From Psococerastis gibbosa (Eukaryota > Arthropoda > Insecta > Psocodea > Psocidae), in assembly GCA_963971405.1 (NCBI GenBank), contig OZ020484.1:21204001-21268000 (forward strand): a DNA stretch of 64,000 nt. Reading direction: 5' to 3'. Of this stretch, positions 1-64,000 are shown one piece after another. The notes beneath the pieces are model-generated. The model had not been told where the DNA came from. It worked only from the letters and a program-made list of their open reading frames with translations, and did not search any database. Numbering within the stretch: position 1 is the first letter of the stretch; the number at the start of each line of letters is the position of its first letter. The position numbers and the translations under genes are program-made.

Positions 1-1192
1 GGAAAGTTTTCGCAAATTGATTAATTATTAATCATAGGTGACTTTTCAAAATTCTTATAACTTATAATACATGATACAATACAATGAAGTTAACACAAAA
101 AAATTATGAATTACAATTTAATGTATGCGACAATAATAAATTAATGCATATTCCACCGCATTGGGAAGAACTGAAATAATTCGTACAAAAAAGCAATTGC
201 TGCAAGGTGGAAAATTTGATTGGTGGTCACAATGGGTTCCATCATTTATCGAACAGCCAATTAGTGAAGCAATCACCAGCGGAATTTCAGCCACAATCCT
301 AAACTTCTGTAAACCCCACCGCACGTTTTTATTCCTATACAAGTCAAGTTTTAATTAGGCTATCTACCGGCTCTTTACAAGTTATGAAAGGGTTTCAACA
401 GTCGAGTGGTAGGGGGAAATGAGCCATTCATTGATGAGGCACTACATACAACGCGATATTAAAAATTCAATTGAATGTTTATTTTTATTTCCATATTTCA
501 ATAAAGGAGTAAAAGGGACTGGAGAGCACCATGATAATATGTATTCAAAAAGCGGAACAAATTACCTACACTCTGGTGATTTCTTTTTAAATAATATTAG
601 TAACTTTGATGTTAGTTTCAAAGAAAATGAAAAAGTCCCCGTTGCTTTTAATATTGTTGCCGGGGTTGTAATTAGTCGTCTGTGTGCTTATGGTCTGCGC
701 TTGAGCAAGAGTTATGGGGTCGCACATTGAAGCTGACGATCCATCTCAGATAATTAGGGGAAAGTCTGATCCTGGATTACTGCAAACATGGCCGACGGGT
801 GAATCGCCATTGCTCCTCACAAGTGGGGATTTGCCGACGCTAATGGACCGCTCGACTCATTTTTCCCTTCTATTCACTGTCAGATAACCAGACCACATGT
901 TACGTCTTATAGTTTGTGTACCCATCAGCCCAAATCGATGAACACCAGTGGTTCCAAAACATTAACGCAGGGTCCTAGTCAGATTTTTTTTTTTTTTTTT
1001 TTTGGGGGGGGGGTCCATCTGATGTCACCAGAGGAGAGGTACCCTCAATATATATTTAAAACTCTATTCAAAAGTGTACGCTACAAATATTTGGGGGGGG
1101 GGGTCCTTAAGCTTAAGGCTTTAACTTCCATATACACCTAAAAACATCGTTCGAGTGAAAAAGGAAGTACTTTATTTAAAAAAGGGACCACG
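1..1192. other. AT-rich noncoding flank with two T/G tracts
   Basis: No gene is supported here. A 103-codon frame at 419-730 has an ATG but is of a length expected once or more by chance in 64 kb of this composition, and it has no flanking gene signals that I can see. Two poly-G runs ending in TCC lie at about 1004-1013 (after a long T run) and 1093-1102; they resemble the G-run ends of the miniature elements elsewhere in the window, but no terminal repeat can be closed around them. Confidence 0.4.
1171..1176 (-). promoter_or_regulatory. Poly(A) signal AATAAA for the minus-strand terminal exon
   Basis: TTTATT on the plus strand reads AATAAA on the minus strand, 17 nt after the TAA of the candidate terminal exon. 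Such hexamers are not rare in AT-rich DNA, so it supports the gene end only together with the exon structure. Confidence 0.4.
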
Positions 1193-1279
1193 TTAACGTT
1201 TAAGCAGATCAAGATCGCCCGACCGATTTATTAGATCTGTAAGGTATTTTGGATAATTCACTTGAATTACCTTCAGTAC
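1193..1279 (-). CDS. Candidate 3'-terminal coding exon, unidentified protein
   Basis: On the minus strand an acceptor (TTAATACGCAG) is followed by 28 sense codons and TAA. The encoded tail starts VLKVIQVNYPKYL and ends RSGDLDLLKR. It begins in phase 0, matching the phase-0 donor of the exon at 1449-1574, which would leave a 169-bp intron (1280-1448) holding a 17-18 nt T tract. An AATAAA lies just downstream. The family is not recognised: no motif or membrane segment is visible. The splice signals and the phase match are seen in the sequence; that this is a real gene end is inference. It could be a chance frame, because 28 open codons alone mean little. Confidence 0.4.
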   Translation of the reverse strand, partial: VLKVIQVNYPKYLTDLINRSGDLDLLKR

Positions 1280-1448
1280 CTGCGTATTAACAATTACTAC
1301 GCTAAATAAAACCACGTTTTTTTTATCCATCATAGTATGAAACATGCTATCAAGAGTTGCGCACACCCATGTCGCCAATGCTTTTTTTTTTTTTTTTTAC
1401 TTTTTTGATAAGATGTGTCACATAAGTTACAAAATGTTTACACATTAC

Positions 1449-1574
1449 CGAGAGGCTGATGGGACGCACGTCTGGCACTTGGCCGACCGTGTCTCCGAAT
1501 TGCGGATATCTCCTGACGTGATCTATTATATTTCTCCCTCTTATAACATTTCCAACATTGATTAATTGACGTTT
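1449..1574 (-). CDS. Candidate internal coding exon, unidentified protein
   Basis: Minus strand: acceptor CTCAAATTGCAG, then 42 complete codons with no stop, then donor TCTCG/GTAATG. Both ends are phase 0. The peptide begins KRQLINVGNVIRGRNIIDHV and ends VGQVPDVRPISLS; it is basic near its start, has no cysteines and no hydrophobic segment. The exon is richer in G+C (about 48%) than its surroundings, as expected of coding sequence. It would splice to 1193-1279. No upstream partner was found with certainty, and I do not recognise the protein. A transposon-derived frame remains possible. Confidence 0.45.
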
Positions 1575-1599
1575 CTGCAATTTGAGAGCAATATTCATG

Positions 1600-2397
1600 T
1601 CATTATTTCATGGGTGTAATGTGTCTCAGCTAGTCAAGTGAATATACGGAGAAACATATTGCGATTAGAGAACTAAATGGAAATATCAACCACTCACTGA
1701 ATGATTAAATATTCTCTACGTAATAAGTAAAATGCATAAGTAAAAAAAAAAAATGTCATGAGAAAAATGATGAATGTAGAATTTGCTGATATACGGACAG
1801 ACAAAGCGCGATTTATAGAGGGGAGAGGGGCGCTGAACACCCCCTAAATTCCTGGAAAATATTTTGAAAATGTTAGTTTTGTGGCAAACTTCAGTGTTCA
1901 AGTCATTTAATCTGAAAAAACAGTTGGTTTTATTTGTTATCCAATAAAATCACAAGAAATTGGTCTTCTTTTAGGTAAAATACCGACTAGTGAGGGTGTT
2001 TATACTATTTCTAACAGTGGGCCCGGCCCAAAAATTCTAATGGCCACCCAGGTCAGTTTATTTAAATAAATAAACAAATTATTTCAATTTTGTAAGGGAA
2101 TAGGGCGGAGATTAACGTTTCTTCAAGTCTACATTTAAAGGGCTCATAAGGTACGCTTACGGTTTCTAAAGTTGTTCAGTATTCCTAAGCCCAGATGTGT
2201 AGGCCAGCTAGCTAGCTGTTGGCTCTATCTTTCTTCTTTCGACTACCAGTCTGTCCCTGTTTGTCACTTGGTTCAAGATAGGGTCATCAGCCCACAAAAT
2301 TGATACATTGCGTGTACTCTTCTTCTACCTTACTCAACGATGCATTTAGAGCGGTTTAGGAAAATGAAGAAACATCAAATTTTTGATTACTCGCTGA
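1600..2397. other. Noncoding stretch, nothing recognised
   Basis: AT-rich DNA between the two candidate gene ends. It includes a short A tract near 1740 and no frame, repeat end or RNA that I can support. Confidence 0.4.
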
Positions 2398-2643
2398 CCG
2401 CGGAAGTTCCAGCATAGATGGGCTAATGACGATGCTGACGATAATGATGATGCGAGCCAGTGGGCAGTCGGAGGAAATGAATGGGCGACTGAAGCTAATG
2501 CATCTGTCATGATGAATTCGTGTTTATCAAATGAAAATAAATGGCCCGATGGACTCACACTGCGTCATGCTAATATCCATGGCTCAGTTACTGCAGCACC
2601 CGCACAGCCGCATGGGCATGACAAACGGTTGTTAAGAATTTGA
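2398..2643 (+). CDS. Candidate 3'-terminal exon with acidic, Trp-containing peptide
   Basis: After an in-frame TGA at 2395-2397 the plus strand stays open for 81 codons to a TGA at 2641-2643. Possible acceptors are GCGGAAG/TTC (after about 2406) and TTCCAG/CAT (after 2412), both phase 0. The peptide has an acidic block (HRWANDDADDNDDASQW), then NEWATEAN, then a neutral and finally basic tail ending KRLLRI. AATAAA follows at 2678-2683, 35 nt after the stop. The acidic, tryptophan-spaced block loosely recalls the linker of PDCD2-like proteins, but this is only a resemblance and no name is given. The other strand is also partly open, with a low-complexity Ser/Ala shadow. No upstream exon was located. 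Confidence 0.4.
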   Translation, partial: PRKFQHRWANDDADDNDDASQWAVGGNEWATEANASVMMNSCLSNENKWPDGLTLRHANIHGSVTAAPAQPHGHDKRLLRI

Positions 2644-2677
2644 TAATGATATAGGTATTTATAACATGTTAAAGAGA

Positions 2678-2683
2678 AATAAA
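2678..2683 (+). promoter_or_regulatory. Poly(A) signal AATAAA
   Basis: Canonical hexamer 35 nt downstream of the TGA of the candidate exon 2398-2643, in the sequence AAAGAGAAATAAATAAC. Confidence 0.35.
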
Positions 2684-4910
2684 TAACAATTAACTCCTTA
2701 AGGAGCGGAGACGAATGTCAAGATACAATTTAAATGTATTTCTCATTATGACAGTGAGGTGTATGTTGCGCGATTTCTAAAAATCGCATAACAGAATATA
2801 TGTTCTATGAAGATGATTGTGAAACGAGGTAGTGGTCAACGATTATTACGAACTCTCTGCCAAAGTAATGACGTAATTAGTCCCAAACAACGTTAAGCAA
2901 TGCATTGATTAGCCGCGAGTATCCTCTTGTTTTAAATTAATTAGGACGAATCTTTATTTTTTTAGGATATCGCAACGAAAACTTATACAATTCAAATACA
3001 AATAAATGTCGCAAGTTTTATCTATCACTTAAATTTTTAAAAATTAAAGTATTCACTAATCAATAAACTCATGAACCAACGATCCCCTGCGAAATAATCA
3101 TTTCGTAGATATACAAAAAATCCCCTAGAAAAAATTAAATTTGGCTAAATTTTGAAGCAAATTATGCGTCCGTCACCAACACCGATCGCCCACATTTCAT
3201 CAACTTTATTTTTAAAAAATTCTCACGATTTTTTATAGCTATACGATTGATATTTCTTGTGGAATTTTTTTTAAAACAAACACTCTGGCTCTTAAATATT
3301 AAATTATATTGATATTGATTCGATTCTAAAAAAAGTTTACAACCAATTTCTCGCTACAATTTTAAAACACCTTATAAGGTTTACGTTCAAAACCGCATTT
3401 CCAATCCTATGTCAATTAAAAATTTGAAATGAAAAAAAAACACTAATCTTTACAATACTTGTATTGGATAGCGTCAGCAGTAAACACAAATCAAAACTGG
3501 AACACAAATCCTCACGGCGGGGATTAGCCCTTTTGATGATAATCAGAAATGGATGAAGATTATAAAGAGTTTTGGTGTTTTAATTATCGTTAGTGCTTTT
3601 CACGTACCGCTGAGTATTCGGATTAAACTGAAAATGTGACAACACGTCGCAACTTGTTTGTGATGGTACGGCTTGTGGTGGTTTCAGCTGAGAATTTTCC
3701 GCAATGTCAGCACCATACATTTAAGAAATTAATGGGGGAGGGGGGATGCTTAGAGATGAATGTCGCCCTTGTCCTTTTCTGTGTCTCTCTTTTATAGTAA
3801 GAATGCAACAAGAGGAATTTCATGTCTTGAGAGAAAAAGCGAAGGCAATATTTTGCTACGGTAATCTAACAAATTTAATTTATTTTATTTTATTAATATA
3901 ATCATAATAATAATATTCACAGTCTTGTAGTTAATGAAGTTTTTATATTTTATTGTGGCATCTATATACTCTCTCATTTTTGACTCATAGACAATCGATA
4001 ATTCTATTGGATTTCATTCAAATGCTTTCTAAATTAGGTACAGTAAAGACGCCTTATGGACAGGAGACAATAATCCAATTCAATGTACGATGGAGCAGCA
4101 GTGTCTCATCTTTTTGGTGACATTGTATACCGTGATAGGAATTCATCATATTATACAATTATAAGTAGGTATCGTATATTACTGTAGCTGTATTTTATTA
4201 CTAGAATACTGCCTGGATGATAATTATCCAATAAATCATACTTTTACCACAATAAAGAAAATAATACAATATACCGTAACCTCTTGCCATGCTTGTTTTG
4301 CCATGACCTTTTTTTTAGTTTTTAGAACGTATCACAACAGAGAGGGAAAACTCCGGGACAGAAATCAAAACTATATCATTTTGTTTTCCCCTTTTGATGG
4401 GGCTTACATGTCATGGAAATTTTATGTGCGCAGTATGTTTTATGATATTCCCTTCGGCTCAACACCCTCGTAACAAACTTCAATTTTTTATAGGTTGTTC
4501 AGGGGAAAGTAAATGAAAGCATACGGTATGCGTAAGGACGTACTGTACAGTACATATATACATGTAAGTACTTGTAAGTAGTTAATACATGCGCCCTATT
4601 ATTATAATGAAAACCATTATTGCACCTAATTTTATGGTTCACCATGGGAGAGGACCTGTGAGCGCTAGTCTAGGTTAAAAATGATTTTCGTCACTGTGCC
4701 TACAAGAGTTAACAATCAAGAGATTTCTTCAATTAAAAAAGCTATGAATGTAGGTTAGTAGGGCTTGGCCACTCTCTCTTTTTAAATTTTAATTAATTTA
4801 GTAATAGTAGGAGCATGACGGTGAATTGGTGATGATGAACAAACCTAATTGGATTGAATTTCACCCACTAGAACAAATACTATAGCTGTATTATAGGTAT
4901 GTTATAACGT
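2684..4910. other. AT-rich noncoding DNA, nothing recognised
   Basis: No supportable frame, RNA gene or repeat end. There are several short A/T homopolymers and scattered GTAC/TACAGTA words, but no periodic array. Confidence 0.4.
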
Positions 4911-4918
4911 ATTATAGG

Positions 4919-4996
4919 CAAGGCCGTGCCCAGGTATTGATTTCGGGGGGGGGGGGGGGTCCGGACCCCATGGACCACCCCCTGGGCACGGCCATG
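4919..4996. mobile_element. hAT-type miniature element, family B (78 bp)
   Basis: Terminal inverted repeats: left CAAGGCCGTGCCCAGG and right CCTGGGCACGGCCATG. The exact 8-bp target duplication ATTATAGG lies on both sides (4911-4918 and 4997-5004). A G15 run sits about 30 bp inside the left end, followed by GTCCGGACC. With 8-bp duplications and C-A starting ends the natural superfamily is hAT. It has no coding capacity and is a shorter internal-deletion form of the copy at 25671-25846. Confidence 0.85.
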
Positions 4997-5156
4997 ATTA
5001 TAGGTAAACATAGGCAATACGTTAGTAACTATGACAGTTAACTTTTATCATATCATAGGCACTCTAATATTTATTCGTTCGCTAAATTACTATATTTGGG
5101 ATGTTTATGTTGAAGCATACGGGTTGAATCTGAATTTAGGTACCGTATATAATAAC

Positions 5157-5353
5157 CTAAAAATTTTTTTTATGAAACTTATTAATGAAAGTCCATTCTA
5201 AACAGTGTTCAAATTCAAATAAATTCATTCGAACTCTTCAAATAATACAGGTTTACATAAAATGATAAGTTGTATCACTAAAATATAAAATTAAATTTGT
5301 GTAAAGCCTTTTTATTTCGGGGGGAAATGGACCACCCCCTGGGCACACCCATG
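5157..5353. mobile_element. Family B miniature element, left end missing
   Basis: The interior matches the copy at 25671-25846 (CAAATAATACAGGTTTACAT, then TTTCGGGGGG and GGACCACCCCCTGGGCAC). The right end is ACCCATG and slightly diverged, and the left terminal repeat is not visible, so no target duplication can be shown. The left boundary is approximate. Confidence 0.6.
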
Positions 5354-8300
5354 ATGGTAGCTATTAAAATAAATAGAGGGTTACCTGTCAGTTTATTTTT
5401 GCAAGTATTATATAAGGAACTACAATATGGACTATTTGAAAAAGTTGAAAAGAAGGAATACTCTTCCGAGGTGGTTACGCTCAACAAACATATGCCACTC
5501 CTTCATCACTGACATTGTAAAGTAGTTTAATCCACAGAGGCTCGGATACGATAAAGTTGGGGGAAAAATGGGTGGAGGGGGAGGGGAGTGTTTTGTAGGT
5601 CTCAGGTCCCCAGTGCCTCGCTCACAACATGCAGCCCATATAGGACCCTTCTTCACTTTATTTATGACGTCATATTCTTACAAAGGGATCGTAAACTTGG
5701 CTTATTTCCGAACTCATATTCTCAGCTTTTTCTTTCCAACACACTTTTAGGCGATACATTTGTTTGTCTTTGTACTATAGTCTTATTCAATCGATTTTCA
5801 ATTTAGTCTTTTTTTCCTTTAAGCTCATTTGTTATTGTTGCCAAGTAATAAGGTATGCAGCCCCTAATAATTATTAGTTTACGCTGGATTCACGCAGGTT
5901 TCGAAATGGAAAGCTGTCAGCTGCATTTACTTTCACACATCCGCTATCTGTGCAAATTGTGTACAAAATTGTTTGACCGTGGTTGTTATGATATGAAAAT
6001 ATATAGGTTAAATAAATAAAGTTATGAAATCAGTCAAAATAAAAAGTTAATTTTTTTTAGAAAACTTGGTATCCCTGGATAAGAGCATACTGCATACATA
6101 ATTAGTGCAACTAAAAGTTATAGATTAAAGATGCGGTATATGGAGCAAACACATTTAACCCATACATTATAAAATTATGAATCAGTAATAACCAAGAAAG
6201 AGCAGTCTGCTCTTTTAAAGATGCCCATTGTTGAAAAAACCTTTGTGAATGTTTTGACTCAAAGTATGCGGGTTGTTGTCTAAGAAAATAATGTCAATGT
6301 CTTCTATTTTGAGAAACGCCCACAAATACCAACTTGCTTCATTTTCAATGAGTTACCATTTGAAATGCTGGAAGCTCCCTGTTGAATTTTAAGAAATAAA
6401 ATTGGATTGAGGAAAGTTTTATAATTGTTTTGGCGCCAAAGTTGGGTTTGTTATGTTGGAATCGCGTGTGGAGCATGCTCAGTTCGGTTACACCGAAGGA
6501 ATTTTCTTTGTCTAATGTCTGGTGATCAGCCTTTTTGTATTCGTATTGTTTTTATAGTTTAATCCAACATGGCACAATTTTTTTTTCATCTTAACGCTAC
6601 GCCCTTTGGGGCTTACGCGTTGCATGTATATGTGTAGTGCAATACTGTGGTTTTGAATGGTGTCAGGTGTGGTAAACACTAGTATCGTCCGGCAAACTGC
6701 TACAAAGCCCGCTAGACAACGAGTTGCCCAGGTACCGTCTACAACAGTTTGGCACAATTAAAACCCCTATTATTCAATACTCCTAGGTTTGCCAGTTGCC
6801 ATTCATTAGATAGGAGTAAAAAATACAGGTATATTCTGAATTGGGGCAGTGAAATGTAATTGAGTACAACAATCAGAAAATTAATGACTTCAAACGGAGA
6901 TGATAAATGATGTTGATGCTTGGAAAATATAAAAATCCCAAGCTTCAAAACTATCTATAAAAGTAAATTCCCAAATTATGACGCGTTTTACGGTGAGTCA
7001 CTCTTGAATTTTTTTCGTCACAAACAGAAATCATACTGCAATACTTCTGTTTCAATATACTGAAATACACAAAACTTACGGGAAATCCATTATTCCCCCC
7101 GAAAAAATGTTAATTAGAGCAGCGTCACAGCGACATTGACGTGAACTGATGCAAAAACATTGGGCTATTTTTAAAATGAGTCAATTTTTTTAAAAGAAAA
7201 AAAAAATACACAAAAGAACGAACTTTCGTGAAGCATTCGGAAATAAATTACTGAAAATGAGGACAATTAAAATCACGAGATTGAAAAGGAACTCAATCGC
7301 TTACGAAATCTATTTAAAAAATACAAAGACTGCCAGAATATCTCGAAACTCATTAAGGCGATGCGTTGATTGCGAATTTAAAAGAAAATGTTGCTTTTAG
7401 CTAATATAGGCCCTACAGTACTCTTTGCCCTTTCAATCAAAGTACTAGCGGTTACTTTACAATATCATATTCCAGTATCCGAATACTGCATTCCATCGAA
7501 CGAACGTAAAAACCGAAACTGGAGGATTTCGGAAAATCTGGACTAGGCGAAATTTTTCTAATTCCTCTCATTTCGGTTGTATACGAGCTAGAAGGTTGCC
7601 TCTTTAACATAAGTAAGTTTAATGCCAGTATTATATAGGTGGAATCCTTATTTGAAATAGTGGACTAGACTGTTATGTGTTTACGAGAGATCTGTTATTA
7701 ATATGTAAGTGCAGTTAAATAAGTTAGTTTACGTATGTCTAATTAATTTTTTTTGCTTTTTTATTTATTTTTAGGGTAGGGTAAATTGTTATAGGTCTTC
7801 ATGTGGGGCTTTACAATTATTGAGTTTAAATTGTTTAATACACATTCATTCATTCATTCATTTATAATATGCTGCAATATATAAAACGTAAAAAAGGCTC
7901 TACCTCCCTTCTTAAAATTTGGAAGACATCCATGGTTAAATAGTAGTAAGCAATCTTCAGGGCGCTCTATCTGGCAGCAGTTGCTTGCATCGATGGCACG
8001 AAAAAACTTATTAAATTACTCCAATATATTAAAATCAACCCAATTGTATGTATGCTATGTCTGTCGAAACGATTGATCAGATTGTGACGAAACTTTGGTA
8101 GGGTGTTGTGGGAACTTTATTTTCATTATGTAAAAACGATCAAAATAATATGGTAAATAGAAAAGGGCTGTACATTTGACGTATTCACGTACAGCTCAAC
8201 CCATGCCTACATAGAAAAATTCCTAGATGCAGCCTATAGACCCTCTGAACTGCCCACCCTTTGCAGCACGCTAATGCATTATTAAATCGCATCATATAAA

Positions 8301-9875
8301 ACGTTGACCCCTAAGTTACTTAGTCATTAATTCTTTTACCCCATCTCAACATTCCACATCATAACTTTACTGAAATAGAAGTTAAGGACTGGTGGTGTGA
8401 CTCACCCTGTATATACTGTATACGATTTTTTTTTGTTATTAATAGTATTGACATTGAAGGATTAGCATAATTAGGCTAACTCAAAAAGTAAACAAACAGA
8501 ACGGGTAAGAACGGGAAGTTCGCCCGGGTCCACTAGTTTTAGTTTTGGAAAAAGTAAAAATCGTTAATGGCTCACTTATTATGAAACAGAGGTACGGTAG
8601 TGTAGTTATTGAAAAATGACGTGGAGAGTTATGAAGTATGATTAAAGAAAAAACAAATGTAACTAAACATTCATCTACTTACGTTGAGGCTAAACAGGTT
8701 TTAACGAAAATTTGAAAACGAAACTAATCAAAATATAGCCTACCAAGAAATAATCTCAGTTAATATGGCCCTGGGATGGAGATGTGATCCACACAAGTAA
8801 GGGGGAAACATAATATTGCAAGTTAGATAAGTTTCCATATATTTAGACTCAAGTCGCTTGGGGCATGTTGTCATACGTCACGAGTTCATTAGCTATAAGT
8901 TACTTACCAGTACCTAACTAATCACTAAATGCGGCACAATTTGCCCTAGATGTTCATGAGATATCAGCATCACGTTACTTTGGTTAGAAATTTATGGAAA
9001 GTGGCTGTCAGTGTCAGTGTTTAAAACCAATTTTTCTCGATTGGCTACATACTAAGACAAATAAAGCATATGCTAATCAAGAAAAAAGTTGACGAACATA
9101 GTGCAATATACAAATATACAAATATTTTGTAGGTTGTAAAAATAACTGCAAAAGCTTCACTATTGATGGATCCTTACTTAGGATTACACCTTAGCTCATA
9201 GATAATTTTATGGTTAACATTAAAGACCTGCTAATCTAAGGGGGTTTTCGTAAAAAAAAAAAAAAAATATCACATTACATATGTTTCATAGACCAAATAG
9301 GCCTATTCAAGTAGAGTCTAAAAAAAGATATTTCCATCAAGAATTTCTCCATGCCTTAAGGTAAATATTTTCAATTTTAGCAACCAATTTTTCCTTTCGG
9401 ATTGATTTCATATAACCTCGTCAACAACAGGAAGGAAGAAATTTCACGGAAGGATCTGCAACGGCAAAGAAGAAAATTGACAATAAAGAGCTGTTTTCTC
9501 CGATAACTGCACGCTTCAGTCTATGTAGGGCATAAAACGCTTCAACGATGCTTTATTGGAAAAGTTTGAGGAAAATCACTAAAATCCGTACTGTAGTCTA
9601 ATTGCAAGAGGGAAACCAAGTCATGCATCTTACATGCCGGCGCGGCGCCTCAAAAATATGTAAAGCAAGTTATCGCAATATGCTTGGCATTAGGATACGA
9701 TATTTCTGTTTCTCGATGTAGGCTACTACGAGTACTTCAAATTGTATTATGTATGTTAATATTAACATTTCCATATCATACAATACTTAGGTGTGCTTTC
9801 AGACAACTAATATGAGCCTCTATTGACTACTATGTAACTACTTATGACCCCTATATAACACAATAATAATTCACT
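5354..9875. other. Long AT-rich noncoding stretch
   Basis: No gene supported. Open frames near 5432-5806 overlap in all directions across a G-rich patch (GGTGGAGGGGGAGGGGAG) and look like composition shadows. A minus-strand 81-codon frame at 6512-6757 has no splice or poly(A) context I can trust. The (CATT)n run near 7843-7861 is a short microsatellite. Confidence 0.4.
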
Positions 9876-10365
9876 GCATGGCGAGACACCATTAACAATA
9901 AGTTAAGAAGCATCAAACCAGTTATTGGGGATTGGCAAACCTCATATCGCCTAAATCGATCAGAAGAGACTGCTCTTGCCAGATTGCGCATAGGGCACAC
10001 CCGCCATACCCATCGACATTTGTTGTCTGGTGACCAGCCCCCTACATGCAGCAGGTGCGGAGTCCCACAATCAGTGGAACACATAATTACCGAATGCCCT
10101 ATATACGCAGCGGGCAGATTTTCGTTACCGAAACCACACACCCTGCCAAACTTATTAGGGGACAAGCATGGGCCGGTCACGGCAACGTTAAGCTTTCTAA
10201 GCAAGACCGGAGTCATGCCCCACCTGTAGACCGTAGACAAAACCATTCTAAAACACCCATGACTTCCGCACACACACACACACACATACACCGACCGGCG
10301 CAAATACTCGAAAGAGTCCCGCGCCTTAAAAAAAAAAAAAAAAAAAAAAAATAATAATAATAAAA
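9876..10365 (+). mobile_element. I-type LINE, truncated 3' end with RNase H/C-terminal segment
   Basis: A plus-strand frame at 9876-10229 (118 codons, then TAG) encodes the C-terminus typical of I-group non-LTR retrotransposons of invertebrates: IKPVIGDWQTSYR, then LARLRIGHTRHTH, then a cysteine/histidine knuckle CSRCGVPQSVEHIITECP. The stop is followed by about 95 bp of 3' UTR with a CA repeat (10272-10287), an A tract of over 20 and a (TAA)n tail, the usual LINE 3' end. It is 5'-truncated: no reverse transcriptase or APE endonuclease is present. The short frame is intact, so the insertion is fairly young. The precise clade (I, Nimb or relative) was not determined. Confidence 0.85.
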
Positions 10366-10735
10366 TAACTATTGTACAAGTCAGATTAAGAAATCCTTAG
10401 TTAATTCCATTACTCGCATAGGCTAGATACATGTACAGTCATGAAATCGAATAAAATCAAGGGTTTCGTTGTCTATTCCTACGATCTGAACGTCGTATGG
10501 TAATTATGTGATTAAGAAGTAAATGTGTATTAAATTGCAAAAGGGTTAGCATGACATTCATTTTGAATTAAGAAATCCATATTCCCTACTCTGATTCCCA
10601 AAAAATTGGATTAAAATATAAAAAGTGGGCCTAATTTGTGTACAGGACGCTTGAAGTGAAAATATAGATTGTCAATAACAAATCCCAATCTTCAACATTA
10701 TTCATTTATTTTCATAGGCTAGTTTAGTTTTTTAG

Positions 10736-10812
10736 TGCCAATACGGCTGAAGAAATGCATATTGGCGAGTGCAACGGACAAAGAAGAAATGAAATCAAAT
10801 TCCAGGTCTCAG
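10736..10812 (+). CDS. Weak candidate internal exon
   Basis: A pyrimidine-rich acceptor (AGTTTAGTTTTTTAG) is followed by 25 open codons reading ANTAEEMHIGECNGQRRNEI onward and a possible donor CAG/GTGATC. Local G+C is higher than in the flanks. There is no family recognition and no partner exon, and such combinations arise by chance in this much DNA. Confidence 0.2.
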
Positions 10813-10819
10813 GTGATCT

Positions 10820-13324
10820 CAGAAATTCTTGAAATTATTAGATTCACTATGTGTAAAAACATAGGCTGGGTATATACGGATGCCGGTGATTCCCTGAGAA
10901 ATTTGTTGTAAAGGCCAATGGATTAGTTCAAAATCAAAAGCGCAGAGCCTAGGTACTTCTAGTTCAGCAGATTTTTGGCGCAGTGACACACCAGCGACCT
11001 AAAAATCGTCCAGAAATAGACTTTTCTTTTGCACCAACCTATTGGTCTCCATGACAAAGCGATGTTATCGTTGGTGTATACCGGGCCCTATGCCTAGGTA
11101 AGGCGTGTACTTCAATTGTCATATTTTCTTCATTTGTGCATTAAAAAATGATGAGATTTTAGTTTTTCTCTATGACATTCTCCATTTCAATTTCCTCATG
11201 GTAAAATTGATCAAAGAGTAAAATCACGCGTTGCAAACAATAACAAACTAAAATTAAACAAGTCTAGAGATGATATAAATAGAATAAATAAAATAATTTA
11301 AATTAATCTCTTGAGAACGAACGAATTATTTCGTAATTATATTTAAATCATAAAATTTCTTGTAGATTATAAAATTAAAAGAAAGACGGCGGGCAAACTT
11401 ACAAATTTGGAAAAAATTGAAACAAAAATGATCAATTATTGAAGACAAGTTGAATGAGGTGTACAAATGAATGCAACCTTGATGATTTTCCGTCAATGAC
11501 AAAATGAAATATGAAGAAAATATGACAAGTGGAACAATGAGCGACATATATGGTAACCATTAATGTCGCTTATTGAGGTTACCGCAATTTTACCAATTAG
11601 TCTTCCATACACTTAATCGTACTGAATTCGCGAGCACCCTAAGGACAGGATGTTACAATAAAATATTTAAAATAATTTCTCATTGCGTCGCTGGGATCCA
11701 TATACTGTACGTACCAACCACATACCTATTTTGTGCTTTCTTCCCTTGCTGGCTGTTCGGTTTCCAACACCATCACAATCGTCATGCAAATCTAATAGGA
11801 AAAGACAAGGTACATCCAATGAAGCAGACAATGAGGGAAATAACCTCCACGGGAATTGCAGTTGCCATTGATGGGTGCATGGGTAAACCACGCTTTCCAG
11901 AGACGGGAAGTGTATTCGTATGTAAATTGCAATCAAGGGAAAACAGAATAGAACGCTAACTCGACGAAGCTGAGATTGTAAGGCTCCCCTATTGAGCCTT
12001 TCTGCTGGAGGTGTTGGGGTTCAACTATCTTTTGTACCCTCCAATCAGCCACAAAGCCTATTTTCAAAATCTTCTATTCAAACATCCACTTCCGTCTTAT
12101 CTGAAATTTCCACTGCTCCAAGCTATTTTGTAAGAAATCAATGTGCTGGCTTGGTGTTTTCCAAATTCCAAAAAGGCCTTCATTCCAGGCGCAGAGAAAG
12201 ACATTGGGGGGAGGGGGGTTCAATTTCCTAACAGAGATGAGTGACAGCATTTTTAACCAAGATAAGGTAAAATGAAAAGAGTTTAGCGTGAAGAAAATTT
12301 ATAATATTATTGTTTAGCTAGCAATTAGTGGTAGAATAACAGACGCTTCTTGCTAAACCCATTGCTGAAGCTCATTTGTCAAAGTAGCGACGCCAAAAAG
12401 GCCCTAAATAATGAAATTTGACAAGCTCTAAATCCACTGCTCTTATGGTTCCATGCTTTTTGACTGACGAGCGTTTCATGGTCCCCATAAAAAATTACAT
12501 TATCAGTTGTTTGACCAACAAATTAGTCCTGGGTGGGTCTAAATGCCACTAAATGAAAAGTGTCAAAATGCCTTGAATTAGAACATAGTGTTAATAGCAT
12601 AAAATGAAGAAACCCACAAGGGTCACCTAAACCTAATTTAAACAACCGCTAAAACAAGCATCATAATAATCCTGTATATAGTAAAAGAAGGAAATATAAA
12701 GAATAATATTCATTCAGCGCGGAACACGGTGACAAAAGATACATCGTACGTATAAGGAAGATTCGAAGGATTATATAGTTCTCTGTTACAAAGCCTTGAT
12801 TGAAAGCTGCTAAAAGGACCAGACGGTTTTTCCACAATCGATGTCATATGTCAACGTCAGCTGAGAGTTTCATCAGCCTTTAAATAGCCATTCGTTTTTG
12901 TCAGTTTAGGCACAGACTATCTATTCTCCAAGTATTCCATCTTGAAAACTAATCATTGTGCGAAATAATGGTTTATCTCGCGCTACTTAACTGTCCTTAT
13001 GCTGCTCCTTCTTTTTCTCTCTAAAAAAACAATAATTGATAATACTATTTTTTCAGCCAGCAAATGTATCAGATCGTTTTCTTTAAAAATGTAGTGTATT
13101 TACATCATACGTAATCGAGTTACAGTGGGGGCATCACATTAACATGGCAAAACACTGCGTTTTTTTCGATATTAATTTCATAAATTATGCAAGTATTGGA
13201 AAAAACAAAGTATATCATCATACTCAATTAATGAGTAGTGTTTTGTTACTGTATGAGATGGTTGTAATTGAACAGGTTATAACACTGCTATTTTACTACG
13301 TGTCATCTCTATTGACTTTGACTT
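10820..13324. other. Noncoding stretch with two long unassigned frames
   Basis: A plus frame at 11573-11959 (128 codons) is the longest outside the PLE, but it overlaps an open minus frame and an open second plus frame over the same moderately GC-rich patch, so no frame stands out. A Ser-rich plus frame at 11974-12228 (85 codons, ending at a poly-G patch) lacks splice or promoter support. The rest is AT-rich and featureless. Confidence 0.35.
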
Positions 13325-13376
13325 ATTGTTCCATTACTGAGCCAACCTAGCGGAGTTAATTAAACTTACACTCAAC
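13325..13376 (-). repeat. SINE-1 fragment (3' part)
   Basis: Minus-strand fragment of the Glu-tRNA-like SINE: TTAACTCCGCTAGGTTGG followed by CTCAGTAATGGAACA, as in the longer copies at 20281-20470 and 56810-56862. The tRNA-like head is missing. Confidence 0.6.
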
Positions 13377-13379
13377 TAT

Positions 13380-14218
13380 AGTTAATGTATGTTTCATTGT
13401 TCATTTAGATTAGATTGTTAGATTTCCTTTACTTTACTTATAATTTTTAATATTCCACCCCATTGATCAGTGGAAAAGACTCGTACTCAAACTAGTACAA
13501 CATTATGAGTATGATTAATGATTAATAGCACAAGTATTGTACAGTTAAGACCAAAATATTATGCTGTATAGGTGATGCAGTTACTTCATTACAATTTACA
13601 TATTACCACTCAGCATAGATTGCGTACTTGTAGATAGCGTAATTTATTACGGTTCGCGGGTGTATTTATGCTAGCAAAAGGCAGATAGAACGCTAGTGCA
13701 AGCAAGACCTTTTTGTGCCCAATAAATACTCGACAGAGTGAAACAAACTTTGGAGGACAAAACGTCCCGAAAGCAACAAAGAAACCGAAAGAGTGGTCTC
13801 GCCCAGGGTCGGAGTAAGACTCCCTAGAGACGAGATCTGACAACAATGGATGACTTGGCAAGTCCCTGAAGGCATTTCAACTCCTGCTAAGCTAACTTAG
13901 AAAACAACTCGGTAAACTCCAAACCGACTCTACTTTTATCAACTATTCGAATTTAAATCTTGTCTTCGGAACAGACTTTGTAATCAACATTGCAGTCCCA
14001 ACTTTGCACCCCCCCCCCTCCCCTCTACCCTTCCAACATTTCAATTCAAAACATACTGTTGGTATTTTTGTAAGCCTTTGAACGTATGTATAGATAGCCA
14101 TCATGAATATGAATTAAGCAAATACAGCGTAATTTGAGTTTTCAGGATTTTGGAGCCCAATTCTCTGGTCCTAAGTTAGTAAATAATAGGATAGCTACCG
14201 AATAATTCAGTTAGGCCT
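13380..14218. other. Noncoding stretch, nothing recognised
   Basis: An 83-codon minus frame at 13610-13861 overlaps another minus frame and shows no gene signals. A C-rich tract lies near 14008-14025. Confidence 0.35.
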
Positions 14219-14440
14219 ACGCCACCTAGTAGTAGTAGTGTTAATAACGACTTAGGCCTCATTTGGGCCCATAGAGCGACCCCGACTTGACTATCCTATG
14301 CCAGCCCATAGGACAGTGGACCTCCTGATTATAGTGGATTCCGAACCACTTGGGAAACACAGTCAAGTCACACGATTAGTTCGGAGGTGACCAGGACAAG
14401 TCCTACCATGTTTCCCTACTACGCCACCTAGCTATCATCA
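14219..14440 (-). repeat. tRNA-derived SINE (SINE-3)
   Basis: Read on the minus strand it starts with a box-A-like GGTGGCGTAGTAGGG, followed about 75 nt later by a box-B-like GGTTCGGAATCC, the internal RNA polymerase III promoter layout of tRNA-derived SINEs. The 3' part (GAGGCCTAAGTCGTTATTAA, then ACTACTACTA) recurs at 37490-37556. The 13-mer CTAGGTGGCGTAG occurs at both ends; it may be a target duplication or the head of an adjoining copy. Confidence 0.5.
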
Positions 14441-14794
14441 GCAACTGTAACATGAACGAAGTGGTATAACTTACTTATCCGTGAATAAGTGTAAATCATT
14501 CTAATCATTCGAATGTTATTGTGATTGCTTTGTTTTTCGTTGTTAGTTTGTTGTTTTGTGTTGTGAGAAAAATAAAAATGAAATATTTAAAATTTAAAAC
14601 AAATTATTTCCATATGAATGTAAATTTACCTACTCAAAGGATTTAATGCGAATTAAAAATAAAAAAAATTAAAATAGTTTGTCAGCTGATATGAATTGCT
14701 GTTTATTGTTGTATATGGCATATGCTAGGCGTTGGCGGAACTTTTTTCTGGGCCGCAGTGGTACCAACATTACAAAATATAGTCTATTTCGGAG

Positions 14795-14862
14795 CGGGTC
14801 AGTTTTGTTTTTTTGGTTCCTAGGACCTCAAAACGTGTAAATCCGTTGAAATCTCGAAATCA
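14795..14862 (-). repeat. Family D end fragment
   Basis: On the minus strand it reads GAGATTTCAACGGATTTACA then CGTTTTGAGGTCC and AGGAACC, matching the left part of the family D element at 63690-63745. Only the first 60-70 bp of the family are present. Confidence 0.55.
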
Positions 14863-14869
14863 AATCATT

Positions 14870-16191
14870 ATAAAGCTACCATTGGACTAACTTAGTATAA
14901 ATAGGAAAGCAAATAGAAATGGCTTGGTTGTAGAAACATTTTCAAACAGGGTAAATATATTTTCATTAATTCATTCGGCTATTAGTCATAGGGTATCTAT
15001 AAATCCTTCAAACGCCATAGAAAATGCGCAGACATGATGAAATACCACCAACAGAAATGTGTGATCAACAAAGGCGGAGTCAAAATGGCTGCCACGTCCG
15101 TCAAAGAACCGACTCTCCCTCTATAGCCTGGATGAAATTTCAGGAGCGTAGGAGCCCTTATTGTTACTTTTCAGATCAAAACAAAATGGTAAAAATAATG
15201 AAAATTAATTAGTAATAATTTAAAATACGATGAATATAGGCCTAAGTGCTAAAGCTGAACATTGTGAGGCTGTGAGCAGACACCCAATAATTAAATACAA
15301 AGCGAGTTTGGCCTGCTGGTTCACGGCTCAAGGGCCGTATCAATCAAGAGACATCAGCGCTTAAAAAGAGAATTGTAATAGCTTGTTGCTGAAGAGTTTC
15401 TAAATATTGAGTCGATTCCCGTCGGCAACTGCGAGAACTCCTATTCAAAGTGCCAATGAATATAACATTGATAGAACACAGTATTTGTATCTTTCATTTC
15501 CATTAATTTTCGCTGAAAGAAGCCTTTCTTATTCTTAAATTTCACTAACCAGTTCTTGCATCAGTGTCGAAACACTTTGAAATATTTTTTTTTAATCTAT
15601 GGGGCAACCTGCTACTTTCTTTTAATGACTGGTGTCCTATAGGAGACGAGGCGGGTGGCCGCATAAATAAATAAATAAACATTTTTTGGCGGGACCGAAT
15701 GACCCCACTCTCGTATGTAGACTTCAAGGTCTACCGTTTACGGTTAAATTGCAAGAGACGACTAAGTCAAAAATCTATGCGATTTAGATGGAAAGGATTG
15801 TCATGGCATCTTACTTCGGCCTTAAAAATGCCGGAATTAAAATATTATATCGGATAGTAGACCGGATAGAATGCCGAATATTATACCAGATAGTATGCCT
15901 AATGAAGTGTATACGTACTGGGCTGATTGTATATTCAATCGTGTAAATTAAATACAAAAAAGAACTTCAATTTTCCGAGCTACAATAATTATCCTTATCG
16001 CTTTCGTCGAAAAACCATAAGCGAACGGGTCTTCCTGGAACGAGGTGTTGAGCTTCAGCAATCCATAACATTTTTTCACTACTACTCAATAAATTAATTT
16101 AAAAATAAATGCAAAATAAAACGGGAAACAGTTCTTTTTACGCATAATTACACCCTTTTCGGAGAAAATCTTCTAACAGTTACTTTTACAG
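14870..16191. other. Noncoding stretch
   Basis: No supported gene. A near-palindrome GTAGACTTCAAGGTCTAC lies at about 15717-15734 and shares its TTGAAGTCTAC word with the hammerhead-like family at 32.1 kb. (AAAT)n lies at about 15664-15678. Confidence 0.35.
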
Positions 16192-16521
16192 CCGGCTGGC
16201 AGCAACATGTGCCATGTCACTCCCTTCGATCCTGATGTCCTGGAGAAAATCGAATCATCCGAATGGGGTCTGGTCCATATTTATTCGGATTATTTGGGAT
16301 TGTACTGTAGGCCAATAGTAAATTGACAACAGTCCTGTTTCAGCCAGGTTGGCTGGATGGGCATCCGGAAAGTAGTCGCTCAACGATTCAACGTGTTCCC
16401 TCGTGTAAGCGGGTGGAACTTGAAGTTATGCGACGAAGCAGTAGAATCCGAGATGATAGGCGGTGGTCGTTCTGAAAGCGTGCTTCCATCTGCGGTCGAA
16501 ATCTTCAGTGGAACTGCATAG
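16192..16521 (+). other. Open, coding-like block, strand uncertain
   Basis: After TTACTTTTACAG the plus strand reads 44 codons (including DPDVLEKIESSEWGLVHIYS), one TGA at 16324, then 64 more codons in the same frame (including VGWMGIRKVVAQRF). The minus strand over 16380-16652 is also open for 90 codons. The minus strand at 16460-16532 matches other copies of a repeated motif (GCAGTTCCACTGAAGATTTC), so at least part is repeat-derived. No protein family is recognised. I treat it as a transposon-derived or decayed coding block rather than a gene. Confidence 0.3.
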
Positions 16522-16532
16522 ACTTTTAACAA
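16460..16532 (-). repeat. Hammerhead-like repeat family H, decayed copy
   Basis: Minus strand AAGTCTATGCAGTTCCACTG followed by AAGATTTCGACCGCAGATGG. It aligns with copies at 32090-32190 (minus), 32905-32965 (plus) and 33740-33812 (minus). It keeps the CTGAAGA half of a hammerhead core but not the GAAAC half. Confidence 0.4.
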
Positions 16533-16690
16533 TGTATCTCGGAGGCAAGCAGCAACTGTTTGAGCAAGGGGATGTGCACTGATATACATAGCAAGCTGCA
16601 GGGTGGTGGGGGTGGAGGCGGAGTCACCTGATTGGGTCCCTGCTACCTGCACCTGATTTCATCCGGAACCTGTCATCATCCAAATTTCAG

Positions 16691-16785
16691 GTTTATGTTG
16701 GAACCCTACAACGAGGAAACGCTTCTTTTGCTGGTTGACCTATCGCGAGATTGCCAGACCTCCCCCTACGTTTCACCGCTATCGG
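16691..16785 (+). CDS. Weak candidate internal exon
   Basis: Acceptor CATCCAAATTTCAG, then an open frame FMLEPYNEETLLLLVDLSRD continuing to VSPLS, then donor TATCG/GTAATA. Third codon positions are mostly C or G in an AT-rich setting, which favours coding. It lies next to the repeat-derived block at 16192-16652, so it may share that origin. The protein is not recognised. Confidence 0.25.
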
Positions 16786-16959
16786 TAATACTTAGCCTAT
16801 GGGTTGGCGGCAACTATTCTATTATATCGCAGATCTCAGCATCTTGTACATACAAGTACATGGCACGGCGCCCGCGCTGTCTGTGTCCACAGATTCTTTT
16901 TTTAAGTTTCTGTTTTGTATACTGTTTCCACCTTGTTATTTTTTTTTAATCTGACTTTT

Positions 16960-19900
16960 TTAGATAATACTTTGCAAAAAAAAAAATTGCAGCAAAGTTG
17001 TTTGAAGGATCTGCAAAGATAGCAAATGAGTTTTTGAAAGGGCAGCATCAGGGCCTTGCGGATTTGCGAGGAACAGCTGATCCAAGAATGATTAATGCCA
17101 GTATTGGATCCCGAGTGCCAACTGCTGTATTTAATTAAGTCAAAGCAGCTGAGTCAGTGAACCAGTCTACCTTCCTTCTATCTCCGCCCCCCCCCCTCCC
17201 CTAGCGTCTTTTCTCCTGCTTTGATTTTCCCTCGCCGATAACTTCTTTCATGCATTAATCAGAAAAGTTGAAATGACTTGATTCAAACTAAAACCTTCAT
17301 TACATTCGGCGACAGATTGTGCTCAAGTTTTTTATGTTGAAATTGAAGGAACAATTTTGCGCTCAAAATTTTCATAAAAATTCTCTCTTATTTCTGACAT
17401 AACTAGATTGCGAGTATTGTTATAAAAAAGAAAGCTTTTCTTTTTTCAGAGACAGTGATTGGTTCGTATTATAATTTACATCATTGCTTAATTCAGTTTT
17501 AAAATAATGTAATAAATAATAATTCCAGCATCATTAAGAGGGAATGGAACGTAAACGCAGACAAAATCTGGTGTTTTAGTGAATTTTTTTTGTTTCTAAT
17601 TTAATTTAGCCTAAAAAGCAAGTTATTAAAAAATATGTAGTAAGTTATATTCAAGTTGTAGAATATATATATATTACTTTGAGGTACTTTTAAATTTTGG
17701 TAGGCTACAGCAGTTTACTCATGTAAATTACTGGGGACTAAAATGACCCTTAACGTAAAATAAATGAAAAACACCACAAATTAAAAATGCTCCAATAATA
17801 ATAATATGATGCATGCAATTGTCTTTTGCAACTTGAGCAGAAAGAATCTTTAGTATCTTACTTAGTAAATTAAATAAATAATAATAATAAGTATCCTTTA
17901 ACATAGCGACTGGTTGGTTACCTAATTTTTTGGACCAGCAGGCTTAGCACAAACAGAAAAGAATAACTTATCCGGGAATAAGTGTTCATTATATTATCCT
18001 AAATAAACCTCCTGTATGGAAATTAACTTGCTGGAATTAAAGCGGATAATAATTAAATTTCAAATTGTTTGTCACCAGAGACTAATTGCTGTTAATTGTT
18101 GCATACGCTAGACGTAGAAATTTTTTTAAATTGAACTATTCTTGGAGCTAAAAATGTTACCAAAACAATTTATAATAGCACTTGCCTTCCTAAAGTGATC
18201 TTGTCTGCATTTTAAATCCTTGGTTAAGATTAAAATAATCGCCTTAGTAGGCCCGCAGGATAATACAAATGAAATTCTTCTGCTTTATTTACGAACCTGC
18301 GGATAAGTTTTAAAAGGACATGCTAGGTAGAAAATGAGCACCCCAAAATTGGTTGTTTTATTTAAATAACAAAGCAAGTCATTAAAGATTTGGCTCAGGA
18401 AAGTTGTAGAAGACTACTTCATGCAGTGTAAAATTATAATGGGAAATATTAAATTTTTGGTACCGTACCTTAGTTCTTTCATAAATACCAGACAGGACTA
18501 AAATTTCTGGTATTCTGGGATTTTTGGAAGAACTACAAAACCGAAAAGTAAAAATACCCAATTATATGATGCACGAAGTAGTCTTTTACAACTTAGATGA
18601 GCTAAATTTTTAATAAATTGCTGAGTTAATTAAATAAAAAATGAAAAGTTTTTAATTTTAAGGTGCCAATTTTCTTTTTAGCATATCCTCTTAATACCAT
18701 GTTAAAAAAGGTTTTAAATAAACCTCCGAGTAAGTTATTCTTTTCCATCGATGCTTTTATACAATACGCGTTGCACAAAGCTAACTTGTACTCGGTACAG
18801 CAACCTTAGAAAAAGTGGTAGAACATCAGCAACAATTACTATATTGGGCAGTGAAGGAAATTATTTCGGAACTAGCGTGAGACCATAATACAATTTGAAG
18901 TGATTTTCTACACAATATGTTCAAAATAATATGCATGATTGATATGATTATGAGTAAAACATCCAAATATTTTCATGCATTTAAGACGCAAGTTTGCGTG
19001 GGATATTATACTCGGAATATTCCCAGTGACACATCCAACCATTAATCATAGTCAGCTTTTTACTTCACAGTTCTAATTACGCATCCACAATTTGGCTAAC
19101 TAGGTGAAATGCAACTTGCTGCAAGGAAGGGAGGCTGATGGGAAAAGCGGTATTATAACAGAAAGTTTCATACAGTAAGAGTAATGTAGCTTACGTTAAA
19201 ATACGGTAGTAAAATAAACGTTGCAATAGTAAAATGAAATACCTGATATTACGTTTCACTTAATGTTCAAAATTCTAAATAATAAATATATTTATTTTTT
19301 AGCCAGAAGGCCCTCTCTTAGTCTCTTACACTCAACTAGGGGTCGGCAACAAACACAGTAGTAAAATTTACAATGCCAGTTAAAATCGAATTGATATTTC
19401 CTAAAAACTAATTAAAAATTTATTTGGAAATGGAGTTTTAAATATTTTTCAATTGTAAAGTATAGGACTCAAACTCAAGTTATCCGATGCAATTGGATTC
19501 TTTCTCGATTCAGATCATAAAAAATCCCAGATAAGTAAATTAAATTACATTTCCTTACTTTAATTATGAAAAGGCAACGCTTTTACTTTTACTGCGACCG
19601 TTTTCAGCAGCAATATCGCGCATTTACAAGTAATATTTTTTTTTTCAAATTCATCAGCATGCTTCACCTACTAGCCCGTAAGCAGCATTTCGGATCGGAT
19701 GGCTCGGAGAGTTCGGATAAGTCATCCACTGTAGTCACTTGAGCCGATATGAATACAAAGTATACAACGATAGAAAGAGGGAGAGAAATGAAGAGAAGAG
19801 AGAGAGAGAGAAAAGGAAACCTGAATGTTGGTAGAAGCTGATGGTGACAGTCGGCATTGGAGAGACCATGAAAATTGAAATTTTCCAATTTGCGGAGCTG

Positions 19901-20280
19901 TTCAATTGAAAATCTGTTATATCGTGCACATCAACGGAATTGCCAATACCAAAAGAGTGAAATATATTTGAGATTGGACTGGCGGACCAGCGGCTCACGT
20001 GTTGAAACCTGTTAACTTAAATCGGATGCCAAAAAGCAGCCCAATTTACAGTATTGCGCCCATGTCTGTAGTGCAATAATAAATAATGTCAAATACATTA
20101 TACAATATATATTATATTACCGGTATATATATATATATATTATTTTTACACTAGCACGATACTAAAGACTACATGCATTTTTTTCCAAAAAGTCCGCTCA
20201 GAATTTATTGACAAATATCGCTGTGGCACACTTTTAATATTGTACTGACATGTTATTCAATTATATTACATGTTAACTTT
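16960..20280. other. AT-rich noncoding DNA with small repeats
   Basis: No supported gene. A short SINE-1 fragment lies at about 19308-19341 on the minus strand. (GA)n runs lie at about 19776-19815 and (TA)n at 20103-20145. A hairpin AAAAGAAAGC/TTTTCTTTT lies just before a pyrimidine-rich TTTTTTCAG at about 17449, where I could not define an exon. Confidence 0.4.
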
Positions 20281-20470
20281 TTGTTCTACTAGTATTACTA
20301 AGCGAACCTAGCGGAGTTAAGACTATAAAGCCCTCTCTTACACTCAACTAGGAAGGCCCGGGACCGCCTGTTTTACATGCCCTCCGAAGCATGGCCAAAA
20401 AATGTAGCAAGTGTGGGACTCGAACCAACAACCTTTCGGGTGAAAGTCGGAGTCTGTGCCACTACTCGAC
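20281..20470 (-). repeat. SINE-1, full-length Glu-tRNA-like SINE
   Basis: On the minus strand the head GTAGTGGCACAGACTCCGAC carries box A. Next comes TTTCACCCGAAAGG, which resembles the anticodon arm of tRNA-Glu(UUC), then box B GGTTCGAGTCC. The body (GGCCATGCTTCGGAGGGCA, CCCGGGCCTTCCTAGTTGAG) and tail (CTTAACTCCGCTAGG) are shared with copies at 49229-49395 and 56198-56862. It is transcribed by RNA polymerase III and mobilised in trans by a LINE in known families of this type; the partner LINE is not identified. Confidence 0.8.
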
Positions 20471-20510
20471 ATGTCCTGACATGGAATACGGCCTTATAAT
20501 GTTGTCTGCC

Positions 20511-20592
20511 GTACAAGAAAGAAAGAAAGAAAATTGTCTTTATTTCCATATGGGCGAATTTTGGGCCTTGCGGCCCACTCTTGCAAACTAGG
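20511..20592 (+). repeat. Hairpin-tail repeat (family T)
   Basis: GAAAGAAAGAAAATTGTCTT, then TATTTCCATATGGGCGAATT, then a perfect hairpin TGGGCC-TTGC-GGCCCA at 20562-20577. Relatives lie at 51108-51175 (minus), 52350-52428 (plus) and 53740-53865. Loops differ while stems stay paired, suggesting that the RNA structure was kept. It may be a retroposon 3' tail. Confidence 0.6.
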
Positions 20593-20650
20593 TAACTTCG
20601 TTTAAGTACATGTTAAACATTTTTGTTCAAATCTACTTTTCCAGTTTCAG

Positions 20651-20786
20651 AAACTGCTAAGCTGTGTAGGGGGGGGGATGGCATCCAACTGCAAGATGAC
20701 AACTATCACTTTCTTGTCTGCCCGATGTTTGAAGATGGTGTCTGTGTCGAAACCAGTGACAAGGACAACCAGGCCGGACACGTTAA
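20651..20786 (+). CDS. Candidate host exon, Cys-containing peptide, unidentified
   Basis: Acceptor CTTTTCCAGTTTCAG, then 136 nt with no stop (44 codons plus two split codons), then the near-consensus donor TTAA/GTAAGT. The frame enters in phase 1 and leaves in phase 2. The peptide includes KLCRGGDGIQLQDDNYHFLV, then CPMFEDGVCVETSDKD and NQAGH, with three cysteines spaced 17 and 7 residues apart, suggesting an extracellular or otherwise disulfide-bonded region. G+C is about 50% against a very AT-rich flank. It contains a G9 run translated as Gly-Gly. No family is recognised. It sits between a SINE-1/family T pair on the left and SINE-2 on the right, which fits a small exon between repeat-filled introns. 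I judge it the best single host exon here. Confidence 0.6.
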
Positions 20787-20892
20787 GTAAGTAGAAACAG
20801 CTACATTATTTTTTTTTTTTTTAACATTTAATAGCTTATAGCCTACAACACTTTTTCAACATACCCACAGTATTAAACACACCGTGACACAC

Positions 20893-21085
20893 AGCGGCTT
20901 CGGTGGCAATGTGGTAGTGTGGTTTTACTTGTGCGAGTATGTACACACCTCAGTACATACTCGCACAAGTACAACAGAGACGTCTCGTAACTCGACACAA
21001 GTACCTATTAGGTGACTTAGTGAGGCGATTGAAGAGGTTAATCGGTTACATTCACTAAATTGTTTGTATGCGATTTAAAAATATA
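20893..21085 (+). repeat. SINE-2 copy with an internal perfect palindrome
   Basis: The head CTTCGGTGGCAATGTGGTAG matches the head of the minus-strand copy at 40990-41185 (CTTCGATGGCATAGTGGTAG). The tail GTTTGTATGCGATTTAAAA matches 37600-37625 and 40990-41040. Inside, 20927-20944 and 20953-20970 form an 18/18 bp inverted repeat with an 8-nt loop, which the other copies lack. Confidence 0.6.
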
Positions 21086-24000
21086 TATATATACGTTACA
21101 ATGACAGTATTTAGTATTTAGTGAAGAAGAATTAAACATTTAAAAATTGAACTGCTCTGTGGCACGGTACATGGTTGGTTTTGACACGGTGCGGTAAAAA
21201 GAAAGGGTTTGACGTAATTGGAGAAAATTTCGAGGACTTAGAACAACAACAAACTAGCCTGGCGTCATCCATCCCATTTTCATTCCGCGAGTAAATTCAT
21301 TTCGGTTGAAAAACCTTTCAGTCTTTCAAAATGTAATTAAATTTTTTGCTTACTCTCCTTCTTTGGGCACCCTCATCGCGAAAATTAAATCTAGCTTCCG
21401 TCAAACGTAGTAAAAACGTACGTTCAGCGGAAGCACGTATTTCAGACATTCTGCTTCCACGTCAAAATTAACGAATTCGCTCATGTTTAACTGCGTTGAA
21501 CCCGAGAGGAAACTAAATGGTGCTGCTTATTTTTTTGAAATACATTTCAGAAATTAGATTTTCGGAAGATGATTAGGGTTACCTATATCTACTGGATGTG
21601 GGAGTTTCTTTTTTAGTAGCTTACAGCAGGCAATCCGGAGAATAGTTTAAACCATTTATAAATACAGTAATAAAACGAACCCGCTCCAAAGTAGGTGACG
21701 TTCAACTGTTTTGCCATGCTTGTACAAATAGAGCTTAAAAAAGTTCCACCTGCGTCCAGCAATGAATGAACGGCAATAATCCTCTACAACAATATTTCAT
21801 TATTTTTACCCGCATTAATTCCAGTAAGTAAATTTTCATTCATTGGGGTTTAATTTAGCCTTATTTCAAAAGTAATTCCATGTTGACGCTATGGCTGGAG
21901 ATATTTTTATTTAAATGCTTAAGGATTTTATACTGTGCAAAAAGTCGTTATGTGCACAATTTTTCCAACGAAAGGAATCAAAGGAAGTATTTCAAGCTGT
22001 TAACTCTCATGCAATTGAACAAGGTGTCTTATCTGCAATTATGTGCCTTGACTTATTTGACAACAATTTTGAGGGGGGAATACCCTTTATTGTAAACAAT
22101 TACTGTTTACTTTTCAATTTTATCAACGTTAACAGGCCCAATAATATTTAAGTTTATTTATAGTTTCACCGTTGAGTCGCAGTAATGGGCTAGTGTGGAA
22201 ATTCCATAGTAAGCTATCACCAAGTACTCAGTATAATTGAAACTGAAGCTACACTTATCAATTTGCATCCTTCTTCACTTTGTAGGTAACCAACTTCAGC
22301 GGAATAAATTACATACATGTTAGTGATGTTACTGATCAAAGGTTAAAGAGATGAAGAGCCCTTTGAGCCTACGTTCTTGTTGACCACGTTACACAAAGGT
22401 ATAACATGATATGGATTGTTGCGAAATTTATATTGAAGCACTCTCGTTTGAGACGATTTTCAATAGCATATATACAGTAGGTAGGCTTATTGTTGTGTCT
22501 GTAGGAATTTCTCCATCTAGAAACTCACTTTGACGATTAAAAAAAACAGTTATGCATTGTTATAAGTTATGAATTGCAGCTACTAATTTTCACAATAGTT
22601 TATCCGATTATTGAAATAATGATAATAATTATCATAATGCCCATTACTACTTGCATAATGGTGGATTTGGGGGGGGGGGGGAACGTCAAGATCCAAGCTG
22701 GGATATTTTCGAGTTTACATTTATTTAACAGTTTATTGTACAAATCAGCAACAAGCCGAAATATGGCTTGTCAATAGTTATTATAACAAATTGCAGTAGA
22801 AGCGGCTTAATATTTCATAATTTAACATTAAACTCGCCCGTGCATGCCCCTCTTGAGGGTAATTTGCTTTGGTGATCACTAGGTGGAAGGCCAGCCCCAA
22901 TTCCAGGTCATAGAGAGCTGAGGTAATGATATAATTAGTGGTCTGCACAATGATTAATTTATTCAATTATTGATTAACAGACTAATCAGCTTCATTTTAA
23001 CCTCCCCTTCCTGCCTACGCTCCGAACGATTCCACGCTGAGCTGTGGTCAAAGTCGAGATTTTCAATAAAGCATTAATATTAAAATACTTCTTCTCCTTT
23101 TAGACCTGTACTCCCTGCACCGAAGCAATGTAGGAGTAATTATAATCGTAATTATAAAAATAATAATTTACGAAAATGTATAGAGAAACCTTACATTACT
23201 TAATAACTTGTCGGGGGGCTCAATCATTGAGTTAGGCTTCAGACGCAACGTGGTCTATTGTTTGTGTTCTGTGATCGGAATGGAATGTTTTTTGTAAGTT
23301 TGTTTTTACAAATTATTGAAAGAAATTACTAATTGGTAACATAATCATTTTCTGCAGCTGGGCCACGAACGGTAAGGAAAACCATATCTGGGAATAAATG
23401 CAAATGATCCTAAATAAACCCTATTGAGTGTAAGCAAATGAGTAATAGCGTACCTAGTCAAATAGATAAGGGTTTAAAATTTGAAAGCTGCATAAGGAAA
23501 TGCACTCGCAGTAATGAATTCACCCACCAACCGCAATACAACAGTTTAATTATTAAAATTCACATGAAAATCGTACCATAATTAGAAAATAAAAATCCTA
23601 CTATGTATTGTACCCTTCTATGGTTAAGAAGATTTGTTTGCCAAATCCCACAGTTGGACTTTATTCCTAATCTGTACTATTCATAGTACCTAACAGAGAT
23701 ATGAACTTCACTTTCACCAGCCGCCATTATTCAAGGGAACATGTTGGTTAACGTATATAATTTATAAAGGAGAGTGGGTTTTAGTTCAAATGATGTTCCA
23801 GACAATGGGGAAGCGGATAAGTTCAGTAGGGAGGAGACTGGCAACAACCGGACAATTCCATGATTACTGTAAGAGGTATACCAAAGAATTCTTTCAAGCC
23901 AAGTGCCTCGCAGTCCACAGGGCCAAAGCTGCTGGGAAATTATGGAAACACACTTGCACCGAAAAAAGACAGGCCTCTAAAAACCACACCCATATACCAC

Positions 24001-24989
24001 GAATTTCAGTTAACAACGGCTTATGACTATCGCCAGAAACACCTTCACCGTATAGTGTAGGTGTAGCCACGGAGCGTTTCTGGCCACTGTGTAAGACCCG
24101 AAGAAAAATGGACAGGAAACACCTTTTGACGTGCCTGGTCAAGTCAGTAGCAGAGGTTCACCGGATGACGTGCAGTATCGGGGTGCAAGAAAGCTGATGG
24201 CGGAAGCCTAATGCTATGGGGTAATTTAAAAAAAAACTATTAAGCTACTGCAGTTATTTTGAAACACCAGACTACTAACTTAGGTTCTCTATTTACAGTT
24301 AATACTGTATTCACAGAAACGAAGCGACCGACGGCATTAGCGCTCCAGCCCCATTTCTGTCGCATTTACTGTAGAATCTTGCATTAATTGTCTTGTTACA
24401 ATCAAGCCTCGTATACGAGCACAGAATCAGTTAACATGAGCTTATAATAAGAAAAATACATCAAGAAACTGTAAAATATAAATAAGCCAAGGAAATTGGC
24501 AATTTGCTCATGTATTGTCAATTTCTTGAATGATTTAAGAGATATCGTACCATAAATTCAGCCTCAGTAGCCTGCTAGTATAATTCCTATGAGGTAGTGC
24601 CTTATAATTTTTTAGAGAATACAGCTAAATTACCTGAACTGGCGGAGAGTTGGAAAGAATCAACAGCACTACACTATTTTGTTTTGTTATTAAAAATCGT
24701 CAAGAAAGTACGGAAACACAAATGATATCGAATCATTGTCACCGCGATGTACAGAGCAATAGGCTCTTTGTAAAAAAAATTAACGTGAAAGGGCTACGCA
24801 CTTTGAAATTCAGTCACTACTTTTGGCACATCGTCAGACCGGAGTTAGAACGTACAGAAAGAGAGACCGGCAGATAAAGAATTCACCGAGAGGAAGCACG
24901 AGGTGGAGAAAAATAAAACAATGTCACCCGCAAAATTCTTTGCTCCGTTCTTCTAATCAAACTTGAGAAAAACTAAAATAAGTCCGCGT
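21086..24989. other. Mostly noncoding; a GC-richer open block at 23790-24060
   Basis: AT-rich with a G12 run at about 22671-22682. At 23790-24060 two plus frames (78 codons from an ATG at 23790, and 76 codons ending in TAG at about 24060 and including the peptide TTPIYHEFQLTTAYDYRQK) and one minus frame are all open, so the local composition, not one frame, may explain it. No promoter, paired splice sites or family recognition. Confidence 0.3.
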
Positions 24990-25290
24990 TAATTGGGGGT
25001 GTCGAAGGCGCCATATGCTGTTGGCAAGCAACGTCTGGTGCGGACTGCTTACCGCACAACACTGAACGTTCACGTTCGGCGTTAGCACAACTCCACCCCG
25101 CGCGCAACGGCCGCTGTGGCGGAAAGCACACACCTCTCTACTGACCTACTTTTGCCTTTGCTCTCCCTCCAGCAGCATCTCACACCTTCGATAGTAGCCT
25201 TAATTGATAATTGAGGAGAGGTTCTCCTGTTTTCTGCTGTCGTTCCGCGTCCCTCACCCCATGTGTCAACAAGGATCCTCATCAATTTTA
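24990..25290. promoter_or_regulatory. CpG-rich island-like patch
   Basis: About 300 bp of roughly 55% G+C with many CpGs (for example GAACGTTCACGTTCGGCG and CCCCGCGCGCAACGGCCGC) inside DNA of about 35% G+C. It could hold a promoter or first exon. A 67-codon minus frame spans it, but no splice or start context is convincing. Confidence 0.3.
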
Positions 25291-25670
25291 CCCCACAGTT
25301 AGTGCAACATAATTATTATTGTGAACATAATAACTGCGGAGGGAAACGGCTTTACGCACATTTTCTTAATAGTGGGAAATTTGTAATTAGGATGCTAACT
25401 ATAAAAATATATTCGTTTTAAAAATAATTAATAACGGTACAGGACATAGAATAAATATTTACTACAGGAACAGGTACAGGAATATGGAATTCAGTTTAAA
25501 AAAAAAACTATTGCCTAACAATTCATTTTTTTTAAACCATCGCCAAGTCTGTGGAAACAGTGCTTGTGCTTCTATTCGGTAATCTTGACTTAAAACTACT
25601 TGCAGCGTGCAGTCCAATCAACCACAAAACACTGTGCACCCATAATACTACTATGTTCAATGATCGTGTA

Positions 25671-25846
25671 CAAGGCCGTGCCCAGGTTTTGATATCCGGG
25701 GGGGGGGGTCCAAAAAATTTGTTTACGTAATTTATTAATGAATTAATGGATGAATTCTTCAAACAATACAGGTTTACATTTTTTTTTAAATATTTCGGGA
25801 GGGGGGAGTCCGGACCCCTTGGACCACCCACCTGGGCACGGCCATG
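25671..25846. mobile_element. hAT-type miniature element, family B (176 bp)
   Basis: Ends CAAGGCCGTGCCCAGG and CCTGGGCACGGCCATG with the exact 8-bp target duplication ATCGTGTA (25663-25670 and 25847-25854). A G10-11 run lies near the left end and GGGAGGGGGGAGTCCGGACC near the right. It has no coding capacity and is the same family as 4919-4996. It lies 38 bp from the PLE. Confidence 0.85.
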
Positions 25847-25884
25847 ATCGTGTACATTTAATATTGTAGATATTATATATATTA

Positions 25885-26138
25885 CTTATAATTGTAGAAA
25901 GAATGAGACGCAACTGATCCACAATAAAATATATTAAACGTGACCGGTTTCGGTAAAATACCATCATCAGACATAAACAAATAAATGAAACACGCCTTTA
26001 TATACATACCAAGGAGGGTTGGGGGATACAATATTAATTGGTAGGAGGTGGGCGGGGTTGGGAACATAACATTAGGAGTGGGGAGCAATTTTGGAAAATT
26101 ATCTCGTTGGTTAGATTTTCGTTATTGTGTAAAGCTTT
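25885..26138 (-). repeat. PLE left pseudo-LTR (3' copy relative to the gene)
   Basis: 254 bp, apparently identical to 28530-28783 (offset 2645). It encodes the last 35 or so residues of the endonuclease ORF, the stop, and a hammerhead motif downstream of the stop. Confidence 0.9.
25938..25974 (-). ncRNA. Hammerhead ribozyme motif, copy 1
   Basis: Minus-strand RNA: AUGU, then core CUGAUGA, then stem II (U)GGUA-UUU-UACC, then GAAAC-CG-GUC, then ACGU closing stem I with AUGU. All conserved core positions are present. Stem III is only CC/GG and palindromic, as in the minimal hammerheads described in Penelope-like elements, which act best as dimers. Predicted cleavage is after GUC, between 25942 and 25941. 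Confidence 0.85.
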
Positions 26139-27824
26139 ATTTATTTCTATACTCTCTAACCTATCGAGAATTTTTCCCTTGTTAGAACAGTGCATCAGCT
26201 GGAAGTTGTCAAAATCGCAAGTATGGCCATTGTCGTGCAAGTGATTGGCGAACACCGAATTGCAATCGTTTTTACCGATTGCCCTTCGGTGCTCGTTCAA
26301 CCTATCTCTGAAGTTGCGTCCACATTGACCAATGTAGCTAGCGTCACAATCCTTACAGCTGAGTTTATACACACCCGACATCCTAAACTTGTCAACTTTG
26401 TCCTTACAATTCATGAGCAGTTTACTTAGATTAGGAGGGCAAGTGTATGAAACCCTACTGTTAGTGATGCACTGTTCTAACAATCTACCTATCTTAATAC
26501 TAATATCTCCTATGTAGGGAATCTTCAAGTAGCGGTGTTCCTCCTTCGTCATATTTTGGCCCGCGTATACTTGTCGAGCGATGTACTTCAATCCATGTTT
26601 CCTGATAATCCTCGTCGCGAATTCCTGGGTATAACCGTTGTTAGTGGCGATCTCTAGAATAGTGTTCCTTTCCTGCCTGAAGTGTTCTGCTGACATGGGG
26701 ACGTTATGAAGCCTGTGAGACATCGCATGGAACGCTGCTGCCTTATGAGCCGGGGGATGGTGTGACGTCGCTGGAATCACCGTGTCCGTATGTGTAGGTT
26801 TCCTGAAAATGTTAAAAAGGAGGGCAGTATCTGATCTAGTAATTGTGAGGTCTAGGAAGTTCAGGGAGTTGTTAACTTCAATTTCCATGGTGAATTTAAT
26901 ACTAGGGTGAAGATCATTGAGAATACTGGCAAAACTGTCTAGTTGACGACGAGAACCCCTAAAAATGGCAAAGATATCGTCGACGTACCGTTTCCAAAGT
27001 TTGACATGTCCTAACAAAGGTGTGGGGGTTTGAAATAATTTGGTTTCAATATGATTCATAAAAATTTTCGCTAGAAGAGGGGACAAAGACGAGCCCATGG
27101 CTAAACCTGATTTTTGACTATAGAAAGTATTATTAAACTGAAAGTAATTTTGATCTAAAATCAACTTAAGAAGTTTGAGGGTCTCAGTTATAATAGCCTG
27201 AGGCACCCCCTTCCCCTTAAGCATCTCTTCGATAATACCTGGCAATTCAGAGGTTGGGACATTAGTAAATAAGGAGGTAACGTCAAAGGAAACTAGGGAA
27301 CAGTTGTGGGCCAGAGGATGGTGCTGGAGTTGATTTATTAAGTCTAAAGAGTTTTTGAGGCCATAGGTAGGTTTAAAATCTAATAATGCTCTTAAATGGT
27401 CATTGAGAAATGCAGCGAGCTTACTGCAGGGGCTAAGAATGGATCCGACCACAGGACGGATAGGCTCATTGATTTTATGAAGCTTACTAAGACCATAAAG
27501 GCGCGGAGGTTTAGGATTCATGACAACACATCTGGAAACATCTATGGTAGTACATTGTTTAACAATTTTTTTAACTTGATACTGGAATTTGTTAGTAGGG
27601 TCGTGACGCAGAGTGTCAAAGATGTCATCACGGAGAAAATCGAACACTTTAGCATTATAATCTTGCCTATGTAACAAGACGATAGTTTGGCCTTTGTCCG
27701 CTTTGGTTAGGACTACATTATTGTTTTTTAACTTATTCCGTAACTCCTTACATACCTTCACTTCCGAGAACTTACTATACGATTGACGGGGGTTGCCTAT
27801 GCCTATTTTAATTTCTCTAGTCAA
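26034..27824 (-). CDS. PLE reverse transcriptase and GIY-YIG endonuclease
   Basis: 596 codons. Early KADKGQTIVLL (about 41-51), then the telomerase/PLE-type LYGLSKLHK with RPVVG (109-127). RT palm motifs follow: SFDVTSLFTNVP (179-190, catalytic Asp), GLAMGSSLSPLLAKIF (240-255) and YVDDIFAIF (280-288, catalytic YVDD), then LNFLDLTITR (321-330). The C-terminal endonuclease shows GVY (484-486), a CKDC pair (490-493), YIG (497-499), the Arg of FRDRLNEH (about 505-512) and the Glu of LDRLESIEI. The enzyme copies element RNA and nicks the target. All catalytic residues are visible. The last 35 codons lie in the left pseudo-LTR. The first codon here is TTG, not ATG: this is the continuation of the frame at 27821-28528. 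Confidence 0.95.
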   Translation of the reverse strand: MTREIKIGIGNPRQSYSKFSEVKVCKELRNKLKNNNVVLTKADKGQTIVLLHRQDYNAKVFDFLRDDIFDTLRHDPTNKFQYQVKKIVKQCTTIDVSRCVVMNPKPPRLYGLSKLHKINEPIRPVVGSILSPCSKLAAFLNDHLRALLDFKPTYGLKNSLDLINQLQHHPLAHNCSLVSFDVTSLFTNVPTSELPGIIEEMLKGKGVPQAIITETLKLLKLILDQNYFQFNNTFYSQKSGLAMGSSLSPLLAKIFMNHIETKLFQTPTPLLGHVKLWKRYVDDIFAIFRGSRRQLDSFASILNDLHPSIKFTMEIEVNNSLNFLDLTITRSDTALLFNIFRKPTHTDTVIPATSHHPPAHKAAAFHAMSHRLHNVPMSAEHFRQERNTILEIATNNGYTQEFATRIIRKHGLKYIARQVYAGQNMTKEEHRYLKIPYIGDISIKIGRLLEQCITNSRVSYTCPPNLSKLLMNCKDKVDKFRMSGVYKLSCKDCDASYIGQCGRNFRDRLNEHRRAIGKNDCNSVFANHLHDNGHTCDFDNFQLMHCSNKGKILDRLESIEINKALHNNENLTNEIIFQNCSPLLMLCSQPRPPPTN

Positions 27825-28528
27825 AAAATGTTTGGAGTTAAGGCATTTTTTAAAACCGCATCAACACTACTACAAAATAGTGCCTTTTCTCTATGTGACA
27901 CCTTAGAAATAGGGCAATATTTAAAACCTTTCTGGAGAATTGAAGTTTCTTCTGTAGTAAATAATAAATTAGTTTTGTTTACAAGCCTGGGAAACCATTT
28001 AGTCGTGGCATTAACAACCGAAGTGTTGTCTTCTGCTACGTTGTCGTCTGCAATATTGTTGTTATTTTTGTTTGAAATAAAATAATCGCAATTTTTCAGA
28101 TTTTCCAGTTTTTTGCCCTGTGTTGATCTCTTTTTAAATAAAATAGGACTACAGTAATCAAAAATTTGATCAAAAAATGAGTGTAGTTCAACCGTGTGTA
28201 GTTTCGTAACGAGTTGTGAGTGTACCACATACAAGTACGTCCCTATACTGTCTCTAATACGAAACCATCTCTTGATTTCTTCATCTAACCAAAAAGATTG
28301 GGATTTTAGTAACACTCGTTTTGAAATGCTTATGTTACAAGCAAATAATTTAACCTTAAGATAAGAGGGGAATACCTTGGCACGCTTACAGTCTAGATTA
28401 AAACGTAAGTTTAAACTCACCTTGCCTTGACGTAGTTTCAAATGTTTGTAGAGGGACAGGAGATCTGCTGTGCACGCCTTACGAATCATAGTGAGATTCT
28501 CCAAAGTGACTTCGTGGAACTTCATCAT
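27821..28528 (-). CDS. PLE N-terminal coding segment
   Basis: Starts at ATGATG (MMKFHEV), 1 nt inside the right pseudo-LTR boundary, so that pseudo-LTR supplies the promoter and 5' leader. 235 codons, basic, with SILQKGFKYCPISK near the end, the conserved stretch that precedes the RT in PLE proteins. It stops at a TGA directly after a T6 run, where the other frame (-1 relative) carries on into the RT. A one-base length change in the homopolymer, in the genome or in the assembly, explains this simply. Frameshifting cannot be excluded, but no classical X-XXY-YYZ heptamer is in frame. This segment has no known separate function. Confidence 0.85.
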   Translation of the reverse strand: MMKFHEVTLENLTMIRKACTADLLSLYKHLKLRQGKVSLNLRFNLDCKRAKVFPSYLKVKLFACNISISKRVLLKSQSFWLDEEIKRWFRIRDSIGTYLYVVHSQLVTKLHTVELHSFFDQIFDYCSPILFKKRSTQGKKLENLKNCDYFISNKNNNNIADDNVAEDNTSVVNATTKWFPRLVNKTNLLFTTEETSILQKGFKYCPISKVSHREKALFCSSVDAVLKNALTPNIF

Positions 28529-28747
28529 ACTTATAATTGTAGAAAGAATGAGACGCAACTGATCCACAATAAAATATATTAAACGTGACCGGTTTCGGTA
28601 AAATACCATCATCAGACATAAACAAATAAATGAAACACGCCTTTATATACATACCAAGGAGGGTTGGGGGATACAATATTAATTGGTAGGAGGTGGGCGG
28701 GGTTGGGAACATAACATTAGGAGTGGGGAGCAATTTTGGAAAATTAT
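28484..28747. repeat. Arm 1 of the 264-nt PLE inverted repeat
   Basis: Pairs with 28804-29067 across a 56-nt AT-rich spacer, with no mismatch noticed. It comprises the first 40-45 nt of the coding region and most of the right pseudo-LTR. Confidence 0.9.
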
Positions 28748-28783
28748 CTCGTTGGTTAGATTTTCGTTATTGTGTAAAGCTTT
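28530..28783 (-). repeat. PLE right pseudo-LTR (5' copy relative to the gene)
   Basis: Same 254 bp as 25885-26138. It ends immediately before the ATG of the PLE frame, so it acts as the 5' leader and presumably the promoter. Confidence 0.9.
28583..28619 (-). ncRNA. Hammerhead ribozyme motif, copy 2
   Basis: Same sequence as copy 1, in the leader pseudo-LTR. Self-cleavage after GUC falls between 28587 and 28586 and would define the 5' end of the transcript 57 nt upstream of the PLE ATG. Confidence 0.85.
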
Positions 28784-28803
28784 TATATTTATATATATAT
28801 ATT

Positions 28804-29067
28804 ATAATTTTCCAAAATTGCTCCCCACTCCTAATGTTATGTTCCCAACCCCGCCCACCTCCTACCAATTAATATTGTATCCCCCAACCCTCCTTGGTAT
28901 GTATATAAAGGCGTGTTTCATTTATTTGTTTATGTCTGATGATGGTATTTTACCGAAACCGGTCACGTTTAATATATTTTATTGTGGATCAGTTGCGTCT
29001 CATTCTTTCTACAATTATAAGTATGATGAAGTTCCACGAAGTCACTTTGGAGAATCTCACTATGATT
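28804..29067 (+). repeat. PLE inverted tail (arm 2)
   Basis: Reverse complement of 28484-28747. It includes the start of the coding region (GAAGTTCCACGAAGTCAC) in the opposite direction and ends at the putative target duplication. The junction with simple (TA)n DNA at 28784-28803 suggests template switching during insertion. Confidence 0.9.
28932..28968 (+). ncRNA. Hammerhead ribozyme motif, copy 3 (inverted)
   Basis: The same ribozyme sequence on the plus strand within the inverted tail; predicted cleavage between 28964 and 28965. Any plus-strand read-through transcript would carry it. Confidence 0.8.
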
Positions 29068-29077
29068 ATATATATTA

Positions 29078-29776
29078 TATGAAAAGAAGATCAACGGTAA
29101 AAGCGAAAATTGAAATACAAAGTTCGAATGGCTTAGCTAATGTGGTTATATTACTTATATTTGCCACATACTGTCGGTAACATAGACACTGCCTAATACA
29201 ATAGAGTTTAGATGATGAAAGGTTATATTAAGCGAGGTAAAGAAAATTTCTGCAGTGAAAGCAAAACTTGATGAGGTAACTAGTCGATCCAGAAGAATGG
29301 GCTGCTCCCCACTCTCTGCTGACCCCACAACAGGATCCTGCAGGACAAAAGGCCACCCCGCGGCCCGCCCCATTGTCAGGCCCAGACCTAATCCATTACA
29401 TTCATTCAAGAATGCGTCTCCATTAAATGCAACTCCATAGTATATCTTCTATAGCATTTCATTAGCCAATGAGCTGACTGAGGGGCTTCGGTCAACCCAT
29501 ATACAGTACAGTCATTAGGCGTTAATAATTGCCTTTCAACCTTATTCAACGCATTGTACCGTATATTTTACAATAGAGGGCTTGGTAACTTAAATTCACT
29601 GTAAAGATTAGATACTGACCAGTGACCTACGAAAATTTTGAATAGACTAGTATAGGTTTCTTCACTTCATTGACGCTACACAATATACAATTCTATTTAG
29701 TCGTTATTACCGTATGAGTTACGAAAATCAGACGGAAAATGATGTAGACTAATAAGTCACCTATTGCGCTATATGT
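29078..29776. other. Noncoding flank of the PLE
   Basis: No gene supported. A GC-richer patch at about 29280-29400 is open on both strands without splice or start evidence. Confidence 0.35.
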
Positions 29777-30272
29777 TAGGGGTCTTCACAGTGTTCGTGT
29801 TATCGAGTTATACCTAGTTAAGTGTGTTATCAAGCTAAGTTAACACACCGATAACCCGATAACCAGCTAACCAGCGTGCTATCCCGAACCCACTTCCAAG
29901 TTGGTTAACGTGTTATTTACCTTGCTATAGCTCAGGTTTGACCGCCGCCATATTTGTTTTTGTCGATTGATTTGAAACACGCGTTTAAAATTTTGTAGTT
30001 TTTAAATTTATTTGTATAATCTATTATCACAAGCAATTACCGTAAATACTTAAAATTATAATAACCAAAATGAACAAAAAATATAAACAAATGTGACACT
30101 AGAATAGAGTTCTGCCACTATCTTTAAACCCGTGCCACGAACGTCTGACTACTACGACGTTGTTTACTCTGTCGATAAAGCATAATAACTCACTCCCGAG
30201 GTCCACACACGATTGTGTGTTAACTTGAATAGCACATCTAACTCGTTAACACGAACACTGTGAAGACCCCTA
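29777..30272. mobile_element. Miniature DNA transposon, family E, copy 1 (496 bp)
   Basis: Ends TAGGGGTCTTCACAGTGTTC and its inverse (GAACACTGTGAAGACCCCTA), with the inverted similarity running about 35 bp (GTTATCGAGTTA). It has no coding capacity. No 8-bp target duplication is evident at this copy. Another copy (34200-34717) has one, which places the family in hAT. Confidence 0.75.
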
Positions 30273-30936
30273 ATGTGCGTGCATGGTAAAGTAGTTTGCT
30301 GCCGGTTTTGCCGAGTTCCCTCAATTTGTACAATTGATTGGTCCTAGTTCCATGTCCATTTTTCCGATTCCCGGTATTTTTTAAACAGTACATTTATAAA
30401 AATCTTTCAGAGATATTTGTAATTCTACATGAACCAGAAACTGAGGTGGGTGAGAACCGGTCACTCGTGCCTGAATTTCATGCATGAGAGGCTCTCAAAT
30501 GGAAATATGCCATTGAAAAGGCCGTCCCACACCCATTTTCTCTTGCCTTTTCACATTTGCCTTTTCCCTTACAGTAATGGCCGTCATTTTCCACCATTTT
30601 GGCGGGTCTTCTGACACCCTTTAGTAATAATTCAATGATCATCAATTTATACCAAATGGTATGGTAGGACATGTATTCTTTAACGTGGCTATAGTTGTAG
30701 GTTATTAATAAATAATATCAGTAAGTTTCATGGGGTTATTTGCAAAGTGATTCAATACATCGATAAAACCCTCTGCTATTGAGAAATTATAGCAGCAAAT
30801 CCCACCTAGTCCTCTAATTTCGATTTTTCACTGGACTACCATAGAAGTTCCCAAGGCTGCTCTGCTGCGCCGGTCGTTAGAGGCGATAGAGGGTTCCTGT
30901 CTCTTCTGTTGACCTGCTTCGCGCTTTTTACCATTA

Positions 30937-31078
30937 AACGCCTATTCCACCTACGTCAATAGTCAATAGTAAATGTGGTATTGACGTGGTAGCAGACATT
31001 TTTAGACTGTTTTTAATGTCTGCTAAAACGACAATACCACATTTACTATTGACTATTGACGTAGGTGGAACAAGCGCC
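30937..31078. mobile_element. PIF/Harbinger-like palindromic MITE (142 bp)
   Basis: Two perfect 39-bp arms, 30945-30983 and 31032-31070, are separated by 48 bp. TTA lies on both sides (30934-30936 and 31079-31081), the 3-bp duplication typical of PIF/Harbinger. The end sequence TTCCACC is shared with the element at 32230-32480. No coding capacity. Confidence 0.75.
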
Positions 31079-31084
31079 TTAGAG

Positions 31085-32225
31085 AAACTGCCACATGGGA
31101 CTATCTTGGCTAGCAGCTATAGCTTCCAGCTATTCTGAAGTGACTCGGTATCCATTGGACAACAACTATACATTGGGAGGATTTCAAGCTGGCTAAGACT
31201 CCCCTACATTCGATCGTCCACAGACATTCTGTTTCAGAATTGGTATATACACTGCTGTGATGGCAGCCTGAGAGTCAATAAGGAACCCGAAAAATAACAA
31301 ATGTGCCAAAGTAAAAGTAACAAACATAAAAATGTATAAATATAAGGCGATAATGCGCTTAAAAGAGGGGGAGGGGGAGGGAGTCGACCCTCTCCATGCA
31401 AACTTGGCCTGGATAAGGTATAAGGTTAGGTCTAGAAATTTTAAAAATTGCGCTTTGGTCGGTCACATAATGTGATTCGACTCTTACCTTCATCAAAGTC
31501 ATTATAAGCATGAATAAATAAATAATAGCGAGGAAATTCAAAACGAAGATTAAGATGTAAAATTTATCATTTCCAAGCAGATGTATTCATAATTTCTTTT
31601 AATAAACTTAAATGAGAGAAGTTTTCGCCAGGAAGTGAAATAAAATTACAGTACCGCTCTAAAAAGAATGATCGTGAAATTTTTCGCAGAAACTAATCTC
31701 CCCGCCGAGCTGTGATAGCAATTTACAGCCAACGCGGCCTTTTTCGTTAAATTATAACCATAAGCGCTGTGACCTGAGAAAATTACTACAAAGCAACTTT
31801 CCTTACTCAAATACAACATTCATTCTTTCGTTTTCTCATTTATAACAATGGGATACTTTATTCTGGGCAAAATGAAAACCGCTAATAATATTTTTTTATT
31901 TTTATTAGAAAATACAGTACTAGGCCTAGTACTGAACTTGATTTATTCCGGACTGAAAAAGAACTTACAAAGACACGCATTTAAGATTTACTAACTTACA
32001 TGACCATAAGAATATACTATAAGGTAATGTAAAGGTAAGGTAAAAAATAAATAAATCAATAAATAAAAAATACGAAGTCCGATGATGAAGCAGTAGGGTC
32101 CGGGCTGATGTGATCGGAGAGAGTAGCCAAACGTTTCGTCAACAACTGCGGCGAATATTCTCGGTGGTACTACGTAGACTTCAAGGAGACTTAGTAGCAA
32201 CTAATTAGACAAGGGAATATTAATA
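31085..32225. other. Noncoding stretch
   Basis: No supported gene. A minus-strand AAG/GTAAGAG donor at about 31490 follows a hydrophobic open stretch (FLAIIYLFMLIMTLMK) but lacks an initiating ATG at the right place. Family H lies at 32090-32190. Confidence 0.3.
32090..32190 (-). repeat. Hammerhead-like repeat family H
   Basis: Minus strand: TTGAAGTCTACGTAGTACCA, then CCGAGAATATTCGCCGCAG, then TTGTTGACGAAACGTTTGGC. GACGAAACGTT keeps one half of a hammerhead core, and GTACCA can pair with TGG(C)TAC as stem I. The CTGANGA half has decayed to CCGAGAA. Confidence 0.4.
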
Positions 32226-32229
32226 CTAA

Positions 32230-32480
32230 GGCGGGTATTCCACCGACCTCTCATTGCAGAATGCAAATGACATTGACGGGAATTTGAATTTTTCTTTTTA
32301 TAGAAATCTATTTAAAGTTTTTGTACTTAACATATCCCATAACGCAATTTTTTAATTTTAGTTTGTTTGTGATTTTACTCTATGATCATTGATCAATTTT
32401 ACCTATGGCATAGAGTAAAACAAAAATTTTTCGTCAATATCATTTGCATTCTGCAATGAGAGGTCGGTGGAAAACCCGCC
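32230..32480. mobile_element. PIF/Harbinger-like MITE, family F (251 bp)
   Basis: Long inverted ends: GGCGGGTATTCCACCGACCT with CTCATTGCAGAATGCAAATG, and the inverse on the right, over about 40 bp. TAA flanks both sides (32227-32229 and 32481-32483), the 3-bp PIF/Harbinger duplication. No coding capacity. Confidence 0.8.
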
Positions 32481-32483
32481 TAA

Positions 32484-32551
32484 CTCTTGAATGTCTGCTA
32501 CCACGCCATTGTCTTTGCTTTCTACAATGAGAGGTCGGTGGGAACCCCGCC
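32484..32551. mobile_element. Second family F end, abutting the first
   Basis: AATGAGAGGTCGGTGGGAAC followed by CCCGCC and TAAG: the right end of another family F copy, directly after the full element. Only about 40 bp of homology are visible. Confidence 0.65.
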
Positions 32552-32904
32552 TAAGAGGAAAGCTGGGAGGTGAAGACATCCTGGTCCCTGACCAAAATTT
32601 GGGGATTTAGAAAAATCTGGGTTTCTAATGCCTAATTATTCACTATTTTCAGTTATAACGAGGAGGTTGATTGCCTCTTAAATCTATGTTTGTTTATTGC
32701 CAGTTTTATATACCATATAATGTTTTACAATATAAATCTGGTCTCTGATTGGCTCACTGCAAACTCAACTTGATTCTCAACTGAACTCAACCTGTTTTCA
32801 GTTAATGACATCAGTTTCTTGTTTTTTTTTAAGGGGCTGCCTTATTCTGTTAACCTATAACTCCATTTCCTTTTCTGTCGAAATAGTTACTAATAAGATT
32901 CCGA

Positions 32905-32965
32905 GATAAAATCCACTGAAGATGTCGACCACAGATATTGACGAAACGTTTAGAAATACGCCATA
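32905..32965 (+). repeat. Hammerhead-like repeat family H, best core
   Basis: CTGAAGA (32916-32922), then GTCGA able to pair with TTGAC, then GAAAC (32943-32947) and GTT. It has the core order of a hammerhead. Stem I is poor at this copy. Relatives lie at 16460, 32090 and 33740. Confidence 0.45.
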
Positions 32966-33036
32966 TCAACCACGGGACACCCCATCGGATACACCGGAAA
33001 AGAAACACTTTTGAAATCGTAAAAACTAGATGTAAT

Positions 33037-33228
33037 CAATGGCGGATCCACGGGGGGGGGGGGTCAGGGGGTCATGACCCCCCTATATGAGTAAATTCAT
33101 ATGATAGTAAAAACATTTTGAAAAAAAATTGAATAAAACTCAAATTTTCAACAAAAAAGTTACCTTTAAAATTTACATACAACTTGTGACCCCACCCCCC
33201 CCTAAATTTTCCGCTGGATCCGTTCTTG
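33037..33228. mobile_element. hAT-type MITE, family A, copy 1 (192 bp)
   Basis: Ends CAATGGCGGATCCACGG and CCGCTGGATCCGTTCTTG. The target duplication is GATGTAAT/GACGTAAT (7 of 8). A G13 run followed by GTCAGGGGGTCATGACCCCC lies at the left, and CCCCACCCCCCCC at the right. No coding capacity. Confidence 0.8.
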
Positions 33229-33739
33229 GACGTAATAGGTAGCATTGCTGCATTGTTCAGCGTCTCTTGTTTATGTTACCAATGCAGCTACACCAGATAT
33301 AAGGAAACAAGAAAAGCAGCGCTTAAAGAGCGTTGTTCTACTAAGTATTCCTTATAATACAAGATTAATCACAGGGAAGCCGTAAGTTTTGTATTAAGGA
33401 CCACTGCTCTGTATGGGATATTATGGTCAGCAACATGCCCAACAACCTTTCTCTCCACTTTCCGTTTCTTCACAATCCAGTTCTCTACTCACTGTACTAT
33501 TCTCGTGCCATTCAACAAATCATTAATCTAATAATCAAGTAGTTTTAACTCATCTATATACTGAGACAAAAAACGCTACCAATTCTAATTAACGAATAAA
33601 TCGACTTGGTGAAAAATAATTATATTCTGAAATGCTTTTGTTCTTGTTCCTACAATAGTACATCCAAATTTGAAAGCGTAAAAATAATAACTCTTCAATA
33701 AGAAAAACAGGACGTGGAAAAGGCTTAGAGATGGAGAAT

Positions 33740-33812
33740 ACATCAGCATTGTTCCATCAGCTCCGGAAATAATTGCTGGGATGCTTTGTACGCCAAAGAC
33801 ACTAATGACCAC
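33740..33812 (-). repeat. Distant family H copy
   Basis: Minus strand GTCTTTGGCGTACAAAGCAT then TTTCCGGAGCTGATGGAACA, aligning with 16460-16532. No hammerhead core remains. Confidence 0.3.
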
Positions 33813-34199
33813 CTCTACTCTGCAGGGGAACCCATAAAATTTCCAAATCGCGTTCTCAGCTCCGAAAAATTATTTCCAAGACTCGGAAAATGTTATTTTC
33901 ATATAATTCCCTTCTTTACGAATCCATTCAAATGCTGCTGCTAGAAGGATTTTTTCTAGGGGTTGCGACTGTGCATATGTTAGTGGAGGTTGAAATGTAA
34001 TATAAAGCAGGAAATAGTGCAAATAGAGCAATTTTTCTTTAGATTTTTCATGACTACGTCGTTAAGAACGAAGACATATTTTACTTTGTGTTCTTTCATA
34101 GTTTTAAAACCATTCGAAAAACTCCCGTAACTTTGAAAACATCTCATGTGTACAAATGGAAAGGCATGGTATATATAGTATAGTACCTATTGTATATAG

Positions 34200-34717
34200 A
34201 AGGGGTCTTCACAGTGTTGGTGTTATCGAGTTAGATGTGCTATCCAAGTTAACACACAATCGTGAGTGTACCTCAGGAGTGAGTTATCATGCTATATCGA
34301 CAGAGTAAACAACGTCGTAGTAGTCAGACGTTCGTGGCACGGTTTTAAAGAGAGTGGCAGAACTCTATTCTAGAGCCACATTTGCTTATATTTTTTGTTC
34401 ATTTTGGCTATTATAATTTTAAGTATTTACGGTAATTGCTTGTGATAATAGATTATACAAATAAATTTAAATACTACAAAGTTTTACAAAGTTTTAAACG
34501 CGTGTTTCAAATCAATCAACAAAAACAAAGATGGCGGCGGTCAAACCTGAGCTATTGATCGCATCGCAAGCTAAATAGTACGTTAACCAACTTGAAAGTG
34601 TGTTTAGGATAGCACACTGGTTAGCTTGGTTATCGGGTTATCGGTGTGTTAACTTAAGTTGATATATCACACTTAACTAGGTATAACTCGATAACACGAA
34701 CACTGTGAAGACCCCTA
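34200..34717. mobile_element. Miniature DNA transposon, family E, copy 2 (518 bp)
   Basis: Ends AAGGGGTCTTCACAGTGTT and CACTGTGAAGACCCCTA. The exact 8-bp target duplication GTATATAG is at 34192-34199 and 34718-34725, supporting hAT. It lies in the opposite orientation to copies 1 and 3. Confidence 0.8.
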
Positions 34718-34802
34718 GTATATAGTATGTGACATGTTTTGCTACGAACATTATCAAATCAGAAGAAAATTGACATTGCCATAAAACTTGTTTTCATTAA
34801 AT

Positions 34803-35221
34803 TAGGGGTCTTACAGTGTTCGTGTTATCGAGTTATACCTAGTTAAGTGTGTTATCAAGCTAAGTTAACACACCGATAACCAGCTAACTAGCGTGCTATC
34901 CTAAACCCTCTTCCAAGTTGGTTAACGTGTTATTTACCTTGCTATAGCTCAGGTTTGACCGCCACCATATTTGTTTTTGTCGATTGATTTGAAACACGCG
35001 TTTAAAATTTTGTAGTATTTCAATTTATTTGTATAATCTATTATCACAAGCAATTACCGTAAATACTTAAAATTATAATAACCAACGACTACTACCACGT
35101 TGTTTACCCAGTTAAATGTTTTCGACATAACATGATAACTCACTCCCGAGGTTAACTCACGATTGTGTGTTAACTTGGATAGCACTTCTAACTCGATAAC
35201 ACAAACACTGGGAAGACCCCT
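34803..35221. mobile_element. Miniature DNA transposon, family E, copy 3 (419 bp)
   Basis: Ends TAGGGGTCTTACAGTGTTCG and AACACTGGGAAGACCCCT. It has lost about 70 bp of the interior seen in copies 1 and 2. With copy 2, only 85 bp away and inverted, it can form a large hairpin. Confidence 0.75.
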
Positions 35222-36179
35222 CTTGCATTTATTAAATAATAACCTAAACTCAACGTTCTTTGCTTGTTACTATAAGCACACGACTTGACAAATATTTTTT
35301 ACAAGAGGTTTTTATAACTTGCAGCCTATCAGTTATAATGGCTTTGGCAAATATACTGTTCCGGTAATAGCAGTGGACCAAGGGTTTACGAAACATAAAC
35401 TTTTTGTGATTATAGAGCGTGTCCTCTGTGTCCAACTGCTCGTGAATAGGAAAACAATGGGAGGAGAATAAAGGGATGAGAGAGGGATGTTATTTATGAC
35501 ACAATATCTCAGCAGGTGAAAGCCTTTTTCCACCCCCCCCCCCCCGCCCCCTCCCATCCAACGCACTACGCCTCTTTTTTGTTTTCTCTATTTATCAGTC
35601 CACGTTTGCTCTTATGCTGACTCTAAAATTATCAATTTCTATGGCTATAAGCTATATAAGCATAAGCTATGTCTCTATGCGTTTATTCACTAAGTCCGTT
35701 CGTCCGTCTGTCCAAGTTTCCCCATAGCTATCAATCAAACATATAATGAAATAGAATTGATGGCACCTAACCATAAGCTAAGTAAGACCCATAGTGGTGA
35801 AACGTAAGGGGAAATGCGGGAAAATTTCTAATGACAAAGGTGGTCAAAGGATATATAACAGAGTTTAGGGTCCCAACATAAAAAACTATAATAGCGCCAA
35901 ATAAAAACAAATTTATTGCTCAACAGGGAGGGCTGACAACGGAATTCGGCGCAGTAAGTTACTGCGCACTTGAGTCCCAATCGGAATAGCTTATTACGTG
36001 AACTTCCAAGCTTAATCTCAGTCACAACGTTTTGCCACTTCATTGCCTGCGCTGGATGCCCACCTTATCCACCTGCTGTCAATACAGTCCCTGACACCAA
36101 ATTCCGTAGCAATGGACTGGAATAAACAACCATGGGATCGCTTGACCCTACCTGTCCAGTGGAAGTCCCACACGAGTGA
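35222..36179. other. Noncoding stretch
   Basis: A C13-G-C4 tract lies near 35533-35553. No gene, RNA or closed repeat can be supported. Confidence 0.35.
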
Positions 36180-36187
36180 ACTACGAT

Positions 36188-36444
36188 CAGGGGCGTAAAG
36201 TTGAGGGGGGGGGGGCTTTGTAAGACGTGGTTCATGGAGACCCCCGGGCCCCTTTGCAACATTATGAATATTAGCATTCCTTTGTTAGCTTTCTAAAATC
36301 TACAGCTATACTTTACTACTATTAAAATGCGCAAAACCCTACTATTTTGCTCTTATATTTTCAATTTTTTCTTATCCTGCCAGATGACGTCATAAGGTCT
36401 ACTTAGTTTTGCCCGCGCCATCATTCTAAAACTTTACGCCACTG
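36188..36444. mobile_element. hAT-type MITE, family C, copy 1 (257 bp)
   Basis: Ends CAGGGGCGTAAAGTT and AACTTTACGCCACTG with the exact 8-bp duplication ACTACGAT (36180-36187 and 36445-36452). A G11 run lies 20 bp inside the left end. The interior has the words GCGCAAAACCCTACTATTTT and GAGACCCCCGGGCCCC shared, in part, with the tandem versions at 38.1 and 51.2 kb. Confidence 0.88.
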
Positions 36445-36452
36445 ACTACGAT

Positions 36453-37489
36453 CGAGTCCCGCGCGAGGCAATCTCAAAAATTCTTACAGAACATATTGAA
36501 CAGTTGAACGCTGATCGATGATGGTAAGATGATGAAAGGCTGCCGATGAATGTGCCCGCAATGTCTGAAAACCTATTTCAGTACAAAAGTCCAACGAATA
36601 CATGACGAAAGTAAACGTAAACGAATAATAATTTCTATGGAATATTTTACACGAGTATTAATTAATTAGTTATTGTGCAATACTAGTACAACGATAGTGG
36701 TGGTGACGATGCTGGTGACTGGTGATGAAAAGGTGTACGACATTTTTAGTTCGGTATTATAAATTTGATCAAAGAATGCCAATGAACACACAGAGAAAAC
36801 AAACGTTGTTAGAGCAGACAAAAGGTTAAAGGTGTGGCGGAGCTGCGGCCGATAATGTCTTACGGACGGACGGCAGATGGTCGTTATACCGTGGCCGTCC
36901 CATTTCATAATTGCGACTTTGCAGCTTCATTACGAGCCTTATGGTGATTATACGACCCCTTCCCGCCCCTCTTCACACTCCTCGAATAACCTTACTTCAA
37001 CAAAGCTATCATCAACCAAATGAGAGCAGCACTCGGGCATTTTCTACGTGTTTTATTTATAATGAAGAAATTGCTACGTTTCCGAGCGAAAGCAGAAATC
37101 TGAGCATAAATAGCACCGTGAAATTTTAATATATTATGGTTTGAACATTTTATGTAAGCTAAAATAGATTTCTACACAGAAGAGATGAGACGTTCGAAAA
37201 CGCCATTTTTTTAAATCGTGTGGCCAGCTGTATCTTCAATGAATCATAGGCCCCAGAAAAAAAAACATTTATGGTGGAAAACAAATGTACCGCCTCTCTC
37301 ATTTAAAACTCTAATCTACAGTAGGTATATTACAGCAAATAAAATAATGAATCCTGCAGAAACTTGCATGAAAGTCCCAAAAATGTATGTAGCCTAAAAA
37401 ATAATGATCCCAAAGACTAGGTCTACTAAATAATAGTCACTTACCCAATGTCAACGACCCCATGAATTTTTCAGACATTATTTACATTG
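36453..37489. other. Noncoding stretch, nothing recognised
   Basis: AT-rich. Short frames at 36666-36908 and 36911-37129 are back to back but show no promoter, splice or family evidence. Confidence 0.35.
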
Positions 37490-37645
37490 TTTTCTAATTT
37501 CCAAATGTGAGGCCTAAGTCGTTATTAACCCGACGAACACTACTACTACTACTACAGAGGCGGCTGAAGACGATATTCGGATACATTCATTGAATTGCAT
37601 GTTTGTATGCGAATAATCTTTTAAAAACAAAACAAAAACAAAAAA
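37490..37645 (+). repeat. SINE 3' fragments (SINE-3 tail, then SINE-2 tail)
   Basis: GAGGCCTAAGTCGTTATTAA and ACTACTACTACTAC match the SINE-3 tail at 14219. Next, GGATACATTCATTGAATTGC and TTTGTATGCGAATAATC match the SINE-2 tails at 21030-21085 and 40990-41060. The heads are missing. Confidence 0.5.
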
Positions 37646-38095
37646 ACTTACTAATAACCCATGAAGATTTGCTTATTTATAAGGTAAGTTTTCAAAATTC
37701 TCGGCATATTTGTCGTATAGTAAATTGTTTCATTTTAGTGACCTATAATGGAAGCTCAGTGTTTCAGCATTAAACTGAGACAGCTAGAGAACAAAACTAG
37801 CCTAAGGTTCAAAGGGAAATTAATCAGACACTTTCTTTCCGGTGGCTACTGTGCCACATTCATCTTCTTCCCATCTTTGTTCTCGCATTAAGATAAATGC
37901 CCTCCATTAGGAGTGCTTTCTATACCAACATTTCTGGTGTTATTCCACCTCATGGGTATTTTGTCTTATTAAGGTAATGGTGAGTGACGTATGGGAGTTT
38001 CATGTTCAAAGTTGCCTCATTTCCTAGCTAGAAGATATTCGGTAGGATCACTGAATCAATTTCATATTCTTCATAATAATAAATGATCATAAAGT

Positions 38096-38663
38096 CAGTG
38101 GCGTTTTACACATTTTAACAGCAGCTAATAATGCTTATCCATGTTGCTGGAAACATCCATGTTGCTGGAAACAGGGGGGCTCGGGGTTCTCCCCCGGAGG
38201 AAAAATTTCATAATATAAAGGCAAAATAGTGAGGTTTTACGCATTTAAACAGCAGTGAAGTGTTGTTTTTTTAAAGCTTACAAAGGAATCCTTAATTGCT
38301 TATTCATACTGCTGGATACAGGGAGGCCCGGGGGTCTCCCCCGGATGAAAAATTAATAATATAAGGGCAAAATAGTGGGGTTTTACGCATTTTAACAGAA
38401 GTAAAGTATTGATTTTTTAAAGCTCACAAAAGAAAGCTTAATTAATTAGTCACATTGCTGGAAACAGGGGGGCCCGGGGTCTCCCCCGGAGGAAAAATTT
38501 GAAAATATAAGGGCAAAATAGTGGGGTTTTACGATTTTTACAGCAATAAAATTTATAATTTAAACATGGAACACATAATTATGTTACCATTCTAAGGTTT
38601 TTGTATAGAATGTCCTATTGATATATTTTTTTTCGGGGGGGGGGGGGGCATGACCCGCCACTG
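38096..38663. mobile_element. Family C element with an internal tandem array (568 bp)
   Basis: Ends CAGTGGCG and CGCCACTG. Inside are about four units of 132-146 bp, each with TTTTACGCAT-like, GCTGGAAACAGGGGGGC-like and CTCCCCCGGAGGAAAAATT-like segments, starting near 38103, 38235, 38381 and 38527. A G15 run lies 17-20 bp from the right end. The two flanking 8-mers differ, so this copy may be recombined or its true end may lie elsewhere. Confidence 0.6.
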
Positions 38664-38761
38664 TCAGGGACGGACGGAGCCAGGATTTCAAATAGCCAAA
38701 AAGGAGTTTTAAACTCTTTTCCCAAAAATGGCTCAAACTATTTTCTTTAAACTCTCCTCTG

Positions 38762-38783
38762 TTATAGACCTCAAGGTCTATAA
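38762..38783. repeat. Perfect 10-bp palindrome arms
   Basis: TTATAGACCT and AGGTCTATAA separated by CA. The sequence resembles the TTGAAGTCTAC words beside family H, and CTGATGA with a later GAAAC lies at 38923-38973. Confidence 0.5.
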
Positions 38784-38789
38784 TACTGC

Positions 38790-40980
38790 ATAGGCGGTAT
38801 ATTATGTGAAAACTACTAATTTTTAGTTTTGGTAAATTTTGTGTCTTCTTACTAGAACTGAATTATTATAAGAAGATCTAATTTCTAACTGGACTACAGT
38901 TTATGAGTGAGAGTTTTACCATCTGATGACGCCAATTTATTTTAAGTATGCTGCTACAAGATGTTGGTGAAACGCTGGCCATGCCAGTCCAAAGTAGGGC
39001 CTACTGTATCCACACCCCTTTAGAAACAGTAATGGGGCAATAATTGATTAATATTATATAACTGTTGACTTTATGTGCTTTTTTGTTGCAAAGTTTTTAG
39101 TCAGGAATGTCTGAGTTCCAGAGGAATTTGATGATATTGTATTAATAAAGCTGCAGGAGACGGGAAATCTTGTGCTTTCAAGTCTTGTAATTACAAATGT
39201 AAATTCATGGAATTTCTTGGATAATTCAGTTTACCCTGAGCTTACATTCTGCCAATGAGCATTTCTGTCTCTTGAGTTACAAACGTTCTCCTTTTATTTA
39301 GGTCAATAAGACAAGAACTACAATCTAATTCCCTATAGACAATCGTCTTCTCTTTTGCTGCGTTATCTGAAAGAATATCTTTCTTTAATAAAAAACTATA
39401 TAGCACAACACTTAAGTTTTGCCAAACCTAAAAAAGCAAAGGAAGCATAATGCATAATAATATAACTGTTGACACATGGAATTGTGTAAACTACAACCGT
39501 AGTTTTACATATAACTAAGATGAGACTCCAACCAGCCTTGCATGACAATGATCGAAGTACGGAGGGCGAATAAAAGCTGACGTTGATAATGGCCAACCTA
39601 TTTACATATTGAAATGCAATTGTCTAATATCGAGCACATAGAAGAAAAAAACATCATTCGCATTGAACGAAAGGCCTCGGCACATACGGACGATTCGCCC
39701 TGCCACGACTTTCCGACGCCTTTTCCATTGTAGGGATAGGGCATAGTGAATGGTCGGTGCAAACCCACAGTCTAATTCAAAAGATGATGATCTGGCGTGT
39801 CTAGGGGAAACCCGTGCATTGGACCAGCTTCCGAAATTGTCGAGAAATCATCTGCTAGCCCTATGGCTACATTGGCAAAGACGCCGGCAAATCACGACTG
39901 GGAGAATCACCCGTGGGTACCGGGCCCTAATATGAGACCTATTGTTATAATTAATAAATTAACGAAAGCACCCGCGGAGAGTCCTGATTTTTCACTTTTT
40001 TGCATTTCGGCAATGTTCCGCCTCGAAATTTTGGTGGGAAATGCCAAATTCAGACTTGACAGCCCCAAAAATACAATTAACTAAGAAAATTTGAGGCCAA
40101 TGAAACTCCTTAAATGGACTCTCTTCTTGCAAATGTATTGCATGGAAAAGGCACATCTATAGAGGCTGACCTTTCTTTATTAAATTAACGAAAGCACTCG
40201 TACAGACATTTCTAGATTATTATCAGGCATGGGCATTACTTTTAAGTACGTGTGGAATGCTTGTACCAGCATTTTGAACCCCCTCACATGGATGCACTGC
40301 GGCTGCAAATGGCATGTGCGGACTCTGCTAGGTGGAAACAGCAGTAATGCTCGTTGACCTCTTGTCAATGACAAAATTGCGTACAATCACAAAGCTTAAT
40401 TAGCAGCTGAATTGCTGATTTGATATTACAAATAACATGAGTGCTGACTCAAATCCACTTCTCTCCTGGATATCGCTAGTCTACTCATGGATCAGGCTTG
40501 TAATTTATTGGAAAATTTCATGTGAATGATCAATGTATAACAATACATCTCATTGTAAATACAAAAAGGCTGGTCGTGGGTTGAATAATAAAAATGGTAA
40601 TGTCATTAGAGGGAATTTTTAGCTTTAGGTACAGTATATTACATCACAGAAATCATAGAAATGCAGTGCAGTACTTTTAATTTTTCTGTGCGATACATTA
40701 ATTTCACTGTTACTGCGGCAATACAAAATTTTAAATTCGCTCAATAGTTTCCATTAATCAATAATGTTAAATTTGTAGATTTAATATGCAGAATTTAAAG
40801 AAATGAACAGAAATAAGAGTTATTTCATAGATAAGATTAACTTGCTCGTAACTTCTAGGTGGTATTTCATTTTAATGAACAATGAACAAACAATAAAATG
40901 TAAGTGTTTCATGTAAACTATAGTGATAGAAAAAAATCCAAATAAACGTTAAGAAGGAGCTGACAATGTATCACATCAAA
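38790..40980. other. Noncoding stretch
   Basis: No gene supported. Overlapping plus frames at 39750-40084 sit in a slightly GC-richer patch without splice or promoter context. The words around 38923 (CTGATGA) and 38969 (GAAAC) resemble a broken hammerhead. Confidence 0.35.
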
Positions 40981-40989
40981 ATAGTTTTT

Positions 40990-41185
40990 TATTTAATAAT
41001 TTTTTTTGTCTTAAAAAGATTATTCGCATACATACAATGTATCCGAATAACCACTTCAGTCGTCTCTGGAGGTAATACCTGTGTAGAGTTATGACAGGTC
41101 ACCGATCGCAATGATCGCATGATGTGTAGAGACTCGCGCAAGTACAAACAAGCTACCACTATGCCATCGAAGGCATTTACTACAC
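40990..41185 (-). repeat. SINE-2, tRNA-derived
   Basis: Minus strand: CTTCGATGGCATAGTGGTAG (box A TGGCATAGTGG at 41156-41166), a body GACTTGCGCGAG-type region, then GGTTATTCGGATACATTGTA and a T-rich tail. Relative of 20893-21085. Confidence 0.6.
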
Positions 41186-41274
41186 AAGTTTTAGAGTTTT
41201 GGTCCCTTCAAGCTGTAGGGGATTATTTTATACAAGGTGCCCTCCTACCAGTAACGATGTTTTTGCTTTCCAAT

Positions 41275-41852
41275 TTATACGTAGTATAAGGAATTACGGA
41301 TTTACACATTTTGAGGTCCCAGGAACACAAAACAGTGGTTTACGAAATGTCTGTCTGTCTGTCACTCTGTCTGTTCATCGATTTCCGGGCAAACTACCCT
41401 GTCGATTTTGATGAAATTTGGCATGTAGGTTCACAAAAATCATACCTCGAGACCATTTCTTTTATTTTGGGGGGTTTTATTCTCAGAAAACTCGAAAAAA
41501 ACGTCTAAAAAAATTATTTCTCAAAAATGGCTCCAACGATTTATTTCAAATTCACATATATTGTAGGCGTTATTAATGTTAACAAAATGCGGTGAGTTGC
41601 TTGCTCCTGGATGGTTTTCTTCTGGGGGTAAAAAAATAATAATGACTCAATTTTTATGAAAAATGATTAAAAAATAATTTCTCTGCGGAACCTTTCTATC
41701 GATGATTTCTACCTTCAGGTATGTTTTAGGTGTTATATAGAGTAACAAAACCGAACAGGATGCTTTCCCAAAAACGTATTTGATTTTGTGCAAAAAAATA
41801 TTTTTTGAAGAAACTCATTGATAAATTGGAAAGCATGTCCGAGTAAACTCGG
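41275..41852. mobile_element. Family D element, copy 1 (about 0.56 kb)
   Basis: Inverted ends GCTTTCCAATTTAT (41275-41288) and ATAAATTGGAAAGC (41821-41834). Interior landmarks are GAGGTCCCAGGAACACAAAA, GTCTGTCTGTC repeats, GATTTTGATGAAATTTGGCA and GGCTCCAACGATTTATTT. A hairpin CCGAGT-AA-ACTCGG (41839-41852) follows the right end and recurs at the 46.4 kb copy, so it belongs to the element or its target preference. No coding capacity; the superfamily is not assigned. Confidence 0.65.
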
Positions 41853-41859
41853 TTCTTTA

Positions 41860-43856
41860 GTTTTGATGCAGAAATGTACTAATCATCAAATTCATGGAAA
41901 AATTATAGCACCAAAAATTAAAAATACCTTATATTGTAGGTACAATAGCATAGTGTATGAAATGCTACCTACCTATAGAACCTGAATTGACAAATTGAAC
42001 TTATATGTATTAAATTAAATGCATAATCCATCCTATTTTGGGGTGACCCAGGAGGGGAAAATACCTACGGTCAACTTCCTCTCAAATAACTCTAGTTTAC
42101 ATTATCAAGTTTTAATAAAACAATTATTAAATTGTTTGTTCAAGGGTTATCTCAATAATTGGTTTGAAAGCTCGTGTGTAAGCCAGCTGCCAACAGAAGA
42201 ATCCCAATCAAATTACCCGGTACTGATTAACATGAGCCGAGAATTCGAGTCAATGAAACACATCTCTAAGCAAAGGGAACTCCGGTGAAAATATATGAGC
42301 CGATTAGTTTGAGAAATTACTGTTTATATGTTGGTTAAACTAAGTTAGTTTAGTAATGGCGGTGGGTATAATGTACTTTTGCAATAATATTCCTCGTTCA
42401 TCTCTTCGAATGACTTCCTTCTCTTACGTCTACCCTAAATTTATCCTGATTTCCCCTATAAGCAATTTATTCCTGATTTGTTATACTGGAAGAAATTCGC
42501 AGGTATTTGAAATTTCTAATGGTAATACCATTTACTGAATGAAAACCGTCGGTAATCCGTCCGCAAGCTGCTCCAATCAACAATATTAATATCGTAATTG
42601 TGACAAACTATTGTACGGTTATATTTGTGAATTGGCATAGCAACGAAAGTATTCATTTACTCGGGTAAGCTTTATAAAGTAGACAACCTAGATCTTATGC
42701 TTCGGAAATTCCTAGATTGTTTATGAACTAACACAGTTCTGGATCATATTCATAGCCATATGCATATTCTAGCTGCATCCACAACATACAAGATGTTGGG
42801 GGAGGACAAAATCAGTTCAGAACTAGATGAAACTTTATATGCAGGGTTTTTCAAAATTTTAAATATATATATAAATATATATACAGTATATAATGACAAA
42901 TTTAAGCATTTTGAAAATGTAAGAAAAGGTGCTCATTCTATGGAAACCATAAATGTTCTTGGATGGAACAGAAACATGTTTCAGAATATGATATTACCAT
43001 CATAAAACCACAAAATTTGATTCAAAAATTATAATAATTTTAGGTGTACCAAATTTTGTGGAGTAGATTTAGACTTTTAATCCGAAAATTTCTGAACCAC
43101 AGTATAAGTGACTACAAATGCATTGATTGATTGATCGATGGTCAAATCATCCCCTAATTATCTCCCCAATCTCCACTCAATGGAACAAAGATTTGAGAGC
43201 ACCACCATCCTACAAAATTCTATTATTTTGATTATATTGAAGAATGTCTAATAAAATTCTTATTGATTTACAGTCCACAAGTAGCATCGTCATATTGCTG
43301 AACCAAAAAGCTCCCTTCTCCATTATATCCATAAAATTACCCTAGGGTCATCTGAAGTACTACTAAAAGAAATTTATAATAAGAAGGGTCTTCACTAAGA
43401 GGCTTTCTAACACTCAGCAAAATTTCAGTAACTCGGCAGCGGAAGTGAGATCCATACTCGTTAGGGAGCATAAAGGGTAGGAACTCGGTTCAGCCATTTC
43501 TGAATGTACTTTTAACTTAGGAACTTGAGAACAATAATTATTCGGGCTTGAAAAGGCTTCCTTATTGCTATCAGTATTGTACCCATTTCCAGTGTATTCT
43601 CAGAATATTTGACAGTGCTGGAGTGGAGAAATAGTTAAAACAAGGGCTGTATATTTACAGTACTTACCTACCTATACCTACCATAGTAGGTAATGTAAAC
43701 AAAACAATACATTTTCTTTTCAATATTCCTAATAGGTGCGTCGTATGGTTTCACTTTAAGTAATATTTTTTAAGTGTAACTTCTTATGGCGGGCTTCTGA
43801 GAGCTGGAATGTTATTTATTAATGGGACGCTAGAGCAAGTACACTGGACCTATACA
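41860..43856. other. Noncoding stretch, nothing recognised
   Basis: AT-rich. An 89-codon plus frame at 42019-42288 has no supporting signals. Confidence 0.35.
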
Positions 43857-43864
43857 CTGCGGTT

Positions 43865-44057
43865 CGAGGGCGGATCCACGGTGGGGGGAGGGGGAGGGGG
43901 TCAGGGGGTCATGACCCGATAATAATATAATAATATATATAGATAATAATATAAAAAAATTGAAATAAACTCAACTTTTCAAGAAACAAATTACCTTTAA
44001 AGCTTGTATACACACTTGTGACCCACTCCCCTAAATTTTCCGCTGGATCCGCCCTTG
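43865..44057. mobile_element. hAT-type MITE, family A, copy 2 (193 bp)
   Basis: Ends CGAGGGCGGATCCACGG and CCGCTGGATCCGCCCTTG with the exact 8-bp duplication CTGCGGTT (43857-43864 and 44058-44065). The G tract is interrupted (GTGGGGGGAGGGGGAGGGGG). Confidence 0.85.
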
Positions 44058-44069
44058 CTGCGGTTTAGA

Positions 44070-45228
44070 GCTGTTTAGAGCTGAAAACTGCGATCTTGTT
44101 TGATGAGCAGGGTAGCATAATATAGGAGGTACAAGTATACTGGAGATGTTAGGAATTTGAGCTCTACTATTTTTTAGTATGTTATTGTTTTGATGTTTCA
44201 TGTTTATGTAAAATAAGATATATGATGACTTTATGATGAGTTTAACTAAACGAAATTAATAATTAGTTAGGCCTAATTAGCAAAATTAAAGGACATTTTG
44301 AACCGTGGCGTTAAGTTCTATTGTGTGGTCACAAGCCAACACCAATTTTTCTTTTTAACTCCCATTTCGAATTAAGAGACTTTGTGACTTTGCGCAAAAG
44401 CGGATCATAGTGGGGAGTACGATTTGCTCGTCACGTCATCTAACGCAAAAACGCAATACATTGACCATGCACTGAATTAAAAAAAATGGAGTTACCATCA
44501 AGTGGCAAATCATACTACAAAAAATCCCACCACCATTGGTTTGAGAAAATGTTTGCCCAACTCGATGGTACATCAACTTCGCCTCAAAGAAATGGAGGCA
44601 GAGAATTTAATGGTACACTACTACAGATAGGTATTAAATCAAAGTCAATCTAGGAGGTATCATTAAAAGCACGTAAAGGTTGGCTTCCTTTGTGCAAAGA
44701 AAAGGGCCACGTTTACGAGCCCTCATCTTGTAGAATGGTTTTCAATTTATGAGCTTACCAGCCCATATACGACTACTTGCAATTCAAGAAAATTTATCGA
44801 CTTTCTTCTTTTTATCGAAGTTCAATTGAATTAATACTATACTTGAGGGATTCGCGTATACATCATCCGTTATAGGATTAGCGGAATCAAAATATATATA
44901 GTATAGTTAAAAAAAATTATAAAGTCAAGCAGTTGACTAGATTCCTCGGTATAAGATTTTCAGCAGATTTTAAGAGGGATTCACGATCGTGTATTTATAG
45001 CATGCTGAACCCTAATTAATTTGTTAAATTGAGAATGTGATTCTCGGTTGTAAAAGAAAACAATGGCAAATTTACTATCACATCACTTCAATTCAGAGAA
45101 CCTAACTTAAATTTATCGCAAACATCGAGAGTGGAAAATTTGCAAGACAACATAAAGAGCCTAGCGGTCGCGGCCATTTTCTTTTTGTTATAACTTGAAT
45201 TTATTAAAAAAATATTTATTTATTTAAA
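44070..45228. other. Noncoding stretch, nothing recognised
   Basis: AT-rich, without a supportable frame or closed repeat. Confidence 0.35.
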
Positions 45229-45345
45229 AAAATCCCCCGGGGAGACGCCGGCCCCCCTGTTTCCAGTTTTGTTAATAAAGTTCTCGTCTGTAAATTCTGA
45301 AAAAATGTGTTGCCAAAATGAGTAAAACCCTACTATTGCGACCTC
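45229..45345. repeat. Family C fragment
   Basis: AAATCCCCCGGGGAGACGCC, then GGCCCCCCTGTTTCCAG, then AGTAAAACCCTACTATT: one tandem unit of the family C interior in the inverse orientation to 38.1 kb. No ends visible. Confidence 0.5.
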
Positions 45346-45399
45346 TAGACAATTACAATAACAGACACTAATGGCGGCTTCCATTAAGTAAGGTCGAGG

Positions 45400-45580
45400 A
45401 GTACTGCATTGGTAGGTGGCACTACCGTCCAGTATTCCTTACGGATACCTTTCAAGAGAAGGTGGGATAAGGCCTAATTAAAATTCCATTCTCACCGGAA
45501 TCGAGCCAGAGACCTTCACTCTTGTATGTAATGTATGTAAGCAAACTACCACCAGAACCTCTAAAGCAGTCCGTTCACTG
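45400..45580 (-). repeat. tRNA-derived SINE (SINE-5)
   Basis: Minus strand: GGTTCTGGTGGTAGTTTGCT (box A region), then GGTCTCTGGCTCGATTCCGG (box B GGCTCGATTCC), then a body ending CCTACCAATGCAGTACTCC. Single copy in the window, so the boundaries are approximate. Confidence 0.5.
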
Positions 45581-45639
45581 TCCGACAAGGTCTCTAGGGA
45601 CAAGCCTGTTATACTAGTATCTTCAATACAGTATTTACA

Positions 45640-46432
45640 TTTATACTTTTTATTTACACGTTTTGAGGTCCCAGGAACCCAAACAAGTGGTTTTTACGAA
45701 ATGTCTGTCTGTCGCTCTGGCTGTCTGTTCACCGATTTCCGGGCAAACTACTCGGTCGATTTTGATGAAATTTGGCATATAGGTTCACAAAAATCATGCC
45801 TCGGGACCACTTTTTTTATTTTGGGCTAACTCAATTGGGGGGGGGGGGGTTTATTATAAAAAAACTCCAAAAAAACGTCTAAAAAAATTATTTCTCAAAA
45901 ACGGCTCCAACGATTTATTTTAAATTCACATATATTGTAGTCGTTATTAATGTTAACAAAATGAGGGGGTCGCTTGCCCCATGATAGTTTGCTTCTGGGG
46001 GTAAAAAAATAAAAATAACTCAATTTTCATGAAAAATGACTAAAAAATAATTTTTCTGCGAAACCTTTCTATCGCGGATTTCTACCTTCAGGTATGTTTT
46101 AGGTGTTCAATAGGGTAACAAAAACGGACAGGTTGCATTCCCAAAAACATATTTGCTGCTGTGCAAAAAATTATTTTGAGAAATTATTGAAAATTCACGC
46201 TCCAATACATTACGTGCCATGTGTCATTGTTGTACTACTGTTACAATGTATCGGTCTCTTCGTTCCAGAATATGCAATTAAGTTTTAGGGGGTTTTTAAT
46301 ATATTAAGGTGGACCCCCCCCCCCTCGAGGGATCTGAAATTTAACCATAGAGTAATTATTTCCTATGAAATTACACATGTCTATATCTACTTCTTTATAA
46401 ATTGGAAAGCATCTTCGAGTAAACTCGGACCG
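45640..46432. mobile_element. Family D element, copy 2
   Basis: Starts inside the family (CACGTTTTGAGGTCCCAGGA) and ends at ATAAATTGGAAAGC (46397-46410) plus the ACTCGG hairpin. It holds G13 and C13 runs and about 200 bp more interior than copy 1. The left inverted end is missing. Confidence 0.6.
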
Positions 46433-46439
46433 GTTCTTA

Positions 46440-49228
46440 ATATTTACTCATCAAGCGCCATAGTCCATATTATACTAGAGGAGTACCTCCAGCTGGGTAA
46501 CTTTCCAATTAATTAGTTCTCTAATAGCCCTCTTAGCATTTAATTAAAACTTAAATCTGTTTCTTATCTCATGGTTCTTAAATAAAACGAATTAAATACT
46601 CCTGTCTTCCTCCCTTCTTAAATAATTTGTCCCAGCCAGCTTGTATGAAAATTCTTAAGCAATATAGTACAGTCTTTACATCTATTTCCATTTGGAGCGC
46701 ATTGGTCACAATTTTGATTTTCATAACTCGTATTGGTGAAAAAATTCTCAGGAAAGGGGGGGGGGCACAAAACACGAGAATATTACCTAAAGGGTGCCTA
46801 AAAATTGGTTTCTAGGCTTAACTTCAGCATTTTCATTGTAATTTATGTTTTTAAAAAAGAAGGGGACAGTTGTCTACTTGATGGGGGACCGTTGTCAACT
46901 TACAGGAAGGCTACTTCCCAGACTAATAGACAGACAATTCATTAATTAACAAACTATTTGTTCCACTCAATGCCTCATTTGTTTAAAACAATTGAATAAA
47001 CCCCGAAATTATATTAATCCCAAATCGCCAAAATCGGGCTGCAAGCCTATGAATATGTATTAGTAAAAACAATTGGTTCGAATTAATAATAATGGGTAAT
47101 AGTTGAGCAAAGTAACATAAAATTAAAGAACAAATCAGCAAAATAAGCAACGCAAGTATAACTACCTCCCTTCTATAATGAGCTACGAACGAACTTTTTT
47201 CCAACCAAAAAAGATAGGGTAAAAAGCAGTAGCGCGCGGGTAGATTGAAAAGAGTCTCCACTCCTCCCTCATTCAAATTGCAGACTGTAACTCGCAGTAA
47301 TGGCTCTACGCCTCCATGCATCACTCTCAAATTGAATTGCACTGAAAACCCTCATTTGCACTTCGCATTTTGCAATGTGGACCTTAATTTGGCTCCGCTA
47401 CATGAATTAACTGTGGAGCGTTCAACAAATTTGACTTTTACCATGGAGTAGACCGTGCTCTGAGCAATGGTCAACACGGTGTCCATAGTGGGAGTGCAAA
47501 TTACGCCTGCAACTCTCATGCCGGCTGCAATATTCCCTCTTTCAAAGAGCAATATTACTCCATCATGGTATCGATCAGTAATGCGATTTTTCCTATATTT
47601 AAATGGCTTCAGCGGTTTAATTTGCATTTTGGGGATTCACTGAATATCCGCTCTTACTGCTTCATACACTCGTAGTTTTCAATATTTATAATTTCAATGA
47701 TTTGAATGGGTTTACTACATACATTATACTTTACTGTATTTTAAAATATTCATGATATTTACCAAAATCACCAGTCATTGATGATGAACGTACATAAGTA
47801 CAAAACAAAAAGGGAAAATATAACAGGGTAAAGTATTAATAGGAAATTTACACGACAACGATTGGACTGAGAATGCTAACCATTTCTGTTGGCGTTTCGG
47901 CTCTTGCAATCCATATCCATAAAAACACACACATATTAATTTAATTTTTAATATTTAAATTTGTTCATGCAAATACATATTTTATTTTTATTGTTACTAT
48001 ACTATCGATTGGGCAATTCTATGCACCATATTCTATTTTAATGAATGTAATAACACAATAGTTTACGCTGTTAATTTCTTTCTATAGCAATGTGAAAAAA
48101 AAGAAACGGAGGTTTACTGATACTGATACTGATTTTTCTATTCTCCGGACACCACGTTATTTCATGAACTTTCAAACTATGTCGTTTAGTAGGCTACCTA
48201 TTAACTTATTCCTGGGGTTAAAAATGTAAACAAAACCATTTTTAATATCACTTTTCTTTATAAAATAATTTTGTTTTATTTTTAATGCCAGGATAATATT
48301 AAAAATAATGTGATATTTTTGTAAAGTTATAAATTAAACAAGGGCAAGTCAAAAAATAGAAAGCTAACTGTGGACGAACGGGAAAACATGGCAATAAAAA
48401 TTTAGCTCCATTGTTTAAAGTAGTATATACAGTATGTACCTAATTTTGCCATTAAAAAAAAAAAATAACTACCTTAAACCCCTGGACAATGTTCATGCAA
48501 TAGAATAGTCAGCGTCAGTCTACGCTCTCTTCATTATTAAAATAGCTTAGTAAAATTTGTAATATTGAAAATTAAATTAACATGAAATTTATATTTATTA
48601 AATTATAATAAATTCTACTTTTTCTTATAAACAATAATTCTAGTGCCATTTCATTTCAAAACAGACACCGTTGATTAAAATTGTATAGTCAATAGTTATT
48701 TATAGTATTTTTATACACTTCGCATCGATTATGGATTCTATTGTTTTCTAGGAGAACTAATGATAGTGATAATAATAAAACAATTCACAATGTCTTCTTT
48801 TGTGCCCTTTGTAGAGATCCTGCTTCAGCAGTACGTTCCAATCCTATTATTTTGAGTTCATTAATTTCGCTTTGAGAAGATAGCGTGGGCAGTAGATTGC
48901 CCAGCTCGAAAACCAGATACAACATTATAATTGATCTAAGACAATAACTTCAAGTTCGCAAAATAGAGTTTCCACCTGCACCTAGCCTTTGGCGCTATGT
49001 GATATCAGTTTTCAATATGGGCAAGAATTGTACAATTCTCTGAAATCATCAAATGGATAGGATAATCAGTAGCCCATTAATTTGGGGTCCACTGCTTGTG
49101 GGGTGAGAAGTTCGTTTCCATATAGATACAGTAAAACTGAATCGTTTTAATGGTTACCAATTAGAGTGCCGTATGGTTATTATTTAGTCAAAAACATGAA
49201 TATTTACGATATGTAATAATAAATGCAC
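46440..49228. other. Noncoding stretch
   Basis: AT-rich DNA with a G9 run at about 46757. Frames at 46983-47342 and 47352-47627 (minus) and 47245-47451 (plus) overlap in a mildly GC-richer patch, with no gene signals. Confidence 0.35.
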
Positions 49229-49395
49229 CTACATGTAGCGTAGTGGTACGGACTCTGACTTTCACCCGAAAGGTTGTTGGTTTGAGAACCACAATTCTTA
49301 CATTTTCTGGCCATGCTTCGGAGGGCAGGTAAAGCAGGAGGTCCCGGGCCTTCCTAGGTTGGCTTTGTAATAGAAACAATATAAAGTCCTCATTT
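49229..49395 (+). repeat. SINE-1, Glu-tRNA-like
   Basis: TAGCGTAGTGGTACGGACTC fits box A (TRGYNNARNGG) exactly. TTTCACCCGAAAGG and a slightly decayed box B (GGTTTGAGAACC) follow, then GGCCATGCTTCGGAGGGCA and TCCCGGGCCTTCCTAGGTTG. The distal tail is shorter than at 20281. Confidence 0.75.
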
Positions 49396-49409
49396 ATTTT
49401 ATTTTATTT

Positions 49410-50060
49410 ACGATACAGAGAATCAAATGCCAACATATGGACGCCCCAACAAAAAAATCCCTTTCGGCTCTGGCCGATCAGGTGTAGATTCTGCAGACCC
49501 TGTTTTTCCTCGAGGCTACCTACGTATGTGAAAAAAAATAAAAAATACTTCCTTATTTTCCCGATTACGACATCAAAACACAAAACTGTTCTGTCCTGTT
49601 CCATATTTCGAACCACAATGCCCACTATGAACTTTTACATATCAAATTGTTTTCACTTTGACTGGATGCCATCTTAAAATGGTTGATTTGTCGTAAAAAT
49701 TGTTGATCAGCATTATCGTAGATAATAATGCGGGCTTTCAGTCCGATATTAATTCGTTCGTTCATGTGTCCTAAAATCGATATACATAATTACATATTAA
49801 TTACATACATACAGTACATACATACATAGGCCTACATATATATACATAACATTTTGAACGGAGGGTGGTTTTAAGCTCAGGGGGTCATGATATGAAAAGT
49901 TGTGAAGGAATTTTCCGAAAGTCGAGCATTGGTCACCATTTCAATAGGTAGATGAATCTCACTAAAATGTTTTAATTGTGCCATTGATTATAAAAATTAA
50001 ATTAGGTACCGGTACGAGTACAAGAACTTCAAAGTTTCTGGCACTGTTAGCCAATATTGA
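49410..50060. other. Noncoding stretch, nothing recognised
   Basis: (CATA)-rich patch at about 49800-49850. No gene supported. Confidence 0.35.
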
Positions 50061-50065
50061 ATAAT

Positions 50066-50287
50066 TGATCCGGGATAGTCCAGTTAGTAGGGAACTGGAC
50101 TATAAAACAAAAGGTCGAGGTTCGAGACTCGGACATGTTATAAGGAAAACTTTCCGCCGGGCCTGGGCTCACCCAACCCTTAAACTTTATTTGTCAGGGA
50201 AAAGCACATGTTGTTGGCCACCACCACAACATCCCGACCATAGGAGAGGTCAAGGTCAAGAGAGAGGATCGATAGTCTGCTATAGTC
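50066..50287 (+). repeat. tRNA-derived SINE (SINE-4)
   Basis: GATAGTCCAGTTAGTAGGGA (box A region) is followed by GACTATAAAACAAAAGGTCG and box B GAGGTTCGAGACTCGG. The spacing and the CTATAAA anticodon-loop-like stretch recall an Ile- or Lys-type tRNA, but the parent is uncertain. It abuts the family A element. Confidence 0.55.
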
Positions 50288-50295
50288 ACTAGACC

Positions 50296-50478
50296 CCAAT
50301 GGCGGGTCCACGGGGGGGGGGGGGGGTCATGACCCCCCTTTTAATGAGTAAATTCATAAGATACCTAGTAATTTTTATTTTTTAAATAAAACTCAAATTT
50401 TCCCCGAAAAAATTACCTTTTAAATAAATAAAAAACTTGTGACCCCCCCCCCCTAAATTTTACGCTGGATCCGCCGTC
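50296..50478. mobile_element. hAT-type MITE, family A, copy 3 (183 bp)
   Basis: Ends CCAATGGCGGGTCCACGG and CGCTGGATCCGCCGTC. Target duplication ACTAGACC (50288-50295 and 50479-50486); the shared word extends to GTCACTAGACC. A G15 run lies at the left and a C13 run at the right, inverted relative to each other. Confidence 0.82.
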
Positions 50479-50489
50479 ACTAGACCTAC

Positions 50490-51100
50490 ATTGGGCTGTC
50501 GTGCCACGGATATTTTTTCATATAAAATGCACGATTAAGGGTATGCCGAATAAAAAATACCAACATATCTGGACGCCCTAAATAAAAATTATTTTATTGT
50601 ACTATTGATTTTAAAAATTAAATTAGGTACGAGTTCCAACTGAAAAGTTTCTGGGACAGTTTTCCAATATTGAATAAATTAAGGGAACTCTCCATCCAGT
50701 CGAATACAACAGCAGCAGCAGCGGCAGCTCATTTCATCAACTTCTTTTGAGCTATGAAACAATTTTTGAAACTTTCCAGCTGACGCCAAACTTTTAAATA
50801 ATTTGTGTCATGTAAAGTAAGTTCTGTTTTTCAAAAAATTAAACTTACGGAACAATTCTCGTACTGGTTAGAGCAATAATTTACGGAAATTGGTTAACGG
50901 AGAAAACCTAGTTTATACGCATGCACAAATTACAAGTACCGTACCTACATTGCCATTTGGGCCCATGAATAAGTTTGAGCCCCCAAAGACTCGCAATAAA
51001 AAAATTTCATATTTATAGTAATATTATTGTTCAGACAAATTAAATGTTCGATGTTGAAATACAAAAGCTACTATATTTGGTCAACAAGTCCTAATTGTTA
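50490..51100. other. Noncoding stretch, nothing recognised
   Basis: AT-rich, with (CAG)n/(GCA)n words at about 50707-50726. Confidence 0.35.
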
Positions 51101-51107
51101 ATTTAAG

Positions 51108-51175
51108 TGGGCCGAAAGGCCCAAAATTCGCCCATATAGAAGATAACACAATATTTATTTCCTTCTTTCTAATAT
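51108..51175 (-). repeat. Hairpin-tail repeat (family T)
   Basis: TGGGCC-GAAA-GGCCCA at 51108-51123, then AAATTCGCCCATATAGAAG and TTATTTCCTTCTTTC: the inverse of 20511-20592. Confidence 0.6.
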
Positions 51176-51177
51176 CA

Positions 51178-51796
51178 TGGGCAGAAAATGGGGGGTCCTG
51201 TGGGAGGGGGGGGGGGCTGAGCCCCATAAAATTGATACGTTTTGTTCCATCCATTAATCCATAAAACGACCACCTAAAAGCCTGACGATTTTGTAGGAAG
51301 TCGCCATGTTATGGGTGTACCTGATTTATAAAAAAACTATATAACTTATGTCTTAACAAACTCTTCGTCTGCATAATCTAAAATGTTTTGCTGATAGAAT
51401 GCGTGAAACCGCACTATTTCAAGCCAATTGTCTCGAAGAAATTCTCCGGGGCCCCCTTGTTAGGAGTATATATTGTAGTGTTCTTCGCCTTTAAAATTTA
51501 ACTGTTACTGCTCACAAAATGCGTGCAACCCCGCCATTTCAGGCATATTTTTTAAAAAATTTCCCCCGCCCCCCCCCCTTGTCCAGTTATATTCATCGCT
51601 AGTAAAATCTACACATTATTGCTTTCGAAATGCGTATAAAATCCCACTATTACAAGCCACGTTTTTTAAAAAAATTCTCCCGGGGGAGACCGGACCCCCC
51701 TTCAGGTCTCTAGAACCCTCGAGCTCCTCATTAATTTAAAAGCTGCGTATGAGAACGGTCCCCCCCCCCCCTCGAAAACCTAACGCTACGCCACTG
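51178..51796. mobile_element. Family C-like element with internal tandem units
   Basis: The right end CGCTACGCCACTG matches the family C terminus. The interior repeats a unit of about 111-120 bp (cores near 51411, 51531 and 51642, each ATGCG...CCACTATT-like followed by a C-rich CCCCCGGGGGAGACC-like block). The left end CATGGGCAGAAAATGGGGGG does not match the right, so the element is truncated or composite. G and C runs lie at 51206 and 51760. Confidence 0.5.
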
Positions 51797-51799
51797 AGT

Positions 51800-52345
51800 A
51801 TTGCTATTATAATCTTTCGTGAACTTGCCAGGACATTTTTATTTTTATTTTCAATGAGTAGATTTTTTTATTTTTTTAAATTTATTCGGCTTAGCCCCCC
51901 CCCCCCCCGACTTTTTGAGATTTTCCGCCAATGTCTAATATGTGTAATGGAGGAAGATATATATGATACTAGATACTAGATCAGATGGATCCTACCCGTT
52001 ACACATTTAACTCAACCAGGTGATAAGTGAAAACAACCTCCAGCTCATAATCTGTATCAAAAGTCGATAATAATAGTAATGCAATTAATTAATAGATAAA
52101 TAACAAGTATGCAGTTTAATGTGATATTAAATTGTAAACTGTAAACATGCAGTTAATTAACTTTTTATGGAAACATAAATTTATTGTATTGTATTGTATA
52201 GTAAGGTACGTTCTATTGTGTAACCTAGAGTTATACAATATTTAGGAGAGATGACATTCCAGCGCGCCAAAAACGTTTTTCAATGGCTGGACATAGAGCT
52301 CTAGAGGCTACCATACCACATCTCATTAATTGACGATGAATATTG
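51800..52345. other. Noncoding stretch
   Basis: Another C13-14 run lies at 51896-51909 (TTAGCCCCC...CGAC). No frame, RNA or closed terminal repeat supported. Confidence 0.35.
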
Positions 52346-52349
52346 TATA

Positions 52350-52428
52350 GAAAAAAGAAAAAGGAGATAAACTTGGCTTTATTTTCCATTTGGGCGTATT
52401 TTGGGCCTTTTGGCCCACTCTTATAATT
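52350..52428 (+). repeat. Hairpin-tail repeat (family T)
   Basis: CTTTATTTTCCATTTGGGCG then TGGGCC-TTTT-GGCCCA at 52402-52417 and CTCTTATAATTAAG. Same order as 20511-20592. Confidence 0.6.
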
Positions 52429-52716
52429 AAGCCATATTGTGCATCGTATACATACATTTGGTCATGACCATTGGCCACATCATGATGTGGTTTGGGCAGA
52501 TCAATGATAAGAAATCTTTTCTCGATAAATATCGTAAAATAGTTTCATTCATTAGCGGTAGAGGCGCAGCAAGCGCGTTGTTTATGTGCGAAGATGGTGA
52601 CCATTTCATGAAATTCTCGAGCATTTCATGAAGTGAACAAATCTGCGACATAGTTTCTCCCTGTATAGGTACTGTATTTTCCGGTTTGTTTCACAAAACT
52701 TCAGGTTTATTTCTAT

Positions 52717-52941
52717 TTATGGTACTGCAGTTTCTACACAACCAATAGGTCGGTATACTATAAGCAAAACAAATACAGTAAATGGAAACCATACGGAAAG
52801 AAAACGTTTTAGCTTTTCCAGGCTACCCAAAGCACCACAACAACAATTAATAATGCTATAAATGAGAAATGTTATACAATAGATTAGATATGTGGCAATT
52901 GCAGACATTATGGCAACCAGCTTAAACCACAACCTACCCAC
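52717..52941 (-). CDS. Candidate terminal exon, two hydrophobic segments
   Basis: Minus strand: a strong pyrimidine-rich acceptor (CATTTTTCTTTTTAAG) precedes 74 open codons and TAA. The peptide has two membrane-like stretches (IATYLIYCITFLIYSIINCC and WFPFTVFVLLIVYR) with a short basic loop LEKLKRFL between. AATAAA lies at 52706-52711. The hexamer is very close to the stop and the reading frame has no ATG of its own before residue 12, so it would have to be a downstream exon. No family recognised; a chance frame in T-rich DNA is a real alternative. Confidence 0.25.
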   Translation of the reverse strand: MGRLWFKLVAIMSAIATYLIYCITFLIYSIINCCCGALGSLEKLKRFLSVWFPFTVFVLLIVYRPIGCVETAVP

Positions 52942-53119
52942 CTTAAAAAGAAAAATGAAACAAGAAACACAGGCAAATTATATGAGACAATAAAAATATT
53001 GTACATACTGTTTAAGGGGATGAAAGGTTGGGGGGGGGGGGTACCCTGGTAAGGTCCCTGACAAATTAATCGGCATTATAGTATTTATGATGTCATTGTT
53101 TACCTATCGAAGATGATAC

Positions 53120-53180
53120 CGTGTGACGTCACGGATGAAGCACCCTCAAGGCTTGGCGTGGTCGCTAGGCAACGCGTGGG
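53120..53180 (+). promoter_or_regulatory. Candidate promoter: CRE and X-box-like sites
   Basis: A perfect palindromic CRE, TGACGTCA, lies at 53124-53131 and an RFX X-box-like GTCGCTAGGCAACG at 53161-53174, 29 bp apart, in a GC-rich patch ending 13 bp before an ATG. CREB/ATF and RFX sites in this arrangement are common in animal promoters. Binding is inferred, not shown. Confidence 0.5.
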
Positions 53181-53186
53181 GTCTCT

Positions 53187-53330
53187 ATGGCGACCGCTGT
53201 ACACAGCATCCTTGAACCCCGTATTCAAATCAAATTAAAATACTTGCTTATCATTATTCTCTTGAACATCAAAGCATTACTGAAGCCCATTCAGTGCCCT
53301 TGTGTGAGGGGTCAGCAGTCAAACGGATAG
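53187..53330 (+). CDS. Candidate first exon or short ORF behind the CRE/X-box
   Basis: ATGGCGACC gives a 47-codon frame starting MATAVHSILEPRIQIKLKYL, with a hydrophobic run YLLIIILLNIKALL and then PIQCPC before the TAG at 53328. A possible donor TGT/GTGAGG at about 53311 would end the exon in phase 0 after CPC. The basic-then-hydrophobic start could be a signal anchor or signal peptide. The start was chosen because it is the first ATG after the promoter-like sites. No family recognised. It could be a complete micropeptide or an upstream ORF rather than an exon. Confidence 0.4.
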   Translation: MATAVHSILEPRIQIKLKYLLIIILLNIKALLKPIQCPCVRGQQSNG

Positions 53331-53739
53331 GACCAGTTCCAGCAGGAGCGGCGAGGCACGTTAATTCCAAGTGTAGCGGGTAATTGATTCTAAATTTTGG
53401 GATTCTCTGTGCATTGTACTTTCTTCCTTTTAAATAAAAGGTCAATAGAGTCAACATATTACATACTGTATGTACTGTACTGTCTCTGGCATACTGTGTG
53501 TAATTTTAAATTGCTGAAAATTTATCAAAATCCACTTGTTGAAGATACTGTACAGTATATTCCTATGTATGGATGAGTTACAGTATACACATAAACATTG
53601 ATAGATGCCTTATTAAACGACCCGCAAGTTCATTAGTCATTAAAAGGTTTAGTATATATAGTGTCAAACCCAATAAAATCCCAAACATGTGATGACGTTA
53701 GACAAGAGGCTTCTCTTTGTTTATCATACCTACACATAG

Positions 53740-53865
53740 AAAGAAAGCAAGAAAATTGTCTGTATTCAATAAATATGTATAGATATATATCAATTTTTAA
53801 TATATACTTTGTGTAATAAATAATAGGTTAGCCCCTCGGGGCTAAAACTCGCCTAATATAAAGGC
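53740..53865. repeat. Hairpin-tail repeat (family T), diverged copy
   Basis: GAAAGAAAGCAAGAAAATTG at the left. At the right lies the hairpin TTAGCCC-CTCG-GGGCTAA (53828-53845) followed by AACTCGCCTAATAT, which aligns with AAATTCGCCCATAT of the 51108 copy. The stem has changed on both sides yet stays paired. Confidence 0.5.
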
Positions 53866-54117
53866 GTTTTTAATTTAATTTCAATAAATTTATTTTTCAG
53901 ACGGGCGAATATTGTTACATTACACATTATTATATCACACAGTATATTACAATATTAAATACATTAACCTGAATAAATAATGCAATGTTTAAAATAGGCT
54001 ATTACTAAAATGGGCTGAAAAATAAAACAAACTACTAAAATATAAAACTAAAAACCACTCTGGTTCTGAGGTCACAATCTCAACGATTAGATGGCAGCAA
54101 CTCCCTACATAGCCTAC

Positions 54118-54211
54118 CGTTCTCATGCTCTCTTGTTTCTGCGCGATCCTCTTCAGATCTTGATACGTTTGAGTTCCTGCGTCCTCCTTCAGGTGATCCA
54201 TGAATTCCTCA
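54118..54211 (-). CDS. Candidate internal exon, unidentified charged peptide
   Basis: Minus strand: after a weak acceptor GTATGCTAAG come one split-codon base and 31 codons, EEFMDHLKEDAGTQTYQDLK followed by RIAQKQESMRT, then donor ACG/GTAGGC. The peptide is strongly charged and looks helical. The exon has about 50% G+C in AT-rich surroundings. The frame also stays open to both sides (86 codons in all), so the boundaries are predictions. It may belong to the same minus-strand gene as the 44-nt exon at 59804-59847. The family is not recognised. Confidence 0.45.
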
Positions 54212-54249
54212 CTTAGCATACATACGCATAAAAAATTCTTGACATGCAC

Positions 54250-56190
54250 CCTTAAATTTCTTTAAACATGTACTGTATCAAACAATTACAAGACAATGTT
54301 TTTGGGGGTTCCTGAAAAAATTTCCTCAGCGGATTTAATATTTGAAGTCTCCATCTAATGTAATAATCTTAATAATCCGATAATCGATGTGGAGAAAATC
54401 CTTAAGGAACGTAAGAGAGCAAGTAGCATATTATGCCGTTTCTTTTCTTAACCTTATGGTATTGAAATTATATTATGGGCATGTTCCATTCTGGTGAACT
54501 TGTGGCATTATTAACCATGTCCATTATGAACCACTACAAATCGACATTTCAGACAGAATTAAAGGCAACGTGGTAGCGAGAATGGTTTATTTATTAGCAT
54601 GTCTGGTAAATTCTGAGTTAACTCCATCATTATGTTCATGCTTCTACTGGTTTACAAGGGGTGCTTCATAAATAGCGAATACGCGTTATTCATGAGCTGC
54701 TATACAAAATACATTATTGTTTCAATTACTTTCTGTGGAAGACATGGACTCAGAGAGATACAGTGCAATACTTGCAAATATGTATTTAAGTTAAAAAAAA
54801 AACACGCATCATTTAATATAGTATGTTCTGTCTTCTTAAAATAAAAATTTGAAAGCAAAAAAATAATTTTTGAATCCTAACGTGACGAGATTCTTAATTT
54901 TCTTTCACTGCGTTGATAACATCTTGCTCATATAAACTTATTTACTCGCGGCTTCCTATAGATTTCAACGATGCTCTTAATACATTCTAAGGATTTGTTG
55001 AGTGTAATGCGGCATTGCCCGCCTTACATTCACGCTCCGCCACTGGCTGGAGAGATATTAGATAATAGTGCTGCAAGGCTGGGAGTGAATGAAAATGGAT
55101 GTGATATTCCTGCAATTCTGTGCTTATGCAACGGGCCCTCACTCCTCAATGGTCTGCGACCGACGAGGGGCCGTTGAATATTTATTTGTCTTCCTTGGAT
55201 TTTTTGATTTCAGAGTAATGAAAACATTGAAAATTAATGCTGTCTGAATGAAAGACGGAGCAAGTTCACAGTTAACTCATTTTCATGGCAGTTGTATAAT
55301 TTAAAAAGACTATAGTATATGTCTGATCGATATCGATTTGAAATGTGGGTATACAGACAGGCATGTTAACAACAATTTCAATTTTTACATAATTATGGGA
55401 AAATTTATTCGCATCAGAACCGGAACAGTTTTCTCAGGGTTTCAGAAGTTCACACATAATTAAGACATTATAGTTTAACCTTCTGCATTATAAGCCCACA
55501 GTCTGATCCCCCAGTCCCCAATAAACCAAAATGACCTTTATCTCCGTTAACACGATATCCCTTTCACCCCCCTCCCCTCCTACGTCTCAATTGAAACTTT
55601 CTTTCGTTTGACCTCCTTCGAAAAAAAAATACTTTTTCAAAATTTAATGAGGGGTGTTTCCTTTAGAAGAGCGACAAGTTTCGGGGGGTCTTTGCTGAGA
55701 ATTTTCCCTCTTTTTCACCCCCCCCCCCCACTGAGGCCTCCTTCCTAACATCTTTTCAAGTGAGCACAAAACCAGTCAGTGAGCTGTTACGACCATCTGC
55801 AGTGGCTAATGAATGGTGACTTTGTAAAAGAAATCTCTTTAAAAATGTTTATTTTTTTATTTTATTCAATAATTTGCTGACTGGGGTGAAATAATAGCAG
55901 CTTACCTACCATTGACAAAAGTCAAAGGTAATGCTGTACATCAAAGCTTTTGAGTTGTACAATAATTAGAGCGGAGTAAATGAGGCAGGTAATTATTAAT
56001 GGCCTGGTAATGAAGTACTGGGTTTTTGTGCTTCATTTTGAGAATTTTTTGAGTTAAAGTCCTCATTATTAATATTTCAATGTGTATGGTATAATTAATA
56101 ACAGTTACAAATATGCTGGTCGCTTTCTTCAACAGTGTAAATTTTTGAAAACCATCGCCATACCAAAAACATCAATACAGTTCATTTTGA
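54250..56190. other. Noncoding stretch
   Basis: CATTCACGCTCCGCCACTG at about 55028-55046 looks like a solo family C end. A weak plus exon-like frame follows GACATTTCAG at 54552. C12 at about 55719-55730. Nothing else supported. Confidence 0.35.
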
Positions 56191-56197
56191 AGACATT

Positions 56198-56862
56198 AGA
56201 GTAGTGGTACGGACTTTCACCTGAAAGGCTCATGGTTCGAGTCCCACACTTGCGACATTTTCTAGCCACGCTTTAGAGAGCGTGTAAAGCAGGTGGTCCC
56301 GTGCCTTCCTGATTGAGTGTAATAGAGCAGCGGTTCACAACCGGTGGGGCGCGGAGAGATGAAAACTGTATTATTATTCATTAATTTATTCTTGATACAA
56401 TAGCCTCTATAAACTATGTAAATAAAAATATTTGAAAAATTAACAAAACAAATTTTTAGTAATTTTAAATTTTGGCGCAAATTGAAGTTAATAGAACTAT
56501 CGTCAGGAGCGCCTAATTTGATGTGTTTCGTACGATTTCAGTTCAATGGAACAATCGAATAAGAGTTCCTCTTTTGCAAGTCATTTCCTACTAGCATTAC
56601 AGGGGATGAGATTTTTAAATGTGTAGATTCTGTTATGAAAGAAAATGTAATTGACTGGACTAAATGTGTCGGGTTAACAACGGATGGAGCTGCTTCTATG
56701 TCTGGAAAGCTTATAGTAGTAGCAGTACTGGTGTTATTTGTCATTCATGTTAAGGTGGGGTGTGAAAAATATTTTCAAACCGTTGGTGGGGCGCGGCTCA
56801 AAAAGGTTGGGGCTTTATAGCCTTAACTCCGCTAGATTGGCTCAGTAATAGAACAAAAAGTA
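56198..56862 (+). repeat. SINE-1 interrupted by a hAT remnant
   Basis: Left part 56198-56327: GTAGTGGTACGGACTTTCAC, then box B GGTTCGAGTCC, GTAAAGCAGGTGGTCCCGTG and TTGAGTGTAATAGAG. The right part resumes at 56810 with GGGCTTTATAGCCTTAACTC and CGCTAGATTGGCTCAGTAAT, exactly the order of the intact SINE-1 at 20281. The order of insertion is therefore SINE first, DNA transposon second. Confidence 0.75.
56328..56809 (+). mobile_element. hAT (Charlie/ZBED-like) deletion derivative
   Basis: Left end CAGCGGTTCACAACCGGTGG, a hAT-type terminal repeat; the right side reads GGTGGGGCGCGGCTCAAAAA then GGTTG, lacking the last 10 or so bases. A transposase remnant lies in frame at about 56598-56710: TGDEIFKCVDSV, then DWTKCVGLTTDGAASMSGK, the segment around a catalytic aspartate (TDGA) of hAT transposases of the ZBED5/ZMYM-related group. 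All else of the transposase is deleted, so it cannot move itself. Confidence 0.75.
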
Positions 56863-56869
56863 ATTATTT

Positions 56870-57300
56870 ATCTATATTACTAAATAAACACAATACTAAT
56901 ATACCATATAATGATAGGTACAATGCAAAAACAATTTTTCACACGCATTATATTACAAAAAAAATCAAATTTAGCCCTAAAACCGTATAAAAATGACCTC
57001 CGTGAGTTATGCTAGTCTGTTTCAAACCCCATTAGCTCCAAAGACGAATCTTCGAAACGTGAAATTCGGCTTTTCGGGCTCTTATGTAGCCTATAAAAAA
57101 ATGGTGGGAGACAGAGGGTGAAATAATAACGCGGACGATGGAACGCAGAATGGAAGAAAAAGAGGTTTATTGAGCTTATGTAAATGTAGTTCCAGACTCA
57201 TTGTAATGCAAAGTGAAAATTATACAGCGAAAGTAGCATGGTTACCAGGGATTAAGTACAAGAGTGTTGGAGGCGAACTTCTTTTTTTTCATGTTTCACG
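56870..57300. other. Noncoding stretch, nothing recognised
   Basis: AT-rich, with no closed repeat and no supported frame. Confidence 0.35.
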
Positions 57301-57309
57301 ACCCAGAAA

Positions 57310-57525
57310 ATGAGTCAACCCCAACTGAGATTTCAACTTCATGAAAAATCATTTCCCTGGTTTTCAGTTGTATAATAAATTGACAGGCATTTTTGAGCCT
57401 AGAGATTTTAAGACCGAAGTGCCTTAGTCACACCCAACTGAGATTTTAACTTCACGAAAAAACCCTGGTTTCTATTCGTATAAAAAATTGGCAAACATTT
57501 TTGAATCTAGAGATAGTGGTACCCC
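57310..57525 (+). repeat. Two-unit tandem duplication, about 110 bp period
   Basis: CCAACTGAGATTTCAACTTC...GGCATTTTTGAGCCTAGAGA is followed by CCAACTGAGATTTTAACTTC...AACATTTTTGAATCTAGAGA. The units differ at several positions, so the duplication is not recent. Confidence 0.65.
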
Positions 57526-57806
57526 GCATCAAAAATCAAATACCCATAGAAAGTTGATCTTAGAGCCACGAGTGACGTCTTATTTTTAGTTTTTATAAAA
57601 AAGTGCAGGACCCATGGACTTTCCGACGTATAGGTGCTATGATCTTGGATTGTTGTATGTGCGGTTTGGCAAACTGCCATTGGGAGCAAATTAGGCAACG
57701 AGGTTACTGAAGGACTGCCTAAACCATTTTTGCCATTGTTTGCATCAAAGCAGCGTATATAATTAACAATTAAAACTTTGTTACTGCTATTTTGGCAGCT
57801 AAATGA

Positions 57807-57968
57807 GGCTTGCTAGGTCTGCTGGGAGGAACGATGAGTGTGACGAAAAATGATTGTGTAACGTTGGAAACACCATTTTTTGAAATCTGTATGGAGTGGA
57901 ATGAGTACTCGTGGCAGTCTATAATTATATGGGGAACTGAGGAACCTGGCAAGTACCGTCTTATAATT
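57807..57968 (+). CDS. Weak candidate ORF/exon
   Basis: 54 open codons between TGA and TAA with an ATG at residue 10 (MSVTKNDCVTLETPFFEICM, then EWNEYSWQSIIIWGTEEPGK). Composition looks protein-like, but there is no promoter, splice pair or poly(A) evidence and no family recognition. Confidence 0.2.
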
Positions 57969-57974
57969 TAAAAG

Positions 57975-59578
57975 AATTTTTCGCTATATTTTCATTCCAC
58001 AATTAACTAAGGGCTTATATAAAATTGCTTCGCCACAGTTTTGGAAGACAATTTCAGCATTATCCGTAAATTTCCTTAGTAAGGAAAGACCAACCAATAA
58101 AGTTCTAAAGACGTATAATGCCCCCCCCCCCCCCGCTCAATATGGCGATGGGTTGGTATCTATAGGTAGATCAGACATTTTACCAAAATGTTTGAAAGGA
58201 AAAAGTTTTGTTCCATCCAATTAATAAAACGTCTTCATACTTTACGACAAAGTTTGTTGTAGTGTAACTATGAGAAATTCTGGGTTCACTACAGATAGCA
58301 AAAGGTCTCGGCCCTTGGGAAACCGTCAGTATTGACATAACTGTTTGGGTTTGTGATGGAGGATGCAACTCTGTTTATATTTCTTGTATCACTGCTGGAA
58401 TTGGATGTTTCAAAGTCATCGATAGAGTTCCGGAAGTTTACTCTACCGAAAAATTTTATGAAAGTCTCCTAGAAAATTTCATGGAGAAGAAATATTATAA
58501 ATAGGTATTGTACAGTTCAGTTATTTTGGCTTAGTATAGTCATGATTATAACGAATAACTAAATAATTAGGCAGGTTTATTTCTTTCACATATTGCTGGA
58601 ACACCAAGAATGATATGCATTACGCATAGTAAAAGTGCGTTTCGGTTCGGTATAACATCTCAAACTATGTAGCTATGCAGTAAGTAAATTATTAGTAAAT
58701 AGTCTTGACCCGAATTGGGAGTACAAAGTGGTACAAAGTGCTAACAAACACCAAGTCATCATGAGATGGTAACGAAGCCAAGATATACAATAGTAGTTAT
58801 TAATAGCAGATAAAATTATTAAACCGAGATCTAGGTATGATTGACTTGAATTTATATTCCTCCGCAGACGGAAAAATGACATTATTTGAGCAGAGACAAC
58901 ATCTGAGGAAATAGCAACTTTTCTTTCACCTTCGATAGGTAATGCTCTTATTCTTTCTTCCATTTTCTGCATTCTAATCCCACCCTAACGTCTACTTTCC
59001 ATTTTCGATTTTACTTAACTTTTCCCAGCAGTTACGAAACAAATTAAGTACCTACTGTACAGAGACGTTTTTACGCTCCGTGCCCCCAGGGCTACCCGAT
59101 TATTACCCCTCCCCCCACGTATGTAAATGCATAATTTGGTTATTATCAACACAATTTTGTAATGTTATTAGAAGCAGTTGTTTAATTTTAAATTAGGTCA
59201 ACAGCAGTGCATGTACAAAAAAAACATTGTGAAGGAATTACTGTTATTTCCTAAGAGTTAGTCAAATTTGGCATAATTAACAGAAAGAAAATTGGCTGCG
59301 TAGTTCGCTATGAACCTTTCTTCGGTACTTGCTTTATATTAAATATTTTCATCGCAAAACCTGCCGCTCCCGAAAATTTGCCCATACAGTAGGTAGGTAG
59401 AGCCTGCTACTGTATCTACTGCGTAACGACTGAAAATAATGTGACGCCACATGGAGAGACAGTACAATACATATTGCTTATAGTTCTATGCGCTCTAAAG
59501 TAAAATTCACACGACTAACATCATCAATTTAGGGTACATTAAATATAATACGTTTTCATACTACAATATATAAGGTAC
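57975..59578. other. Noncoding stretch
   Basis: C15-16 run at about 58120-58135. A minus frame near 58940-58983 (MQKMEERIRALPIE) ends at AAG/GTGAAAG and could be a small exon, but its acceptor side has no pyrimidine tract. Otherwise nothing. Confidence 0.3.
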
Positions 59579-59586
59579 CTAACGAA

Positions 59587-59762
59587 CAGGGACGGATCCT
59601 TGGGGGACGGTCGCCCCCCCCCCCCGAGAAAAAAGTTTTATAGTAGATAGAATGGACTTTTGAAGGCAATGAAGAGAAATTATTACTCAAGTAAGGGAAA
59701 CGCGATATTTTTCGGGCCACCGCCCCCCCCCCCCCCGAAAACTTTTTCTGAAACCGTCCCTG
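59587..59762. mobile_element. hAT-type MITE, family G (176 bp)
   Basis: Ends CAGGGACGGATCC and AACCGTCCCTG with the exact 8-bp duplication CTAACGAA (59579-59586 and 59763-59770). C runs of 13-15 lie inside both ends, each followed by GA-rich sequence. A related end, CAGGGACGGACGGAGCC, is at 38665. No coding capacity. Confidence 0.87.
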
Positions 59763-59803
59763 CTAACGAATGCAAAATTACAAATAACAAGTAATATTCT
59801 TAC

Positions 59804-59847
59804 CTTAGTGCCTGGTGGCATTTTATCCATGATCATTCTTCGCATTT
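59804..59847 (-). CDS. Candidate 44-nt micro-exon
   Basis: Minus strand: acceptor TATGTATTTTATTTCAG, 44 nt, donor CTAAG/GTAAGA; both signals are near consensus. It enters in phase 1 and leaves in phase 0, encoding MRRMIMDKMPPGTK after a split codon. The excellent splice sites are the evidence; the peptide is too short to identify. It would belong to a minus-strand gene running towards 54 kb. Family G inserted 42 bp beyond its donor, in the intron. Confidence 0.5.
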
Positions 59848-59849
59848 CT

Positions 59850-60645
59850 GAAATAAAATACATAATACTATAGTTAAACGGATTTGTAGTCAAATGCTGC
59901 AGCATGCCATGATACTAGTCAGGAATGATTATTTAATCTAACACGATGAAACATTAGTAAATTAACTGACCGGACCAAGGATTAAAAAATAACAGGAAAA
60001 TTGAGAGTATAGAACAAAGGGCTTTACCGGGCAGCTTTAACACAATATTACTCCACCTCACCAATTCGTACATCTTAATTACCACGATACAGCAGCCATA
60101 AGCATGAGGTACCAATTTAACTGATTATCGGGGTCAAAAATAAATACAAAACAATTTTATAATCAAAATTCTTTTTCAGTACCTATATATCCTAAAATTG
60201 TTTTGTATCCATTTTAAATCCATGTAATAAGTTAAATTGGATACCTCGTACAATGGCTGCTATGTTATAATCTAATGCTTTTATGTAATATTAATTAATT
60301 AATTAATTATTAATTAATTACACAAATTCATTATAGAGGATTCTACACTTACAGTTACTATCGCAATGGTAAAACTTCATCTACGGTTTTGAACTTTGGG
60401 TGGCCCTTTGAAATTACCGTATACAGTGAATTATGCCAAAGAGTAAGTTAGGCTACGCTATCATGACACGTCCAATTATAAACATAACGACGTTAAACAC
60501 TCCAAGATGTTATAGTTGGAGTCGAGTCTCAATGGCAGCATTTAGAAAGATTGCACACAATCAACTCATTTGTTGGCTTTTAAGCAACTCTTAGAATTCA
60601 TTTGCTTCTGAGCAAGAAATACAGAAATACACACTTTCTTGACTC
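59850..60645. other. Noncoding stretch
   Basis: (TTAA)n-type simple repeat at about 60290-60325. No gene supported. Confidence 0.4.
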
Positions 60646-60664
60646 ACAAACACCTAATGAGGAA

Positions 60665-60945
60665 TGAGGCACCCCCCCCCCCCCTATGCACAAGGTGCGG
60701 AGTGGGCCTCACAATAGCTCACCATTTTCTCGACTGCCCAGCCTACTCGGTCCAATGAACCTCCGTCTTACGAGCTCCTCCCTCTCTGAAGCGTTAGGAA
60801 ACAAAACAGCAGCCACAGATAACATCATTCAATTCCTAAGAGCCACCGGCCTCTTCTTCAACATTTAACCCCCCCCCCTCCACTACTTACACTACAGAGC
60901 GGATAACCTTCTCCAACAAAATAACCTAACCTAACCTAACATCCC
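60665..60945 (+). mobile_element. LINE 3' end with CCTAA-type tail
   Basis: CTRCGVGLTIAHHFLDCPAY is the Cys/His knuckle found near the C-terminus of I/Jockey-type LINEs. The frame then changes once to end GNKTAATDNIIQFLRATGLF and TAA at 60868. It is 5'-truncated, with a C13-14 run at its left edge. The 3' UTR ends in about four CCTAA units (60922-60940). The knuckle resembles the one at 10071-10100 but is clearly a different family. Confidence 0.75.
60922..60940. repeat. Short (CCTAA)n run
   Basis: TAACCTAACCTAACCTAAC, that is about 3.6 units of the complement of the arthropod telomere repeat TTAGG. It sits at the LINE 3' end, so it may simply be the LINE's own tail. Confidence 0.7.
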
Positions 60946-60949
60946 CAAT

Positions 60950-63630
60950 TTCCTTGCGTAAATTCCCAACAGGGACCTGCGCTTAAACCAAAAAAATGAA
61001 AATAAAAATACAGAAACCAGTTCCCGAGGCCCGACACTGGGCAGTGTGAGTGGCGGGCCTAAGATGCCAATGCAATGCAGAATTCTATGCAGTCTGCATA
61101 TTTTTGGAGTAACCTGGTTTCAAATCCAAGCCTCGCATATCGTACCTAAATCAATTTCCTTGAGCCTCTCACTTGGGGCCCAATTTGCATGTTTCTCATC
61201 TCACTACTCTCTTATCTTATACTTTCATCGTATGAATAGATGCCTTGCTGATGCTTTCAGACTTGCTACACTATAACCCATATTTTATACTGCAATTAGT
61301 TAGGTACAGGTACAATTTTTTTTTTTTAAAAATGACTTTATTTACTAATACTTCTAATAATTCATTTTAAAAAAATTCTATCGAAGATGGGCGATCGACC
61401 TTGGAGGCTGCTACTTAGAAACGAGAAGTCATCTTGTCTTGCCAAACCTCTGCCTCAGGTTATTCAACCAGGATGTTTCTTTTGTCTGGAGCCCTCTGTC
61501 CTTCTATCTTCCCATGGATTATTACATGATTACTACAACAACGTCTTGCCTTTTTGATTCCGTTCACCCAGACCCCACCAATAGAGTGCTTCTACTTAAA
61601 TTAAGTTGCTGAATCTGACAAAAGATGCATTGAACAACCAGTTAAACTCTATAGCCCCCATCAACAGGTCTCCAGTCCGCTTGGAAACAATATAGACTAT
61701 AGAGTATCGCATGGTACCTTAAATCGGTCACCATGTAAGCCGAATTCATCCCGACTAACAAAAGGACGCCTTAAGCTCCCCAGTGCCTAATGAATCAAAA
61801 GCTATAGCCGCAATGAGAGAGGACAGAGGTTAGTCAAAGAGATTAGCAGCAAGGGGTTCAATTAACTGATAGCCAAAAGTTCAAAAGCTAAGAAAGTACC
61901 CACCAAATTCAGTGCTATACTTATTTCATATCGCACTGGTACTTCTTTGCTAGTTGCAATCTATCGATTGATTTGCAGCTAATATTTCCATTCTTCACTG
62001 TCTTGGACCGTTCTCATGAGTTCCATGTAGGTACTGATACTACGATAGTTATATCGTAAGGGTATCCACAATGTTGAAGTTATCGAGTTAAAAGTTAAAT
62101 GTGTTATCCAAGTCACCACACATCGTGAGTGTACCTCTTGGTGTTGCAGGTTCACAAACATAATCAACGCCAGCCCGATGGCTTTAACATGCTACTATGA
62201 GAATCCAGTCGGCAAGCGAAAATCATCCATCAAACAAAACCAGCGACATAGAACAATAAACCCCTCCCATTGCACACAACACAATACCTATTAATTTTTC
62301 ACCCACAAAGAGCCTGGTACACCAAAGTCAAAAGCAATGAGTAAACTATACGACGTAACAATGTATGCGCCTTCATGGAAATGGCCACTGGAAAAAGGGG
62401 AGTAAATTTTTAATGGGGACAAATGCACATTTGCATTTCCAATGTTGTGAAATTTAATGAGTGACCCCCGTGTAAATCAGCTTAATTACATGGCGGCTCG
62501 TGATTGGTGGGGCGAACTGGGCTGATAACGCCGGCTAAGATAGCCCATCGCAGTTTATTATTCCACCTGTACAGACAGCTGACGAATGGGATACTGTCCG
62601 GCGAGATGAGACCCAAAGATTGCTCAGCACTGTCCCTCGATTGGATTTTAATATGTACAATATGGACAGCTTCACTATAAGTATATGCTAATGAACGTAC
62701 CTTTTTCACTACCGTATATAAAAAAAACTGTTCATAAAGCGAATGAACTAAAGTAGGCTAGAACTCGGTAGATAAGATAAGAAAAAATCCCGGTTAGTAC
62801 GGAAGATTCCCCCCCCCCCATGTGATACGTCACACAAAAAACAATGTCAATGAAATCCAATTCGCTTAATATAATATAATAATGAAAGTTGCCAATAATA
62901 ATGAAATTTGCAAAGTGTAAATTTACAGTTAGTTACTTATGATAAAACTTATTTCACTACAACATTGTAATGAGTACAGAACAGCAAACAGCACAAAGGG
63001 AACTTTTACATAGTAAAAAAACACATAAAAAAGTGTCACTTCTTAAATTTTCATCAAAATACTATGTTCGGTAGGGTAACTATAAAATTCATAAACTTGA
63101 TAGTAGCTTCAAACAGAGTTTTAAAGCAGTGGGTAGTCATGTTTAATCAACAAGGTATTAATATTTTTAAAAAAACTTTCCTCTTATGAAAGCGACAAAC
63201 TGTGGTACTTTCTGAGTACTTAGCCTGCGAGTTCGAAGAGAAAGTCGTAAAAAATGGAATTTATAACTAAAAAGTTGTCCAAGAAGAACGCAACTGAGCT
63301 TCAAGTGTTACTTCATGGAAATTATGTATAGTGTATGCTATTTTAATCTGTATTCCATTTGAATCTGAAATGAAATTTCTCATGAAGTATTTATAGACAG
63401 ACTCATGAAATATATAAGAGCGTGTGAAAACTTCTGTTTCTTCTGGATTAAAAGCATGGAGACATGGTGGCGACCATTTAGGGTGCAATGGTCGGTCCTG
63501 TGTTGTTATACATCTAAGGGTAGAGAGACAGTGGTCAAATTTTTACGCAAATTTTCACTACGAACTCGGACTACCCTAGTAGTAGCATTGATGTCTTGAA
63601 GGACCTAGGCCAACGACCCCATGTGTTTCA
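60950..63630. other. Noncoding stretch
   Basis: A decayed family E end lies at about 62060-62140 (ATCCACAATGTTGAAGTTAT then CGAGTTAAAAG). C9 at 62810. Minus frame 62482-62709 and plus frame 63405-63599 lack gene signals. Confidence 0.35.
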
Positions 63631-63634
63631 GACA

Positions 63635-64000
63635 TTATTGCTTTCCAATTTATACGTAGTAGGCCTATAAGGAAAGCTTTGTGATGGTCGAAATGTTCGA
63701 TTCCGAGATTTCAACGGATTTACACGTTTTGAGGTCCCAGGAACACAAAAAAGTGGTTTTTACGAAATGTCTGTCCGTCGCTCTGTCTGTCTGTCTGTCT
63801 GTTCATCGATTTCCGGTCAAACTACTCGGTCGATTATGAGAAAGTCGGCATAAAGGTTTACAAAAATCATACCTCGGGACCATTTTTTTTATTTCGGGCT
63901 AACTCAATTTGGGGGGGGGGGGGTTTCATTCTCAAAAAACTTCCAAAAAACGTATAAAAAAATTATTTCTCAAAAATTCACATATATCATAGTCGTTATT
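63635..64000. mobile_element. Family D element, copy 3, cut by the window end
   Basis: Left end GCTTTCCAATTTATACGTAG (from about 63642), then GATTTCAACGGATTTACACG, GAGGTCCCAGGAACACAAAA, GTCTGTCTGTCTGTCTGT and a G14 run near 63911. The right end lies outside the window. Confidence 0.65.

Follow-up and report, generated by a model that had tools for sequence, protein, structure and literature searches.

Two-ended insertions of a Penelope-like element (PLE) in Psococerastis gibbosa nearly always have one tailed and one tail-less end. Two-ended insertions are two 5′-truncated copies joined head-to-head, with one outer end at the junction of pseudo-LTR and ORF (N end) and the other carrying a tail of 41–45 nt (T end). 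In family A, 50 insertions had an N or T end at each border, and 49 of these were mixed (44 young, 5 diverged; binomial p ~9e-14 against an independent 1:1 choice). This suggests that copying of a complete insertion proceeds from both cut strands at once, probably from one RNA and from two fixed start points. We give the whole proposal, a symmetric staggered cut with both 3′ ends priming on one RNA at different start sites, a probability of about 0.72.

The window, the whole 64,000-nucleotide stretch of contig OZ020484.1 that was analysed, holds one such insertion. Its features, in window positions, are as follows.

25872–25884, no strand: target site duplication, left copy (ATTATATATATTA)
25885–28783, minus: arm 1 (tail-less, 'N' arm), a whole unit plus a second pseudo-LTR
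25885–26138, minus: 3′ pseudo-LTR of arm 1 (repeat match 25883–26138, 100%)
25942–25970, minus: hammerhead core, copy 1 (cleavage predicted to follow the final base)
26034–27824, minus: ORF, 596 aa, RT (YVDD) and C-terminal GIY-YIG domain
27821–28612, minus: ORF, 263 aa, the N-terminal portion, in a different frame
28528–28783, minus: 5′ pseudo-LTR of arm 1 (repeat match, 100%)
28587–28615, minus: hammerhead core, copy 2
28642–28649, minus: TATATAAA in the 5′ pseudo-LTR
28784–28803, no strand: AT-rich stretch separating the two arms
28804–29064, plus: arm 2 (tailed, 'T' arm), a 5′-truncated pseudo-LTR and its tail, lying head-to-head to arm 1
28936–28964, plus: hammerhead core, copy 3 (in arm 2)
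29024–29064, plus: tail of arm 2, the first 41 nt past the pseudo-LTR/ORF junction
29065–29077, no strand: target site duplication, right copy (ATTATATATATTA)

The 13-bp target duplication flanks the element on either side and so sets its limits at exactly 25885–29064; the 3′ end of arm 1, in the element's sense, adjoins the left copy. The first-pass annotation had described identical 254-bp pseudo-LTRs, a 264-nt inverted tail and matching 13-mers at both ends, and base-by-base comparison bore this out. The direct repeats (25883–26138 and 28528–28783) match at 256 of 256 positions, the shorter length having left out two bases common to the target duplication; the inverted repeats (28484–28747 and 28804–29067) are 264 nt long and 100% complementary; and the 13-mers are the two duplication copies. 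The name 'inverted pseudo-LTR tail' fared less well: the inverted repeat is present, but it is better understood as the second of two arms inserted head-to-head. The tail of arm 2 reaches up to 44 nt when target-shared bases are counted. Pseudo-LTRs in direct and inverted order with partial tandems, and a short tail starting at the pseudo-LTR/ORF junction, are both features of PLE layout and both are present here. We rejected a reading in which arm 1 reaches 12 nt into a further unit; that stretch is AT-rich and has three differences.

Coding sequence in the window copy is split over the two frames (263 and 596 aa); in some sister copies the open frame that spans this match is longer, reaching 806 aa. 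Pfam confirmed the annotated RT (RVT_1, E 4.7e-11), and the 596-aa ORF shows a legible YVDD. The GIY-YIG domain scored 18.4 bits (E 0.0028), under the curated cut-off of 22.6; by eye, the translation has a GVY..YIG motif and the Arg and Glu positions C-terminal of the RT. EN-bearing PLEs are also marked by a telomerase-like RT phylogeny, with clades such as Penelope/Poseidon and Neptune; here a PDB sequence search returned no match at E up to 0.001.

Type I minimal hammerheads, the PLE type, have a conserved core in the order CUGAUGA...GAAA...UH. The pattern CTGATGA-N12-GAAA-N4-TC matched three times in the window versus a shuffle mean of 0.13, with 1 of 100 shuffles likewise giving three matches. 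There are three cores because the pseudo-LTR is present three times. The three hammerhead motifs first noticed are thus one motif repeated, and Rfam called no hammerhead in the window at gathering score or in 25800–29200 at E up to 10. MicroRNA names returned by Rfam for 25800–29200 were set aside; they correspond to the perfect hairpin formed between the arms.

These features and the sister copies in the genome support reading 25885–29064 as a young, recently active PLE, and the copy is a recent insertion of an already known type of jumping gene. Whole-genome search gave at least 141 matches, many at 99–100% identity, with 40 of 1,136 candidates scored. Neither observation named beforehand as refuting a recent insertion was made: the pseudo-LTRs of the window copy do not differ, and the family is not a single diverged copy but comprises dozens of near-identical ones. 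The 48 tabulated insertions have 48 distinct target duplications, a pattern named beforehand as support for recent activity. Exact tailed junctions numbered 58 in the genome, some of them internal, and exact tail-less ends 37, the search pattern for the latter overlooking about one in four. We fetched 80 loci of this family (family A; L009–L088, the window copy being L048). A second family (B) has 48% protein identity to it. The host genome also contains TTAGG telomere-type arrays.

The 80 family-A loci comprise the 49 mixed two-ended insertions, one with no tail at either end (L071), one that repeats L020 (L021) and 29 excluded from the count. Six of the excluded loci (L012, L016, L027, L036, L041 and L046) show an outward-pointing arm at each border but have an end that is neither N nor T; the remainder are one-armed or eroded, including the duplicates L026 and L084. 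The tail-less end of L037, an old insertion, was admitted under a widened limit, and nine loci have 200-N gaps within the palindrome. Family B was drawn from two sets of places, 502 and 987 in number, with the first 100 of each used; pairing covered contig C1, where 58 of 59 tail-less places lay within the shared range and 21 of 22 neighbour pairs were mixed; because of the quarter of tail-less ends that the pattern misses, none/none pairs are under-counted here. One tail/tail pair was excluded as an internal tandem junction (L090), and 19 of the 21 mixed pairs were fetched along with the none/none pair. The two none/none cases look like events of another sort: the palindrome of L071 extends 42–43 nt into both flanks, and L098 (family B) has no target duplication. 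One-armed insertions having a duplication were tail-less in 4 cases and tailed in 3; those with a border match of at least 8 nt (L031, L044, L062, L072, L078, L080 and L081) indicate that the strands are not both extended every time. These exceptions, along with the six places having an end that is neither N nor T, weigh against the proposal. The rule of one tail per insertion was not found in the literature that could be searched.

Mixed ends bear directly on fold-back, in which one cDNA (or antisense RNA) folds and is copied into an inverted repeat, a mechanism put forward for the head-to-head PLEs of rotifers in the available part of PMC3846280. Near-perfect palindromic junctions in L015, L035, L038, L049, L050, L060, L067, L068 and L070 speak for folding. 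However, fold-back predicts the same tail state at both ends, arm truncation points are often far apart (1119/2044 nt in L011, 1379/58 nt in L017) and the target duplication adjoins both outer ends. As a general mechanism it is disfavoured and, in our judgement, very improbable.

Target duplications cluster at 11–14 bp. A matching stretch of at least 9 nt was found at the borders of 68 of 68 mixed insertions versus 5 of 330 mispaired flanks, and one of at least 11 nt at 66 of 68 versus 0 of 330. A separate comparison of flanks took in 21 of the 29 other, non-mixed family-A loci. Both cuts have a half-site motif in common, with a purine at −3 in 41/48 and 40/48 (48 of 49 insertions, L088 excluded). 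With like half-sites on both strands, the N/T asymmetry is not visible in DNA cutting.

Shared variants and, in family A, arm lengths favour a common template for both arms. A minority variant occurred in all arms of an insertion in 11 cases (10 sites), and in 8 of these none of the other copies examined carried it. The R120 variant of the window copy is in its three pseudo-LTR copies and in 0 of 57 others, and variant 2441 is in both arms of L014 and of L015 and in no other copy covering the site. Among 17,340 sites represented in both arms of an insertion, 31 showed a substitution between the arms, at least 4 of these lying at match ends, all in L009; we read most of the 31 as later mutations. 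This comparison excluded L021, L026, L084 and matches below 97% identity, with gaps uncounted. Family-A insertions had correlated arm lengths (Spearman 0.62, p 2e-6); for family B the correlation was not significant (n 19, p 0.19), and this, like the 31 differing sites, counts against the proposal.

Shared private variants are also expected from two RNAs, if these act near their source locus: each protomer of a dimer would bring a separate RNA, both RNAs stemming from one source copy, with dimer geometry setting N versus T. The like half-sites agree with this, as does an AlphaFold dimer in the available sections of the anole PLE study (PMC11167929). Yet for the 8 cases without another carrier, a common source copy would be missing from the assembly or unsampled, and the correlated family-A arm lengths fit a single molecule more simply. 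Two RNAs are a possibility that we hold tentatively, at odds somewhat below even. Inverted repeats readily undergo gene conversion, and conversion within the palindrome after insertion would have made the arms alike and the shared variants uninformative on the template, a reading in keeping with the three identical pseudo-LTR copies of the window element. We consider it unlikely, as the 31 unshared differences remain and variant 2441 in L014 and L015 fits source inheritance better than two conversions. That conversion could account for variant sharing nevertheless counts against the one-RNA proposal.

The 5′ ends of arms point to features of the RNA. Its start is predicted 30 nt downstream of the first base of TATATAAA, near 28619, and arm 5′ ends of both families pile up at that distance from the TATATAAA start, as judged without a formal test: 12 of 98 family-A arms end exactly at R165, and 5 of 38 family-B arms at 675–681, the expected position being 677. 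Another 9 of the 98 terminate precisely at R198, where cleavage is predicted, and the bases that begin there are repeated in L059. Long arms could be copied from ribozyme-made circles, not from linear read-through or tandem transcripts. Window arm 1 (2,899 nt) and the L009 arm (more than one unit) both run past the predicted start R165; each pseudo-LTR has one hammerhead core; and stem III of the ribozyme is palindromic, as would suit dimers, with a two-strand fold, which may not be the active one, predicted at −16.7 kcal/mol versus −5.6 for a single strand (−11.2 for two apart). Retrozyme RNAs circularise, according to the available part of PMC7229834. Against circles, R198–201 is ACGT, a palindrome able to cause joining by itself; 0 of 38 family-B arms end at the ribozyme-like site; family-B tandem units exist in the genome; and the anole system, in the sections available, had no need for cleavage and gave no reads ending at the site (PMC11167929). 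We find circular templates doubtful, and the R198 ends were downgraded as proof of ribozyme-cut templates. A start of L046 at the 3′ end of the ribozyme product was rejected; its bases fall within its target duplication.

In the mechanism that we propose, the element enzyme, probably a dimer, would cut both target strands at two like half-sites ~12–13 nt apart, leaving 3′ overhangs, as the duplications imply. Each 3′ end would prime reverse transcription on element RNA, one starting at the N site, the pseudo-LTR/ORF junction, and the other at the T site, ~44 nt further into the ORF, and both cDNAs would extend toward the RNA 5′ end. Their free ends would be joined, often via 1–6 shared bases, to give a head-to-head insert between the duplications. 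In a further step of the model, the same RNA would be copied into both cDNAs, each start site being used once per event.

Target-primed reverse transcription of R2 and LINEs uses nicked target DNA as primer and yields 5′ truncation and target duplications. It makes a single cDNA per insertion, begun at the RNA 3′ end, whereas here two opposed cDNAs would begin inside the RNA. Penelope of Drosophila virilis, active in dysgenic crosses, likewise has a short end extension and an inverted pseudo-LTR (partly via PMC11167929). The available sections on Poseidon from Anolis carolinensis (PAc; Frangieh et al. 2024, PMC11167929) describe a similar element, with RT and GIY-YIG, pseudo-LTRs and a hammerhead near the ORF start; in vitro, both target strands are cleaved and extended, and two adjacent internal start sites bound the tail. 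They present the tail in one place as an optional extension in a fraction of D. virilis Penelope copies and in another as the structure of most inserted copies. Set against PAc, insertions here mostly have an 11–14-nt duplication and like half-sites. PAc strands show no start-site difference in vitro, unlike the one start of each kind per two-ended insertion here, a discrepancy that we count against our proposal. Penelope families of the rotifer Adineta vaga also have a head-to-head inverted pseudo-LTR with a tail (31-bp) on one inverted pseudo-LTR, and duplications of 8–10 bp; unlike here, the tail is described as optional. The inversion was interpreted there as self-priming on an antisense template, and the available text gives no count of mixed versus unmixed ends (PMC3846280).

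PLE integration is among the least understood eukaryotic retroelement routes, and the 2024 anole study, in the sections available, describes further steps as still awaiting experimental validation (PMC11167929). Dozens of near-intact insertions in one genome make its end products readable: both strands primed, cuts alike and the template used at two separate points. With a likelihood that we place a little short of even, integration of EN-bearing PLEs may generally be two-strand, with one RNA for both 3′ ends and mutually exclusive start sites, so that tail and no tail would be halves of every complete insertion and not an option. The head-to-head layout and the 'optional' tail, known by 2013, become a single testable rule for PLE-rich genomes.

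The window's Penelope-like element (PLE) lies in a 409-Mb genome with TTAGG-type telomere arrays, which point to an arthropod as the probable host. The first-pass annotation bounded it at 25885-29064, and the insert sits exactly there between copies of ATTATATATATTA.

25885-29064, coding strand minus: insert, bordered on both sides by the target duplication ATTATATATATTA
25674-25843, a little to the left of the PLE: short element-like stretch whose inverted ends read GGCCGTGCCCAGGT / ACCTGGGCACGGCC

In coding sense (minus), pseudo-LTR, coding region, second pseudo-LTR and target follow one another; a second copy in the opposite orientation, separated from the first by a 20-nt AT-rich stretch, consists of 220 nt of pseudo-LTR and a 41-44-nt tail and then meets the target. 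The pseudo-LTRs, said to be identical, agree at 256/256 positions, and the proposed 264-nt inverted tail matches its counterpart at 264/264. A 596-aa ORF holds the RT and a candidate GIY-YIG domain, the N-terminal part being a 263-aa ORF in a different frame. We number the 2,645-nt unit with R1-256 as the first pseudo-LTR and R257 as the tail's first base. The stretch at 25674-25843 resembles a small DNA transposon, its inverted ends having been read by eye within arms (25648-25687 and 25830-25869) that are 75% complementary.

This element is an ordinary PLE by kind, and young. Recent movement of its family (family A) had been proposed, and the genome indeed holds near-identical copies with different target duplications: a search with the element returned at least 141 matches, many at 99-100% (40 of 1,136 candidates scored). 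Exact patterns found 58 tailed junctions, including a few internal ones; the pattern for tail-less ends, which overlooks about one-quarter of them, found 37. We fetched 80 family-A places, including the window copy. The 48 tabulated insertions carry 48 different duplications, and substitutions separate the two arms of an insertion at 31 of the 17,340 sites present in both (0 of 264 in the window copy). Three locus pairs (L020/L021, L025/L026 and L083/L084) are each made up of like insertions at different places whose flank letters are identical; these are copies of surrounding DNA, not new insertions. Gaps of 200 N lie inside PLE palindromes in L009, L010, L012, L013, L014, L015, L023, L029 and L034, which shows these inverted repeats to be points where the assembly breaks or is scaffolded; nearby sequence may be wrong.

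Fifty non-duplicate places among the 80 have a recognisable element 3' end at both outer borders. All but one (49/50; 44 of the young family and 5 of a diverged subfamily) are mixed, with one tail-less and one tailed end (p about 9e-14 if start sites were independent and equal). Element matches end at R249-262 at tail-less borders, mostly at R253-258, and reach ~R297-305 at tailed ones. No insertion tailed at both ends was seen among the 80. The sole doubly tail-less case, L071, has a palindrome extending 42-43 nt into both flanks and so appears to be a one-armed insertion that folded back. Six further loci (L012, L016, L027, L036, L041 and L046) have outward arms at both borders with one or both ends at other points of the element; in four, a tailed end stands opposite an outward arm ending inside the element (L012 at R2499, L016 at R1451, L027 at R1976, L046 at R197). 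The remaining places are one-armed, eroded or duplicates. Border matches of at least 8 nt occurred in 8 of 21 compared (of 29 other loci); 7 of these 8 are one-armed (4 tail-less, 3 tailed), indicating that one-armed insertions are real and can use either start site.

A second, more abundant PLE family (family B; ~48% protein identity to family A) has a 2,876-nt unit, an open 923-aa ORF in locus L090 and a 45-nt tail in the corresponding position. Genome-wide, exact patterns place 502 tail-less ends and 987 that are either tailed or internal, far outnumbering those of family A; tandem units are present, as at L090:1-3787. Pairing on the window's contig alone, within the first 100 tail-less and the first 100 tailed or internal places listed, gave 21 mixed, 1 doubly tail-less and 1 doubly tailed pair, doubly tail-less pairs being under-counted by a pattern that misses about one-quarter of tail-less ends and doubly tailed ones unaffected. 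The doubly tailed pair was dropped as an internal tandem junction. Among 20 pairs fetched, all 19 mixed ones have a 9-16-nt border match; the doubly tail-less pair (L098) has none at its flanks.

Across both families, border matches of at least 9 nt occur in 68/68 mixed insertions versus 5/330 mispaired flanks, and of at least 11 nt in 66/68 versus 0/330; matches are most often 12-13 nt long in family A and 11-12 nt long in family B. For family A, we turned 48 insertions tail-less end left and read each cut toward the duplication; both cuts show the same half-site.

Half-site preferences at the two cuts of 48 family-A insertions, tail-less end left
-5: T, 22/48 and 25/48
-3: purine, 41/48 and 40/48
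-2: purine, 31/48 and 33/48
-1: C, 17/48 and 19/48
First inside base: A or T, 37/48 and 42/48

How the duplication edge is called may account for part of the preference at -1 and at the first inside base, since duplications were extended over bases shared with element ends. The two cuts thus resemble each other, and the asymmetry seems to lie on the RNA side. If a staggered cut left 3' overhangs and each 3' end were extended, head-to-head arms between duplications would follow.

A minority variant is present in all arms of one insertion in 11 cases at 10 sites, 8 of them with no other carrier among the copies that cover the position. In the window's element all three pseudo-LTR copies carry the R120 variant, against 0/57 others; L014 and L015 each have variant 2441 in both arms, and every other covering copy lacks it. 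The lengths of the two arms of a family-A insertion are correlated too (Spearman 0.62, p 2e-6; Fisher p 2e-5 for a short/long table); the family-B correlation is not significant (p 0.19, n 19). Gene conversion is a rival account of the shared variants. Together, shared variants and correlated lengths favour both arms deriving from one RNA, or from RNAs of one source copy. We put two-strand priming with complementary starts at a probability of about 0.7, and a single RNA molecule for both arms lower.

At their 5' ends, 12/98 family-A arms stop exactly at R165, 30 nt past the first base of TATATAAA (R135), and 5/38 family-B arms end at 675-681, where the same spacing predicts 677 (no formal test). 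We infer run-off at the transcript start, which would explain the tiny size of many insertions, the two start sites being close to the 5' end of the RNA. Another 9/98 family-A arms stop at R198, where the ribozyme is predicted to cut. The sequence ACGT at this point is palindromic, four insertions with both arms ending at R198 account for 8 of the 9, and 0 of 38 family-B arms end at that family's ribozyme-like site, so ribozyme-cut templates are one possibility. Arms extending past the start site (the window's long tail-less arm, and that of L009, which is longer than one unit) require tandem, read-through or circular RNA. By eye, L090:751-785 holds a ribozyme-like motif with CTGTAGA where CTGATGA is expected; stem III is palindromic in both families (AGCGCT in B, ACCGGT in A), which suggests dimeric ribozyme action. 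Identical arm junctions occur in separate insertions that have different target duplications: R180/R165 in L061 and L079, R165/R165 in L049, L050 and L070, and R198/R198 in L060, L067 and L068; joining points thus recur.

In the excerpts of Frangieh et al. 2024 (PMC11167929), both strands are cut and extended in vitro and the tail is bounded by two start sites; strands did not differ. Excerpts of a 2013 rotifer study (PMC3846280) describe inverted pseudo-LTRs, one of them optionally tailed, and propose self-priming; those of a 2020 retrozyme study (PMC7229834) mention minimal ribozymes in PLEs and describe circular retrozyme RNAs. 'Tail' and 'pLTR' are absent from the excerpts of a 2026 D. virilis paper (PMC12910113). 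The one-tail rule is stated in no title or abstract opening among the matches listed, and may be in print elsewhere. The end structures of the window's PLE family yield a sharp rule on how such elements integrate.
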